From Oligoflexia bacterium (GTDB taxonomy: Bacteria > Bdellovibrionota > UBA1018 > CAIMNF01): a stretch of 64,000 nt of DNA. The position numbers were made by a program, and so were the translations under genes. This document shows, piece after piece, positions 1 to 64,000 of the stretch. Location: NCBI GenBank assembly GCA_903831745.1, contig CAIKYX010000261.1, positions 1 to 64,000 on the forward strand, given 5' to 3'. The notes under the pieces were generated by a model. That model saw only the letters and a list, made by a program, of their open reading frames with translations, was not told where the DNA came from and ran no database searches. Within the stretch, counting starts at the first letter, position 1. The number at the start of each line of letters is the position of its first letter.

Positions 1-673
1 CGGTTTCCTTTTCAATCATCGACGCGAGAATAACGATTTGCTTACGGGTCATTCCCAGTTCTTTTGCTCGCGCTTCGTATTCCGGCGTCCAAAGCCGCAC
101 AAACGCGTTCACCATTCGGTGCAGGATATTGTCTGTTTTTTCGCGTTTATCGTAAAAATAAGTATTCGGAAAAAGATATCCCTCGAGCGTACGAATTCCT
201 TCGTTGCCGAGTCCCACTGCTGCAATGAATTCACGGCTTCTCATGTATTTGAGGGTTTCTTCGTACGACGCCAGTCCGACATTTTGAAACGTGTCCGCAA
301 CCTGGTAAATGTTATCTCCCTCACGCACCAATAGTGAATGCTGAATTCCAATTCCACTTTTCAGGATCTTCAGAATCTGAAGTGGACTCATCGAAGGAGA
401 CAGCTCGTAATCAGCGGCTTTCATTCCACCCCAATCGCCGGTAAACTTGCCCAGCCAAAAAGTTGCGTAACCACTTTTTACCAAGCCCGCTTTAGCCAGT
501 GCATCTGCGGTTTCGAGCGGATGCATTCCTTTCAAAACATCAAACTCAACTTTTTTAGTCAAGGCATCAGGCTCGAGTGCGGAATTGGCAAATTTGTAAA
601 AATAAGCGCCCCCTCCAGCAAAAACGAGGGCAATCATCAGTAGAAGAACTTTTAAAGATTTCATTTCATTCAT
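1..673 (-). CDS. mltG: Endolytic murein transglycosylase MltG (YceG-like), partial, runs off left edge
   Basis: Not in the ORF track because it is open at the window edge. Reverse-strand translation MNEMKSLKVLLLMIALVFAGGGAYFYKFANSALEP...EGYLFPNTYFYDK...KQIVILASMIEKET: N-terminal TM and YceG/MltG motifs. Start at 673 or 664. Confidence 0.85.
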   Translation of the reverse strand, partial: MNEMKSLKVLLLMIALVFAGGGAYFYKFANSALEPDALTKKVEFDVLKGMHPLETADALAKAGLVKSGYATFWLGKFTGDWGGMKAADYELSPSMSPLQILKILKSGIGIQHSLLVREGDNIYQVADTFQNVGLASYEETLKYMRSREFIAAVGLGNEGIRTLEGYLFPNTYFYDKREKTDNILHRMVNAFVRLWTPEYEARAKELGMTRKQIVILASMIEKET

Positions 674-904
674 AGGATAGCATTTAATAGCCGACTGTAA
701 AATTTTCTGGACTGACTTCTGAAGCTCTGATATTTTCTGGGTATCTCGGAACACCTGTAGTCACAGAATTTTGACAGCTAAAACAGAACAGTCAAAAAAG
801 TAATCAAAATAAGTAAATCAAGATTAAACCACGCGCTAAATTCATGAAGATCTAATCCAAAATTTCCAAATTCAACCCAAAACACATCCACAAGGAGTTG
901 TGCC

Positions 905-2410
905 ATTACTACCCCATCCAATAAAAAACCAGTTCATCGAGCTAATCCAGTAGGACAAAAGGCACGTCCACCGGCCGGCGGCCGCCCGCAACGTTTCATT
1001 CCTCGCGGTCCGGGTCAAGATGAAGCTAACGGAAATCTGGCTACAGAAGACTCTCCGATCGATCCAATGACCAGCTCCCCTTCTTCTGAAGATGCGCAAA
1101 CCGAAATCGCGGTCGAAGCGGCTGTGGTCGAAGGTGGTGCTGAAGCCAAACCTACAAAATCAATGCACCTCAAAGAACTGAAGGATAAGAAAATCAACGA
1201 GCTGGTCGAATTCGCTCACAGCATCGGCGTCGAAAATGCCGGTAACATGCGCAAACAAGATCTGATTTTCATGACCCTTCAAAAAAAGGCCGACAAAGAC
1301 GAACACATCTATGCAGACGGTGTTCTCGAGTGCCTTCCCGATGGATTCGGATTTCTTCGCGCTCCGGAATACAATTATCTTCCGGGCCCGGATGATGTTT
1401 ATGTCTCTCCTTCACAAATCAGACGCTTTGGACTTCGCACAGGCGACACCGTGAGCGGGTCGGTTCGTGCGCCAAAAGAGGGCGAACGTTACTTCGCACT
1501 CCTGAAGGTCGAACAAGTTAATTTTCAAGCTGCGGAATTGAATAACGAGCGCGTATTGTTCGATAACCTTACGCCTCTTTATCCTACCCAACGCCTCAAT
1601 CTCGAGTATCAGCCCACCAACCACAGCACTCGAATCATCGACCTCATGGTTCCACTCGGAAAAGGTCAGCGTTGTTTGATTGTTGCTCCTCCACGCGCCG
1701 GTAAGACCGTGCTCATGCAGGACATTGCAAACGCGATTACGACCAACCATCCCGAAGTAAAACTCATTGTTCTTCTGATCGATGAGCGCCCCGAGGAAGT
1801 CACCGACATGCAACGTTCGGTGAAAGGTGAAGTCATCAGTTCTACTTTCGATGAACAAGCATCACGTCACGTTCAGGTGGCAGAAATGGTCATCGAAAAA
1901 GCAAAGCGACTGGTCGAAAATAAATACGATGTGGTCATTCTGCTCGATTCGATCACCCGTCTTGCCCGTGCCTACAATGCGGTCGTACCTCCTTCCGGAA
2001 AAATTCTTTCAGGTGGTGTCGATTCGAATGCACTTCACAAGCCTAAGCGCTTTTTCGGCGCTGCCCGTAACATCGAAGAGGGCGGATCACTGACGATCAT
2101 CGCGACCTCTCTGGTCGATACCGGCTCGCGAATGGATGAGGTTATTTTCGAGGAGTTCAAAGGTACCGGTAACTCGGAAATCGTTCTCGATCGAAAACTC
2201 ATGGAAAAACGCATTTTTCCATGTCTCGACATCAATAAATCCGCGACCCGCAAGGAAGATCTCCTTTTGCCAAAGGACGTGATCAACCGTATCTGGATTC
2301 TCCGTAAAGTTTTGCACCCGATGAATACGGTCGATGCAATGGAGTTCCTGCTCGACAAGGTCTCTCATACCAAGACCAATGACGAGTTCATCAAAGGCAT
2401 GAGCGGCTGA
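905..2410 (+). CDS. rho: Transcription termination factor Rho (probable AUU start at 905; listed ORF begins at 1067)
   Basis: Walker [43 protein letters not shown]. Upstream in-frame coding 905-1066 is open, lacks ATG/GTG/TTG, and has AAGGAG 7 nt before ATT at 905. Confidence 0.93.
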
Positions 2411-2417
2411 TTTTCAG

Positions 2418-3494
2418 ATGTTCGATAAACTTCAAGCAGTAGAAGCGCGATTTCTCGAAATCGAAAGCAAACTCTCGGATCCTTCTCTTGCAGACAGGCC
2501 CGATGAGTTCCGTCGTCTTTCGAAAGAACACTCCTCACTTCAGGAGTTGGTGGCCGAGTACCGCCTCTACCGCAAAACCAAAAGTGATATCGACTCGAAC
2601 AAAGAGCTACTAAAAGAGGGCGATGCGGACTTCACCCAGATGGCTAAAGACGAGCTGAAGACCCTCGAGCCCGAACTCGAAAAGATTGCCGCCAGACTGC
2701 AAGTCCTTCTGCTTCCTCAAGATCCGAATGATCAAAAGAACATATTGCTCGAAATCCGTGGCGGCGCAGGCGGCGAAGAAGCGGCACTTTTTGCGGCCGA
2801 GCTTTATCGACTCTATCAGAAGTTTGCCGAGCGTCAGGGATGGAGAACTGAAGTCATGTCCGTGAGTCAGGCTGAAAAGGGCGGCTTCAAGGAAATTGTC
2901 GCCATGATCGAAGGCACCAAGGTTTATAGCAAACTCAAATACGAAGCGGGCGTTCATCGCGTTCAGCGCGTTCCTGAAACCGAAGCCCAAGGCCGCGTTC
3001 ACACCTCTACGGTTACGGTCGCAATATTGCCTGAAGCAGAAGAAGTCGATGTTCAAATCAGCCCGAATGACCTTCGAATCGACGTGTACCGCTCGTCAGG
3101 CGCAGGCGGACAATCGGTAAACACCACCGACTCCGCAGTACGGATTACCCACATTCCCACAGGCGTAGTCGTCGCTTGCCAGGATGAGCGTTCGCAACTG
3201 AAGAACAAGGAAAAAGCGCTCAAGATCATTCGCTCGCGCGTCCTCGAAGCCGAGCAGGCCCGTGCAGCAAAAGAACACTCGGACACCCGCCGTGCGATGG
3301 TCGGAACCGGCGATCGCAGTGAGCGAATTCGTACCTATAATTTTCCGCAAGGTCGACTGACCGATCACCGAATCAACTTTACCCTCTATCAACTTCCAGA
3401 TGTCATGGAAGGCCATATCGACCAACTTCTTGATGCACTTCAAACCCACTATCAGGCCGAGGCGTTGAAGCAAGAAGGATATGCTCAAGCTTAA
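2418..3494 (+). CDS. prfA: Peptide chain release factor 1
   Basis: GGQ motif (SSGAGGQSVNTTDSAVRITHIPTG), RF1-type length and order directly after rho. Confidence 0.95.
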   Translation: MFDKLQAVEARFLEIESKLSDPSLADRPDEFRRLSKEHSSLQELVAEYRLYRKTKSDIDSNKELLKEGDADFTQMAKDELKTLEPELEKIAARLQVLLLPQDPNDQKNILLEIRGGAGGEEAALFAAELYRLYQKFAERQGWRTEVMSVSQAEKGGFKEIVAMIEGTKVYSKLKYEAGVHRVQRVPETEAQGRVHTSTVTVAILPEAEEVDVQISPNDLRIDVYRSSGAGGQSVNTTDSAVRITHIPTGVVVACQDERSQLKNKEKALKIIRSRVLEAEQARAAKEHSDTRRAMVGTGDRSERIRTYNFPQGRLTDHRINFTLYQLPDVMEGHIDQLLDALQTHYQAEALKQEGYAQA

Positions 3495-4377
3495 GAACCA
3501 ACTGCTTCAGCTTTTTTCGAAAACACCGGGCGCAAAATCGGCAGAGGCTGAAATTGACTTGATTCTTTTTCATGTCTTTAAGAAAGCGGACCCTACACTT
3601 CACAATTTTTCAGACTTAAGGATTGCCTCTCCCACGGCTTCGAGCGAAATGATTTCAGAAGCCGTTGCGCTCGCAACCGAACGACTCAAAGGTCGTCCAC
3701 TTCAACATGTTTTGGGAAATCAATTTTTCTTCGATCACGACTATCAAGTCGATCCATCCACGCTGATTCCCAGACCCGAGACCGAAATCCTGGTTTCGCT
3801 TGCGATTCAAAGAATCACGTCACTGAAAAACCATGCCCCTTTTCGGTTTGCAGAGCTTGGGCTCGGAACCGGAATCATCTCCTGCGAACTTCTGGCCGCC
3901 TTTCCTTTTGCGCAAGGCGTGGCAAGCGAACTCAATCCCCAGGCGATCGAACTTTCGAAAAAAAATCTGACCACCGTTTTGGGGCCTGATTGGAGTAGCC
4001 GATTTATCATTAAACCGGCAAGAGATTCGACCCAGGGCTTCGAAACTTTTCAGGAAGACAGTCCCTTTGATTTCGTAATTTCGAACCCTCCCTACGTTTC
4101 GAAATTCGACGAAATTGAGGCGGAAGTAATGAACCACGAACCCAAACGAGCACTGTTTCCTGAGATTTCAGGCACACTTGATGCTCCCAACTATTTTTAT
4201 GAAAATTTTTTAATGCATCCAGAAATTTTGGCTCCGGGTGGTTACGCATTTTTCGAGATTCCACATGAACGATCGCTAGACCTTCGTGAAACCTTCGAGT
4301 CTTATGGCTTTCAAACCGAACTCCACCCCGACTTGACCGGTCGCTTTCGCGTCTTGATCGCTTCTCGGCATAATTAG
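3481..4377 (+). CDS. prmC: Release factor glutamine N5-methyltransferase (HemK/PrmC)
   Basis: NPPYV motif (VISNPPYVSKFDE), IPRPETEIL; overlaps prfA by 14 nt. Confidence 0.93.
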   Translation: MLKLKNQLLQLFSKTPGAKSAEAEIDLILFHVFKKADPTLHNFSDLRIASPTASSEMISEAVALATERLKGRPLQHVLGNQFFFDHDYQVDPSTLIPRPETEILVSLAIQRITSLKNHAPFRFAELGLGTGIISCELLAAFPFAQGVASELNPQAIELSKKNLTTVLGPDWSSRFIIKPARDSTQGFETFQEDSPFDFVISNPPYVSKFDEIEAEVMNHEPKRALFPEISGTLDAPNYFYENFLMHPEILAPGGYAFFEIPHERSLDLRETFESYGFQTELHPDLTGRFRVLIASRHN

Positions 4378-4464
4378 CTTGTAACTACTCGATAATTTTG
4401 GTTAAATTGCTCCGAAGCAGAGATCGCAATGACGCTTTGCTAAACAAAAAGGTGGGCCCGACTT

Positions 4465-5730
4465 TTGGATAGATTACGAATTACAGGACAAACTCCCTTA
4501 TCGGGGTCGGTTAAAATCAGTGGAGCGAAAAATGCCGCTCTTCCCATTTTGTTTGCATCGATCTTAAGCAAAGAAAAATCGGTCATCAAAAACATTCCGC
4601 TGCTCGCCGATATCAACACCACCCTTCGCGTGCTCGATGCCTTGGGATTAAAAACCTTATTCAAGCTCGATGACCACACCATCGAGATTGACGGCTCGAG
4701 CCTAAACTCACTCGAAGCTCCTTACGAACTGGTTCGTACCATGCGTGCCTCCGTTCTCGTACTCGGACCTCTGCTCGCCAGAAATGGCGAAGCCCGCGTC
4801 AGCCTTCCCGGTGGTTGCGCGATTGGTGCCCGCCCTGTGAATTACCACCTCACCGCGTTTGAGCGCATGGGCGCAAAATTCGATATCGAGGGCGGTTATA
4901 TTCACGGCAAAGCACCCAATGGACTAAAAGGAGCCTTCGTGCGCCTTCCATTTCCGAGCGTCGGTGCCACCGAAAATACATTGATGGGTGCAGTTCTCGC
5001 CGATGGAGATACTTTGATTCAAAACGCAGCCCGCGAGCCAGAAATTGCAGATCTTGCACGAGCGCTTCGTTCGATGGGCGCGAAAATCGAAGGTGAAGGC
5101 ACGTCTAACATCCAGGTAAAAGGCGTCAGCGAACTCAAGGGCATGAACCACTCGGTTTCTCCCGACCGAGTCGAGGCTTTTACCTTTCTCGCATCCGGAC
5201 TCATTACTCGCGGAAAAGTAACAGTCGAAGGCATCGATGCAACTTATCTTCAGTCTGCACTCGAACTGCTCACTCAAGCCGGTGCAAAAATTACGAACAC
5301 ACCCAATTCCGTCACCGCTGAATTCGTAAAAGATCTAACAAAGGTATCTTTCACAACCGAACCCTTTCCAGGATTTCCTACCGACATGCAAGCGCAGTTC
5401 ATGGCGCTTCTTACCCAAGCGAAAGGTACGTCACACATTTCAGAAACCATTTTTGAAAATCGCTTCATGCACGTTCCTGAATTGGTGCGTCTCGGAGCCA
5501 AGATTCAAATCAAAGGCAATCAAGCTACGGTCGAGGGCCCCACTCCGCTTTCGGGCGCGACCGTCATGGCAACCGATCTCCGTGCAAGCGCATCGCTGAT
5601 TATTGCGGGCCTTGCCGCCAAGGGAGATACCCTGCTTCGCCGAATTTATCACTTGGATCGCGGGTACGAGCAAATTGAACAAAAACTCTCGCAGTTAGGC
5701 GCAAAAATCGTTCGGGAGCACGAAAAATGA
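4465..5730 (+). CDS. murA: UDP-N-acetylglucosamine 1-carboxyvinyltransferase (TTG start)
   Basis: [13 protein letters not shown], active-site loop [19 protein letters not shown]-synthase-like repeats. Confidence 0.95.
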
Positions 5731-6395
5731 GTGAATTCAACATTACGAGCGACGAAATCGAATCGTACTGTAAAAATCACAGCACCCCGCCTCATCCCGT
5801 GCAAGTCGATCTCACTCAAGCAACTCTTGCTTTTGCAGGCGAAGCTGCTCGAATGCAAGTCGGACATCTCGAAGGAAAGTTCCTGACTCTTCTCACCCGC
5901 TTGATGAACGCTAAAACCGTAGTCGAGTTCGGAACGTTTACTGGCTATAGCGCACTTGCTTTTGCCGAAGGCGTCACTTCCGATGGCCGCGTAACCACTC
6001 TCGATCGAGATCCAAAAGCAACTTCATTTGCCCGCGAATATTGGAACCAATCTCCGTTTGGCTCGAAGATCGAACTCCTTTTGGGCGATGGCCACCAAAC
6101 AGTAAATACTTTGGCAAACGAGATTGCATCAGGTGTTCGCCCTCAGTTTGACCTGGCATTTATCGATGCAGATAAAGCGGGATACCCCATTTATTGGGAG
6201 GCTTGTCATAAACTAGTTCGCAAAGGTGGCGCGATTCTCGTCGATAACGTTCTTTGGTCGGGCGCCGTCTTGAATCCGTCTGATCGTTCGGACTTCGTCA
6301 TCGACCACTTCAACAAATTGGTCAAAACCGATGTACGTGTTGAAAAAATCATGCTCCCCATCCGGGATGGCATTTTCCTCGCTCAAATTATTTAG
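5727..6395 (+). CDS. SAM-dependent O-methyltransferase (caffeoyl-CoA/catechol OMT-like family)
   Basis: VVEFGTFTGYSALAFAEGV, FDLAFIDADKAGYPIYWEACHKLVRKGGAILVDNVLWSG. Confidence 0.88.
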   Translation: MSEFNITSDEIESYCKNHSTPPHPVQVDLTQATLAFAGEAARMQVGHLEGKFLTLLTRLMNAKTVVEFGTFTGYSALAFAEGVTSDGRVTTLDRDPKATSFAREYWNQSPFGSKIELLLGDGHQTVNTLANEIASGVRPQFDLAFIDADKAGYPIYWEACHKLVRKGGAILVDNVLWSGAVLNPSDRSDFVIDHFNKLVKTDVRVEKIMLPIRDGIFLAQII

Positions 6396-6404
6396 GACAG
6401 AATG

Positions 6405-6446
6405 ACCCGCCTCATCCTTAGAAGCACTGCAAAATAGCGGGTTTTT
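6405..6446 (+). terminator. Candidate intrinsic terminator after the murA-OMT unit
   Basis: ACCCGC (6405-6410) / GCGGGT (6437-6442) followed by TTTT; long loop, so only moderate. Confidence 0.4.
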
Positions 6447-6554
6447 AAATCGCTTACCAAATGCTGTTCAGATTTTTCATGGCACTTTGAGACTTTATTG
6501 CTTACAACTAAATAGGTTGAATTCAATTAAGCCACAAGGAAGAGAGTAATTGCC

Positions 6555-7313
6555 ATGAACATGACCAAGGGGATTTTGTTAACTTTATTTATTGCCGTTT
6601 TAGGACTGGGAGCAGGAGGTTGTAACTCACCTACTCCGCAGAAATTTTTTGAAAACCTCGATCTGAAAGTAACCACAGTAGGAACGGAATCGTTTCTTTC
6701 ATTGGTTTCTGTGATTGATCTTGGAAACGTAAGCCTGGCCGAACTCGGCGTAGACGTCTTGGATCCAAAGACCAAGGCTTCTGTGGGTAAAGTGGATTTT
6801 TCGATGCTGCCAAACGGTCAAGCGCAAATTACATTGAGTGTAAACGCGGCACTGATTGATCACGCTGACGCAACTCTCGGCTCTACCCTTCCTAACGGAA
6901 ATCCAGTGCCCCTCGCACTCGGCGCTACTCCGGGCACCATGCTTGCGGTTCCACTGCTGACAAACTCACGGGTTTACGTCGGCGGAGACCTGAAGAAGGC
7001 CGTTTATGCCGGTGTCGCCGTTGGGATTTCAGGACTCGACCAAGTCATGAACCAACTCGATACTCCAGCCAATCTTTTCTTGATGGCTAATTTCGGAACG
7101 AACATTCTTGCGGTCGGCGGAATTTACGGAAGCACAATCAAGGATCAGAACGGGATTGCAGTATTCGGAAAATACACTGCAAACAAAGACCTTTTGATGC
7201 CAAATGGCGACACCTCAGCTGAAGACTATCAAGTCGAGAAACTGAGCCGTAAGACGCTACGTAAAATGAATCGCTTCTTTTACGGACGTCCAAAACTGGT
7301 TTATCCAAACTAA
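6555..7313 (+). CDS. Predicted lipoprotein of unknown function
   Basis: Signal sequence MNMTKGILLTLFIAVLGLGAGGC with lipobox-like LGAGGC; RBS-like AAGGAAGAGAG upstream. Confidence 0.75.
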   Translation: MNMTKGILLTLFIAVLGLGAGGCNSPTPQKFFENLDLKVTTVGTESFLSLVSVIDLGNVSLAELGVDVLDPKTKASVGKVDFSMLPNGQAQITLSVNAALIDHADATLGSTLPNGNPVPLALGATPGTMLAVPLLTNSRVYVGGDLKKAVYAGVAVGISGLDQVMNQLDTPANLFLMANFGTNILAVGGIYGSTIKDQNGIAVFGKYTANKDLLMPNGDTSAEDYQVEKLSRKTLRKMNRFFYGRPKLVYPN

Positions 7314-8005
7314 ATCAGAGGACAGGTTCCGATCTGATCAAATAGTCGGAGCCAGGTGTTTCCAAAACGGGAGTGGCAGGAAATTTTCACTTTTGTTCGT
7401 GGATGCACGAATTCAATACGATAGGATTTTAGAAAGAGCTTTGCCCCCGGGCAGAGCTCTTTCCATATGCGGTTATGCCTTCCATCACCATAAACCGAAT
7501 CGCCGATCAGCGGGTGGGACAAATGCTTGAAGTGCCGTCTGATCTGATGAAAGCGTCCGGTAATCGGGCTTACTTCCATCAGCGAGTAACGAGAAGTAGG
7601 GTGCTGACCCACCGACACCGGTATTTCAAAACGTGAGAGTGTAGAGTAGTGGGTGAGTGCGTCCTTTTCATCGAGTGGTGAATCGATGATCGAATCGTCT
7701 TCAAGCCAACCGCGTACCAAGGCCAGATAAGTTTTCTTGATCTCTTTTTTCTGAAAAAGCGACTGAAGGTCACGAGCCATCTCGGGGTCGAGTGCAAACA
7801 AGAGCACTCCACTCGTGGATCGATCTAACCTGTGAACGGGATAAACCCAGCGACCTAACTGGGCCTTCAAAATGCGCTGTGCATTGTTTCTAAACAGAAC
7901 TTCGCCCCGGGCACTCATAGCTTCAGGGGTATGAACCTGCACGCCAGCTGGCTTTTCAACCACCACCAAGGATTCATCCTGAAATAAGACCCGCATTTTT
8001 TGCAT
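7310..8005 (-). CDS. truC: RluA-family pseudouridine synthase, TruC-like
   Basis: VHRLDRSTSGVLLFAL catalytic motif; SRYSLMEVSPITGRFHQIRRHFKHLSHPLIGDSVYGD resembles TruC. Confidence 0.8.
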   Translation of the reverse strand: MQKMRVLFQDESLVVVEKPAGVQVHTPEAMSARGEVLFRNNAQRILKAQLGRWVYPVHRLDRSTSGVLLFALDPEMARDLQSLFQKKEIKKTYLALVRGWLEDDSIIDSPLDEKDALTHYSTLSRFEIPVSVGQHPTSRYSLMEVSPITGRFHQIRRHFKHLSHPLIGDSVYGDGRHNRIWKELCPGAKLFLKSYRIEFVHPRTKVKISCHSRFGNTWLRLFDQIGTCPLI

Positions 8006-8024
8006 AAATTAAACTAAATTAGCT

Positions 8025-8054
8025 GTGCACGATTGTGCACAGTTGGGTGTGCAC
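8025..8054. promoter_or_regulatory. Cluster of three GTGCAC palindromes in the truC/lpxC divergent intergenic region
   Basis: GTGCAC at 8025-8030, 8035-8040 and 8049-8054; first two exactly 10 bp apart. Confidence 0.4.
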
Positions 8055-8204
8055 GCTCAGCCACAATCCCTTAAGAATTCATATACTAAGCACAACGCAA
8101 TGCACAACTGCCGCGTAAGGGTACGTTATTAAAAGTCTTTTATTTTAACCAGAACAACGCATCATGGCACACTGGTTGCTTATTATAGTGCGAGAGGTCT
8201 AAGG

Positions 8205-9161
8205 ATGAGACACATGGAATCAAAAAATAATACCACGCAAAGCACGATTCGACGGGATGTTCGAATTTCAGGGATTGGTTTGCACTCTGGCAAAGAAGCT
8301 TCAATTACCATCAAGCCAGCCCTCCCGAACAGCGGCATTTTGTTCATTAGAAAAGACCTCGAGAATCCAATCGCGATTCCGGCACTCCTTGAGTTTGTGA
8401 CTCAAACCCGCCTGGCGACCACCCTGGGCCGCAATCAAGCACATATTTCTACTGTAGAGCATCTTCTTTCAGCGTTTAAACTGGTCGGCGTAGACAACGC
8501 TGTCGTTGAAGTCGAAGGACCAGAAGTTCCAATCATGGACGGCTCTGCCGCTCCGTTTTGTGATGCTTTAATGGAAGCCGGTATTTACGATCTCGGCGTT
8601 GCCAAAAAGGTAGCTGTTTTAAAACGCAGAGTGGAAGTTCACAAAGGCGATAAATCAGCCATCGTCGAACCTTCTCGTCAGTTTAAGATCAATGCCCGTA
8701 TCGAGTGGAATCACCCTGCGATTGGCGAGCAAGAACTGACTTTCGTACTCGGACAGTCCGACATTCGTGAAATTTCTCATGCCCGCACCTTCGGTTTTTT
8801 AAAGGACGTCGAAGCCCTTCATCGCATGGGCCTTGCTTGTGGTGGCTCACTCGATAACGCCGTGGTCATGGACGAGCAAAAAGTATTGAACCCAACAGGT
8901 CTTCGCCATACCGACGAATTCGTTCGTCATAAAGTTCTGGATGCAATTGGTGACTTCGCACTGGCTCCACTGGCATTTCTCGGTGACGTTACTTTGGTAA
9001 AAGCCGGCCACGAATTACACGCCGAACTCGTTCAAGCGATTTTCTCGGATCCAGAAAACTATGAGATCAGAACCATGGACGAAGTTGCAGCTCACAAAGA
9101 GTCTGCCGCCTATGTTCTCAGCCCGGCATGGCTTGCCGGAACCCTTCAAGGAATTTACTAG
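8205..9161 (+). CDS. lpxC: UDP-3-O-acyl-N-acetylglucosamine deacetylase (start may be the internal Met at 8214)
   Basis: STVEHLLSAFKLVGVDNAVVEVEGPEVPIMDGSAAPF, VRHKVLDAIGDFAL; zinc-ligand His/Asp context typical of LpxC. Confidence 0.95.
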   Translation: MRHMESKNNTTQSTIRRDVRISGIGLHSGKEASITIKPALPNSGILFIRKDLENPIAIPALLEFVTQTRLATTLGRNQAHISTVEHLLSAFKLVGVDNAVVEVEGPEVPIMDGSAAPFCDALMEAGIYDLGVAKKVAVLKRRVEVHKGDKSAIVEPSRQFKINARIEWNHPAIGEQELTFVLGQSDIREISHARTFGFLKDVEALHRMGLACGGSLDNAVVMDEQKVLNPTGLRHTDEFVRHKVLDAIGDFALAPLAFLGDVTLVKAGHELHAELVQAIFSDPENYEIRTMDEVAAHKESAAYVLSPAWLAGTLQGIY

Positions 9162-9167
9162 TAGTTT

Positions 9168-9209
9168 GCTGAAGACGAAGCAGTTTAAGCCCAATCTTCA
9201 GCCGTTTTT
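9168..9209 (+). terminator. Intrinsic terminator downstream of lpxC
   Basis: GCTGAAGA (9168-9175) / TCTTCAGC (9195-9202), T5 at 9205-9209. Confidence 0.65.
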
Positions 9210-9211
9210 CT

Positions 9212-9847
9212 ATGAATAAAAGAAGAATTCTCTGCTTTGGCGACTCAAACACTTGGGGCTATGTTCCGAGAACTGACGATATTGAAGAAAGATATCCCTC
9301 TGGCGTGCGCTGGACGGGACGCCTTCAACTCTTGGGCGGCAATGAAATTGAAATTATCGAAGAAGGATTAAACAGCCGAACCACGGCGATAGAAAATCCG
9401 GACCGCCCCGGACGAAATGGTCTTCAGTACCTGGGTCCCTGCCTCGAGTCACAAAACCCAATTGATCTCGTCATCCTAATGCTGGGTACGAACGATATTG
9501 TTCCAAAATACCATTCAAGTGCCGAACAAATTCTAGAACGAATCAAACTCCTCGTGCAAAAGATTCAGGAGCTCGGACAAACCCAAGCGCATACTCCCTG
9601 CAAGATTCTTTTGGTTGCGCCCCCGGAGCCGCTTTTCGAGTTTGCTTATGAAAAGTTTCGAGATCCTGATCTCGTGACGAAACTCAGAACCCTTTCGGCA
9701 CTCATGAAAGACTTTGCGCTTCAGGAAAATATTCCATTCCTCAACCTTGCAAATGAAATTCAATCGAGCGAAGTCGATGGCGTGCACTTAAGTTCAGAGA
9801 TGCATGAAAAACTGGCCCATTTGATCTGGAAGAAAATATCGCCCTAA
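9212..9847 (+). CDS. SGNH/GDSL-family hydrolase (arylesterase-like)
   Basis: RILCFGDSNTWGYVP (block I GDSN), LMLGTNDIV (block III), DGVHLS (block V). Confidence 0.88.
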   Translation: MNKRRILCFGDSNTWGYVPRTDDIEERYPSGVRWTGRLQLLGGNEIEIIEEGLNSRTTAIENPDRPGRNGLQYLGPCLESQNPIDLVILMLGTNDIVPKYHSSAEQILERIKLLVQKIQELGQTQAHTPCKILLVAPPEPLFEFAYEKFRDPDLVTKLRTLSALMKDFALQENIPFLNLANEIQSSEVDGVHLSSEMHEKLAHLIWKKISP

Positions 9848-9885
9848 AAATCTCCACCCTCATTGATTAAAGGGCTGATTTGCTT

Positions 9886-10668
9886 CTAATGAACTTGCGA
9901 CTCTTCTCGGACGGCAAGTTGAACATACTCATCCAGATGACCAAAAATTCGAGCTACCGCTTGAGCACTATACGCATTCATATGGGTTTCGAGATAATTC
10001 AATTCGGAATTGATCACTTCGGTGGCCTTCAGAAGTTGATACCTGGTTTTTAGTGAAGAAACTTTCGAAGAGACCACGAGCAGTTCTTCTTTAGCCGATA
10101 TCAAATGACTTTTGACATCACTTCGCCACCACCTGCCACCCTGGGCGGCCTCTGAACCGACGCTTTCAATCTGGGTGACGAGATCATAAAGAAGTTTCAT
10201 TCTGGCAAATGGCGAAAGTTCGGTGTTGATGATTACACTTTGCATGGCCGCAAGCTCTGCCTGAATTGCGTTTTCGATTGCAATCTGAAGCTTCGAGAAT
10301 AGGTTCACTACCGCAACCGAGCCATAAGCACTATTCTGATTCGAACTTTGAAGTTCTTTATTCAGCATCTCTAGCGCTCGATTCAACTCTTTTTCGGCAA
10401 ATTGAACCGACACCGTCTTGGATGCGGATACCAGAAAAACTTTCAAATCGGTGAGCTTGGTTCTTAACGCCGACGAACGCCAGGATGATCCGCCTTCTGC
10501 CAGTCGAATTACGCCTTCGATTTTTGCCGATGGCGTAAAAACCACCACCATCTTTTGAGAAGAAGCTGCATTGCAAAACTCAGCGATATTATCTGCACGA
10601 ACAGACAAACCAAACAAGAGCACGCCTAGCACGCCAATCAACATCGAAAGTTTCATTTGAAACGACAA
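9886..10668 (-). CDS. Secreted hypothetical protein
   Basis: Signal peptide MSFQMKLSMLIGVLGVLLFGLSVRADN; long ORF, no recognised domain. Confidence 0.7.
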   Translation of the reverse strand: MSFQMKLSMLIGVLGVLLFGLSVRADNIAEFCNAASSQKMVVVFTPSAKIEGVIRLAEGGSSWRSSALRTKLTDLKVFLVSASKTVSVQFAEKELNRALEMLNKELQSSNQNSAYGSVAVVNLFSKLQIAIENAIQAELAAMQSVIINTELSPFARMKLLYDLVTQIESVGSEAAQGGRWWRSDVKSHLISAKEELLVVSSKVSSLKTRYQLLKATEVINSELNYLETHMNAYSAQAVARIFGHLDEYVQLAVREESQVH

Positions 10669-10722
10669 TGGCAGACCGAATAATTTTAGTCAATAAAGCG
10701 GCCAAAATACAGCCTTTTTCGT

Positions 10723-11730
10723 TTAGAACAGTACCTGCACTCCAAGTGACTGCCGATCCACCACATAGTTGTTCAAATATTCGATCGAAAATTTCGGCGT
10801 GACTAGGAATTCGGCACCATAATGATATTCCAAATGATGGATCTGATAAACATCATCATAACTGCGGATTGCACCACTGAACATGAATCTTCCCACCGTG
10901 CTCGAAAGAGTCACAAACGCTGCATAACGACTTGTATGGCCCGTGGATTGGTAATGATAGCTTCCTGTGGTTTGTTGTACTGAACTATAGGTGGGTACCG
11001 TCTGATATTGAATGACCACACCCTCGACTTGAAAGATCGGAGTTTTTAAACCGAGAGTCACCGTACTATAGGTTACTTTTGGCGAACTCCCATAGGCGGG
11101 ATCAGTAGTGTAACTATATCCCGCTGAAAACTTCCAGACTTCGAAACCAATTCCAAACCCCGGAGTGAAGCCGCCCGTGTTTTTATTATATTTCATCATC
11201 ACGCCTAGCGAACTGGCGAGATCAAAGATCGACCTGAGCTTATCCTTGAAAAAGCTTGAAAGATCGACAGCAGAACCCAAATTCAGGGTTGGAAAAAGCG
11301 AACGATCGAAGGCGTTCGCGCCGGATTGTGTTGCCCCAGCAACACTCGAAGTCGAAGCACTGCCTGGGGTTTGAAACACGCTGCTTCCGTAAAAAGTTTC
11401 ATCGCTATTGGTCGTAAGGGCGGTACCCACATGACCGAATCCCTTAATGAATGCAAATGAACTCTTACGATCGGTTCCGTTCAGGCTACCAATGTATTCG
11501 ACCCCAAGCGGTACCTTGCCTGTCGGAATGGCGGCCGGATTCAGGTTAAACGCGTCACCTATCGAGGAATAGGCTCCACCGATCTTCGATTTCAGCTTTC
11601 CTTCTGATGTACAGTATTCCGAAAACCATGTGGGAAGGGGCGCCGAGTTTTTATACTCTTCACAAAGATCTTTGGCTTGAGCATACGGAAAGCAAATAAA
11701 CAGAAGGGCCAAACTCATCCACGGGCGCAT
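10723..11730 (-). CDS. Predicted outer-membrane/secreted beta-rich protein
   Basis: Signal peptide MRPWMSLALLFICFPYAQA; alternating aromatic/glycine beta-strand-like C-terminus ending in ...VQVLF (terminal aromatic). Confidence 0.7.
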   Translation of the reverse strand: MRPWMSLALLFICFPYAQAKDLCEEYKNSAPLPTWFSEYCTSEGKLKSKIGGAYSSIGDAFNLNPAAIPTGKVPLGVEYIGSLNGTDRKSSFAFIKGFGHVGTALTTNSDETFYGSSVFQTPGSASTSSVAGATQSGANAFDRSLFPTLNLGSAVDLSSFFKDKLRSIFDLASSLGVMMKYNKNTGGFTPGFGIGFEVWKFSAGYSYTTDPAYGSSPKVTYSTVTLGLKTPIFQVEGVVIQYQTVPTYSSVQQTTGSYHYQSTGHTSRYAAFVTLSSTVGRFMFSGAIRSYDDVYQIHHLEYHYGAEFLVTPKFSIEYLNNYVVDRQSLGVQVLF

Positions 11731-11802
11731 TTAATAAATTTAAACCAGGCTAACTATTCCGGGCACTCGGTATTTCTTGCCTGCCTTAAAAACGAGGCGA
11801 TT

Positions 11803-11831
11803 TTGACATTTCAGCACCCAAGCCCTATACT
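11803..11831 (+). promoter_or_regulatory. Sigma70-type promoter for queF
   Basis: TTGACA (11803-11808), 17-bp spacer, TATACT (11826-11831). Confidence 0.75.
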
Positions 11832-11860
11832 TACACACAATTAATAGATGAAGGGGCCCC

Positions 11861-12376
11861 ATGAAAAAGAAGAAATCAAAATCAAAAAACGATCTCGCCG
11901 GCATCTCCCTGCTCGGAAATGGTGCGACCGAATATCCAGAGACTTATGCCCCCGAAATACTTGAAGCATTCGAAAACAAAAACCCCGATCAGGACGCTTG
12001 GACCAGCTTTATCTGCACAGAATTTACATCACTTTGCCCAAAAACCGGGCAACCTGATTTTGCGAAAATCTTTATCAATTATATTGCCGACAAAAAGATG
12101 GTCGAATCCAAATCGCTTAAGATTTATCTCTTCAGCTTTCGAAACCACGGCGACTTTCACGAAGACTGCGTTCAGAAGATCTGCAAAGACCTCTTTAAAC
12201 TCATGAAGCCAAAATATATCGAAGTAATCGGTGAATTCACACCTCGCGGTGGCATCGCCATTTTTCCGTACGTAGCCATGTCGAATGGACAAAAGAAATA
12301 CGATGCCATCAAAGATCAGCGCGAAATGAATTACTCGCCCGGAAAATACGGAATGGACCTGGCAAAATTATACTAA
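11861..12376 (+). CDS. queF: NADPH-dependent 7-cyano-7-deazaguanine reductase QueF
   Basis: [15 protein letters not shown] catalytic Cys motif, [29 protein letters not shown]. Confidence 0.92.
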
Positions 12377-13458
12377 TGGACCTTGATTTCCTTGATCTTG
12401 TCCCAACGAATTTGATCACCACAGAGCGTACCGAACTTAACATGAGTTGGAACGAGCCCCGCCTGGGATTGAGAAATCGTCATCACCACATGGGTACCAG
12501 GCGAACAACCATTCTTTGAATTCATCTGCACATTCGAATTTACAGCCGATAAGTCGGCCATAATAAAGTGGCCACTATTCGGATCGCTTAAGAGATAAAG
12601 CGCATGATCATCTGAAGCGAACTTACTGATCACTGGGGTACTTTCACTTACCGAGCCCCCGAATAAACTCATTGAATAATACTTAAGCGGCAAATCCGGT
12701 TTGGGTTGCGAGCCCAGCGCGCCGACCATTACATTTTTCTCGTAGCTGGTAAGCGTATTGAATAACACGGTTCTGAATTTTGATTTAAATTCGCCGCCAG
12801 ATGAGAGTTTACTGGCAACTTTTTCGGCGCTTTCGATAAAGGGACTTTTCGTAAACACGAAATCTCGATCCGGCGCAAGCTTATGGCACGCATGACAAGT
12901 CACTGCAATTTGGTGATCCTCGGAAGATTCAGGTGGAGTGCCGATCGAAAGCACCACGGCGTATCCCCATCCATCGGTATCGGGATAGCGCTTGGCGTTT
13001 TTTTCCATGATTTGCATGCGGCCAAATGAATTGGGCTCGAGACTGACCGGAAACTCCGGGTCAGCCTGGGTATGAAACCCGAGTTTCGCAAAAATCGCAC
13101 CATCTGGGTATTTACTTGCTCCACTTGCCATGGCTTTAACAGCAATGTCATTTGCGTAGACAAAACGCTGCTCGCCATTATCCGTACGATAACGAACGTT
13201 CAAAAGTTTCCATTTCGTCCAAAACTGATCGGATTTCGAAATCTTCATTCCGTCCCGGTCGCGAATATCTTTTAGACTTGGAATCGGAAAGTGCGGCACC
13301 ACTTGCTTTAGAGGTGCAGGGGTCGGTGCGCTATTGGCTGCGTTTTCAGCAACCTCTTGTTGATGGCGCTTGTACCAAAGGGGGGCGCCCACCAACACAA
13401 CGACAATGAGCAGTACTGCTGATTGTTTCGAAAAAATCCACTGTTTGGTGGTGATCAT
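12373..13458 (-). CDS. Exported c-type cytochrome, cytochrome P460-like, with C-terminal extension
   Basis: N-terminal TM/signal; single CxxCH (TCHACH) followed by [29 protein letters not shown] as in the P460 family. Confidence 0.72.
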
Positions 13459-13498
13459 ACAAACAGTGTACCGCGAAACCAGCGACTGAAAACCCTTT

Positions 13499-14890
13499 TT
13501 AGACCATATTTTCGGGACGGACCCACTGATCGAACTGCTCGGCCGTCAAAAGCTTGAGATCGAGCGCCGCCTGCTTAAGGGTTGTTCCTTCCTTGTGGGC
13601 TTTTTTGGCGATCTTCGCCGCATTATCGTATCCAATATGCGGATTCAGCGCCGTAACCAGCATCAAGGACTCATTCAGGTGTTCCTGAATCTTCGAAAGA
13701 TTAGGTTCGATTCCGACAGCGCAAAATTCATTGAAATTATTCATGCCGTCCGAAAGTAATCGAACAGACTGAAGAAAATTATGAATCATGAGCGGCTTAT
13801 ACACATTGAGCTCGAAATTTCCGGAAGCACCGCCCAAATTAATCGCCACATCATTGCCCATGATCTGCGCACAAAGCATAGTCATCGCTTCACACTGAGT
13901 GGGATTTACCTTACCCGGCATGATTGACGAACCCGGCTCGTTTTCAGGAATGGTAATCTCACCGAAACCACATCTTGGGCCAGACGCCAGCCACCGAATG
14001 TCATTTGCGATCTTGAACAATGAGGCTGCAATACCCTTAAGTACGCCATGCATGTGCACGAGAGCATCATTTGCGGCGAGTGCCTCGAATTTATTGGGTG
14101 CACTGACAAACTTAAGTTGGGTTTCGCTCGCAATGCGGGCTGCAACTTTTTCGCCAAAACCAGGCTTTGCATTCAGGCCTGTACCCACAGCCGTGCCGCC
14201 CAAGGCAAGTTCATGCAAGTGAGGCAGTGCCGAATCGATATGTTTCAGCGAATGCTCGAGTTGCGCGACATATCCTGAAAACTCTTGTCCGAGCGTCAGT
14301 GGGGTTGCATCCATCAAATGCGTTCGTCCGATCTTTACGATTTTAGCGAATGACTTTGCTTTAGCATCCAAGGTGCCTTTTAAAGTTTTTACTGCAGGAA
14401 TCAGGTTTTTTACCACCGCTTGGGCCGCAGCAATGCTCATGGCCGTCGGAAACACATCGTTTGAACTTTGCCCACGGTTGACATCATCATTCGGATGAAC
14501 TCGTCTCGCCTCGCCCCGTTCGCCCCCCATGATCTCGCTTGCACGGTTTGCAAGGACCTCGTTGACGTTCATATTGGTTTGGGTACCGCTACCGGTCTGC
14601 CAAATCGAAAGCGGAAATTCATTCGGGTGTTTGCCAGCCAGGACTTCGTCAGCGGCACTGACAATGGCATTCATTTTAGTGGGCTCGAGACCTGCAATCT
14701 CGGCATTGACCTGGGCTGCGGCTTTTTTCACCAGAGCCAGCGAGTGAATTAAAAGCGTAGGCATTTTCTCGGTCGAAATAGAAAAGTGATGAAGGGATCG
14801 TTGAGTTTGGGCACCCCAAAGCTGATGACTTGGAACTTCAATAGGGCCAAAGGTATCTTTTTCAATACGTGTAGGAGTTGAATGTTTCAT
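13499..14890 (-). CDS. fumC: Class II fumarate hydratase
   Basis: Signature [36 protein letters not shown]. Start set at internal Met (14890). Confidence 0.95.
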
Positions 14891-14936
14891 AGACTTATTT
14901 TTTCGCACAGCTTGCGAAGAGTGGCGAGCCTAAAAA

Positions 14937-15158
14937 TCAGCTTAAAAGATTTGAACTGTAGAAATAAGCCGCGGCTTCGCCCCGCGCGCGATTGGACAGG
15001 TGCATCACTGCGGCCTTTTCTGCGGGATCCCATTCGACAGTAATGGTTTCAGGCTTACCGATTTTAAGCGAAGACGAAGCAGCCTTTTCGGTAGAATTCT
15101 TAGTTCCATCGTGTTCGAACGACTCTTGTTTTCCAAAATTGGCAAAATATGTACTCAT
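14937..15158 (-). CDS. Small hypothetical protein (~73 aa)
   Basis: MSTYFANFGKQESFEHDGTKNSTEK...; start at 15158 chosen because the longer ORF would run into the neighbouring C39-like gene. Confidence 0.5.
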   Translation of the reverse strand: MSTYFANFGKQESFEHDGTKNSTEKAASSSLKIGKPETITVEWDPAEKAAVMHLSNRARGEAAAYFYSSNLLS

Positions 15159-15246
15159 AGCTGAACCTCGAGAAACCATTGTTCTCCGGCCCGACTCTAT
15201 CACACAGGTATTATTTAAACAAATAATATTCAATATTGAAGAATGC

Positions 15247-16161
15247 TCAACGAGTTTCGTTGGCGTTAAACAAAAACAGGTTCTTGACGAAGCCTCGGGT
15301 GTCGATTCCTTTAAAACCAAAACCATCGAGCACATAGTTTTGATTTTGCGGATAAATCACCCCAGGTTTATGGGGTATTTTCATCATCGTCACATTATCC
15401 CAGCGGGCATTGGGCGCCCGGGATGAATAGTCTACATTCGGATTCACAATCTTAAGAAGGATGTGGTCGTCGCCCCAGCTCGTATCATAATCGTATCCCA
15501 CCACCCACACATAGTGACCGGTCGAGTAGACCCATGACTTGTGGTTGGCATCATACTTATAATAATCGGCATGAAGAAACACGCCGGTTCCCCAGTAAAT
15601 ATTCGAACGAATATCCTGAATGGTAATCGGTCGATTGAAGTTTCTAAGCGGTTGCCCCGGTGGTGCATCCACAGCGGACGGACCTACGACATAGGCGAAC
15701 GGGTTTTGAATTCCTGATGATGCAAGATAGGCCTTTAAACAGGCCTCGGCATCTACAACCAACGTGCCCGTCTCTGCATTTGTTTTGCACTCTTTTGCAA
15801 ATTCGCGAACCTGAAGCGTATAATCACCATTCAGAGGGTCTTCAACCAGTGGAAGATTGAAATTGGGATCAGGACTCCAGAGTCGATAATAGGCCATTGC
15901 ATTGGCCATCGTGGTAGGCCAACACAGAGAGCTGTTTCCTTTGGTTCCGAATAAATCGCTGAGTTTTGAATCGCCTTGGTAAACCGCGAAGCCAGGCGCA
16001 ATCATTTTTGATTCCGAAAAAAGATCTTCGCCAGTAGTCGTCGGCCAAAGTACTGGAATTTGGGATTCGTCAGGAGTAGGTGATGGATCGGGAGCCGCAA
16101 AAGCAGCGTGAGAGGCTAAAATCATTCCCATCAGAAACGGTATTTTTTGAAAAACACTCAT
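15247..16161 (-). CDS. Secreted C39-like papain-fold cysteine peptidase candidate
   Basis: Signal peptide MSVFQKIPFLMGMILASHAAFA; NSSLCWPTTMANAMAYY (candidate Cys) and GHYVWVVGYDYD (candidate His). Confidence 0.65.
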   Translation of the reverse strand: MSVFQKIPFLMGMILASHAAFAAPDPSPTPDESQIPVLWPTTTGEDLFSESKMIAPGFAVYQGDSKLSDLFGTKGNSSLCWPTTMANAMAYYRLWSPDPNFNLPLVEDPLNGDYTLQVREFAKECKTNAETGTLVVDAEACLKAYLASSGIQNPFAYVVGPSAVDAPPGQPLRNFNRPITIQDIRSNIYWGTGVFLHADYYKYDANHKSWVYSTGHYVWVVGYDYDTSWGDDHILLKIVNPNVDYSSRAPNARWDNVTMMKIPHKPGVIYPQNQNYVLDGFGFKGIDTRGFVKNLFLFNANETR

Positions 16162-16453
16162 GAAGGACTCCCTTTCATCAAACGCAGGATTACGCACCCG
16201 AGCTTGATTAAATAAGGCTTGTATAACGCCCTTCAGCTCTAGTCAACTAAAAGGGTGTAAGATTGTCCCACTCAAAAAGTCTTTAAAATCAACGCCTCAG
16301 AATACCCGGCGTTTGCGCTTCTTTCGAAATGAGAATCAAAGCGTCAAGTGGCTGGCAGGCCCGCACCATCAAAGAACCAACACTGGAAGCGCCCATCAAT
16401 TTGTAGGAAAATTTAATTTGTACTCGAAAGAGAGTAATCAAAAGGAGATCAGC

Positions 16454-16750
16454 ATGAGTAAGAAAAAAGGAAAGTTCGATTTAGGCCGCTTAGTACACGA
16501 TGGTGCAATCAAGGATGGCGAAAAGTTTTATTTCGTCAGCAATCCTACCCAGTGGTTCGCTGTAGCAAAACAGCCGAATGGTGAGTTTAAAATTGCTACT
16601 CCTGAAGGAACGTCGACCGTTCATGCTTACGCAACCAAATGCCTGGGAGCCGAGCCACCCGAACACGCATCCCGTTGGTTCAGAAATGATCACGGCAAGA
16701 CCCTTTATGAAATCTGGCACGCCGGTGAAGAAGACCAGTACGCTGCCTGA
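16454..16750 (+). CDS. Small hypothetical protein (98 aa)
   Basis: AAGGAG RBS 6 nt before ATG 16454; MSKKKGKFDLGRLVHDGAIKDGEKFYFV... Confidence 0.6.
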   Translation: MSKKKGKFDLGRLVHDGAIKDGEKFYFVSNPTQWFAVAKQPNGEFKIATPEGTSTVHAYATKCLGAEPPEHASRWFRNDHGKTLYEIWHAGEEDQYAA

Positions 16751-16771
16751 TCTACATTTTTAGCCAGTTAT

Positions 16772-17812
16772 CTAGACTATTGCTTTAGCCGGATAACCCA
16801 TGTGGGAATACGCGAGGGGGGTTGCAATCCTCCCTCGCGGAGTTCTTTGTAAAAACCCCTCTTGAACCAAGAACGGTTCATAAACTTCTTCGAGCGTATC
16901 CCGCTCTTCCGATAACACGCTTGAAAGCGTTTCGATGCCCACCGGGCCGCCATCAAACTTATCAATCATTGCAGTCAGCAGCTTTCGATCCATCGAATCG
17001 AGGCCTCTCGCGTCGATTTCAAAAAGATTCAGCGCTTCGTTCGCGGTTTTTCGATCAATGCTAAAACCAGTAACAGTCTTGAATTTAACCTGTGCATAAT
17101 CGCGCACTCGACGGATCAAGCGATTTGCAATTCGGGGCGTACCACGGGCACGCGCTGCAATTTCAAGCGCTCCTTCATCATCAATTTCGATCGATAACAA
17201 AAGTGCAGAACGAGTAACGATTCGAGCAAGCTCATTGACAGGATAAAAGTCGAGTCGCATTTCGACGCCGAAGCGGCCTCGAAGCGGGCTCGACAAAAGT
17301 CCGGTACGCGTGGTTGCTCCGACCAAGGTAAATCTAGGCAGATCAATACGAATGGTTCGGGCACCCGGCCCCTGACCGATGATCAAATCCAGTTTGAAAT
17401 CTTCCATTGCGCCGTAAAGCACTTCTTCGATGGCCATGTGTAATCGGTGAATCTCATCGATGAACAGCACATCGCCCGGCTGAAGATTGGTCAGTACCGC
17501 CGCAAGGTCGCCCTTTTTTTCGACAGTTGGTCCGGTAACAATATGAATTTGTGTTCCCATTTCGCGGGCGATGATTTGGGCTAGAGTTGTTTTTCCGAGC
17601 CCCGGAGGACCCGCGAGCAACACATGATCGAGTGAATCTCCGCGTTGGCACGCAGCCTTGATGAAGAGTGAAATCTTTTCGCGAACTGAATCCTGACCCA
17701 CATATTCATCCAGATTCTGGGGGCGAAGTGTTTGCTCGACCTTGATTTCTCCACCATCGACTGTGGTGTTTTCGTTGATGGTTCGCGATACCAGTCGTTC
17801 TTGCTCGTTCAT
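16772..17812 (-). CDS. ruvB: Holliday junction branch migration helicase RuvB
   Basis: [42 protein letters not shown]. Confidence 0.97.
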
Positions 17813-18466
17813 CTAGTATCCCACCTGAAGTGCTTGTTTGATCACATCTTCGACTTGGCGAAGGCCCGTGTTTTTCTTCAATGCCGATTCGATCATCATT
17901 TTGGCCTGCGCCTCTTTGTAACCCAGACCCTGAAGCGCAAGATATGCCTCGATAAAAAGTTTTTCGGAGCTACCGACTCTGATCTCGGAGTTTTTACTTC
18001 CCGGAAGATCGAGCGAAGTTTGATTTCGAAGAATTCCAGCCTCGACCTTCTTGGCGATCGTGTCCTTCAGTTCGAGAATCATTCGCTCGGCCGTTTTCTT
18101 ACCCACACCCGAGATGGCCGTAAGGCCTTCTTTATCCTGGTTCAGGATCATGCTCATCAGTGAGTTTTCATCCGCATGAGAAAGAAGCCCCAGCGCCATT
18201 TTTGGACCCACTCCAGAAACACTGAGTAGGGTCATGAAAAAATTCTTTTCGTTCTTGCTGATGAAGCCATAGAGATCGAACGCATCTTCGCGAACATGCG
18301 TATAGAGATAGGCTTCGGCGCGGTGACCAGGAACGTAGGCCTCGTAGCGAGGATGATCGGGGGTCTTAACCTGATAGCCGACCCAACCTTGTTCATCACT
18401 TCCGACGGTGAGGATCATTTCGCCATTTTGTCGTTCTTTAACGGTTCCGGATAAATAGGAAAGCAT
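17813..18466 (-). CDS. ruvA: Holliday junction branch migration protein RuvA
   Basis: LLSVSGVGPKMALGLLS and ISGVGKKTAERMILELKD (HhH motifs); immediately upstream of ruvB. Confidence 0.96.
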   Translation of the reverse strand: MLSYLSGTVKERQNGEMILTVGSDEQGWVGYQVKTPDHPRYEAYVPGHRAEAYLYTHVREDAFDLYGFISKNEKNFFMTLLSVSGVGPKMALGLLSHADENSLMSMILNQDKEGLTAISGVGKKTAERMILELKDTIAKKVEAGILRNQTSLDLPGSKNSEIRVGSSEKLFIEAYLALQGLGYKEAQAKMMIESALKKNTGLRQVEDVIKQALQVGY

Positions 18467-18518
18467 GAAAAACCCCTCTCAACTGTTGTTTCAATCATGG
18501 CCTGAAACGGAACGGTTT

Positions 18519-19109
18519 TCAAGGTTTGAGGCGTTCGCCCAAGCTTTTCAAAGAAGAACTCTTTTTGGTTTTTTTCGTCAGGCCAGATGCAGTAGGGGAG
18601 AGCCCTTTTCGAAGTGAAAGTGCATGTGCCACGCCCAAAGCTAAAGCATCGGACGCATCCAAAGTTGCAAAATTCTGAACCCCAAGCATCATTTGAAGCA
18701 TTTTAGCAACCTGCTCCTTGTCTGCTCGACCGTGGCCCGTAATGATGCTTTTAATTTCAGTGACACTGTACTCGTAAATTTCGAGATCATGAAGCGCGCC
18801 CGTGAGCAGCACCACGCCTCTCGCCTGGCCGAGTTTAAGCGCCGAAATCGCATTCTTGGCAAAGAAAACTTTTTCGACCGCCATGACCTGAGGTCGGTGT
18901 TTTTGTATGACTTCTGTCAGCTTTTCGTAGATTTCCTTAAGCCTCGAAGGGGTTGTTTCGTCGACGGGAATTTTTTCGTATTCCTTATGAAAAAGACGAA
19001 TTGTTCCATGCTCGAGGACGCGGATCTGGTTTCCTGTCTTTTCGACACAGCCAAAACCAAGAAGTCTCGAGCCCGGATCGATTCCGAGGATCTTAAGCGG
19101 TGGTTGCAT
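18519..19109 (-). CDS. ruvC: Crossover junction endodeoxyribonuclease RuvC
   Basis: ILGIDPGSRLLGFG, MAVEKVFFAKNAISALKLGQARGV, DASDALALGVAHA. Confidence 0.96.
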   Translation of the reverse strand: MQPPLKILGIDPGSRLLGFGCVEKTGNQIRVLEHGTIRLFHKEYEKIPVDETTPSRLKEIYEKLTEVIQKHRPQVMAVEKVFFAKNAISALKLGQARGVVLLTGALHDLEIYEYSVTEIKSIITGHGRADKEQVAKMLQMMLGVQNFATLDASDALALGVAHALSLRKGLSPTASGLTKKTKKSSSLKSLGERLKP

Positions 19110-20361
19110 GAACGCTAAAGTGGTCGAAGGCCAGTTTGTTCAGCATTTCAGTTTTTTCAGGATTACCTAGAATTCCGAATTCCTTGCCCACTTTGGCAAG
19201 ATGTTCGAGCGCGTAATCAAGATCGTCTTTGGTATGTGACGCCATGTAACTGGTGCGAATCAATGCACACCCTTCCGGCACTGCGGGGCGAACAACCGGA
19301 GTCGTAAATACGCCCTCTTCACAAAGTTTTTGAGTGATTGCAAACGCTGTCGCATCATCACCAATCAAAAGAGGAATGATCGGAGTCTTGCTGTTCAGGG
19401 TGTTGTAACCCATTTCGCGAAGCCCTTTGCTCACATACTCTGAATTTTTACGAAGGTTTTGAATATGCTCGGGCTCGGTCTCCATAATGTCGAGACACTT
19501 CAGCGCCGTTGCAGCCGCAGAAGGAGCCATGGCGGCAGAAAACATGAAAGGGCGGGCACGGTGCTTGATGTAGTGAACTACATCCGCTGTACCGGCAATA
19601 AATCCGCCCATGGAGGCAAACGATTTAGAGAATGTTCCCATGACGAGATCTACGTCTTGGTTAACGCCGAAATGGTGACCGGTTCCTTGTCCGAGTTCAC
19701 CTAGAACACCCAAACCATGGGCATCATCGACATAAACTTTACAATTGTAGCGTTTTGCAATTTCGATAATTTTTGGAAGATTGAGGATATCGCCCGACAT
19801 CGAGAACACGCCGTCCGCGATAATCATTGCGCCTTCATATTTCTGGCGGGTATTTTTAAGGATTCGCTCGAGGTCTTCCATGTCGTTGTGTCTGAAACGA
19901 AGCGTATCGCCCAGAGCAACTTGAGTTCCTTCGACGATCGACGCATGATTTTCGCGATCGCTATAAATGACATCACTTCGGCCGATCAAACAGCCCAAGG
20001 TTCCTTGGTTTACAAAAAAACCGGTAGAAAAACAAAGAGCCGCTTCCTTACCTACGAACTTGGCCAAACGAGCTTCGAGCTCTTCATGCAAATCGAGATT
20101 TCCATTTAAAAAGCGTGATCCGGTACAGCCGGTACCGTATTTAGAGATCGCGGCTTGTGCCGCTTCCATCACCCGTGGGTCGTGGGTCAGACCTAGATAG
20201 TTATTAGAGCCGATCATGACCTGGCGTTTGCCGCCGGTGACTACGTTATTACCGGTCGATCCGGTAATCGGTCTGAAATAAGGGTATAGGCCCATGGCCT
20301 GAAGACGCTTGGCATCCTCAAATCGATAACACTTTGAAAACAAATCACCATTTCCGTTCAT
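19093..20361 (-). CDS. Alpha-oxoamine synthase family PLP enzyme; resembles bacterial serine palmitoyltransferase (alternative: KBL/AONS)
   Basis: GLYPYFRPI, YGTGCTGSRFLNGNLDLHEELE, VDDAHGLGVLG, VDLVMGTFSKSFASMGGFIAG (PLP Lys), ARPFMFSAAMAPS. Confidence 0.82.
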   Translation of the reverse strand: MNGNGDLFSKCYRFEDAKRLQAMGLYPYFRPITGSTGNNVVTGGKRQVMIGSNNYLGLTHDPRVMEAAQAAISKYGTGCTGSRFLNGNLDLHEELEARLAKFVGKEAALCFSTGFFVNQGTLGCLIGRSDVIYSDRENHASIVEGTQVALGDTLRFRHNDMEDLERILKNTRQKYEGAMIIADGVFSMSGDILNLPKIIEIAKRYNCKVYVDDAHGLGVLGELGQGTGHHFGVNQDVDLVMGTFSKSFASMGGFIAGTADVVHYIKHRARPFMFSAAMAPSAAATALKCLDIMETEPEHIQNLRKNSEYVSKGLREMGYNTLNSKTPIIPLLIGDDATAFAITQKLCEEGVFTTPVVRPAVPEGCALIRTSYMASHTKDDLDYALEHLAKVGKEFGILGNPEKTEMLNKLAFDHFSVHATTA

Positions 20362-20432
20362 AAGTAAAAACTCCCCTTAATTCAATACCTTATCTCATGT
20401 ATCGGGTTTAATATCAAGGCCAAATTGGGACG

Positions 20433-20460
20433 TTGCATTATCATATTAAAATGGTATACT
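20433..20460 (+). promoter_or_regulatory. Sigma70-like promoter
   Basis: TTGCAT (20433-20438), 16 bp, TATACT (20455-20460). Confidence 0.6.
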
Positions 20461-20488
20461 ATTGTCAAGGCAGAAGAGAGATAACTCC

Positions 20489-20845
20489 TTGATTCAAAAA
20501 GTAAACAGACCCGCATTTTTAACCCTTTTACAGTGCTCAAAACAGACAGAAAGCGACTCCGGATCGAGTCCTGGCGGGGGAGATTCTTATGGTAACGGCC
20601 CGAACGACGAGTCAAAACCATCAGAAATAGCGGCCGATGCACCCCATTCGGACGAGAACGCCGAGAGCAAAAACAAGGCTCCACCCATTGCCGCTGCAGT
20701 CGAAAAGAGCGGGATGACGGAAGTGATGAAAGAATTGTTCGAAAAGAAAAAGGAAACGCCCGCTGCTCAACCCGGCCTGACGACCCAATATAGCGGAACC
20801 AACGGTACCGCAAAGGGTATGCTACTAAATAAAAAAGTGTATTAG
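20489..20845 (+). CDS. Small exported/lipoprotein-like acidic hypothetical protein
   Basis: In-frame TTG downstream of the promoter at 20433-20460; LIQKVNRPAFLTLLQCSKQTESDSGSSPGGG. Start uncertain (track start 20462 lies too near the predicted TSS). Confidence 0.45.
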   Translation: MIQKVNRPAFLTLLQCSKQTESDSGSSPGGGDSYGNGPNDESKPSEIAADAPHSDENAESKNKAPPIAAAVEKSGMTEVMKELFEKKKETPAAQPGLTTQYSGTNGTAKGMLLNKKVY

Positions 20846-21351
20846 ACACGGGCTGCCACATCAGCAAAAAAAGTATCGAAAAGATTCGCCCCACTCGAAC
20901 CGTTAAAAACAGGATTCGAAACACTCGACCCCTGATCCAAATCATCAAAAAGCGTAATCAGCGTGTTTCCGCTGAGCAGTGGTGTCGTACTATTTACCAT
21001 CGGAACCTGCCGATTAAACACGTTGGTTAAAAAATTAAAGAGTTCGTGCGAATCAGAATAACTCAAGATGAAGGTATGGTTCATATCCACCCCGTTATAG
21101 CGGGTTACCTGAATCTGAAACTGGGTGCTTGAGTTCAGTAACGCCATCGTGAAGTCAGTTTCGCCCGCGCCCCCGATCGCTTTCCAGTTCAGGAACAAAA
21201 CAGAATGCGAACCGTGCACACTCGAACTGCTGGAAACCTGATTCGGAAGAATGACCTGACCGCATGCCGATAGCAGTAGCGCCGCACCCAGGACAAAACT
21301 CAAAGCTGATTTCCGAAACCAATTCACCCTGTGCCTTAAAGCCAGAAGCAT
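20842..21351 (-). CDS. Predicted lipoprotein
   Basis: MLLALRHRVNWFRKSALSFVLGAALLLSACG lipobox. Confidence 0.7.
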   Translation of the reverse strand: MLLALRHRVNWFRKSALSFVLGAALLLSACGQVILPNQVSSSSSVHGSHSVLFLNWKAIGGAGETDFTMALLNSSTQFQIQVTRYNGVDMNHTFILSYSDSHELFNFLTNVFNRQVPMVNSTTPLLSGNTLITLFDDLDQGSSVSNPVFNGSSGANLFDTFFADVAARV

Positions 21352-21438
21352 GCCACCGTTAAAACGATGAGGATCAAGATCAGGGCAAAAAGCTGTCTAT
21401 ATTCTAGGCAAGTGTTTCGAATGTTCGATCAATGATTT

Positions 21439-24228
21439 TCATCGATAGCGTTCATATTCGGAGTGATCCGGAGCATCCGGTGCAAGGTCGAGATAATTTC
21501 TGAAAGACTGGGTAGCTTTCGGCATGTCGCCACTATCCCGGTAAACCTGGCCCAATCGCTTGTGGATCTCGGGGTTTCCCTTATCCAGAGCCAGCGCCGC
21601 CTGATAAAGCGCGATGGCTGAAGAAAACTGTCTCTTCAGATAATTCACGTAACCTGCTCCCATTTTGGCTTCTGGGTTTTGCGGGTCAATTTCCATCGCC
21701 TGAACAAAGGCCTTCATCGCTTCATCCAGACTGTTTCCGCGAGCGTAGATATTTCCTTCTTCGACCAAGGCGCGTACGAAACGAGGATTCAACTTCAGCT
21801 CTTCCTGCAGTTCATTCAATGCGTTTTTAATCTTACCGAGTTTTACAAAAAACTGAGCCCTTCTATAGTGCAGTTCGGGATATCGGGGCGAAACTTCGAA
21901 AACCTTGTTGAGCTGCTCTTCGGCAAGATCGAATCTCGACTCTGAGAGATAAATTTCGAAACAACGAAGGTAGCCGTACGGGTCCGAAATCTTGCGGTCT
22001 GAATAAGCCTTGAGTGCTTCAATCGCTCGTTTTTCTGCATCTTTATGAGTGAGCATTTGTCTGAGGTAAATCTCGCCTTCGATTCGATAACTCTCAGGAA
22101 AATCAGAATCCACATTCTTTGCCTGCTGTACAAACTGAAGCGCCTTATCATCCGTATGGTTCAAATAGTAAACTTCTGCAATTCCACAAAGCAAATCGGC
22201 GCGAGCCTTCGGCAACTTCGCCAGCTCTTCCTGAATTCTTCCTACGGCAGCATTCACGCCGTCCGTTTTCAATAAGCACTTGGCACTTCCGATGATCGCA
22301 GAGAAATTATAAGGATCGAGTCGCTGGGCCAAAGAGAAGAAAAACTGGGCATCCTTACATTGATCGAGCTCACTGAGTGCGGCTGCATAAGAAGAATAAA
22401 CCTCGGTGTCGATCGAATCACGCGCCATGGCTCGCCTATAAAAGTCGATGGCCTGAGTGTAATTTCCCTGAAGAAAGTCGAGATCTCCGGCCAACCGATC
22501 GACCGAACTTTTTAATGCCGGATGAGAACGGAACTGGGCCAGGTAGCGTTTGGCATCTTCCCACTCATGGTTCTTTAACAATGCACCAATCAGCTTGATT
22601 GCAGTTTCGCCACCCTTCGGATTCAACTCAACTGCTTTTTTGTAATTGATAACCGCTTTCTGATATTCGCCGGTCTTAAAAAACAAGTCGCCCATTTTGA
22701 TCAAAGGCACGGCTGATTTCGGAAATGCATCCTTGGCCTGCAGCAGGACAGTTACGGCCTCGTGATTTTTTCCTGCGCGAATATCCCGTTCACCCTCAAG
22801 CACCAGCGCATACATCTGGGCAAGCTTCTGGTATTTCGAATCCTTTCCGGATTGCGCCATTAACGTATAATACTCGAGCCTCAGATCTTCATTCTTGGGT
22901 TCAATTTCGATCGCACGATCGAGACTATCGATAGCCTCATCGGGCTGGTGAAAAAGAAGGCCAAGCTTGGATCGAAAGATCAGGGTCGACACATATTCGA
23001 CCGGACTCTGAAGGGAAGGATTTGAGGTCAGGAAACCCACGTAGCGCGCGGAGTTCTTAAGCGTGCCTTTTTTCTCGCTGATTCGAACCAGACCCAGAAT
23101 CGATTTTGCGTGCCTTGGATTGAGCTTAAGCGCCCGGCCATACTCTGCAAGAGCATCATCGAAGTCTCCGTTTTCTTCAAAGAGATTACCGCGCAAATAA
23201 TAGAGCTTTGGAATCGGCAGCGCGCTTGACGGAATCAAGTTCAGGTACTTAAGTGCAGTCGCTCCTTCGCCCTTTAGCGAGTAGAGCCAGCCGATATAGA
23301 AGTAAAGTACGGGATCAAACTTACCATTCACTTTCGAGTAGTCTGAAAGCTTTTGAATCGCTCCGTCGTAACGGCCGGAAGCCGCAAGAAATTCTACTTC
23401 CGCCAAGATGGTTTCAACCAACGCCAGGTCTTTTACCCGCGACAATTCAATCAGCTTGTTGATGACCGAAAACGTTTTTTCATCCTTGTTCGATGAATCA
23501 ATCAGATTCAAATACGATGACGCGAGCATCGCAAGCGCCTTCACGTTCTGGGGATCATACTTCAGGGCCAGATTGAAAACATCAACCGAACGACGATACC
23601 CCTGCACGGTATCTTCGGCGTAAGGCTTAAGTCCTTCGTTATAAATCTTCACACTCATCTCTGGATCGACTTTGCCGGTACCGCCCGAAGGAAGTTGGGG
23701 TCGAACCGCGACCATTACGACATGAGGTTTCTTTTTGGGTTCGTCATTCTCATAGGCGTATTCATAAGCAAGAATGGCGAGCACCACGAGAATGAGAAAC
23801 TGTTTTTTGGGAAGTTTGCTGCGCTTCTTTTCTTCTTTCGAAAAGAGCTCCTCAGGCCGCTCAAAAATCATGGTCGATTTTTTCTGGGTATCGCGATCCG
23901 GAAGGTCTTCAAATTCATTTAAAGGCGCGACTTGTTTCTCGGCCTCATTCTGGGTACTGACCCCGGTCTCTTCAAAAAGCCGGGTCTTATCTTCGTGAAC
24001 CGCACCTTCGCGCTTGGACGGATCAAAAAGCAACGTCGCTTCCTCATCTTTGAAGTTACCTTCAAATTCCGGGTAGCTCTTCAGCTTCATTGCAAACTGA
24101 TCTGGATAAACAGAGGCTTCGTCTTCAGGACCAAGCTCGCCGCTTAGGATTTTGGCTTTGACTGCCTCTGCACTCAGGGGGTCACTGGCCTTACCGTTCT
24201 TAAAGCGTATGACATACTGATTTGCCAT
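21439..24228 (-). CDS. Large membrane-anchored TPR-repeat protein
   Basis: N-terminal ~120-aa cytoplasmic-like part, TM QFLILVVLAILAYEYAY, then many TPR-like repeats (e.g. LYYLRGNLFEENGDFDDALAEYGRALKLNPRHAKS). Confidence 0.85.
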   Translation of the reverse strand: MANQYVIRFKNGKASDPLSAEAVKAKILSGELGPEDEASVYPDQFAMKLKSYPEFEGNFKDEEATLLFDPSKREGAVHEDKTRLFEETGVSTQNEAEKQVAPLNEFEDLPDRDTQKKSTMIFERPEELFSKEEKKRSKLPKKQFLILVVLAILAYEYAYENDEPKKKPHVVMVAVRPQLPSGGTGKVDPEMSVKIYNEGLKPYAEDTVQGYRRSVDVFNLALKYDPQNVKALAMLASSYLNLIDSSNKDEKTFSVINKLIELSRVKDLALVETILAEVEFLAASGRYDGAIQKLSDYSKVNGKFDPVLYFYIGWLYSLKGEGATALKYLNLIPSSALPIPKLYYLRGNLFEENGDFDDALAEYGRALKLNPRHAKSILGLVRISEKKGTLKNSARYVGFLTSNPSLQSPVEYVSTLIFRSKLGLLFHQPDEAIDSLDRAIEIEPKNEDLRLEYYTLMAQSGKDSKYQKLAQMYALVLEGERDIRAGKNHEAVTVLLQAKDAFPKSAVPLIKMGDLFFKTGEYQKAVINYKKAVELNPKGGETAIKLIGALLKNHEWEDAKRYLAQFRSHPALKSSVDRLAGDLDFLQGNYTQAIDFYRRAMARDSIDTEVYSSYAAALSELDQCKDAQFFFSLAQRLDPYNFSAIIGSAKCLLKTDGVNAAVGRIQEELAKLPKARADLLCGIAEVYYLNHTDDKALQFVQQAKNVDSDFPESYRIEGEIYLRQMLTHKDAEKRAIEALKAYSDRKISDPYGYLRCFEIYLSESRFDLAEEQLNKVFEVSPRYPELHYRRAQFFVKLGKIKNALNELQEELKLNPRFVRALVEEGNIYARGNSLDEAMKAFVQAMEIDPQNPEAKMGAGYVNYLKRQFSSAIALYQAALALDKGNPEIHKRLGQVYRDSGDMPKATQSFRNYLDLAPDAPDHSEYERYR

Positions 24229-24254
24229 CTAAGAATAGTTTAGCCTAAAACTCT

Positions 24255-25727
24255 CTAGTGCTGAAGTGCGATTCCTTTCAATATCTGAATCACCAGGTTC
24301 GGCATGATTCCCCAGCCCACCACACCCAGAGCAGAAATCACCACTGCAAGTTGGCCGGTAAAACTGGTTTTGAAGGAAGCGGCTGTGGGATCTGCGTCCC
24401 GCATCACCATCAAGGCGATCGGGCGAAGATAGGCATAGGCGCCTACTACCGCACAAACCGCTGCCACTACGGCAAAAATACCCTCGCCCGCATCGAGAGA
24501 GGACAAAAAGACAAAGTATTTGGTAAAGAAACCAATCGTCAGAGGCATGCCGGCCATAGAAAGCAGAAAAATAGTCCAAAGCAAGGTTCTAAAGGGGCTC
24601 CGCTTAAAAAGCCCGGTCAGGTCGACGAGCTCTGTTCCTGCATCTTCACGCGGTTCGGATTGGCTGATCAATAGAAATAACCCGCACGTCATGAGCGAAT
24701 AACCAAAGAGGTAGATCCAAACAGAATAGATCAGTTCGGGCTTCGTCATGGCCGCAAGCAATCCCAACAGCAAATAGCCGGAATGCGAAATCGAAGAGTA
24801 GGCGAGCATGCGCTTTAAGTTCTTCTGGGTAACGACGACCGCACTGCCCACAACCAGACTCAATACCGCTACCAGGCGAATCAGTTGTTTGAGCGACTCA
24901 AAATAGGGCACCCATTCAATTCGGGCAGAATCGATCATTCCAAGCAGGCGTGCCAGCACCACAAATCCTGCCATGGTCACGACCGTTGCCATGACTCCGG
25001 TAACCGCAGTGGGCGCACCTTCATAGACGTCGGGTTTCCAGAAATGAAACGGAACCGCTGCAACCTTGAAGAGAAAGGCGATCAACAGAAGCACATGACC
25101 TACGTAGAACAATCCAAAATTAGCGGTGGTTCCTTGTGACCAAAGAAAAATGTCCGCCAAATGGGTCGAACCTGTAGCGCCAAAAACAAAGGATGCACCC
25201 AATAGAAACACTGCGCCCAGTGTGCCTCCGGTAATGTAGTACTTGATCGCCGCTTCGTTCGAACGGGCGTCATTACGGCGAAATCCGGCCAGAGTATACG
25301 CAGGCAAAGACATTACTTCGAGCGCAATGAACATCACCACGAGATCTTTGGCGCACATTAAAATAGAAGCACCCAGAATCAGGATCAGTAACAAATGATA
25401 GTAATCTGAAAAATGAATCTTCTCTTTCGTCAAATAGCGTGAAGATCCGAAGCCAAAGAGAATTCCAAGCACAGATAAAAGTGCCAACGCCAAAGTGGTC
25501 AGGGGAGAAACTTCCATTGCTCCATTAAATAGCACCTGGGTGCCCTCGGGCATGTTTTTGAGGCAACACAAGAGCGTTAAAAAAAGCGTGAGGATGGCAA
25601 AAACCTGGGCTGGGCGCTTGGTGCTCACCCGAACCACACTAATCATCATGGTCGCCAGAATTCCTCCAGCCAGAACCAACCAAGGACTCACCAAAGAGAG
25701 CGATTCAAAAGAGTCCATTTCACCCAT
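24255..25727 (-). CDS. nuoN: NADH-quinone oxidoreductase subunit N
   Basis: FIALEVMSLPAYTLAGF, LFKVAAVPFHFWKPDVYEGAPT, LKRMLAYSSISHSGY. Confidence 0.95.
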   Translation of the reverse strand: MGEMDSFESLSLVSPWLVLAGGILATMMISVVRVSTKRPAQVFAILTLFLTLLCCLKNMPEGTQVLFNGAMEVSPLTTLALALLSVLGILFGFGSSRYLTKEKIHFSDYYHLLLILILGASILMCAKDLVVMFIALEVMSLPAYTLAGFRRNDARSNEAAIKYYITGGTLGAVFLLGASFVFGATGSTHLADIFLWSQGTTANFGLFYVGHVLLLIAFLFKVAAVPFHFWKPDVYEGAPTAVTGVMATVVTMAGFVVLARLLGMIDSARIEWVPYFESLKQLIRLVAVLSLVVGSAVVVTQKNLKRMLAYSSISHSGYLLLGLLAAMTKPELIYSVWIYLFGYSLMTCGLFLLISQSEPREDAGTELVDLTGLFKRSPFRTLLWTIFLLSMAGMPLTIGFFTKYFVFLSSLDAGEGIFAVVAAVCAVVGAYAYLRPIALMVMRDADPTAASFKTSFTGQLAVVISALGVVGWGIMPNLVIQILKGIALQH

Positions 25728-27147
25728 TTCCTTTCAAAAGTAACATCGGCTGAAAACCAAAATAAATCAGGATCAATACGAGAACACTCAAAACGGCAAT
25801 ATCATAGACCCCCAGGTCTTTGACCGTTTGATCTCCGCTCGCTTCTCCAAACCCAAGCTGTTGGTAGAACTTAAGCATATAGACTGCTCCTAAAACCACA
25901 CCGAGAGCGCCCACCACCACACTTGGAACACTCGCTGAAAATGCGTGAAGCAAACTTAAGAATTCACCCACAAAATTCATGGTCCCCGGCAAGGCAACCG
26001 CTCCGAGTACCGCGATAAACATAAAAGTGAATAACACCGGGTAAACCCTAGCCAAACCATGAGAAACGCTCAAATCTGATACATCCTTCCGTTCTTCTAC
26101 CAGATGAAGCCCATAAAAAAGCATCGCACTGACCAAAGTGTGCCCAATGCTTAATAGAATCGCAGACGAAGCTCCACCACTCGACAAAGAGAACACACCC
26201 AGCATCACGAATCCCAAATGGCTGATCGATGAATAGGCGAGTAACTCTTTCGGTGAATTTGCACGGATTGCAAGAAAGGCCGCATAAAGAATTGAAACTG
26301 CGCTCAGCGCGAGGATCCACCCCTGATTCTCGAGTGCCAGGCCCGGAAAGATTGGAAGCACAAATCGCAAGAAACCAAACACGCCCAGCTTCGATAGAAT
26401 AGCCGACATCCAGAGGGTCGCAGGCATGGGGGCATTGACATAAACCTCTTTAAGCCAACCATGAAACGGAAACACCGGAACCTTGATGGCAAAAGCGAGA
26501 AAGAATCCCAAAAAGCACCAATGCAGGGCCTGTCCGTTTTTAACCGAAGCGGCCTGAATCAAATCAGGCAAACTGCTTGAGTACTGACCGGATTGTTCCT
26601 TGAATAAATAAATCAAGGCGAACATCGAAACCAGCATGAGTACCGACCCGAAGAAACTCATCAAGAAAAAGCGAAACACCGAAGTAGCCTTGGCATTCGA
26701 CCCCCAAATGCCGACCATGAAAATCATCGGAATGAAGACTGCCTCATATGCCAGATAGAACAAAATGACGTCGTTACTTAAGAACGCGGCATTGAGCGCA
26801 AACATCAGAAAGAAACCAAGCGCAGTAAACAGTCGAGAGTTCTTTCGATACCAAGGGCCCCTGAGACTAAACGCAAGCACAGCCACCAATGAATTCAAAA
26901 TAACGAACCAGCGCGAAACCGAATCCCACTTAAGGTTCAGTGACAACCCCAACTCAGGAAGCCAAACGAGCTTTACATCCCAGGGCGTGTCGCCCGCCTG
27001 AAGTGCGATATAGATGCTGACCGCAAGAATGACGAGACTTCCAAAAATCGCATAGATGCGCTGGCTAGTTTTTGGCATGATCCAGGAAAGAAAAATGCCT
27101 ACCACCGGAAGCGAGAGTAATGCTGACAGGAGATTATAATTTACCAT
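25720..27147 (-). CDS. nuoM: NADH-quinone oxidoreductase subunit M
   Basis: FYLAYEAVFIPMIFMVGIWG, FAIKVPVFPFHGWLKEVYVNAPMPATLWMSAILSKLG. Confidence 0.95.
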   Translation of the reverse strand: MVNYNLLSALLSLPVVGIFLSWIMPKTSQRIYAIFGSLVILAVSIYIALQAGDTPWDVKLVWLPELGLSLNLKWDSVSRWFVILNSLVAVLAFSLRGPWYRKNSRLFTALGFFLMFALNAAFLSNDVILFYLAYEAVFIPMIFMVGIWGSNAKATSVFRFFLMSFFGSVLMLVSMFALIYLFKEQSGQYSSSLPDLIQAASVKNGQALHWCFLGFFLAFAIKVPVFPFHGWLKEVYVNAPMPATLWMSAILSKLGVFGFLRFVLPIFPGLALENQGWILALSAVSILYAAFLAIRANSPKELLAYSSISHLGFVMLGVFSLSSGGASSAILLSIGHTLVSAMLFYGLHLVEERKDVSDLSVSHGLARVYPVLFTFMFIAVLGAVALPGTMNFVGEFLSLLHAFSASVPSVVVGALGVVLGAVYMLKFYQQLGFGEASGDQTVKDLGVYDIAVLSVLVLILIYFGFQPMLLLKGNG

Positions 27148-28996
27148 ATTGTCCTACTCCATAAATAACCCAGGCCAGAATTGCAAAAATTGCAATGGCC
27201 ATCATCGCAAGATAGCCTTGAGCTGATCCCGACTGTGCAATCTTAAGAATGTTTCCCGAAAGGTCGACCGCGACCGCGCTCCATCGAATGAGGCGCTGTA
27301 CGATCATTTCCTCAAAAAACGTATTGATTCCGGTCGCAATTTTTTGTGTGCCCGTACCGAACGTACAAAGATAAAAAGAATCCCACTTCATTCCATTCAG
27401 CAAAAAGGAATTTACCTTTTCGGCTTTTGAAGTTTGGCCATATTTTTTGTGCGCGATGAATGCTCCGATAAGCGCCATGACGACACTTCCACCCATGACG
27501 GCGTATTCGATTGCGTGGCTTTCGGTCGTGGTTTCAGCACCCACATGAACCGGGGCACCCAACCAACCTCCCACCAAAGCCAAGATAGAAAGAACAATCA
27601 GGGGAGCTGCCATCAGCATCGGAGATTCGTGAATCTTGGCCGCAACCTTTGCGTCTACCCGTGATGGTCCGAAAAACACGAGAACAAGCAAGCGAGTCAT
27701 ATAAAACGCAGTCAAGAATGCCGCGGCCACTGCAAGAATGAAAAAAGAAACGCTTCCATGAGGCGAGGTCAGTGATTGGTAAATGATTTCGTCCTTCGAG
27801 AAAAATCCACTGAATGGGGGCAATCCGAGGATCGCAGCCCAACCCATGATGAAAGTCCAAGAGGTGATCGGAAGCTTTTTCATCAAACCGCCCATTTTGA
27901 AAATATCCTGTTCGCCATGAAGGGCGTGGATTACACTTCCTGCTCCCAAGAACAAAAGCGCCTTAAAAAAAGCGTGGGTCATGACGTGAAACACTCCCGC
28001 ATCAAACGCGCCGACACCGCAGCCCAAAAACATGAACCCCAATTGTGAAATCGTAGAATATGCCAATACCTTCTTGATATCGGTTTGCGCACACGCCATC
28101 AGGGCCGATAAAAATACTGTCACAGCGCCCGTCATTGCAATAACCATCAGGACCGTCTCGGAAGATGAAATGACCGACGACAAGCGAGTCAGCAAATAGA
28201 TTCCGCTCGTCACCATGGTCGCCGCGTGAATCAATGCAGAGACCGGGGTAGGTCCGGCCATGGCATCTGGAAGCCACGTAAAAAGTGGGATCTGCGCCGA
28301 CTTTCCGGTGCAGGCGAAAAAGATCAGAAGCCCAAACGGCAATACCAGTGCCGGCTCTAAACCAATTTTCTGAAGTTGAAGCAAATCGAGGGTTCCGGTC
28401 GCACGAAAGGCCAGGAACATGGCCAAGAGAAATGCAAGGTCGCCAATGCGGTTCATAATGAAAGCCTTTTGACCGGCGGCTACTTTTTCAAGATCTCGAT
28501 ACCAATAGCCAATCAAGAGGTAACTGGCGAGACCGACACCTTCCCAACCCAAAAATACATGTGGAAGAGTGGCGCCCAAAACCAGATTCAACATCATGAA
28601 ACAAAACAGATTCAAATAAGAGAAGTATTTGGCAGGAGTTTCGTCATCATGCATGTACCCAATCGAATACAAATGAATGAGCGAGCCCACACCGGTGATG
28701 ACCAGACAAAAAACTGCGCTTAAGGAATCTAGCCTTAAAGTAAAGTCGAGCTGTAACTTTCCGAGCGAAATCCAGTTGAACAAAGTCTGCTCAAAGATAC
28801 GCCCCTCTGCCGGAATATTTCGAAGAAGCAGAAATTGATAAAGGGCCACGCCGAAGGATGCAACCATGGCTGCAGTTGCGATAAAGCCAGAAACGTTGGC
28901 TGAGATTTTTCTTTTTGAATTCACGGCCATCAAATGAAGAAGTCCGTTGATTAAAAATCCCACTGCCGGAAATAGTATTAGCAAGCTCAATATCAT
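27134..28996 (-). CDS. nuoL: NADH-quinone oxidoreductase subunit L
   Basis: FLGWEGVGLASYLLIGYWY, SAQIPLFTWLPDAMAGPTPVSALIHAATMVTSGIYLL. Confidence 0.96.
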   Translation of the reverse strand: MILSLLILFPAVGFLINGLLHLMAVNSKRKISANVSGFIATAAMVASFGVALYQFLLLRNIPAEGRIFEQTLFNWISLGKLQLDFTLRLDSLSAVFCLVITGVGSLIHLYSIGYMHDDETPAKYFSYLNLFCFMMLNLVLGATLPHVFLGWEGVGLASYLLIGYWYRDLEKVAAGQKAFIMNRIGDLAFLLAMFLAFRATGTLDLLQLQKIGLEPALVLPFGLLIFFACTGKSAQIPLFTWLPDAMAGPTPVSALIHAATMVTSGIYLLTRLSSVISSSETVLMVIAMTGAVTVFLSALMACAQTDIKKVLAYSTISQLGFMFLGCGVGAFDAGVFHVMTHAFFKALLFLGAGSVIHALHGEQDIFKMGGLMKKLPITSWTFIMGWAAILGLPPFSGFFSKDEIIYQSLTSPHGSVSFFILAVAAAFLTAFYMTRLLVLVFFGPSRVDAKVAAKIHESPMLMAAPLIVLSILALVGGWLGAPVHVGAETTTESHAIEYAVMGGSVVMALIGAFIAHKKYGQTSKAEKVNSFLLNGMKWDSFYLCTFGTGTQKIATGINTFFEEMIVQRLIRWSAVAVDLSGNILKIAQSGSAQGYLAMMAIAIFAILAWVIYGVGQYGKL

Positions 28997-29009
28997 AATC
29001 TTCCTATCA

Positions 29010-29321
29010 TCAATCTCTTAGCATTTGTATTTGATCAGAATCGACCGTTCGAAGCGTACGAAACAGCGCGATTACCAAGCCCAAGCCTACCGCAGATTCG
29101 GCGGCGGCAACCGTCATCACGAACAACGCGGTCAGATCGCCCTCTACCAAATGATGAATTCTCGAGAACGCCACAAAACACAAATTCACCGAATTCAGCA
29201 TCAGCTCGATGCTCATCAACATGATGAGCAGGTTCTTTCGGACAATTACGCCCAGAAGCCCGATGGTAAAAACAATCATCGCCACAATCAAAAGCATCCA
29301 AGGCTGAAGTTCTGGAATCAT
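29010..29321 (-). CDS. nuoK: NADH-quinone oxidoreductase subunit K
   Basis: NLLIMLMSIELMLNSVNLCFVAFS, MTVAAAESAVGLGLVIALFR. Confidence 0.96.
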   Translation of the reverse strand: MIPELQPWMLLIVAMIVFTIGLLGVIVRKNLLIMLMSIELMLNSVNLCFVAFSRIHHLVEGDLTALFVMTVAAAESAVGLGLVIALFRTLRTVDSDQIQMLRD

Positions 29322-29857
29322 GACTCGCCCCCTAAAGCTGTTTTTCTTTTGGCCAAGGCAACCGTAGATACGATCGCTCCCAGTAACAAAAACGAGGTCA
29401 GTTCGAAATGAAACACGTGATCTGAAAAAAGAGCCTCTGAAACTACCCTGAGATTTCCACCCTGGGCCGTGATCTTTTCTTCGGTAAGTTGCCCGACCGC
29501 CACAATATCCTGAGCGCGTAATACCGTATGAATCAGAATCATCGCAAGACCTGCAAGAGCAAGCGCCGCAACGCCCTTGAACAATCCCGAACTTTCTTTA
29601 AGGTCATTGACCGGCGTATCCTGATTCAAAAGCATGATGACGAACACAAATAGAACCATGATGGCTCCGGTGTACACCAGAATCTGAAGTGCAGCGATCA
29701 AGTGGGCGCCAATCAACGCGTACAAACCGGCAAACGCAAAGAATACCATGACCAACGCAAACGCAGATGAAACCGGATTCTTTTTTAAGACCACCGAAAG
29801 CGCCCCGAAGATCGCGATCGTCGAGAATACACAAAACGCAAAAAACCCCAGATTCAT
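29318..29857 (-). CDS. nuoJ: NADH-quinone oxidoreductase subunit J
   Basis: LIAALQILVYTGAIMVLFVFVIMLL; position in nuo operon. Confidence 0.95.
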   Translation of the reverse strand: MNLGFFAFCVFSTIAIFGALSVVLKKNPVSSAFALVMVFFAFAGLYALIGAHLIAALQILVYTGAIMVLFVFVIMLLNQDTPVNDLKESSGLFKGVAALALAGLAMILIHTVLRAQDIVAVGQLTEEKITAQGGNLRVVSEALFSDHVFHFELTSFLLLGAIVSTVALAKRKTALGGES

Positions 29858-30300
29858 GATTTGTTTCCCCGCTGCTCCATCAAGAAGTCCTTTGAGTACA
29901 CCGAGCGGTGCTCCTGACTCATTTCATAGATATTACTGAGCTTGATCGCATCCTTCGGACATGCCTCTTCGCACATGCCGCAAAAACAACAACGAAGCAC
30001 ATCAATCTCGAATTTTACTGGGTACTTTTCCTTGTCTTCGCGCTCGCCCGCCTCGATGTGAATACACTCGGCAGGGCAGACAGTCGGGCAAAGCATGCAG
30101 GCCGTACAGTTTTCAATTTCGTTTACGGCCTTGATATAATGTTGCCCGCGAAAACGAGACGAATATTCGCGACGCTCTTCCGGAAACTTAAGGGTCACCT
30201 TTTTATGAAAAAAGAAGTTTCGAATCGTAATCAATAGTCCCTGAATGATTTCGATCAAATAGAGGCGGTTCAAAAAGCCAGTTTTTCTTTGCGCCAGCAT
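29854..30300 (-). CDS. nuoI: NADH-quinone oxidoreductase subunit I (2[4Fe-4S])
   Basis: CTACMLCPTVCP and CCFCGMCEEACP. Confidence 0.95.
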   Translation of the reverse strand: MLAQRKTGFLNRLYLIEIIQGLLITIRNFFFHKKVTLKFPEERREYSSRFRGQHYIKAVNEIENCTACMLCPTVCPAECIHIEAGEREDKEKYPVKFEIDVLRCCFCGMCEEACPKDAIKLSNIYEMSQEHRSVYSKDFLMEQRGNKS

Positions 30301-31380
30301 TTAGAGCACTCCTTTATAAATCAACAAGCCCGTAACAAATACATTGATCAGGGCGATGGGAAACAACACTTTCCAACCTAGTTTCATCAATTGGTCGAAA
30401 CGAAAGCGCGGCAAGGTCCAGCGAACCCAGACAAAGAACCACATCCAAAATGCGACCTTGATGACAAACGAAACACCCTGAAAGAAAACCAGAATCAATT
30501 GAGCATGCTCGGTTCCTGCGAATTGGCCTGCAAGCCAGCCAAACCCCGGAAGGAGCTGCCAGCCGCCGAAAAAGAGTGAAGTAATCAGGCCTGACGCCAC
30601 AGCCATATTGATGAATTCGGCCATCATGAAAAGCGCGAACCTCATCGATCCGTACTCGAGATGGTAACCGGCAATCAACTCGGACTCACCCTCTGGCAAA
30701 TCGAATGGCAGACGGTTCGTCTCGGCAAAAACCGAAATGAGAAAAATAATGAACCCGACCGGCTGGATGAAAATTCCCCACTTTGGAATATCGAGTCCTG
30801 CAATCGAAACCAGGGTTTCACCCTGAGCTGCAGTGATGTCACCGAGCTTCACACTTTGAAACACCATGATGATACCGACAATCGACAATCCCAGAGTCAA
30901 TTCATAGCTGATCATCTGAGCAGAAGACCGAAGGCTTCCCAAAAGTGAATATTTATTATTCGACGCCCAACCCGCCATGATGATTCCGTAAACGCCGAGT
31001 GAAGCGACTGAAAAACAATACAAGATACCCACATCGAGATTGGCAACCTGAAAGATCGCCTCAGAGCCATTCCATGACATTGAACCCGCGAATGGAATGA
31101 CTGCAAAAGTCATGAAGGCGGGGATAACCGCGAGCCAAGGAGCAAGCGAGTAATAGAATTTGTTGACGTGGCCAGGAGGGCTGTCTTCTTTGAAAATAAA
31201 CTTAAGCACATCGCATGCGGCCTGAAACATCCCGAACGGCCCCATGCGGTTTGGTCCGAGACGATTCTGTAAAAGCGCTGATCCCCTGCGTTCTACAAAC
31301 AACATGATCGGAACCACGGCAAGGAGTCCCGCCAGCACTACTGCGATCTTAATCATCATGAACGACATTTCGAAACTCAT
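30301..31380 (-). CDS. nuoH: NADH-quinone oxidoreductase subunit H
   Basis: FVERRGSALLQNRLGPNRMGPFG, AETNRLPFDLPEGESELIAGYHLEYGSMRFALF. Confidence 0.97.
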   Translation of the reverse strand: MSFEMSFMMIKIAVVLAGLLAVVPIMLFVERRGSALLQNRLGPNRMGPFGMFQAACDVLKFIFKEDSPPGHVNKFYYSLAPWLAVIPAFMTFAVIPFAGSMSWNGSEAIFQVANLDVGILYCFSVASLGVYGIIMAGWASNNKYSLLGSLRSSAQMISYELTLGLSIVGIIMVFQSVKLGDITAAQGETLVSIAGLDIPKWGIFIQPVGFIIFLISVFAETNRLPFDLPEGESELIAGYHLEYGSMRFALFMMAEFINMAVASGLITSLFFGGWQLLPGFGWLAGQFAGTEHAQLILVFFQGVSFVIKVAFWMWFFVWVRWTLPRFRFDQLMKLGWKVLFPIALINVFVTGLLIYKGVL

Positions 31381-32792
31381 GATACGGCTCCCGCCAGTGC
31401 TTTTTTATTCATCGCAAGCATCAGTACCTCAGAAAAAGCCTTGCACCGACCTCCTGGCAACACAGCTCGTCTCAGTTTTTGTTCGATTCCCATGTGATTG
31501 ATGACAGTTCCGTCTTTTTCGGTAAACGAAAAACCCGGTAGCACCAGACTCAGGCCCGCAGTATCGGCCGCGAGAAACACACCCACTCCAATGACTTTCT
31601 TAGCCTTGATGGCTGGAAGCACCGCACGTCCACCCCGAAAAACAATGACCGTGTCTGTCGATGATTTTCCGGAATAGGCGGGGATGCCCAACTTTTCAGC
31701 ACCATTCAAGTTCGAGGTCTTGCTCTTCATCTTCAGGATGGTGTCTTGCGGTCCATCCTGCGCGGTCGACTCAACTCCCTGAGTTCCAAAATGTTCTACT
31801 GTGATTTTTGAAAGGCCTGCGAACTCTTTGATCGTCGCCATTTCTTCAAGCGTCAGATCCGTACCCACCAGAAACGAAACTTTCGAAGCCGAAATTTCAG
31901 CCCGGAAGCTTTCCATGGCAGAATCCCACGAGGCCTTGATCAATTCTCCGGCGTCTCGTTTCATCGGCTCGAGAACGCGGGTAGGGTCCTGGGTATAGCG
32001 ATAATTGAATCGACCTTCATCACACATCCAGAATTTATTGATTTGTTGGTTTTCGATAGGAACACAGCGGTAGACCACGTTGCCTTCGTGTTGAACTTCG
32101 ATATTACAACCTTTCGAACACCCTTCACAAACAGACGCGGTTTTCTTCAGCATCCATGCGCGTTTACGAAAGCGAAAATCCTTAAGCGTCAAAGACCCGG
32201 TCGGGCAAATATCGGAATAATTTCCGGCATACTCGGTTTGAAGTTGTTTGCCGTCGATAGTGGTGATGTCGATATTATTTCCGCGTTGAACCGCCACCAT
32301 TTCATGAATGCCTGCAATCTCATCGCCAAAGCGGATACAGCGAGTGCAATGAATACAGCGATTCATGTTCTTTTCGATGACCGGCCCCATGTCGACATCG
32401 ACAAACGTTCTTCGCTCTTCTGAATGGCGCATGGTCGCATTGCCGTAACCGAAGGAATTATTCTGAAGATCGCATTCTCCCGACTTATCACAGATCGGAC
32501 AATCGAGCGGGTGATTGAGGAGCAAAAACTCCATCGTGCCTGCTCGCCCTTTGATTACATTTTCTGAATTGGTCTTTACCACCATGCCTTCGCCGGCCAT
32601 GGTCGAGCACGCCGTCTGAAGTTTTGGCATCTTCTCGACTTCGACATAACACATGCGACATTGGGCAACGACACTGAGGCCCGGGTGATAACAAAATACC
32701 GGAATCTCGACTCCCGCGCGCGCAGCGACTTTGATCAGATTTTCTCCGGCCGTAAATTCGACTTCCTTACCGTCGATCGTGCATTTAGGCAT
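31377..32792 (-). CDS. nuoG: NADH-quinone oxidoreductase subunit G, compact (~471 aa)
   Basis: 2Fe-2S CYHPGLSVVAQCRMC, DCPICDKSGECDLQ, NRCIHCTRCIRF, N7-like CEGCSKGC...C. Start set at MPKCTIDG. Confidence 0.93.
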   Translation of the reverse strand: MPKCTIDGKEVEFTAGENLIKVAARAGVEIPVFCYHPGLSVVAQCRMCYVEVEKMPKLQTACSTMAGEGMVVKTNSENVIKGRAGTMEFLLLNHPLDCPICDKSGECDLQNNSFGYGNATMRHSEERRTFVDVDMGPVIEKNMNRCIHCTRCIRFGDEIAGIHEMVAVQRGNNIDITTIDGKQLQTEYAGNYSDICPTGSLTLKDFRFRKRAWMLKKTASVCEGCSKGCNIEVQHEGNVVYRCVPIENQQINKFWMCDEGRFNYRYTQDPTRVLEPMKRDAGELIKASWDSAMESFRAEISASKVSFLVGTDLTLEEMATIKEFAGLSKITVEHFGTQGVESTAQDGPQDTILKMKSKTSNLNGAEKLGIPAYSGKSSTDTVIVFRGGRAVLPAIKAKKVIGVGVFLAADTAGLSLVLPGFSFTEKDGTVINHMGIEQKLRRAVLPGGRCKAFSEVLMLAMNKKALAGAVS

Positions 32793-34074
32793 ATTTCTTC
32801 TGTCCTTTGATATACGCTTCAAATTCTGGTCTGAATTTTTTTACAAAACTGATGACCGGGCCGGCAGCAGCGTCACCCAGTGCACAAAGTGTTTTACCAC
32901 CAATGTTCTGAGCCACTTCGACCAACAAATCTAGATCCTGCATTTTTGCTTCGCCCTTGATCATCTTATGAAGCAGGGATTCCATCCAATGGCAGCCTTC
33001 ACGACAAGGCGTGCACTGACCACAGGATTCATGGGCATAAAACTTGGTGATTCTGAGAAGAAGCTTAACCAGATCGGTATCTTCGTGAATAACCATGATC
33101 GCCGCAGACCCCATCATCGTGCCGATTTTTTGAAGCGGCTCTACATCGTAAATGACATCAATCTCGTCCGCAGTCAGAATCGGCGCCGATGAACCTCCTG
33201 GAATGACCGCCTTCAGGCGTTTATCACCCAGCATTCCGCCGCCCAGATCTTGAATGATCTGACGAAGGGTCATGCCACCCGCCATCACCTCATATACTCC
33301 CGGTTTTTTTACGTGTCCCGAAAGCGAAATCAGGCGAGTTCCGCCCGACTTGTCGATCTTACCCATTTTTGCAAAACTTTCGCCGCTCATTCGCATGATA
33401 AATGGAATGTTCGCAAGCGACTCGACATTGTTAACCGCAGTTGGGCACGAAAATGCTCCTGAAGTTGCAGGAAATGGTGGTTTTACCCGCGGTTCGCCGC
33501 GCTTACCCTCAAGAGAGTTCAAAAGCCCGGTTTCTTCACCACAGATATAGGCGCCCGCTCCGCGATGAACGGTAATATCGAGATCAAACTTAGAACCCAT
33601 GATGCCTTGGCCCAGATAACCCTTGGCATAAGCTTCTTGAATGGCTTCGTCGAGAAGCTTTGCTTCACGAACATATTCACCCCGAATATAGATATAGGCG
33701 TGCTTGCACCCAATCGCATAAGAACCAATCACGAGGCCTTCGATCAAAAGATGCGGAGTATAGCGCATGATCTGGCGATCCTTGCACGTTCCTGGTTCTG
33801 ACTCATCGGCGTTGCAAACCAGATATTTTGGCTTTTCGCTTTGTTTGGGGATAAAGCTCCACTTCATACCGGTTGGAAAACCGGCGCCGCCTCGGCCTCG
33901 TAAATTTGCTTTCTTTACTTCATCAATGACCTGATCCGGTGTGAGCTCGGTAAGCACACGCTTCGCGGCCTGATACCCGTTCATTTTTTCGAGATAATAA
34001 GAGAGTGCGCGATTTGAATCCTTAAAGAAATGCTGGATAAAAAGAGAGCCTTCGCTCGCTTTAACTTCACTCAT
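32785..34074 (-). CDS. nuoF: NADH-quinone oxidoreductase subunit F
   Basis: LRGRGGAGFPTGMKW, GAGAYICGEETGLLNSLEGKRG, ESCGQCTPCREG. Confidence 0.97.
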   Translation of the reverse strand: MSEVKASEGSLFIQHFFKDSNRALSYYLEKMNGYQAAKRVLTELTPDQVIDEVKKANLRGRGGAGFPTGMKWSFIPKQSEKPKYLVCNADESEPGTCKDRQIMRYTPHLLIEGLVIGSYAIGCKHAYIYIRGEYVREAKLLDEAIQEAYAKGYLGQGIMGSKFDLDITVHRGAGAYICGEETGLLNSLEGKRGEPRVKPPFPATSGAFSCPTAVNNVESLANIPFIMRMSGESFAKMGKIDKSGGTRLISLSGHVKKPGVYEVMAGGMTLRQIIQDLGGGMLGDKRLKAVIPGGSSAPILTADEIDVIYDVEPLQKIGTMMGSAAIMVIHEDTDLVKLLLRITKFYAHESCGQCTPCREGCHWMESLLHKMIKGEAKMQDLDLLVEVAQNIGGKTLCALGDAAAGPVISFVKKFRPEFEAYIKGQKKYA

Positions 34075-34562
34075 GAGCGCACCCCGCCTTCCTTGATTTT
34101 TTCGATATAGGCATTGAGCTTGTGAATATCCAATTCTTCGACGTAATCATCGTTCGCCATCATCGCGGGCGCAGCGGTACACGCACCAAGGCACTCTTCT
34201 TCCGAAAGCGTAAAGAGACCGTCTTTGGTGGTTTCGCCACATTCGATTTCGAGTTTCTTTTCGGCAAATCCCATGAGCTCATCAGCACCGCGCAGGCAAC
34301 AAGCCACATTGGTGCAGATCTTCAGATGCATTTTTCCGACGGGCTTAAGATTATACATCGTGTAGAAACTGGCGACCTCACGAATTTGCGCCTCGTGCAC
34401 ACCGATGTACTCAGCAACCGCGGCCAGGCTTTCTTTTGGAAGCCAGCCATATTCCTTTTGTGCTTGATGAAGGGCCGGCAGAATGAGTGCTTTCTTATTG
34501 GGATAGCGACTCTCGAGCTTCTTCATTTCTTCGTAAAACTTGTTTGATAATGGTGTACTCAT
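34071..34562 (-). CDS. nuoE: NADH-quinone oxidoreductase subunit E
   Basis: CTNVACCLRGADEL...ECLGACTAAPAMM 2Fe-2S ligands. Confidence 0.95.
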   Translation of the reverse strand: MSTPLSNKFYEEMKKLESRYPNKKALILPALHQAQKEYGWLPKESLAAVAEYIGVHEAQIREVASFYTMYNLKPVGKMHLKICTNVACCLRGADELMGFAEKKLEIECGETTKDGLFTLSEEECLGACTAAPAMMANDDYVEELDIHKLNAYIEKIKEGGVRS

Positions 34563-34564
34563 GA

Positions 34565-35845
34565 TTATCGATCGAGCTCCCCGGCAATGACGTTGATACT
34601 TCCCAGTGCTGCCACCAAGTCAGCAATATACCCACCCTGAATCATCGGCGATAGGCCTTGATAATGCCAAAATGAGGGACTTCTAATCCGCATGCGATGA
34701 GCATTCACATCGCCTTTGCTGACGATATAAAAACCCAGTTCACCGTTTGCCGCTTCAAAAGCTGTGTAAGCCTCGCCCGGCGGAACGTTGAAACCTGTCA
34801 TGAAAAATTTAAAATGGTGAATCAAACCTTCCATTGTGTTGTACACGGCTGCTTTTTCTGGAATCCTGACTCGCTTGTCTTCGGACCAAATCGGGCCACT
34901 TCGAATTTTGTCGCAACATTGTGAAATGATGTTCAGTGACTGCTTCATTTCTTCCATTCGCACGTAGTAGCGATCAAAAACATCTCCAACTCGCGCAATC
35001 GGCACATCGAAATCCATCTTGTCATAGAACATACAAGGTTGATCACGACGAAGATCGATATCGACTCCGGCTGCGCGCGCGTTCGGACCGGTAAAACTAT
35101 AGTTCAAACACTGCTCTTTATTAAAGACTGCTACGTTCTTTGTGCGATTCAACCAGATGCGGTTGTCGGTGAGCAATCGATCCATTTCATCGATGACGTC
35201 TCGGGTTTCCTTCACCCAGGCTTTTACGTCTTTTTCCCAACCTTCGGGCGCATCATACATCAGGCCGCCGATGCGGGTATAAGACGTGGTCAGTCGAGCT
35301 CCACAGAGTTGTTCAATCAGCGTGTACGCTTTTTCGCGTTGATGATAGCCGTACAAGAAGTAAGAGAATGCCCCCAGGTCGACGGCGTTGATGCCGACGC
35401 AAATCAAATGATCAATGACACGCGCGAGTTCGGCGCAAATCATGCGAATCCAAGTGGCGCGCTCGGGAACCTCAACCCCCATCAACCGCTCGACCGAAAG
35501 GGCGTAGGTAACGTTGTTGATCAATGACGAACAATAATTCAGACGATCGGTATAAACGATGAATTGATGATACGTGCGATTTTCGCCCAGCTTCTCTTTT
35601 GCCCGGTGGGTATAGCCGAATTCGCAGTACGATTTTTCGATGATCTCGCCATTCAACTTGGCCATACATCGAAACGCGCCATGCATCGCAGGATGGGTCG
35701 GACCAATATTAACGATGACCCGTGAGTCTTCGAAAATATCGTCCGAGTCTTTTTTCAGAGAAACGTCGTAGTGCGAAGGAAAACCCCAGCGGGCAATATC
35801 CAAAGGCACGTCCGGCTGAAGTGCGTTTTCTTTTTCATTTTTCAT
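34565..35845 (-). CDS. nuoD: NADH-quinone oxidoreductase subunit D
   Basis: NIGPTHPAMHGAFR, YTHRAKEKLGENRTYHQ, GARLTTSYTRIGG. Confidence 0.96.
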   Translation of the reverse strand: MKNEKENALQPDVPLDIARWGFPSHYDVSLKKDSDDIFEDSRVIVNIGPTHPAMHGAFRCMAKLNGEIIEKSYCEFGYTHRAKEKLGENRTYHQFIVYTDRLNYCSSLINNVTYALSVERLMGVEVPERATWIRMICAELARVIDHLICVGINAVDLGAFSYFLYGYHQREKAYTLIEQLCGARLTTSYTRIGGLMYDAPEGWEKDVKAWVKETRDVIDEMDRLLTDNRIWLNRTKNVAVFNKEQCLNYSFTGPNARAAGVDIDLRRDQPCMFYDKMDFDVPIARVGDVFDRYYVRMEEMKQSLNIISQCCDKIRSGPIWSEDKRVRIPEKAAVYNTMEGLIHHFKFFMTGFNVPPGEAYTAFEAANGELGFYIVSKGDVNAHRMRIRSPSFWHYQGLSPMIQGGYIADLVAALGSINVIAGELDR

Positions 35846-36402
35846 TTCAAGAGCTCCGGATCAATCGGTTCTGGATTCAAAAACACCTGGTACCCTCGAA
35901 GCGGGTAATCTTTTCTAAGCGGGTGACCTTCCCAGCGAACATCCATGAGAATTCGTCTCAGGTCGGGGTGTCCCTCGAAGCTGATACCAAACATATCGTA
36001 AATTTCGCGCTCGGCCCAATTTGCGCCCGCCCAAAGCGGAATGAACGTGCCTATCTTTTCATTTTCCGACAAACGAACCTTGATGCGAATGCGCGCTTTC
36101 GTTTCTGGATTCATCAGGTGAAACACAAGCTCAAAGCGGGGATCATTCTGCTCATCGACTGCCGTCATGTCGGTCAGAAAACTATAATTGTATTTTTCCT
36201 TGAGGGTTTGCAGAAACGAATGGGCAATCGCTTTCTTTACGTAAAGAATCGGAAGATCGGTTGCATCTTGCCCAGGCTTCAGAACTTTTTCGACTCCTGA
36301 CGAGAACTCAGCCAGGATGGATTCAATCTGTTGATTCCAGATCTCACCGAATTTTTCAGGAAAATATCCGTAATTGCCGGGAATCAGTGTTTTAACGTTC
36401 AT
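35842..36402 (-). CDS. nuoC: NADH-quinone oxidoreductase subunit C
   Basis: [25 protein letters not shown]...[10 protein letters not shown]. Start moved to MNVKTL (36402). Confidence 0.94.
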
Positions 36403-36934
36403 GACCCACCTCAAGTCCGAGACTTGCCGGACGTTTGCTGTCATTTCGAAGATTTTTCTCACGGTTTTGAGAATGGGTTTCGCCTCTTGCAATCATTTCT
36501 TGAAGGCGAAACAACGCATTCAAAAGTCCTTCAGGCGAAGGCGGACAACCCGGAACATAAACATCAACAGGCAAAACGGTGTCGATTCCTTGGGTGACGC
36601 TATAGACATTGAAAATTCCACCGGACGAAGCGCACGCACCCATCGAAATGACCCATTTTGGATCGGCCATCTGATCGTAAATATTTCTGAGGATGGGCGC
36701 CATTTTGAGATTAACGATACCGGCGCAAATCAAAAGATCGCTTTGGCGCGGAGAGAACCGCACCACTTCAGCTCCGAATCGGGCCATATCGTAGCCCGAC
36801 GCCAAGGTAGACATCAGCTCAATGCCGCAGCAACTGGTTCCGAAGGGGAGTGGAAACAATGAGTTTTTCCGTGCCCAGCTGACGACATGGTCTAATTTGG
36901 TGGTAAAAAAATCTGATGCTCCGTCTTTAGACAT
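36392..36934 (-). CDS. nuoB: NADH-quinone oxidoreductase subunit B
   Basis: [35 protein letters not shown]. Confidence 0.96.
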
Positions 36935-36947
36935 ATGTATTTCCTAC

Positions 36948-37310
36948 TTATTCCCAATTTAAAGCGCCTTTTCTGACGATATAGACATAGCCCACAATCA
37001 GAACCGCTACGAAAGACAACATTTCAAGTAATACGAAATTTCCGGTCGACATGAATTTCTTAAAAACAACCGCCCAGGGATAAAAGAACACCGTCTCTAC
37101 GTCGAACAACAAAAATAAAATGGCGACGAGGTAGAACTGAACCGATACGCGCTTGTGTTTTCCGGAGTCGACAGGCGGCACGCCACATTCGACAGGAGAG
37201 TTTTTCATTCGATTGGGTAACTTGGGTCCGAGCAGTGATGTAATGACCAACACTGCTCCACCTACAGCGATCCCCGCTGACATCATGACCAGCACAGGAA
37301 GGTAGTCCAT
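36948..37310 (-). CDS. nuoA: NADH-quinone oxidoreductase subunit A
   Basis: SPVECGVPPVDSGKHKRVSVQFYLVAILFLLFDVETVFFYPWAV. Confidence 0.96.
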   Translation of the reverse strand: MDYLPVLVMMSAGIAVGGAVLVITSLLGPKLPNRMKNSPVECGVPPVDSGKHKRVSVQFYLVAILFLLFDVETVFFYPWAVVFKKFMSTGNFVLLEMLSFVAVLIVGYVYIVRKGALNWE

Positions 37311-37357
37311 TTCCTTATCCTTTCCAAAAATTTCAAAAGGCTGTTTTTTTAGTCACC

Positions 37358-38722
37358 TTACCATAAATTAATAGCAGGGTGTTCATTTAATAATGTGACC
37401 AGGGGCGCTCTCGACGCGGTTAAAAAGACGATGATGAACAAATAAAGCACAAAAAACAAGACTTCACCGGAAATCAGCTTCCGGTTCAAACCTGACTCAC
37501 ATTTGAATAATGCGATTTTTCCAACTTTTTGAATTGAAGAAGCGGTGGCACCGAACCAAGTAAGGGCAATCACAACGGCCAGGGGCAGAAGGTCAGCTGA
37601 AATCATTTCATGCATCAATCGAAAAAATTGATGTCCCATTTCAAGGGGCGGTGCACCGACCAAAGCGAAGATGGTGGCGACCATCAGAAACTTGTTCTGA
37701 TACTTCTCTTCTTGAAAAGAATAGCCCGCCAGCAGGAACGTGATCAAAAACGCCAGTGAAAGAATATAGAACGCCGGAAGCGAATGGTCTCCTCCGAGTA
37801 CCAACGAAAACCAGCCGATCCCACAGAGGCTTGGCAGAATCGCCGACAACCAATCCGCATGTCCAGTCGTGCGAATCGCGAGCACCACGTAACGGATGGT
37901 GAAGCCAGAGAACAGCAGGCCTAGAAAAAGCTGAGCTGCGTTTTTTGACAAGAATTCGGAAGCGTTTAAGAAAGGAATACCAATCCTCAGCCAAAACACC
38001 GATACCATGACAAAGGAAACCAGATTCATACAAGCCAAGGCAAACGGGCTTTTTCCTCTAAAGACATTACCATGGGTCATGACGGATCCCAGGGCGAACA
38101 AGATCACGCCCATTCCCAATAAGGAAAAGGACTTTTCATGATGAAGCTTGACCCATTCGATGTATTCCGAAAAATAAATCGACCCCGAGGACAAACTCGA
38201 AATCGTAAAGAACGCGAAAAACAGACCGAGTAAAAGTGAAAAACCAAACGCCTGTTGCCGAATGGTCTTAATCCAACCTTCGTGGAGCTTGCTCTCGACC
38301 AGAATCAAATTTCGTGCAGAAATAGCGGACCCAAGCCACGCAAGCGCGTAGAGCAAAATGCTGTTACTCATGAAGCCGAGGTCGAGAAACAAGCAAAGAA
38401 ACAAAACAAATAGAAGCGCTCTTTGCTTTTCGAGGTAAACCATTCCTCTGTGCAAATGAATACTCAAAGAGCCCAAAATCAAAAGTAGGAGTGAAAAAAT
38501 TCTGCCAAAATAGGTGACGGAATCAGAGACCAGGATTTTCTCAGGCGGTGAAAAATAGGCGAGATCGGTCCGCATCAGAAAAAACGAAGCTCCGGCAAGT
38601 GTGAAGAGTGAAAACACGAGAGGCAACGAGCGATAAGTGACTGGCTTGAAATTCAAGGAAAGCATCGCCACAAAGAACTGCACTAAAATTAATAATTCCG
38701 GAATCCAGTCGAGAAGAATCAC
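37358..38722 (-). CDS. Divergent antiporter-like (NuoN/M-type) membrane subunit of second complex-I-like cassette
   Basis: Polytopic membrane protein; topological resemblance to NuoN by eye; GTG start at 38722 overlaps the upstream stop (GTGA). Confidence 0.6.
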   Translation of the reverse strand: MILLDWIPELLILVQFFVAMLSLNFKPVTYRSLPLVFSLFTLAGASFFLMRTDLAYFSPPEKILVSDSVTYFGRIFSLLLLILGSLSIHLHRGMVYLEKQRALLFVLFLCLFLDLGFMSNSILLYALAWLGSAISARNLILVESKLHEGWIKTIRQQAFGFSLLLGLFFAFFTISSLSSGSIYFSEYIEWVKLHHEKSFSLLGMGVILFALGSVMTHGNVFRGKSPFALACMNLVSFVMVSVFWLRIGIPFLNASEFLSKNAAQLFLGLLFSGFTIRYVVLAIRTTGHADWLSAILPSLCGIGWFSLVLGGDHSLPAFYILSLAFLITFLLAGYSFQEEKYQNKFLMVATIFALVGAPPLEMGHQFFRLMHEMISADLLPLAVVIALTWFGATASSIQKVGKIALFKCESGLNRKLISGEVLFFVLYLFIIVFLTASRAPLVTLLNEHPAINLW

Positions 38723-39711
38723 AGATGGCCCACCCTTTCCAACCAGAAAAATGCCACTGCACAAAACAGCTGGGTCGCCACCACGATATAGTAGCGAAAT
38801 CGCACTGACGAGTTTGGCTCTCTCTCGCGGAACTCATGACCCACATTCAGGGCGAATGCCTGAAGCGTGAAGGCCACGATTAGAACCCAGATCCAATTCA
38901 CATTCAGAGCCACAATGCTTTTTAGTGAATAGAAGAGTCCCGAGCAAACCAGAAATCCAGGCATACCGGCCAAAAACACTCTCGAGAAAACCTCGGTCTT
39001 ACGTCCTAATTGTTGCCCAAGCGAAATCAGAATGGGCGAAGTCATCATCACTACCGAAAGCGAAGCAATCGCCAAGCGAACCAAGGATTCTGAATCCACC
39101 ATCAGGACAAACATGCTCAATCCCAACCAAGCTTGAGTCAGGTGAATCCACTTTGAACGCGACTTGCGCTTCATCAGGGATAACCAGGAGCCTGCGAGGA
39201 AAGTGGATAACCCAAGAATGGTCAGAACCAGATCCCAAGTCTGGGTCCACTCGACTCTCATCTCGGGCTTGATTCTCATCAACACATTCAGCGTCGCTAG
39301 CGCTGGCAAGAGGCTCGAGTACAAATAAGTGCGCTGGGTGACTCCATGTTCTTGCCTTTCAAAAATCAAAGACCAAAGAACCGTAGGCAAAGACAAGACT
39401 AACCCGATGAAAATCAGTAAGGAAGAGAGCGGACTTCCCTGAAGCGCAACGCCGAACAAGCTCACAAAAAGAAAGAAGCACCGAAGTGAAAAGTTCATTT
39501 GTGACAGGACCGCGTTCGAGCGCTTTCCTTGGCGGCTAGAAATCAAATACGAAGCCATGGTCAGCAGAATCAATAGAAGAATACTGACTTCCATCGAACC
39601 CGAAAAAACCGCTCCTGCTGCAAGCGCGATCGGACCAAGCCCCACTGGGGTTGACGTCACCAACCACGCAATGACCATCACTGCACTGAGAAAGCTCCAA
39701 TCAAAATTCAA
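38719..39711 (-). CDS. Divergent polytopic membrane protein, possible degenerate NuoM/L-like subunit
   Basis: Multiple TM segments; region TFLAGSWLSLMKRKSRSKWIHLTQAWLGLSMFVL is reminiscent of the antiporter-subunit KRLLAYSSISQLG helix. Confidence 0.5.
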   Translation of the reverse strand: MNFDWSFLSAVMVIAWLVTSTPVGLGPIALAAGAVFSGSMEVSILLLILLTMASYLISSRQGKRSNAVLSQMNFSLRCFFLFVSLFGVALQGSPLSSLLIFIGLVLSLPTVLWSLIFERQEHGVTQRTYLYSSLLPALATLNVLMRIKPEMRVEWTQTWDLVLTILGLSTFLAGSWLSLMKRKSRSKWIHLTQAWLGLSMFVLMVDSESLVRLAIASLSVVMMTSPILISLGQQLGRKTEVFSRVFLAGMPGFLVCSGLFYSLKSIVALNVNWIWVLIVAFTLQAFALNVGHEFREREPNSSVRFRYYIVVATQLFCAVAFFWLERVGHL

Positions 39712-40552
39712 AGGAACCTCCTTTTTCGATCAGAACCACACCCACCCATAACACCACCATGATCAAGGTCCACCAAAAAATAGATTGATAGGCCGGGGCA
39801 ATCTCACCTGAATGTTCACGCTCGGCTTTTTCGAGCCAAAAGCGGCCAAATGTAGCTCGGTCACCGATCGCGCGGAAGGCGCGCTCACTTGAAGCCTGGA
39901 TTCGATTCAACCATCCTTCAAAATCAGGGGTTTTAAAGTGGTTCCAAATGAAGATTCCAAGAAGCACGGTGAGAATCGCGCCTCCTGCAATGACCAATGG
40001 CTCACTCTCTGCGATCGTCATGACTGCCGGTCGAAAAGAAAGCAGCACGCCCACCAACAAGAAGGGCTCTAGCCATTTTTGAATCAATTCCTGTTTTTTA
40101 ACCTTGAGTGCCTTCAGTGATTCTTTGATCACCACCGACCCGACAGCGGTTCCTAAAACCACTTCCATGAACTCGGGTTGCGCAAAATAGCTTCGAGAAA
40201 GAATCAAAGCGACGACCACTCCCAAACGATCGAGTCCTCCAGAATAAGAGACCCCCAAGACCCCGAAGATCGTAAAAAACTCTCGGAAGGGTGCCGGTGC
40301 TGCCATGCCGATCAATAACAGTAAAATGGATACAGAATCTTTTACTCTGAAGGGGGTCGGAAGATTTTCGCGGGCTCTCGACCAGACCACGAGTGTCGCG
40401 GTCAGAATCGCAAAGACGTCGCCCTTTAAAAACGCACCGATGGCGATTGCAATAAACGGCAAAACAGTGCGCTCACGCACCAAGCCTAGAAGTGCGGCGA
40501 GAAAGAAATAGAGTGAAATCTGATTCAGCTGTAACCAATCATTCAGATTCAT
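39701..40552 (-). CDS. Divergent polytopic membrane protein, possible NuoL-like C-terminal module
   Basis: Multiple TM segments, amphipathic EGWLNRIQASSERAFRAIGDRATFGRFWLEKAER then final TM, similar to a NuoL C-terminal lateral helix layout. Confidence 0.45.
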   Translation of the reverse strand: MNLNDWLQLNQISLYFFLAALLGLVRERTVLPFIAIAIGAFLKGDVFAILTATLVVWSRARENLPTPFRVKDSVSILLLLIGMAAPAPFREFFTIFGVLGVSYSGGLDRLGVVVALILSRSYFAQPEFMEVVLGTAVGSVVIKESLKALKVKKQELIQKWLEPFLLVGVLLSFRPAVMTIAESEPLVIAGGAILTVLLGIFIWNHFKTPDFEGWLNRIQASSERAFRAIGDRATFGRFWLEKAEREHSGEIAPAYQSIFWWTLIMVVLWVGVVLIEKGGSFEF

Positions 40553-40778
40553 GGTCGAGTTGAACTTCCTTTCTCAATACCATCATGGCGCCAACCAGAA
40601 TGATGGCGGTCAAAAAAACGGCTCCACCCAAAATCAAAGTGTCGTGACTTCTGAGCGCCAGAAGAGCATCTAAAACCAAGGCCAAACGCGCAACCCCAAT
40701 AGAAACTCGGGGACCATCTTCAGCCATGAGAAGCTCAAACAAAGCATAAGCTAATAATAGAATCACAAACCAAATCAT
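40539..40778 (-). CDS. NuoK/MrpC-like small membrane subunit (divergent)
   Basis: 79-aa, 3 predicted TM; start 40778 overlaps the upstream stop (ATGA); gene-order position of nuoK. Confidence 0.5.
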   Translation of the reverse strand: MIWFVILLLAYALFELLMAEDGPRVSIGVARLALVLDALLALRSHDTLILGGAVFLTAIILVGAMMVLRKEVQLDHESE

Positions 40779-41143
40779 CGTTTTCTTCTCTCCGTGATCA
40801 GGGCAATCAACGCTAGCGCCACTACCAAGGCCATTCCCAGATAAACAGGAAGCAACGGGCCATTCCAAAGATCTTCAGGCGACAGATCGACCTTCTTCTC
40901 GGGCTCTGGTCCGATCAGAGAAAGACCCACACTTACCGAAAGAATGAGCGCCAGAAATGCGGATTGCACCATTTTCAAGCGAGACGCTCCCCGCGGACGG
41001 GTCCCTAAAAGCAAGAGAGTCTTCCAAAATTGGGCACCATAAAAGAGTCCGAGCAAAACAAGGAAGACTCCGAATGCAGGAACCTTCATGCCGAGGACGG
41101 CGGCGGTCGCAATCAACAGTGCCAGATCAAAAAAAACAATCAC
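40775..41143 (-). CDS. NuoJ-like membrane subunit (divergent)
   Basis: TM segments with C-terminal LWNGPLLPVYLGMALVVALALIALITERRKR as in NuoJ; gene order between NuoI-like and NuoK-like. Confidence 0.5.
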   Translation of the reverse strand: MIVFFDLALLIATAAVLGMKVPAFGVFLVLLGLFYGAQFWKTLLLLGTRPRGASRLKMVQSAFLALILSVSVGLSLIGPEPEKKVDLSPEDLWNGPLLPVYLGMALVVALALIALITERRKR

Positions 41144-41532
41144 CGTCGCCCCCTTCCAAAGCTCATCTTCAAATCATTCGGACTGAGTACGGCAGGCTGA
41201 ATCTCTTTGGTCTGAACCAGAGCGTTTGGATCGCAAACATCGACACAGAACCCGCAAAAAATGCATTGTGAAAAATCGATATCGAATTTCGACACCCAAG
41301 GACGATGGCTTTTTTCGCTCTCCTGATATTCAAGTTCGATGCATTGCGTGGGACAAACTTTCACGCACTCTTCGCAAGCCGTGCATTTTTCGATCGAATT
41401 AAAAATCAATCCTCGGGCCCGAGCCGGAAAATCGTCTTTTCCGCGCGATGAAACTGGGTCCGGATAAAACTCCGTATCAATTTTTCGGATTTCGCCTTCA
41501 TTCAAAAGATGCTTCATTACCCGCTTAAGCAT
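41140..41532 (-). CDS. NuoI-like 2[4Fe-4S] ferredoxin subunit of second cassette
   Basis: CTACEECVKVCPTQC and CIFCGFCVDVCDP: two complete CxxCxxCxxxC motifs; GGGGGAAG RBS before ATG 41532. Confidence 0.88.
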   Translation of the reverse strand: MLKRVMKHLLNEGEIRKIDTEFYPDPVSSRGKDDFPARARGLIFNSIEKCTACEECVKVCPTQCIELEYQESEKSHRPWVSKFDIDFSQCIFCGFCVDVCDPNALVQTKEIQPAVLSPNDLKMSFGRGRR

Positions 41533-42298
41533 GACTTCCCCCATAAGATACGAGGCCAAAAATGATCGCTGAAAACAACCAAAGCGCAATGGCCATCGGC
41601 AAGAGATAGACGAGGGATATCCTGAATAAGTCTTGCTTCGAATAAGCCGGAAAATACCGACCGAGCAGGCGGCACGCGACGAAGAGAACGGCGCTTTTCA
41701 GATGACCATCCAGAATAAAGAGATTGCCCTTCAAGAACAAATGAGTGGCAACCATGCACCAGCCATAAAACCTTGCCGACTGAAGCCAACTTTGTTCGCG
41801 CACGCCCGATTGAAACGGGTATTCGAGAAACAGAATCATTCCGGCAACCAAAAACAATGGCACAAACACCAAATGAAGAGGCGTCCATTCGTTTTGAATG
41901 AAAACACTCATGGCACTGAGGACGCCGAGCAGAGAACCAATCAGGAAAAATACCTGCGATCGATCCGCATTAATTCTGGCCTCGACTTCATTGTTGAGCG
42001 GCGAAGCGGTCACCAACACCAGAGAATTGAGTGCCAGGTAGATTAAAAACACAGTCACAAAATTGTATTCGAGAAAAAACACCAGGCTGAGTTGAAGTAC
42101 CAATACCGCCCAGGACTTCCACGCTCTCGAGGCGACCAGCTCTGACCATGAATCAACCCACAATTGATATAAAAACCCAGGAAAAGTAGCCCCTTTGCCC
42201 ACGCGAGATTGATGGGTCACGTTCGTGCGCTCACTGATGCCGTAAACCAGGAAAGAAATCGGAAAAAAAATCAGAATCGAGATCAAAGTAGAAATCAT
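41525..42298 (-). CDS. NuoH-like membrane subunit (divergent, shortened)
   Basis: YGISERTNVTHQSRVGKGATFPGF aligns with FVERRGSALLQNRLGPNRMGPFG; position between NuoD-like and NuoI-like. Confidence 0.7.
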   Translation of the reverse strand: MISTLISILIFFPISFLVYGISERTNVTHQSRVGKGATFPGFLYQLWVDSWSELVASRAWKSWAVLVLQLSLVFFLEYNFVTVFLIYLALNSLVLVTASPLNNEVEARINADRSQVFFLIGSLLGVLSAMSVFIQNEWTPLHLVFVPLFLVAGMILFLEYPFQSGVREQSWLQSARFYGWCMVATHLFLKGNLFILDGHLKSAVLFVACRLLGRYFPAYSKQDLFRISLVYLLPMAIALWLFSAIIFGLVSYGGSHA

Positions 42299-43320
42299 CG
42301 ATCAATCTCCGTCACCAGGAAACCCAGGCTTTTTAAAATCAGAGGAGTGTCTTCAAAATATTCACTTTCGAGGGCAGGAATGATGGCTCCCAAAATGGCG
42401 TCGGACGGAGTTCCGACCTTCATTGACTCGACTTTAAGATCTTCGCCGAGCTTCAACTCAAGCGCCCATTCACCTCGCCAGCAAACCAAATCGCGAGTGC
42501 TCGCGGGCTTGATTCGTTTATTCCAACCTTCTACCAAAAATGCACCCTTATGGGGAGTTGCAACCAAAGCCATGATTTCGTCCGCACAACTGCGGGTGCA
42601 ATTCAGCACAAACACCAAGCGCGACTCGACTTGACTGACCAGGCCTACATGAGTCGTCTGCACAGACGTTTCACTGACAAATCCGAACTTGCCTCCATCG
42701 ACTACCGTGCCAATTGCTTGAAGGCGGTTTTGAAACGTATGTGACCAGAGAAACATCGACTGAATCCGGTCGAAATCTGCGAGGTAATTTTTAATCCAGA
42801 TCTCTATCCGCTCGAGGAATCCTTCGGTAATATCGTATCGAACGCCGCCTGCGCGGACGAAACAATATCCATACCGTGAGCCCGTCAAAAGCTCGGTCAA
42901 ATCGAGAAGCTCCTCACGGTGTTTGAGGAGAATATTCTTCAGGATCAATAGCCCCATCGCTTCAGCCATGACCGCCAGATACTTAAGCATCGAACTGAAC
43001 TCACTCACCGTGGTCGATACTTCTCGAATCCAAACGGCACGGTCTTCGACACTCCATCCGAGACACTCTTCTACTGCTTCAGAAAAAATCCGATCGAGCA
43101 GGACTGCGCTTTCGGGCTCGATTCGAGAGAACCAATGGCGCGCTTGAACAAAAGAAGTTCCCAATATTTTTTTCTCTACATCTTTTTTCGCGTAGCCGAA
43201 TTCATGAGCTCCGCTGACCATTTGATCTCCATGGAGATCAATCGAGAGCCGCATGGGGCCGGGCAACCAATGATGAATCGGACCTAAGTTCAGGCGAGAC
43301 TGAATTTTGGGATCGTTCAT
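42295..43320 (-). CDS. NuoD/[NiFe]-hydrogenase-large-subunit-like protein lacking NiFe ligands
   Basis: NLGPIHHWLPGPMRLSIDLHG, FGYAKKDVEKK, LTGSRYGYCFVRAGGVRYDI; no CxxC pairs at the termini. ATGA overlap with the upstream gene. Confidence 0.85.
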   Translation of the reverse strand: MNDPKIQSRLNLGPIHHWLPGPMRLSIDLHGDQMVSGAHEFGYAKKDVEKKILGTSFVQARHWFSRIEPESAVLLDRIFSEAVEECLGWSVEDRAVWIREVSTTVSEFSSMLKYLAVMAEAMGLLILKNILLKHREELLDLTELLTGSRYGYCFVRAGGVRYDITEGFLERIEIWIKNYLADFDRIQSMFLWSHTFQNRLQAIGTVVDGGKFGFVSETSVQTTHVGLVSQVESRLVFVLNCTRSCADEIMALVATPHKGAFLVEGWNKRIKPASTRDLVCWRGEWALELKLGEDLKVESMKVGTPSDAILGAIIPALESEYFEDTPLILKSLGFLVTEIDR

Positions 43321-43694
43321 TTTTGTCCCTCCCGCAGCGCCAGCAATCCATTCATGATGGCTTCGGGTCGCGGAGGGCATCCGGTCACATAAACGTTCAC
43401 GGGAACTGACTCGTCCCGCTTGAGTGGAAAGAGTCCTCCGCCACAGGCACAGGTGCCAATCGCCAGCACATATTTCGGTGATTTCATCGCCGCGTAGTAA
43501 GTTTCGACTTCTTTTTGAAGTTTTTCGTTCAGAGTTCCCTGAATGATCAACAAATTTGCTTCATCATGATGATCCGCAGGCCGGCACCCCAGGCGCTCAA
43601 GGTCATATCGACTGGATTCGGTCTGCATCCAGTCGTCTCCACAGCAGGAAATGCCTACTCTAAAGTATTTGAGTGTCGGTTTAGTGGTTTTCAT
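43317..43694 (-). CDS. NuoB-like Fe-S subunit of second cassette
   Basis: ISCCGDDWMQ, GTCACGGGLF, VTGCPPRPEAIMNGLL: all four N2 cysteines. Confidence 0.9.
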   Translation of the reverse strand: MKTTKPTLKYFRVGISCCGDDWMQTESSRYDLERLGCRPADHHDEANLLIIQGTLNEKLQKEVETYYAAMKSPKYVLAIGTCACGGGLFPLKRDESVPVNVYVTGCPPRPEAIMNGLLALREGQK

Positions 43695-43902
43695 CCCGGT
43701 CTTTCTTCAGAAAGTTCTGTGCACACAAAAAGAAAGACAAAAAGACTACCAACATGACCAAAATCGCGATTAAATAGGAAATAATTTTGATCTCCTTTGA
43801 GATAAAAATCGGAAGCGAAAACAAAAGCGGAATCCAGAGGAAAATGATTCCCTGGGACAATTGTGTTGTCTTGATCTCAAACGGCAGTATTTTCTTGAAC
43901 AT
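43681..43902 (-). CDS. Small 2-TM membrane protein heading second cassette (NuoA position)
   Basis: 73 aa, two hydrophobic segments; overlaps the NuoB-like gene by 14 nt. Confidence 0.5.
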   Translation of the reverse strand: MFKKILPFEIKTTQLSQGIIFLWIPLLFSLPIFISKEIKIISYLIAILVMLVVFLSFFLCAQNFLKKDRDENH

Positions 43903-43945
43903 AACTTCTTATACAGAGGCTACTTGAAAAGGAAAGGGTGAGTCA

Positions 43946-46900
43946 ATGGTCGGGAACCAGATCGAGCTAAAATTTAACTCGCTCCTCGCCCATGCTTTCT
44001 CGGTTTTGAAGCTTGCAACCCAAGCGGGACCGAAGAGCCCGCCCCTCATTGTGATCCTCATTCACTCAAAAGAGCTGCTTGAAGATTACTTTTCACTGCT
44101 GCAAACGCTGATCAATGCAGATGGCCATGCCGTTTCACTTCACCAATGGCAAGCATGGGAACATCCACCGTTCTCGCCCGTTGCTTCGTCCATCACGCAG
44201 AAAATAGATCGCCTGAAGACCCTTTACTCGATTACGGGAGCTAAGACACCGACTATTGTCCTGGCGACCGTCGAAGCCTGGATTCAACCCACCGTTCCGA
44301 AGGAAAACTATCAAAGCAATCATTTGGTACTCGAATTGAATCAAGATGTGGGCTCTCGAGAACAGCTTCGAGAACGCCTGCAAGCCTTGGGGTACTTGAA
44401 AGCGGATGTTGTAGACGAGCCCGGTCAATATGCCGTAAGAGGAGAGATCCTAGACCTCTTTATTCCGCATGCTCCAGCACCTTACCGGATTGAATTTTTT
44501 GACACGGTCGTTGAGGCCATTCGAACGTTTCATCCCGAAACCCAAAGAACCCAGAGTTCAAACGAGCCGATTCGAAGTCTCGAGATCACTCCTGCCGAAG
44601 AAATTCTCTTTCCGTGGAAAGATTTCTCGGTAGTTCTAGAACGGGTAAAGGCCTATTCCGACCAGCGGCAAATCTCGAGAAAGATCAGGGATCCGATTTT
44701 CGAGAACATTCGGAACGGCTTTTTGCCCGATCACTTTAGGACCTGGATTCCGTTTATTCATGAAAAATGCGGGGCACTTCTCGATTATCTCCCCGAACAC
44801 ACGTCTTTAATCACTTTCGAGCCCGAACAACTCAAAATCGAGCTCACCCAAACCCTGGATTATCTCAAAAAAGAGGAAGTTCGCTATTCTCAACCTCACT
44901 GGATCACTCCCGATTTTTCTCAACTCTATTCTCGGGCAGAGGCGTTGCTCGCGCAAGCCATTCAGTCGTCGCGTTTCATCATTCGAAACGCCCCACTATC
45001 TGATCGGGCGCTCGCTCCGATTCCGTCTGAACCCGTTTCCGAGCTCAGGCTCGATGAAAAGGCCGTTTACGAGTGGCTTGAGGACGGCTTCTTTGTCTGG
45101 ATTGGAAGCCGTGGGATTTCTCATCAAGAGCGCCTGAAATTTATTTTAAAGCGGGTGCTCAGCAAGCCAGGCCTGAAATTTCTAGCGGACGACCCTCGCG
45201 AATCGCTGCAGTTCCTGACCGAAAAAACCATCATCTTATCGGAAGACCTTTTTCTCGGAAAGTCGCAGGCCGCAGTCAAGAAAAAGAGCACCCCACACGT
45301 GTTTCCGAAAACAGAGGGCCTGCCTTCCGAAGAACTCACTCACCTCAGTGATCTTTCGATCGGTGATTTTGTAGTTCATGCCACCCACGGTGTCGGAAAA
45401 TATGTGGCCCTTCAGGAACTTCAGTCCCAAGGAAGAAACCTGGGAGAATACCTTCTGATCGAATATTCGGGTGGTGACCGATTGTTTCTTCCGGTCTATC
45501 GCTTAAACACAATTCAGCGTTATGTGGGTGCGGGTGGAAACCCATCACTCGACAAACTCGGAACCGCCCAATTCGAGAAAGCGAAACAAAAAGCGCGTGA
45601 CTCGGCCCGAAAACTGGCAATCAACCTGATCGAAATCTACGCGAAACGAGAACTCCTGAAGGGCGTTCCCTTCGCACCCGAAGACCAGAGCTATTTCGAT
45701 TTCGTAGACGAGTTCGAATTTCAGGAAACCGAAGGGCAACTCAAGGCCACACAGGACACACTTCATGACTTAGAGAGCGGAAAATTGCTCGATCGTCTGG
45801 TGTGCGGAGACGTGGGATTCGGAAAAACCGAAGTGGCCATGCGGGCCGCCTTTCAAGCAGTGCAAAGCGGATACCAGGTGGCACTTTTGGTACCCACCAC
45901 CTTGCTTGCCTTTCAACACGAACAATCGTTTCGTAGGCGTTTTAAGAATTTTCCGGTTCAGATTGAATCGATTTCGCGCTTTAAATCTAAGAAAATGCAG
46001 CAAGAGGTGCTGAAGTCGCTTGCGGAGGGAAAAATCGACATCCTGGTCGGAACCCATCGCCTGATTTCGAAAGATGTAGAATGGAACAAGCTCGGACTCT
46101 TGATCATTGATGAAGAACATCGCTTTGGGGTAGAGCACAAAGAAAAGATCAAGGCAGTGCAGGCCAACACCCATACCCTGACCCTGACGGCCACGCCGAT
46201 TCCAAGAACCCTGAATATGGCTATTTCGGGACTAAAAGATATCAGCTTGATCAAGACGCCACCCACGAATCGTCAGCCGATTAAGACTTTCGTCTCTCAC
46301 GACTCTGAAGAGTTGATCAAATCTGCGCTCGAAAACGAGCTCGCGCGAGGCGGCCAGGTGTTTTATCTCTACAACCGGGTTGCATCAATCTTCAAGAAAG
46401 CGGAAGAGCTTCAAAAACTCGTTCCCCAGGCAAAAATCATCGTTGCGCACGGACAAATGAAAGAAGACGAAATTGAATCAAAAATGATCGAATTCTATCA
46501 GGGTCAGGCGCAAATACTGGTGTGTACCACCATCATCGAATCCGGAATCGATGTGCCGAATGCCGGAACCATTATCATTCAAAATGCGGATCGCCTGGGA
46601 TTGGCCCAGCTCTACCAGATCCGCGGCCGGGTGGGACGGAGTCACCGAAAAGCGTTTGCCTATTTATTAGTCGATGAAGAAAGAACACTTACCCAGGAAG
46701 CAAAAATGCGCCTCGATGTGCTTCAACGGTTCATCGAACTCGGAAGTGGCTTTCAGATCGCCTCGTACGATCTCGAAATCCGCGGCGGCGGTAACTTTCT
46801 CGGTGCAGAACAATCGGGTCACATCGCCTCAGTGGGACTCGATCTGTTTACCGAACTTCTCGAAGAAGCGGTACAAGAGCTGCGTGGTCAAAAAATTGAC

Positions 46901-47416
46901 ATCGATGAGCGGCATTTTGAGCCAGAAATTCAAGTTCCGGTAACTTGCGAGATTTCTCCAAAACTGATCGAAGACCCAAAAATGCGGCTCTCATTTTATC
47001 GAAAACTTTCAAATGCCCGAACGGATGCCCAATTGGATTCACTTCACGAAGAGCTGGTCGATCGCTTTGGCGAGCTTCCAGAAGAGGTGACCAATCTTTT
47101 CTGGCTGATCCGAATTAAAAACCTACTCAAGCGTGTAGGCGTTGAACAACTTTCGACCTCACCGGTTCGAAGCTCACTCACTGTCAGAAAAACCACGCTA
47201 ATCGACGTAAACGAGGTGATGAAACTCTATACTGGGCCGCCAAAAATCCGCGATCCGCGAGTTTCGATCACTCCAGACTCGAAAATCGTGCTTCAGGCTC
47301 CGTTTCAGTCGATGCAGTCACTTCTTTTCGAGCTTGAAGGTTTTTTTAAGAAAATCGCCCCAAAAGCATTTGAAACGATTGAAAACCCAAAAAGCACTGA
47401 TAGACTAAGCTTATGA
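43946..47416 (+). CDS. mfd: Transcription-repair coupling factor Mfd
   Basis: GDFVVHATHGVGKYVAL (RID), GDVGFGKTEVAMRAAF, DEEHRFGVEHKEKIK, LYQIRGRVGRSHRKAFAYLL. Confidence 0.96.
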   Translation: MVGNQIELKFNSLLAHAFSVLKLATQAGPKSPPLIVILIHSKELLEDYFSLLQTLINADGHAVSLHQWQAWEHPPFSPVASSITQKIDRLKTLYSITGAKTPTIVLATVEAWIQPTVPKENYQSNHLVLELNQDVGSREQLRERLQALGYLKADVVDEPGQYAVRGEILDLFIPHAPAPYRIEFFDTVVEAIRTFHPETQRTQSSNEPIRSLEITPAEEILFPWKDFSVVLERVKAYSDQRQISRKIRDPIFENIRNGFLPDHFRTWIPFIHEKCGALLDYLPEHTSLITFEPEQLKIELTQTLDYLKKEEVRYSQPHWITPDFSQLYSRAEALLAQAIQSSRFIIRNAPLSDRALAPIPSEPVSELRLDEKAVYEWLEDGFFVWIGSRGISHQERLKFILKRVLSKPGLKFLADDPRESLQFLTEKTIILSEDLFLGKSQAAVKKKSTPHVFPKTEGLPSEELTHLSDLSIGDFVVHATHGVGKYVALQELQSQGRNLGEYLLIEYSGGDRLFLPVYRLNTIQRYVGAGGNPSLDKLGTAQFEKAKQKARDSARKLAINLIEIYAKRELLKGVPFAPEDQSYFDFVDEFEFQETEGQLKATQDTLHDLESGKLLDRLVCGDVGFGKTEVAMRAAFQAVQSGYQVALLVPTTLLAFQHEQSFRRRFKNFPVQIESISRFKSKKMQQEVLKSLAEGKIDILVGTHRLISKDVEWNKLGLLIIDEEHRFGVEHKEKIKAVQANTHTLTLTATPIPRTLNMAISGLKDISLIKTPPTNRQPIKTFVSHDSEELIKSALENELARGGQVFYLYNRVASIFKKAEELQKLVPQAKIIVAHGQMKEDEIESKMIEFYQGQAQILVCTTIIESGIDVPNAGTIIIQNADRLGLAQLYQIRGRVGRSHRKAFAYLLVDEERTLTQEAKMRLDVLQRFIELGSGFQIASYDLEIRGGGNFLGAEQSGHIASVGLDLFTELLEEAVQELRGQKIDIDERHFEPEIQVPVTCEISPKLIEDPKMRLSFYRKLSNARTDAQLDSLHEELVDRFGELPEEVTNLFWLIRIKNLLKRVGVEQLSTSPVRSSLTVRKTTLIDVNEVMKLYTGPPKIRDPRVSITPDSKIVLQAPFQSMQSLLFELEGFFKKIAPKAFETIENPKSTDRLSL

Positions 47417-48204
47417 AACAAATGATTCTTTTAGCTGTGGTAATGGGTCTGCACGGTTTAAACGCATTTGCTGCAATCGAAGCAGCATCGGTAAATGGCA
47501 AAGCCATTACGATTGAACAAGTGAATTCGCGATTTGCGGCGGGAGATGTCGCAAGCAAACGCGCGGCCCTCGACGAGCTCATCAAGCATGAGTCAGCGGT
47601 TCAAGAAGCCAAGAAAATGAAATTGGATCAGGATCCAGCGGTTCAAGCCCAAATGGATAATGTCCTGGTGGCTGCACTTCTGGATAGAAAAGTAGGCCCT
47701 GAGTTCAACAAGCTTACCGTTTCAGAAGCCGAGGCAAAAAATTATTACGCCAAGAACCCTGAAATGCGGACCAGCCACATCTATATCGCGCTTCCTTCAG
47801 ACGACAGCAACAAAGAGCTGGTTCAAAAAGCAACAGACAAGCTCAAAGGCATTCTGGCCGACATCAAGGCAGGCAAAGTCTCTTTTGCTGAAGCCGCCCA
47901 AGCCAATTCTGAAGATGCAAGCTCGGTCGTCGGTGGTGACATGGATTACCGCATGAAGGACCGCATGGAGCCTGAATATTATGAAGCCGCTATGAAGCTT
48001 AAGGTTGGCGAGATGAGTGGTCTCGTTCGTACCGCTTTCGGGCTTCACATCATTCGCCTGACCGCCAAGCACACCTGGACCCAGGTCAACCACACTCAAG
48101 TGAAGCGAATTATGGTTGAAGAAAAGCGTGCAGAGCTGGTTGGTCGGTATTTAAACGATTTGCGTCAAAAAGCCAAAGTTTCGGTCAACGACAAAGCCCT
48201 TTAA
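47413..48204 (+). CDS. Exported parvulin-type peptidylprolyl isomerase
   Basis: Signal peptide MKQMILLAVVMGLHGLNAFA; SFAEAAQANSEDASSVVGGDMDYRMKDRMEPEYYEAAMKLKVGEMSGLVRTAFGLHIIRL. Confidence 0.9.
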   Translation: MKQMILLAVVMGLHGLNAFAAIEAASVNGKAITIEQVNSRFAAGDVASKRAALDELIKHESAVQEAKKMKLDQDPAVQAQMDNVLVAALLDRKVGPEFNKLTVSEAEAKNYYAKNPEMRTSHIYIALPSDDSNKELVQKATDKLKGILADIKAGKVSFAEAAQANSEDASSVVGGDMDYRMKDRMEPEYYEAAMKLKVGEMSGLVRTAFGLHIIRLTAKHTWTQVNHTQVKRIMVEEKRAELVGRYLNDLRQKAKVSVNDKAL

Positions 48205-48232
48205 GGTTGGCATTCACTGCTGATTATGAGAA

Positions 48233-48267
48233 ATCTTGAATGTGATGAGCATTCAAGATTTTTTTTT
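48233..48267 (+). terminator. Terminator/attenuator-like hairpin overlapping start of the surA-like gene
   Basis: ATCTTGAATG (48233-48242) / CATTCAAGAT (48250-48259), 10 bp perfect, 7-nt loop, T-tract to 48267. Confidence 0.7.
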
Positions 48268-49216
48268 GGCAAGCCTTTGTTCTGCTTTGATTTTAACCGG
48301 TAGCTGCACCTCAGCACGGGCCGCTCTGGTTGAGAGGGTCGAGGCGGTGGTCAACAAGAAAGCCATCTATAAATCAGACATCGATCGATTTAGAAAAATG
48401 GTGCCCCTTCGCATGAAGGTAGACCCACTTTTTTCTAACGACCCACTCGCCAAGAAGGCCAGCGCTACTGACTCTGAAATTGTAAGTTTTCTCATTGATG
48501 AAACCATCGTGGTCGAAAAGTTTCAAGTCAACGACGGCGAAGTCGAGCAAGAGATCACTGGCATTCAAGGCAATCTGCATATCGACCGCGATCAACTCAA
48601 GGCGGCCATCGTTCGAGAAGGCTTTACCTTCGAGCAGTACTTTAATCTCATGCGCGTCTCAATCGCCAAAAGACAACTGATCGACCGCGAGATTAGAAAT
48701 AAGGCCACCGTATCGGATGACGACCTGAAGGCAGAATTCAAACGCCAACACTCAACCGCCAAAAACTTCAGTGGCGCGTTTCATATTTCACTCGTCAAGT
48801 TCGCAAAGAAAACCTACAAGACACCACTGTTGGCAAAAGCTGAAGCCCTGAAAGCAGAAGAAGAGCTCAAAAAAGGAACCTCTTTTGAAGAGATGGTTAA
48901 AAAATATGGCGATGATGCGGCCTCAGCCACCGGGGGCGACCTGGGGTATCTGAGTTACTCAGAAATGAGTCCGGAGCTTCAAAAAGAGGTTCACAAACTC
49001 GGACCGCAAAAGACCAGCTCGGTCATTGAAACCAAAAACGAATTCATGATCGTCAAAGTAGGGGATGTCAAAGCGGATGTCGACGCCGCTTACGACAAAG
49101 AGCGCGAAGCACTTCGCTCTAAACTGCTTGAAGGCGAATTTGCACACCAAGTTCGCCTCTGGCTCGACAATCAAAGAAATCAAAATTACGTAAGGATCAC
49201 CGCACCGAAAGCATGA
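48245..49216 (+). CDS. SurA-like periplasmic chaperone/parvulin (start codon uncertain: 48236 TTG, 48242 GTG, 48245 ATG or 48266 TTG)
   Basis: Signal-like SIQDFFLASLCSALILTGSCTSARAA; parvulin domain TSFEEMVKKYGDDAASATGGDLGYLSYSEMSPELQKEVHKLGPQKTS. Confidence 0.85.
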   Translation: MSIQDFFLASLCSALILTGSCTSARAALVERVEAVVNKKAIYKSDIDRFRKMVPLRMKVDPLFSNDPLAKKASATDSEIVSFLIDETIVVEKFQVNDGEVEQEITGIQGNLHIDRDQLKAAIVREGFTFEQYFNLMRVSIAKRQLIDREIRNKATVSDDDLKAEFKRQHSTAKNFSGAFHISLVKFAKKTYKTPLLAKAEALKAEEELKKGTSFEEMVKKYGDDAASATGGDLGYLSYSEMSPELQKEVHKLGPQKTSSVIETKNEFMIVKVGDVKADVDAAYDKEREALRSKLLEGEFAHQVRLWLDNQRNQNYVRITAPKA

Positions 49217-50151
49217 AAAACTTATCTCTGGTGATTACCCCGGGAGATCCAGAGGGCGTCGGTCCCGAGGTCACTGCAAAAGCCCTTTCGAAACTTGCTC
49301 CCAAACTCAAGTCCTGGGATGTGGTCATTTTTGGCGCTCAAAAACCATTTCAAAAGCACAAGAGTCTGATTAAAAAAGCAGCGCCCGTATTTTTTGAACC
49401 TCCCACCCGTTCGAGTCCCGGTTACCAATCAGGTTGGGCTATCGATGCGGCGACTCAATTCATGTTGGCCTCTCCGAAAAAAAGAGTGCTCGTCACCGGC
49501 CCCATCAGCAAGGAGCGGCTGCAAGCAGCGGGCTACCAATATAATGGTCACACCGATTTTTTAGCTGCACTTTCGGGTACGCCGCAAGTCACGATGATGC
49601 TTGCGAATGAGTTCTTCAGTGTCGTTCTTGCCACCGACCATTGTCCACTTAAGTTGGTTTCAAAAAATCTGCATCCGAAAAACATCCTGCAGACCCTTGC
49701 CCATGCTTATGAGTTTTCAAAAAACCTTCAAAAGAAAAGGCGTCCCCGCATTGCCATTTTGGGCTTAAACCCCCATGCCGGAGAAAATGGACTACTGGGT
49801 AATGAAGAAAAAGACATTTTGATTCCTGTCATGAAGGCATTTTCAGATAAATTTCCGGATGCAGTTCTGAACGGTCCTCTTTCAGCGGATTCATTTTTCG
49901 CGGTGGAGCTAAAGAAGAAACCAGCCGAACGTCACGATGTCATTCTCGCCATGTATCACGATCAAGGATTGATACCGGTCAAACTCTCGGGTTTTTCTAA
50001 AAGCATCAACATGACTCTAGGACTTCCGTTCATTCGAACCTCGGTCGATCACGGCACCGCCTTTAATATCGCAGGAAAAAACAAAGCCGATCCGGGAAGC
50101 ATGATTTATGCGATCACCCGCGCTATTCAATATTCAGGAGCAAAAATATGA
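49213..50151 (+). CDS. pdxA: 4-hydroxythreonine-4-phosphate dehydrogenase
   Basis: ITPGDPEGVGPEVTAKAL, GPISKERLQAAGYQYNGHTDFLA, MYHDQGLIPVKLSGF, RTSVDHGTAFNIAGK. Confidence 0.95.
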   Translation: MKNLSLVITPGDPEGVGPEVTAKALSKLAPKLKSWDVVIFGAQKPFQKHKSLIKKAAPVFFEPPTRSSPGYQSGWAIDAATQFMLASPKKRVLVTGPISKERLQAAGYQYNGHTDFLAALSGTPQVTMMLANEFFSVVLATDHCPLKLVSKNLHPKNILQTLAHAYEFSKNLQKKRRPRIAILGLNPHAGENGLLGNEEKDILIPVMKAFSDKFPDAVLNGPLSADSFFAVELKKKPAERHDVILAMYHDQGLIPVKLSGFSKSINMTLGLPFIRTSVDHGTAFNIAGKNKADPGSMIYAITRAIQYSGAKI

Positions 50152-51554
50152 AAATCAATGAAACCATTTTTCGTGAATACGACATTCGAGGAATCGCGGG
50201 CAACGATTTGACTGCAGAATTCGCCAAAACCCTGGGGCTTACTTATGCGGAATATGCGTTCGAGAAACTGGGCAAAGATTCAATCACGATCAGCGTGGGT
50301 CGCGACTGTCGCCTTTCGAGCGATGAATACGCCGACGCCCTGATCGCGGGCCTAAGAGAGGGCGGAATCAATGTGCTGAACATTGGCGTGTGCCCGACTC
50401 CGCTCACCTACTTCTCTATTTTTCATTACCACACTGACGGCGGAATCATGGTCACGGGCTCTCATAATCCGGCCAATTACAACGGTTTTAAAATCTGCCT
50501 GCAAAAAAACACCATTCATGGCGAAGAGATTCAAGTTCTAAAACGTATTTTCATGAAAAATGTGTTCACGAAGCGCAAGCACGGTACCCAAAAGGACGAA
50601 CCCATCATTCCGTACTATCAGGATTATGTTTCTGAACAATCCAAGCCCGCACGCAAGCTCAAGGTCGTTCTCGATGCCGGAAACGGTACCGCCTCGACCG
50701 TGGCTCCACTTTTATTCAAAGAAATTGGCGCCGAAGTCATCGAACTCTATTGCGAGCTCGACGGTCGCTTTCCCAACCACCATCCAGACCCGACTGTTCC
50801 TAAAAACCTTACGGCACTCATCGCCGCGGTCAAGGAACACAAGGCCGACTTCGGAGTGGGTTACGATGGCGATTCCGACCGAATCGGCGCAGTCGACGAA
50901 AATGGCCGGGTGATTTTCGGTGACGAACTGATGGTTATTTTTGCCCGCGATGTTCTCGCTCATCACCCCGGAGCCACCATTATCTCTGAGGTCAAATCGA
51001 GCAATCGCCTGTATCAAGACATCGAGAAGCGGGGCGGAAAAGGCATCATGTGGAAAACCGGCCACTCGCTGATCAAATCGAAGATGAAAGAAACCAATGC
51101 ACTTCTGGCAGGCGAAATGTCGGGCCACATCTTCTTTGCCGATCGTTGGTTTGGTTTCGATGACGCCATTTATGCCTCGGTTCGCCTTTATGAAATTGTG
51201 GCAAAAAACGGTAAACTCTCTGAGTTGATGTCGGGTCTAAAACCGGTAGTCAGCACTCCCGAGATCAGAATTGACTGCGAAGAAGACAAGAAGTTTGCTT
51301 TGATCGAAGAAACTGCAAAGCTATTGCAAGACGCTTCGGCTAAACTGACCACCATTGATGGCCTCAGAGTAGACTACGAAGACCGCTGGGGATTGATTCG
51401 TGCTTCGAACACTCAGCCGGTCATTGTCATGAGATTCGAAGCTCATACCGAAGCGCTCTTAAATGAAATTAAGTCGCGGTTCGAAGCCGCACTCGAAACA
51501 GCCGGAAAGAAGTTGGGTCATGGCAAGTTCGAATTCACCGAAAAGTCTCACTAA
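50148..51554 (+). CDS. Phosphomannomutase/phosphoglucomutase
   Basis: VTGSHNPANYNGFK active-site Ser loop, VGYDGDSDRIGAVDENG metal loop, AGEMSGHIFF. Confidence 0.93.
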   Translation: MKINETIFREYDIRGIAGNDLTAEFAKTLGLTYAEYAFEKLGKDSITISVGRDCRLSSDEYADALIAGLREGGINVLNIGVCPTPLTYFSIFHYHTDGGIMVTGSHNPANYNGFKICLQKNTIHGEEIQVLKRIFMKNVFTKRKHGTQKDEPIIPYYQDYVSEQSKPARKLKVVLDAGNGTASTVAPLLFKEIGAEVIELYCELDGRFPNHHPDPTVPKNLTALIAAVKEHKADFGVGYDGDSDRIGAVDENGRVIFGDELMVIFARDVLAHHPGATIISEVKSSNRLYQDIEKRGGKGIMWKTGHSLIKSKMKETNALLAGEMSGHIFFADRWFGFDDAIYASVRLYEIVAKNGKLSELMSGLKPVVSTPEIRIDCEEDKKFALIEETAKLLQDASAKLTTIDGLRVDYEDRWGLIRASNTQPVIVMRFEAHTEALLNEIKSRFEAALETAGKKLGHGKFEFTEKSH

Positions 51555-54123
51555 ACGTTCTACCAGAAACGATAGTGAAATCACCATTCGTGGCGCTCGC
51601 GTTCATAACTTAAAGAACATCAGCGTCAGCATTCCTCATCGCTCGCTGACCGTAATTACGGGGCCATCGGGATCCGGAAAATCGTCGCTCGCGTTTGATA
51701 CGATTCATGCCGAAGGACAACGTCGTTATATCGAGACGTTTTCGACTTATGCCCGTCAGTTTCTAGAACAAATCGAAAAGCCGGACGTGGATGAACTTCA
51801 GGGATTATCGCCCACGATCGCCATTCTACAAAAGACTACGTCGTACAATCCTCGCTCTACTGTTGGAACTGTCACCGAAATTTACGATCACTTGCGGCTT
51901 TTGTTCGCCAGAATCTCGCATGCGTTTTGCCCGAACTGCGGAGACCCGATCGAATCCTCCTCGACCCAACAAATCGTAGATTCGATTCTGACGTACCCAG
52001 AAGGCACAAAGATTTCGATTCTTGCTCCGATTGCGCGCGAGAAAAAAGGCGAGTTTCAGAAGGAACTTCTGTCACTCAGACAAAAGGGTTACACCAAAGC
52101 CAGAATTGACGGCGAAATTCGAGACTTGGCCGACCCCATTCGGTTAGAAAAAACCTACAAGCATACGATCGAAATCGTCATTGACCGGGCAATCATCAAG
52201 CCCAAAGACAGCGCACTTGCTGCACGCTTGTTTGATAGCGTCGATCTGGGTTTAAAACTGACCAAGGGATCGCTCAATCTTCTCGAACAGTTGCCTAACG
52301 GAAAAACAACCGAAAGGTTCGTGTCGCAGAACTTCGCCTGTACGAAGTGTGATATTTATTTGCCCACACCAGAACCCCGCGTCTTCTCATTCAATAGCCC
52401 AATGGGAGCCTGCAAGACTTGCGATGGCTTGGGGTACGAGAATTTTGATGAAGAAGAGGCCGAAGAAAGTGACGAGGTAACCGACGCTCACACCTACACT
52501 TTTCACAAAGTTTGTCCTGATTGCAAAGGCTCGAGGCTATCAGTCGAAGCCCGTTCTTTTAAGATTTCGAAACTGAACATTTCTGAAGTCTGCGAAAAAC
52601 CCATCGACAAACTCGATGAATTTCTAGAGAGCATCAAGCTCTCAGAGCGCGAGAAGAAAATTGCCGAGGGCCTGATCAAAGAAACCCACGAGCGTGTGGG
52701 ATTTTTAACCAAGGTCGGGGTCGGCTATTTATCACTCAGTCGTCCGCTTTTTTCACTCTCCGGAGGTGAATCTCAGCGCATTCGACTGGCGTCGCAGCTG
52801 GGCAGTTCTCTGGTGGGTATTACTTATATTTTGGATGAGCCATCGATCGGCCTTCATCCTCGCGATAACAAACTTCTGATCGATAGTCTGAAGCGCTTAC
52901 GCGACATGGGTAATACCGTGGTCGTGGTCGAACACGACGAAGAAACCATGATGGCAAGTGACTATATCGTCGACATCGGTCCGGGTGCCGGCGTGAATGG
53001 TGGTTCCGTTATTGTGGCAGGAACTCCAGACGTCGTTAGTCACGACAAGAACAGCCTGACCGGAAAATATTTGCTGAAGACGCTTCAGGTAAATCCGCCA
53101 AAAACGAGAAGAAAGGCTGATCTTAAGAAGGTACTCAAACTCGAGAAGGTTTCTCTGAACAATCTCGAGAATGTTTCTGCGTCGATTCCACTCGGAATCT
53201 TTACCTGCGTGACCGGCGTCTCTGGTAGCGGCAAGAGTTCGCTCATCATCGATACGCTCTACCCAAAACTGCTCAATCACTTTTACGACTCGACGATTCC
53301 GGAGATGACTGCAAAGATCACGCAAGGCCTCGATCAAGTCGATAAGGTGATCGAAATCGATCAGAATCCGATCGGCCGAACGCCGAGATCGAATCCGGCG
53401 ACTTATACCGGTGTCTTTGGTTTTATTCGCGCACTCTTCGCACAATTGCCAGATGCCCAACTCAGATCCTTTAAGCCGGGACGTTTTTCGTTCAATGTCA
53501 AAGGCGGACGTTGTGACGATTGCGGCGGCGACGGCATCAAAAAAATTACGATGAATTTCATGGCTGATGCTCATATTACTTGCGAAACCTGCAAGGGCTC
53601 GCGCTATAAGGCCGATACCCTTCAGGTTCTCTTCAAGGGCAAGAATATCGCGGAGGTTCTTGCGATGTCGGTCGAAGAGGCGCTCGTATTCTTTCAGAAT
53701 ATTCCACCCGTCAAAGACAAGCTTCAAGTGATGAACGATGTGGGCCTAGGGTATGTAAAGCTCGGTCAATCCGCAACGACGCTTTCGGGGGGCGAAGCTC
53801 AACGAATTAAACTGGCAAAAGAATTGGCCAAACGATCCACTGGCAAAACCGTATTTATTCTGGATGAGCCGTCTACTGGCCTTCATTTTGACGATATCAA
53901 GAAGTTGCTTGGAATTCTTCATCGCCTCGTCGACCAAGGAAACACCGTGATCGTCATCGAACACAATCTCGACATCATTTGCTCGGCTGACTACATCATG
54001 GATCTCGGCCCCGAAGCCGGAGCAGGGGGCGGAAAAATTGTTGCCCAAGGTACTCCAGAAGAAGTGGCTAAAAGCAAAGACAGCAAGATCGCGCCATTTT
54101 TAAGAGAAAAATTTAAAAAGTAG
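51520..54123 (+). CDS. uvrA: Excinuclease ABC subunit A
   Basis: VITGPSGSGKSSLAFDTIHAEGQRRYIETFSTYARQFLEQ, CPNCGDPI, two LSGGE(S/A)QRI signatures. Start at internal ATG 51520. Confidence 0.96.
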   Translation: MASSNSPKSLTKRSTRNDSEITIRGARVHNLKNISVSIPHRSLTVITGPSGSGKSSLAFDTIHAEGQRRYIETFSTYARQFLEQIEKPDVDELQGLSPTIAILQKTTSYNPRSTVGTVTEIYDHLRLLFARISHAFCPNCGDPIESSSTQQIVDSILTYPEGTKISILAPIAREKKGEFQKELLSLRQKGYTKARIDGEIRDLADPIRLEKTYKHTIEIVIDRAIIKPKDSALAARLFDSVDLGLKLTKGSLNLLEQLPNGKTTERFVSQNFACTKCDIYLPTPEPRVFSFNSPMGACKTCDGLGYENFDEEEAEESDEVTDAHTYTFHKVCPDCKGSRLSVEARSFKISKLNISEVCEKPIDKLDEFLESIKLSEREKKIAEGLIKETHERVGFLTKVGVGYLSLSRPLFSLSGGESQRIRLASQLGSSLVGITYILDEPSIGLHPRDNKLLIDSLKRLRDMGNTVVVVEHDEETMMASDYIVDIGPGAGVNGGSVIVAGTPDVVSHDKNSLTGKYLLKTLQVNPPKTRRKADLKKVLKLEKVSLNNLENVSASIPLGIFTCVTGVSGSGKSSLIIDTLYPKLLNHFYDSTIPEMTAKITQGLDQVDKVIEIDQNPIGRTPRSNPATYTGVFGFIRALFAQLPDAQLRSFKPGRFSFNVKGGRCDDCGGDGIKKITMNFMADAHITCETCKGSRYKADTLQVLFKGKNIAEVLAMSVEEALVFFQNIPPVKDKLQVMNDVGLGYVKLGQSATTLSGGEAQRIKLAKELAKRSTGKTVFILDEPSTGLHFDDIKKLLGILHRLVDQGNTVIVIEHNLDIICSADYIMDLGPEAGAGGGKIVAQGTPEEVAKSKDSKIAPFLREKFKK

Positions 54124-55036
54124 GCTTGGGAATGATCACCGCTTGGTTTTGATAAACATGAAAAACCAAGCGACCGTTTAGAATCCCTACAGGAGAATTG
54201 GTTCCTAAATCATGCTCGAGCGGGAGTGACTGAACCACCATTCGATCATCTTTGAAATAAACGAGCGAGAATTCAGGAATCTCTGGGTTGGTCGCCTCAA
54301 CGGTAATGCCGGCACGCTCAGCATACCCAACCACAGTACCTCCGGTAATCAGAGAGTTTGCTCTTTCTGTTCTCATCGTCCTAAGCTCATTGATTACGGT
54401 TTGGTACGGCGAAGTTTGCCAAGGATAGGTCCATTTGATTTTGACTTTGATCCTTGCAGTATAATGTTTGATTATCATCGCTACGGTTTTGTCTTCAAAC
54501 TGAATGAACTCATGCACAAAGTGTCTGTCGGCATTGAGCATGAATTCGCGTCCGCGCTGCTTACCTTTCGAAAGATCATCAAAGAGAGTCTCGAGAGCCC
54601 GTCCCACTGCAACGTCCTGGTCGCCATTAAAACCCTTAAATAAAATATCGCCCGTTATTCTTCCCTGACCATCTTTTCGTACAACATTGACCTTGGCTTC
54701 CGAATCGAGCATGCGCCCCTGATATTTGAGGGTCAGCGTATTTTCATTTCCCAACGACAGAGTTACTTCATCATAGAGTGAAACACCGGCGTACACATTA
54801 GTAACATGACCCGATTTATGGATAGCGGCTTCAATCGCCATATAATCTGCAACTTTTTCGATCGGGGCCGTGTAACTCACCGAGGTAGATTCTCGAGTGC
54901 ATTCGGTCGGAAAGAGTTTGATATCATTTGAAAATGGAACCGTCTCAACCAGACCCGCGCGAGCAGGTAGCGCCATCAAAAGTAGAGAAATAATGGCTAA
55001 AGATTGAAAGGCCGAGGTCATAGAAAATAAATCCAT
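54113..55036 (-). CDS. Secreted hypothetical protein
   Basis: Signal peptide FQSLAIISLLLMALPARAG; no recognised domain. Confidence 0.7.
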   Translation of the reverse strand: MDLFSMTSAFQSLAIISLLLMALPARAGLVETVPFSNDIKLFPTECTRESTSVSYTAPIEKVADYMAIEAAIHKSGHVTNVYAGVSLYDEVTLSLGNENTLTLKYQGRMLDSEAKVNVVRKDGQGRITGDILFKGFNGDQDVAVGRALETLFDDLSKGKQRGREFMLNADRHFVHEFIQFEDKTVAMIIKHYTARIKVKIKWTYPWQTSPYQTVINELRTMRTERANSLITGGTVVGYAERAGITVEATNPEIPEFSLVYFKDDRMVVQSLPLEHDLGTNSPVGILNGRLVFHVYQNQAVIIPKPTF

Positions 55037-55182
55037 TCTGTGCAGCTAAAATATCAAGGCACAGAGAAATAGAGTACAAAAATCGTTTGGTCGACAATTC
55101 CGTGTTCACTGACTTCCTTTTTACATTTAATTTGTGTAATTAATTATTTTCGTGGTATCCCATATCCACATTTGGAGGACTC

Positions 55183-55620
55183 ATGAAATTTTTAACTCTT
55201 GCACTCATTGGTACTGCACTCTCGACCCAAGCCGCGCACGCGGGCCCTTTTGATCAGTTTCGAACTGATCTCGAGAAATGCAGAACCTCATCTCGCTCGA
55301 CTTCGGATCAAGGTGCCACAATTAATGCGATGTCTTGCTTTGGCGGCGTGTTCATCGATGCGATCGAGTACCTAGCTACCCAACACACCTCGCCTTCGAA
55401 TCGCTATGTTGCTTTTTACAGCTCGATCAACTGTAGCGACGCTCCGTTTAGCGAAGTGACCTATTCGAACAATCGTTCTGAGGACATTTCAATTTGTTCA
55501 AGCAAAAGCTCCATTACTCGAAAAGCAGTAGGCTCTTACCAGGCTCGTGGTGGCGCCTGCATTAGCACTGCCGAAAGTGGTCTCGACCTATATTCTGCTT
55601 GTATGGTCGCAAGAAACTAA
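55183..55620 (+). CDS. Small secreted six-cysteine protein
   Basis: GGAGG RBS before ATG; signal peptide MKFLTLALIGTALSTQAAHAG; six cysteines in the mature part. Confidence 0.7.
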   Translation: MKFLTLALIGTALSTQAAHAGPFDQFRTDLEKCRTSSRSTSDQGATINAMSCFGGVFIDAIEYLATQHTSPSNRYVAFYSSINCSDAPFSEVTYSNNRSEDISICSSKSSITRKAVGSYQARGGACISTAESGLDLYSACMVARN

Positions 55621-55686
55621 AATAAAAATTTAACGGTATTGATTTTGCATTCTTACTGTCGCCAAACACAAGCGAAGTAGAAGGAT

Positions 55687-55715
55687 TTACCTCCATTTTA
55701 GAAGAATGGAGGTGA
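55687..55715 (+). promoter_or_regulatory. SD-sequestering hairpin
   Basis: TTACCTCCATT (55687-55697) / AATGGAGGTGA (55705-55715), 11 pairs with one G-U, 7-nt loop; SD GGAGGTGA 55708-55715 wholly inside the 3' arm. Confidence 0.75.
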
Positions 55716-55719
55716 TTTT

Positions 55720-55884
55720 ATGAGAGCTACCAGACGTAGTTCTTATCGACTGGATCAGAAAAAACTTAATAGCCAATTGAAAAAAAGGTTATTAATTATG
55801 CAAAATATATGGCTTTTAATCGTTCTAAGCCGTGTTTTGTCCATACTGATCTTGATTCTGACTCACTATCACGAACGATTCTGA
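55720..55884 (+). CDS. 54-aa cationic single-TM small protein (type I toxin-like candidate)
   Basis: Not in the ORF track (shorter than its apparent 60-aa minimum). MRATRRSSYRLDQKKLNSQLKKRLLIMQNIWLLIVLSRVLSILILILTHYHERF; perfect SD GGAGGTGA with the GGAGG core ending 7 nt before ATG. Confidence 0.6.
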   Translation: MRATRRSSYRLDQKKLNSQLKKRLLIMQNIWLLIVLSRVLSILILILTHYHERF

Positions 55885-55980
55885 GGAGACCGGTACAGCG
55901 ATGTAAACCCGGAGTTTCTCAGGACGAGAATCGTTTGTGTTTGGTTTTCTTTTCGACCATGCAGTCTTGAAACAAATAAA

Positions 55981-56015
55981 AAAACCCCGGACACCAAACA
56001 GTACCCGGGGTTTTT
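55981..56015. terminator. Bidirectional intrinsic terminator between the small-ORF locus and atpE
   Basis: AAAACCCCGG (55981-55990) / CCGGGGTTTT (56005-56014) with A-tract and T-tract on either side. Confidence 0.85.
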
Positions 56016-56036
56016 AAATTTGAAATTAACTCGTGA

Positions 56037-56342
56037 TTACATTTTCAAGATTGCGATAACGAAAGCGTAAAGAACGAGAGACTCGATCATCGCGAGACCG
56101 ATAATCATCGGAGTTTGGATTTGTTTGGTAGCTGAAGGATTGCGAGAAATCCCTTCGAGAGCTGCCGCAGTTGCTTTACCTTGACCCATGCCGCCGCCGA
56201 GAGCTGCAAGACCGAGGCCCAAACCTGCTGCCAATGCACCCAGACCGTGGCCTGATGATGCTGCTGCACCTGCTTCTTCAGCAAACGCTGATCCAGTGAT
56301 GAGCAAACCTGCAACCGCCACTAATAAAGATTTCAATTTCAT
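56037..56342 (-). CDS. atpE: ATP synthase F0 subunit c with N-terminal signal-like extension
   Basis: [23 protein letters not shown] and [17 protein letters not shown] (ion-binding Glu); signal peptide [21 protein letters not shown]. Confidence 0.95.
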
Positions 56343-56367
56343 TTCCTATTCTTCCTTTCGTTGTGTG

Positions 56368-57087
56368 TTAATGATCATGACTTGATGACAATGAGATGTA
56401 AACCATCGTCATCAGACAAAATACAAATGACTGAACCAATGCCACGAACAAGCCGAGGCCATAAAATACCAAGGGGATCACGTACGGGGTCAGATGGTTA
56501 AAAATTCCTAATAAAATGTGGTCACCCATGATGTTTCCGCGAAGACGAAGGGCCAGTGAAATCGGGCGGAAGATGTGGGATGCAAGCTCTACCACCAACA
56601 TCAGTGGAGCAAGCCAAAGAACCGGACCTAAAAAGTGCTTGAGGTAGCCAACGCCGTTCGACTTGAAGCCTACATAATTGTAGTACACAAACACGAAGGT
56701 TCCGAGGGCGAGGGTAGTATTCAGATTGTCGGTCGGCGGGGCAATTCCCGGAACCAGACCTAGAAAATTGGATACGAAAATGAAAATAAAGAGGGTCGCG
56801 ATCAGACCGAAGTGCTGTTCGGCATCGTGCTTGCCCATAACGCCTTCAGCAAGGTCGTAGATCTTCTCTGCAATGATCTCGAAGAGGTTGCGGAAAGTGA
56901 GCTTAGATTCGGCGGCAAGGCCTTCGTGAGCTTCTTTTTGAGCCGATGCGAGTTGCAGGCGGGCAATGAATGCCGCAATGAGGATGATCACCATGATGAT
57001 CGTGGTCATTAGAATATGACCCGTCTCGTGAATGATCTCTCCGCTATATCCTGGAATTAAACTGAGCCAGTTAAAGCCGTGTTGCAT
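56368..57087 (-). CDS. atpB: ATP synthase F0 subunit a
   Basis: HIFRPISLALRLRGNIMGDHILLGIF (essential Arg region). Start set at MQHGFNW. Confidence 0.94.
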   Translation of the reverse strand: MQHGFNWLSLIPGYSGEIIHETGHILMTTIIMVIILIAAFIARLQLASAQKEAHEGLAAESKLTFRNLFEIIAEKIYDLAEGVMGKHDAEQHFGLIATLFIFIFVSNFLGLVPGIAPPTDNLNTTLALGTFVFVYYNYVGFKSNGVGYLKHFLGPVLWLAPLMLVVELASHIFRPISLALRLRGNIMGDHILLGIFNHLTPYVIPLVFYGLGLFVALVQSFVFCLMTMVYISLSSSHDH

Positions 57088-57097
57088 ACTTTTCCTA

Positions 57098-57475
57098 TTA
57101 TTCCCTTTTGTTCCGAGCAAAGAGGGCCGCAATACCCGGTCCGACTCCGATGAATCCGATCCCGAGCATCAAAACGCCCACTGGAACACTTTGTAATCTT
57201 TTGAGCTTTATAGCTAAAAAACCCAAACAAACCAACTTAAAAGTGACATAACTCAGAATCTTAAGCCTATTTTGGGTGTTGGCTTGGCGAGATTCGAGCA
57301 AATAAACAACAATAAGAATTAAAAAAAAGAGGTCCAGCGCGGTCAAAGCGAAGAGCTGGACAAAATTCATGAGGTTTTCGGATTCACCCCAGAAATAAAG
57401 TGTTCCACCCCCCAACCAAACCAGACCAATGAAGGCCAGTGCCTTAAAAAACTCCTTCGGACTTACCTCGTTCAT
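57098..57475 (-). CDS. Membrane protein, ATP synthase subunit I-like
   Basis: Four predicted TM segments, position directly upstream of atpB. Confidence 0.55.
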   Translation of the reverse strand: MNEVSPKEFFKALAFIGLVWLGGGTLYFWGESENLMNFVQLFALTALDLFFLILIVVYLLESRQANTQNRLKILSYVTFKLVCLGFLAIKLKRLQSVPVGVLMLGIGFIGVGPGIAALFARNKRE

Positions 57476-57705
57476 TTCTCATCCTCTCGATTCCACTTCT
57501 GGATCAGTAAATAAATCCGGTAGAAGCCCACACCCAGACCCACCATCATGGCACCTATGGTCGCAATTGTCCGATAAGGCTTTCCGGCCGTCAGCCAGTA
57601 ACTCATCAGTCCGAGGATCCCTGGCGCGAAGGCGATCTCACTCATGATGCTGACGAGAAGCGCAAGCTGCCGGTATGGATTTTCGTCTTTTGGGGGTTCT
57701 TTCAT
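57472..57705 (-). CDS. AtpZ/AtpI-family small membrane protein
   Basis: QLALLVSIMSEIAFAPGILGLMSYWL...IGAMMVGLGVGFYRIYLLIQKWNRE, two TM, upstream of F0 genes. Confidence 0.65.
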   Translation of the reverse strand: MKEPPKDENPYRQLALLVSIMSEIAFAPGILGLMSYWLTAGKPYRTIATIGAMMVGLGVGFYRIYLLIQKWNREDEK

Positions 57706-58511
57706 TTTCTCTTCTTCTTCATCCGTTGTTCAATTCTCAGCATTCGAATTTGAATGACCTTCGACGCGGGATAAGTCTTTTCGATCTTCTTAAATAAAGC
57801 GTACGCCTCTTCGAGTTGATCGAGCTCCTCGCGGGTCGCCGCTTCTCCGAAGACCGCTTCCTGATAAAGTTCTGGAAAACTCTCGTGCGACGAAGCTTCT
57901 AACGATTGAAACAGCTGAAGCGCCTTCGCATAAGCCTGTTTATCGGTGTCGCCCAGGGCGTACCAGCAGTTTCCAAGATCGAGTTTTGCCTTAAGCGCAT
58001 AAAAAGATTTTGGATAAATCTCGATGACCTGCTCATCAAGTTCGATTGCCTTTTTGATCTGATTCGACAAAAAGTGCGAACGGGCAATTCGATAACTGAA
58101 GAGTGCCCGATCCTCATCCGAAAACTTTTTTGCGGTCAAAAGTTTCTGATAATACTCGATTGCTTTTGAATATTGATTCAATTTCGAGAAATAAATGTCT
58201 CCGATTTCACGCTGAACCTGCGGCACCAACTCCGAACTTGATGCCCGTTCAATGAAGGAAAGTAGGCCTTTTAACGCATCTTCTTGCTGATTTAAAAACA
58301 GGGTCCGGGTCATCGAAGCCCGCCATAAAGACTGAAGCCCCAGTGATGTATTGGGTGATTCCTTGACGATGCGATCGAACTCGAGAACGGCTGCTGCGTA
58401 ATTCTTCTCAGTCCAGAGTTTTTCAGCCGAAAGATACCGGTTCGACAATGACGACTGAATCGTGCAGGCGCTCAGTGTTGCCAAGAGCAAAAAGGAACAC
58501 AGGCGCCACAT
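57702..58511 (-). CDS. TPR-containing lipoprotein (BamD/YbgF-like)
   Basis: Lipobox LLATLSAC; repeated TPR-like units. Confidence 0.75.
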   Translation of the reverse strand: MWRLCSFLLLATLSACTIQSSLSNRYLSAEKLWTEKNYAAAVLEFDRIVKESPNTSLGLQSLWRASMTRTLFLNQQEDALKGLLSFIERASSSELVPQVQREIGDIYFSKLNQYSKAIEYYQKLLTAKKFSDEDRALFSYRIARSHFLSNQIKKAIELDEQVIEIYPKSFYALKAKLDLGNCWYALGDTDKQAYAKALQLFQSLEASSHESFPELYQEAVFGEAATREELDQLEEAYALFKKIEKTYPASKVIQIRMLRIEQRMKKKRK

Positions 58512-58514
58512 GAA

Positions 58515-61019
58515 TCAATGACTCAATTCTTTTGAAGCTTCGTCTTCAACCGGAAGATTCTCGACAGCCACCACTTTTTCGCCACCCTCTACGTTCATCA
58601 AGCGAACGCCCTGGGTGTTACGACTTTGTTCGCTGATCTCGCCAATGTGCAGCCGGATCAGTTTTCCGCGGCTCGATACGAGCATCAGATCGTCTTTCGG
58701 CGTCACTTGTCGGGCGGACACAAGATTTCCGGTTTTTTCGGTAACCTTAAGCGTGATGATTCCCTTACCACCCCGGGTTTGCACCCGATATTCGCCTACA
58801 TTCGTGCGTTTTCCATAGCCGAGCTCTGATACCACCAAGATTTCCTGGCCTTCTTGATTGGCATTCAGCACATCCATTCCGACTACGGTATCGCCCGCTT
58901 CGAGTGCCATTCCATACACTCCGTATGCAGTTCGACCCATCGAACGAACGTCGTTTTCAGAGAAACGAATGCTCATTCCACTGGCGCTGGTCATGAAGAT
59001 CTCCTGATTACCGTCGCTTAATCGCGCGCCAATCAGTTCATCGCCTTCTTCAATCGAAATCGCATTGATTCCGTTTGCACGAATGTTCTTATATTCGTTC
59101 AGCGCAGTTTTCTTGATAATCCCTTTTTTGGTTCCCATGATCACGAACGTGTTGTCGGTGAATTCTTTTACCGGAAGCACCATGACCACTTTTTCATTCG
59201 CCTGAAGAGAAATCAGGTTCACGATCGCCTTACCTTTACCGGTACGAGTCGCTTCAGGAACCTTGTAAACCTTAACGACGTGCAAACGACCCTTGTCTGA
59301 AAGACAGAAAAGGTGGCTTAAGGTCGTGGTTCTAAAGATTTGGGTTACAAAATCATCATCCTCGGTAGAAGCACCTATGATTCCTTTTCCGCCTCGTCCT
59401 TGCGATCTGAATTGGTTCGGATCCTGGCGCTTGATGTACCCCGTACGAGTGATGGTCACGAGCGTCGGTTCGTCTGTAATCAGATCTTCGATATCAATGT
59501 CAGAACCTTCTTCGATCGTCAGTTCGGTTCGTCTTGGATCGGCATATTCTTCACGAATTTCGGTCAATTCTGCAGAAATGATCTGCATGACCCGTGGCTC
59601 ATTTGCCAGAATATCGCGAAGTTCATTGATGAGCTTTAAGACTTCATTGAACTCTTGTACAATCTTATCGCGCTCGAGACCGGTCAAGCGTTGAAGTCTC
59701 ATATCGAGAATGGCCTGAGCCTGAAGCTGCGAGAAACTGAACTGGGTCATCAAGCCATTTAAAGCTTCGGGAGCATTGGCGCTTCCACGAATGAGCGCGA
59801 TCACGGCGTCGAGTTGTTCGACTGCTCGCTTTAATCCTTCTAAGATGTGCAAGCGTGCTTCGGCTTTACGCAGATCAAATACGGTACGACGAATGACCAC
59901 GTCTTTTCGATGCTCGATAAACGCCTGAATCATGTCTTTAAGATTGAACATCTTTGGCTGATGATGATCGATCGCAAGCAAGGCAATACCGTAGCTGTCT
60001 TGAAGTTGGGTCATCTTAAAAAGACGGTTCAGTACGATGCTCGCACTTTCGCCCTTTTTGAGTTCAACCACCATCCGCATACCCGTACGATCCGATTCAT
60101 CGCGAATATCCGAAATACCGTCGAGTTTGTCATCATTGACGAGGTCAGCGATTTTTTCGATCAAGCGGGCTTTGTTCACTTGGTAAGGAAGTTCGGTTAC
60201 GACGATGCGCTCGCGATCGCTTTTATACGTTTCGATCTCGGTCTTGGCACGAATCGTAATGACCGCACGGCCTGTTTTATAGGCTAATTTGATCGCATTT
60301 CCGCCAATGATGATTCCACCAGTCGGAAAGTCAGGGCCCTTGACGAATTCCATCAGGCCATCAATCGTAATACTCGGATCTTTAATCAATGCAAGTGTGG
60401 CATCGACGACTTCACCCAAGTTATGAGGGGGAATATTGGTCGCCATACCGACTGCAATTCCGGTTGAACCGTTGATCAAAAGATTGGGAATACGGGTAGG
60501 AAGAACGAGCGGTTCAGTAAGTGATCCATCGTAGTTTGGTCCGAAATCGACGGTCTCTTTTTCGAGATCGGCCAGAATTTCGTCTGTAATCTTGTCCATT
60601 CGAATTTCGGTGTAACGCATGGCTGCCGCTGCGTCTCCATCGACCGATCCGAAGTTTCCTTGTCCGTCGATGAGTGGATTACGAAGTGAAAAGTCCTGTG
60701 CCATACGAACGATGGTGTCGTAAACCGCACTATCTCCATGGGGGTGATATTTACCGATGACGTCACCGACAACACGTGCCGATTTCTTGTACGGTTTATT
60801 GTAGACGTTTCCGAGATCATACATGGCGTACAAAACGCGGCGATGAACCGGTTTTAGTCCATCACGAACATCCGGAAGCGCGCGTCCAATGATTACGCTC
60901 ATGGCATAATCGAGGTACGCTCCACGCATTTCGTCTTCGATATTGATCTGTACAATTCTATTGCCGCCGTCGCCCGGTGCAGTCGGTGCGGCTGGTGTTT
61001 TATTCTCAGGTGTATCCAT
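58515..61019 (-). CDS. gyrA: DNA gyrase subunit A
   Basis: [50 protein letters not shown], GyrA-box-like QGRGGKG. Confidence 0.97.
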
Positions 61020-61031
61020 AACTTTATCCTT

Positions 61032-62042
61032 CTAAAAGCGGAAGATTGCCGAACCCCAGGTAAATCCGCTTCCAAAAGCGGCTGAAGCAACCAACATTCC
61101 TTTTTTAAGCTTGCCCGCACGAACTGCTTCATCAATACCGATCGGAATGGTGGCAGCAGTGGTGTTGGCGTACTTTTGAATCGTGTTAAAATATTTGTGT
61201 TCCGGAATCGAAAACTGTTTCGCGACCATGTCGATGATTCGAAGGTTTGCTTGGTGAAATACGAAGAAATCGATATCTTCGATCTTAAGCTCATTAGCCT
61301 TTAACGCTTCTTCGATGGCTTCGGGCATGCGTTTGACCGCATGAACAAACACGTTTTTGCCGTTCATTTTTGGATAAATCAGCCCTTCATCCATCATCTG
61401 TTGAGTCAATCGATCTCCGGTAGTATCAAAGCCCGGACTCGGCACCCAAAGCTCTTCAGCGAAAGTGCCGTCGGCATGAAGGTGGGTAGAATACAAATAA
61501 GAGTCTTTCTTAGGATCTTTCACTTCGGTTGCAGTAATGATCGCAGCGCCAGCCCCGTCGCCAAAGAGAACAGAAATTTCTCGGCCGTTCGGAGTCTTGT
61601 CCAAACCCTTCGAGTGAACTTCTGCACCAATGACCAGAATCGTTTTATACGTACCGGTACGGATATATTGATCCGCTATCGAAAGTCCGTAAATGAAGCC
61701 AGTACACTGCTGACGGACGTCGAGTGCGGGAATGCCTGGAACTCCCAATTTCTTTTGCAGAAAACAGGCAGTGCCCGGAAATTCGTGGTCGGGCGAAAGG
61801 TTTGCGAGAATGATCATGTCGATCTGACTTTTGTCGATACCCGCGTTCTTGATCGCAATCAGGGATGCTTCGAGAGCAAGGTCAGAAGTGGCTACTTTTC
61901 CTTCAACCCAATGGCGTTGCTCGATACCAGTTCGCTGACGGATCCATTCGTCAGACGTATCCATCATCGGGGCGAGGTCATTATTCGTCACCACTTTAGG
62001 TGGAACATACATGCCAGTTGCGAGGATTTTAGAACGTAACAT
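61032..62042 (-). CDS. fabH: 3-oxoacyl-ACP synthase III
   Basis: DVRQQCTGFIYGL (Cys), FVFHQANLRIIDMVA (His), YANTTAATIPI (Asn). Confidence 0.95.
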   Translation of the reverse strand: MLRSKILATGMYVPPKVVTNNDLAPMMDTSDEWIRQRTGIEQRHWVEGKVATSDLALEASLIAIKNAGIDKSQIDMIILANLSPDHEFPGTACFLQKKLGVPGIPALDVRQQCTGFIYGLSIADQYIRTGTYKTILVIGAEVHSKGLDKTPNGREISVLFGDGAGAAIITATEVKDPKKDSYLYSTHLHADGTFAEELWVPSPGFDTTGDRLTQQMMDEGLIYPKMNGKNVFVHAVKRMPEAIEEALKANELKIEDIDFFVFHQANLRIIDMVAKQFSIPEHKYFNTIQKYANTTAATIPIGIDEAVRAGKLKKGMLVASAAFGSGFTWGSAIFRF

Positions 62043-62064
62043 TCAAGACTCCGTTTATTTCGGG

Positions 62065-64000
<1,936 letters not shown>

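Follow-up and report, generated by a model that had tools for sequence, protein, structure and literature searches.

Introduction

Most of what is known about type I toxin systems comes from a small number of well-studied bacteria. In E. coli, tisB/istR-1 and similar toxins are activated by 5' processing of a locked leader, tisB itself being controlled by LexA rather than RpoN, and these systems are not known to have a 5'/3' fold-back helix. Sigma-54 promoters require an activator and ATP. In aapA3, the SD is occluded directly by a 3' anti-SD, and truncation at the 3' end activates the message (PMC6733600). Activation of hok likewise includes 3'-end processing, and chromosomal hok copies are often broken (PMC8309996).

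Here we analysed a stretch of 64,000 nucleotides from an Oligoflexia bacterium (the window), in which an earlier note had proposed an mRNA with type I toxin-like architecture around a small ORF. We estimate at about 0.68 the probability that this locus is one copy of a new RpoN-driven, structure-locked mRNA family encoding short cationic membrane peptides, most likely type I toxins.

Results

The window locus and its fold

The locus lies between a 145-aa ORF without a Pfam match and, on the opposite strand, atpE (PF00137), from which it is separated by a terminator hairpin that is usable in both directions because of its A/T flanks (Table 1). As the earlier note had described, the ORF encodes a 54-aa cationic peptide with a single transmembrane (TM) segment, and the 15-bp long-range helix is exact, joining GCCAAACACAAGCGA to TCGTTTGTGTTTGGT with a terminal G-U pair. 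The hairpin that buries the SD is also real, but it comprises 13 pairs (two of them G-U) closed by a 3-nt loop, rather than the 11 bp given there. The note had not recognised the sigma-54 promoter, the helix H2 that competes with the SD hairpin, the hairpin at the start codon, or that the locus belongs to a family. The region 55640-55960 folds at -99.4 kcal/mol, compared with -69.9 +/- 5.2 kcal/mol for shuffled sequences (z = -5.7, 0/100). The architecture can hardly be accidental, since paralogues and other genomes show the same layout, with compensatory changes. The GGTACAGC motif of the 3'-UTR hairpin was found, by inspection, in nearly all family copies.

Table 1. Features of the locus, in window positions
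Feature	Position	Strand	Basis or remark
Predicted sigma-54 promoter CGGTATTGATTTTGCAT	55634-55650	+	-24 GG 55635-55636, -12 GC 55647-55648
Predicted transcript 5' end (+1)	55660, +/- 3 nt	+	Inferred from sigma-54 promoter geometry, ~12 nt past -12 GC
5' arm of long-range 5'/3' helix	55661-55675	+	Covariation and swap test
Helix H2, GTAG 55677-55680 / TTAC 55687-55690	55677-55690	+	Covariation
SD-sequestering hairpin, anti-SD TTACCTCC / SD GGAGGTGA	55687-55715	+	Fold and covariation
ORF, 54-aa cationic single-TM peptide MRATRRSSYRLDQKKLNSQLKKRLLIMQNIWLLIVLSRVLSILILILTHYHERF	55720-55884	+	Stop TGA 55882-55884; homologues found
Start-codon (coding) hairpin ATGAGAGCTAC / GTAGTTCTTAT	55720-55746	+	Swap test
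3'-UTR hairpin bearing GGTACAGC motif (GGAGACCGG..CCCGGAGTTTCTC)	55883-55922	+	Sequence inspection and fold
3' arm of long-range 5'/3' helix	55931-55945	+	Covariation and swap test
Terminator hairpin separating ORF from atpE	55980-56015	.	Detected on - strand

A dispersed family with broken members

A DNA search of the same genome revealed four copies in all, the three beyond the window being 82%, 68% and, for a partial match, 72% identical. Protein profile searches extended the family to approximately 55 copies in 13 of the 55 genomes of the order, with 18 copies in one genome and seven and six in others, and it was absent from the other 42 genomes searched. The family recurs in predatory bacteria and their relatives; those carriers that have a name come from metagenome assemblies, and most bear the label Oligoflexia, Bacteriovoracaceae, Deltaproteobacteria or Bdellovibrio. 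The copies examined are dispersed beside unrelated housekeeping genes, which Pfam assigned to a family-2 glycosyltransferase, a Mur ligase and a rhomboid protein, and further neighbours are what we take to be MutS2-like and SMC-like proteins. A comparison confined to regions upstream of atpE, which the earlier note had suggested, would therefore miss the family.

Several copies stand in tandem, a few hundred bases to ~2 kb apart (L099, L091, L046/L053, G202:C10), an arrangement comparable to tandem type I toxin clusters. Broken copies were found in two genomes: in one, at least three had lost the TM-coding stretch partly or wholly, and in another, two carried premature stops. The deletions of the TM part in L096, L097 and L098 (genome G034) are of unequal length and share a left edge (..CCTGGATT), which suggests either that deletions favour this site or that toxicity has been lost more than once.

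The searches also returned sequences outside the family. L088 (G081:C87:7638-7727) is a short ORF with MLIWLLVVIAKFLELLVALLN that follows a strong SD and has direct repeats on either side (CTAAAAACCGGAGGGC); it resembles other type I toxins and does not have the layout of the window's family. The weak DNA matches C131 and C93 in the window's own genome proved unrelated, and the weak protein matches L023 and L044 were discarded because they lacked the layout or sat within a long open frame. Searches of plasmids, phages and viral contigs yielded no copy. Pfam and NCBIfam gave no match reaching the curated cut-off. A search of Rfam with the window region returned nothing credible, most of the weak matches being the atpE terminator, and with eight members of the family nothing at the gathering score. 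Among the papers searched, none described the family and none reported a type I toxin system in Bdellovibrio-group bacteria. Relative to these papers, the family, its sigma-54 promoter and its mutually exclusive covarying helices are novel, as is the antisense terminator at the 5' end of the toxin gene in the sister family described below.

The peptide core is conserved

Most copies encode peptides of 41-54 aa with a cationic N-terminal half and one hydrophobic helix, and the conserved C-terminal half approximates [E]KLKxKxWxLxVLARLLxFLxLL. Substitution patterns in homologues indicate that the peptide core is under purifying selection, with a median dN/dS of 0.35 and dN below dS in 301 of 312 pairs; for the window copy and its nearest paralogue, dN was 0.14 and dS 0.93. 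The ORF, on whose conservation the earlier note had staked its proposal, is thus conserved. Distant copies share a CTA leucine codon at one ORF site (CTAGAAAAACTTAAG), seemingly beyond the amino-acid requirement, and this may reflect another signal carried by the opposite strand.

Covarying helices join the mRNA ends and cover the SD

In 42 of the 43 copies having both ends, the 13-18 nt right after the promoter pair with the tail 3' of the stop codon; the sole exception is L013, whose 3' end is lost. Choosing the arms by best duplex introduces a bias towards pairing, whereas the swap test gives every partner equal freedom: here, own arms formed duplexes of -24.8 kcal/mol compared to -16.9 kcal/mol when arms were swapped between genomes, with the same direction in 12 of 12 genomes. 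Across 36 distinct rows, 97.4% of cells were paired and both sides had changed in 11 of 13 pairs. There were 73 double-change cells versus 17.6 expected, a number reached by none of 500 shuffles, and sliding the helix out of register lowered pairing to 20-53%. The 5'/3' helix is maintained by compensatory change. The earlier note had named the lack of such changes in relatives as grounds for refuting its proposal, so that this check, like that of ORF conservation, speaks for the proposal.

The local helices covary as well, with 90.4% of cells paired and 15 double-change cells in the SD hairpin, and 94.4% and 12 in H2 (0/500 shuffles in each case). The pairs that form H2 vary among copies (GTAG/CTAC, GTGG/CCAC, GTTG/CGAC, GCGG/CCGC), and because H2 shares bases with the foot of the SD hairpin, the two are mutually exclusive. 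Another hairpin starts at the AUG and prefers its own arms (-6.4 kcal/mol, against -3.2 kcal/mol after swapping between genomes; p = 5e-9). A local 5' hairpin, H1, was not significant as a general feature in the same test (p = 0.26).

In the full-length mRNA, the mean unpaired probability of the SD over 36 copies was 0.02, and the ribosome-binding site is consequently predicted to be sequestered. SD accessibility stayed at ~0.02 across the 36 copies in folds lacking either the 3' arm or the entire 3' UTR, a prediction of equilibrium rather than kinetic folding. Since the SD remained closed in these folds, 3' trimming was rejected as the sole trigger, and 5' cleavage or a trans-acting factor would therefore be necessary for opening. 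From these models we infer that the role of the 5'/3' helix would be end protection.

A predicted sigma-54 promoter precedes the leader

In 41 of 46 copies a GG-N10-GC motif precedes the 5' arm by 26-28 nt, compared with a background of 0.15 copies per offset elsewhere. Its consensus, GGYAT-N5-TTGCW, is that of sigma-54 (RpoN). As a predicted promoter, it places the transcript start in the window just downstream, at ~55660. RpoN is encoded in 54 of the 55 genomes of the order searched, that of the window included, and similarity between close copies starts, by eye, at the motif. In L013 and L047 of genome G006, the -24 element is overlapped by a long inverted repeat (AAGGCCA..TGGCCTT), which would terminate an antisense transcript just past the promoter.

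A sister family carries an antisense terminator

Relatives elsewhere in the phylum were reached with a covariance model of the leader (R1) together with protein profiles. This revealed, in family f11, which has many closed genomes and is taken to be Bdellovibrionaceae, a sister family that occurs in 43 of 374 genomes. Its plan matches that of the window's family, with GG-N10-GC in 28 of 37 copies, an SD hairpin and a small ORF (consensus MRKxxYLRxRRxLxITKxxLxIILLILTI), and the 5' loop and 3' tail again prefer their own partners (-22.9 versus -16.5 kcal/mol swapped, p = 6e-9). Profile-profile comparison of the two families gave E = 5.6e-5 at a probability of only 66%, and common descent is therefore likely rather than proven; the shared layout, too, makes a shared ancestry likely.

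All 37 sister copies have an intrinsic terminator on the opposite strand near the 5' end of the mRNA, at ~-65 to -93 from the ATG in 36 of them, the best one in L201 lying further upstream. Its mean score was 28.7, compared to 8.5 for shuffled sequences. The simplest explanation for this signal would be an antisense RNA overlapping the leader, and given its presence in every copy, an antisense antitoxin is therefore predicted in the sister family. In copies L153-L174 and L183-L201, the T-run of the terminator (GCATTTTT) contains the sigma-54 -12 GC, so that the promoter and antisense terminator signals overlap. Two attack-phase sRNAs of B. bacteriovorus HD100, APsRNA3 and APsRNA4, are 128 and 98 nt long and lie ~1 kb apart on the same strand (PMC3627812, Table 2); these are the sizes expected of antisense antitoxins.

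The antisense terminator was not conserved in the window's order, where it scored 15.2 against 8.8 for shuffled sequences. A scan for antisense sigma-70 promoters in the same order did not rise above shuffles, though in many copies a TATAAT-like box faces codons 8-11. Neither for the window copy nor for its order was an antisense RNA, promoter or terminator convincingly identified.

Discussion

The type I toxin-like mRNA architecture proposed for this locus is strongly upheld: it is multi-copy, with a covarying fold-back, a sequestered SD, a selected cationic single-TM peptide and broken copies. As a new type I toxin it remains a candidate. The architecture speaks in favour; on the other side, one defining feature of hok and aapA, SD release by 3' trimming, was not reproduced in silico, where the SD was predicted to stay closed without the 3' arm, and no antisense RNA was identified for the window copy. 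On present evidence, the message would work like a hok- or aapA-type toxin mRNA, stored and fold-locked.

In the mechanism that we propose, an enhancer-binding protein and RpoN would turn on transcription under some signal, and the nascent leader would form H2 and then the SD hairpin, so that no toxin is translated during synthesis. Once the mRNA is finished, the 5'/3' helix would shield both ends and yield an inert stored form. An RNase step would then open it, with end trimming stripping the 5'/3' helix and subsequent 5' cleavage stripping the anti-SD arm to free the SD, and the peptide would enter the inner membrane, where the cell would be slowed or killed. Normally, an antisense RNA would neutralise the opened mRNA, a step predicted from sequence in the sister family only.

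A riboregulated small membrane stress protein could account for several of the same features. Such a protein would be induced through RpoN by envelope or nutrient stress, with a folded mRNA that delays or tunes translation and no antitoxin. RpoN is a fitting regulator for stress genes and occurs throughout these genomes, the SD is locked locally without need of the 3' end, no antisense element was found in the window's own family, and the family is missing from many species, as expected of an accessory function. We nevertheless regard this explanation as unlikely, since up to 18 dispersed or tandem copies per genome and frequent TM disruption are common among type I toxins but would be out of the ordinary for a housekeeping stress protein, and the antisense terminator in 37 of 37 sister copies points to an antisense partner.

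Dispersed copies, tandem pairs and inverted repeats near both ends would also be compatible with a MITE-like mobile element bounded by terminal inverted repeats (CCAAAC.../...GTTTGG) and carrying a decorative ORF. This is very improbable, however, because the letters of the repeats differ between genomes while pairing is kept, whereas the sequence of transposase-bound repeats stays constant. The conserved sigma-54 element is not part of the repeats but lies beyond them, the internal hairpins covary, the ORF is under purifying selection and no transposase was found among the flanks examined. That a chance ORF merely coincides with a chance foldback in an intergenic region is scarcely conceivable given homologues with compensatory changes in 13 genomes, and is refuted by the 5'/3' covariation.

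A tentative proposal that covers both families, and that we consider quite possible, is that type I toxin-antitoxin modules controlled by RpoN form a superfamily spanning the phylum (Bdellovibrionota-like), in which the mRNA would be double-locked, a fold-back helix shielding its ends and two hairpins covering the SD and AUG. In the sister family, the terminator of the antitoxin would lie within the sigma-54 promoter and the toxin gene's 5' end, and the same few bases would then serve both for transcribing the toxin and for terminating the antisense RNA. These modules may have a role in a predatory or dormant life cycle. A sigma-54 promoter would give the candidate toxin a strict external trigger, and a large covarying family offers material for studying the mRNA folding that keeps a toxin silent. 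Since the group of the sister family has many closed genomes, probably including those of cultivated predators, that family is directly amenable to testing.

Among known systems, aapA/IsoA of Helicobacter pylori and other Epsilonproteobacteria resembles the window's family in its several chromosomal copies, its short cationic single-TM peptide, its covariation-supported SD-sequestering hairpins and the 5'/3' long-distance interaction of the full-length mRNA (PMC6733600). Unlike aapA/IsoA, the family has a predicted sigma-54 promoter, no antisense RNA was identified in the window's order, and Pfam and NCBIfam gave no recognisable relation of the peptide; unlike in aapA3, SD occlusion is local and predicted to persist after loss of the 3' arm. 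With hok/Sok (PMC8309996, PMC6733600), the family shares a membrane peptide of ~50 aa, a 5'/3' fold-back and numerous, often broken chromosomal copies. By protein match it is not a hok member, as none of five members tested matched HOK_GEF (Pfam) or the NCBIfam Hok models, and it further differs in its sigma-54 promoter and in an SD hairpin that would act directly rather than via mok, no mok-like overlapping frame having been identified. With tisB/istR-1, finally, it shares a locked leader that would need 5' processing, the route to activation that folding suggests here.
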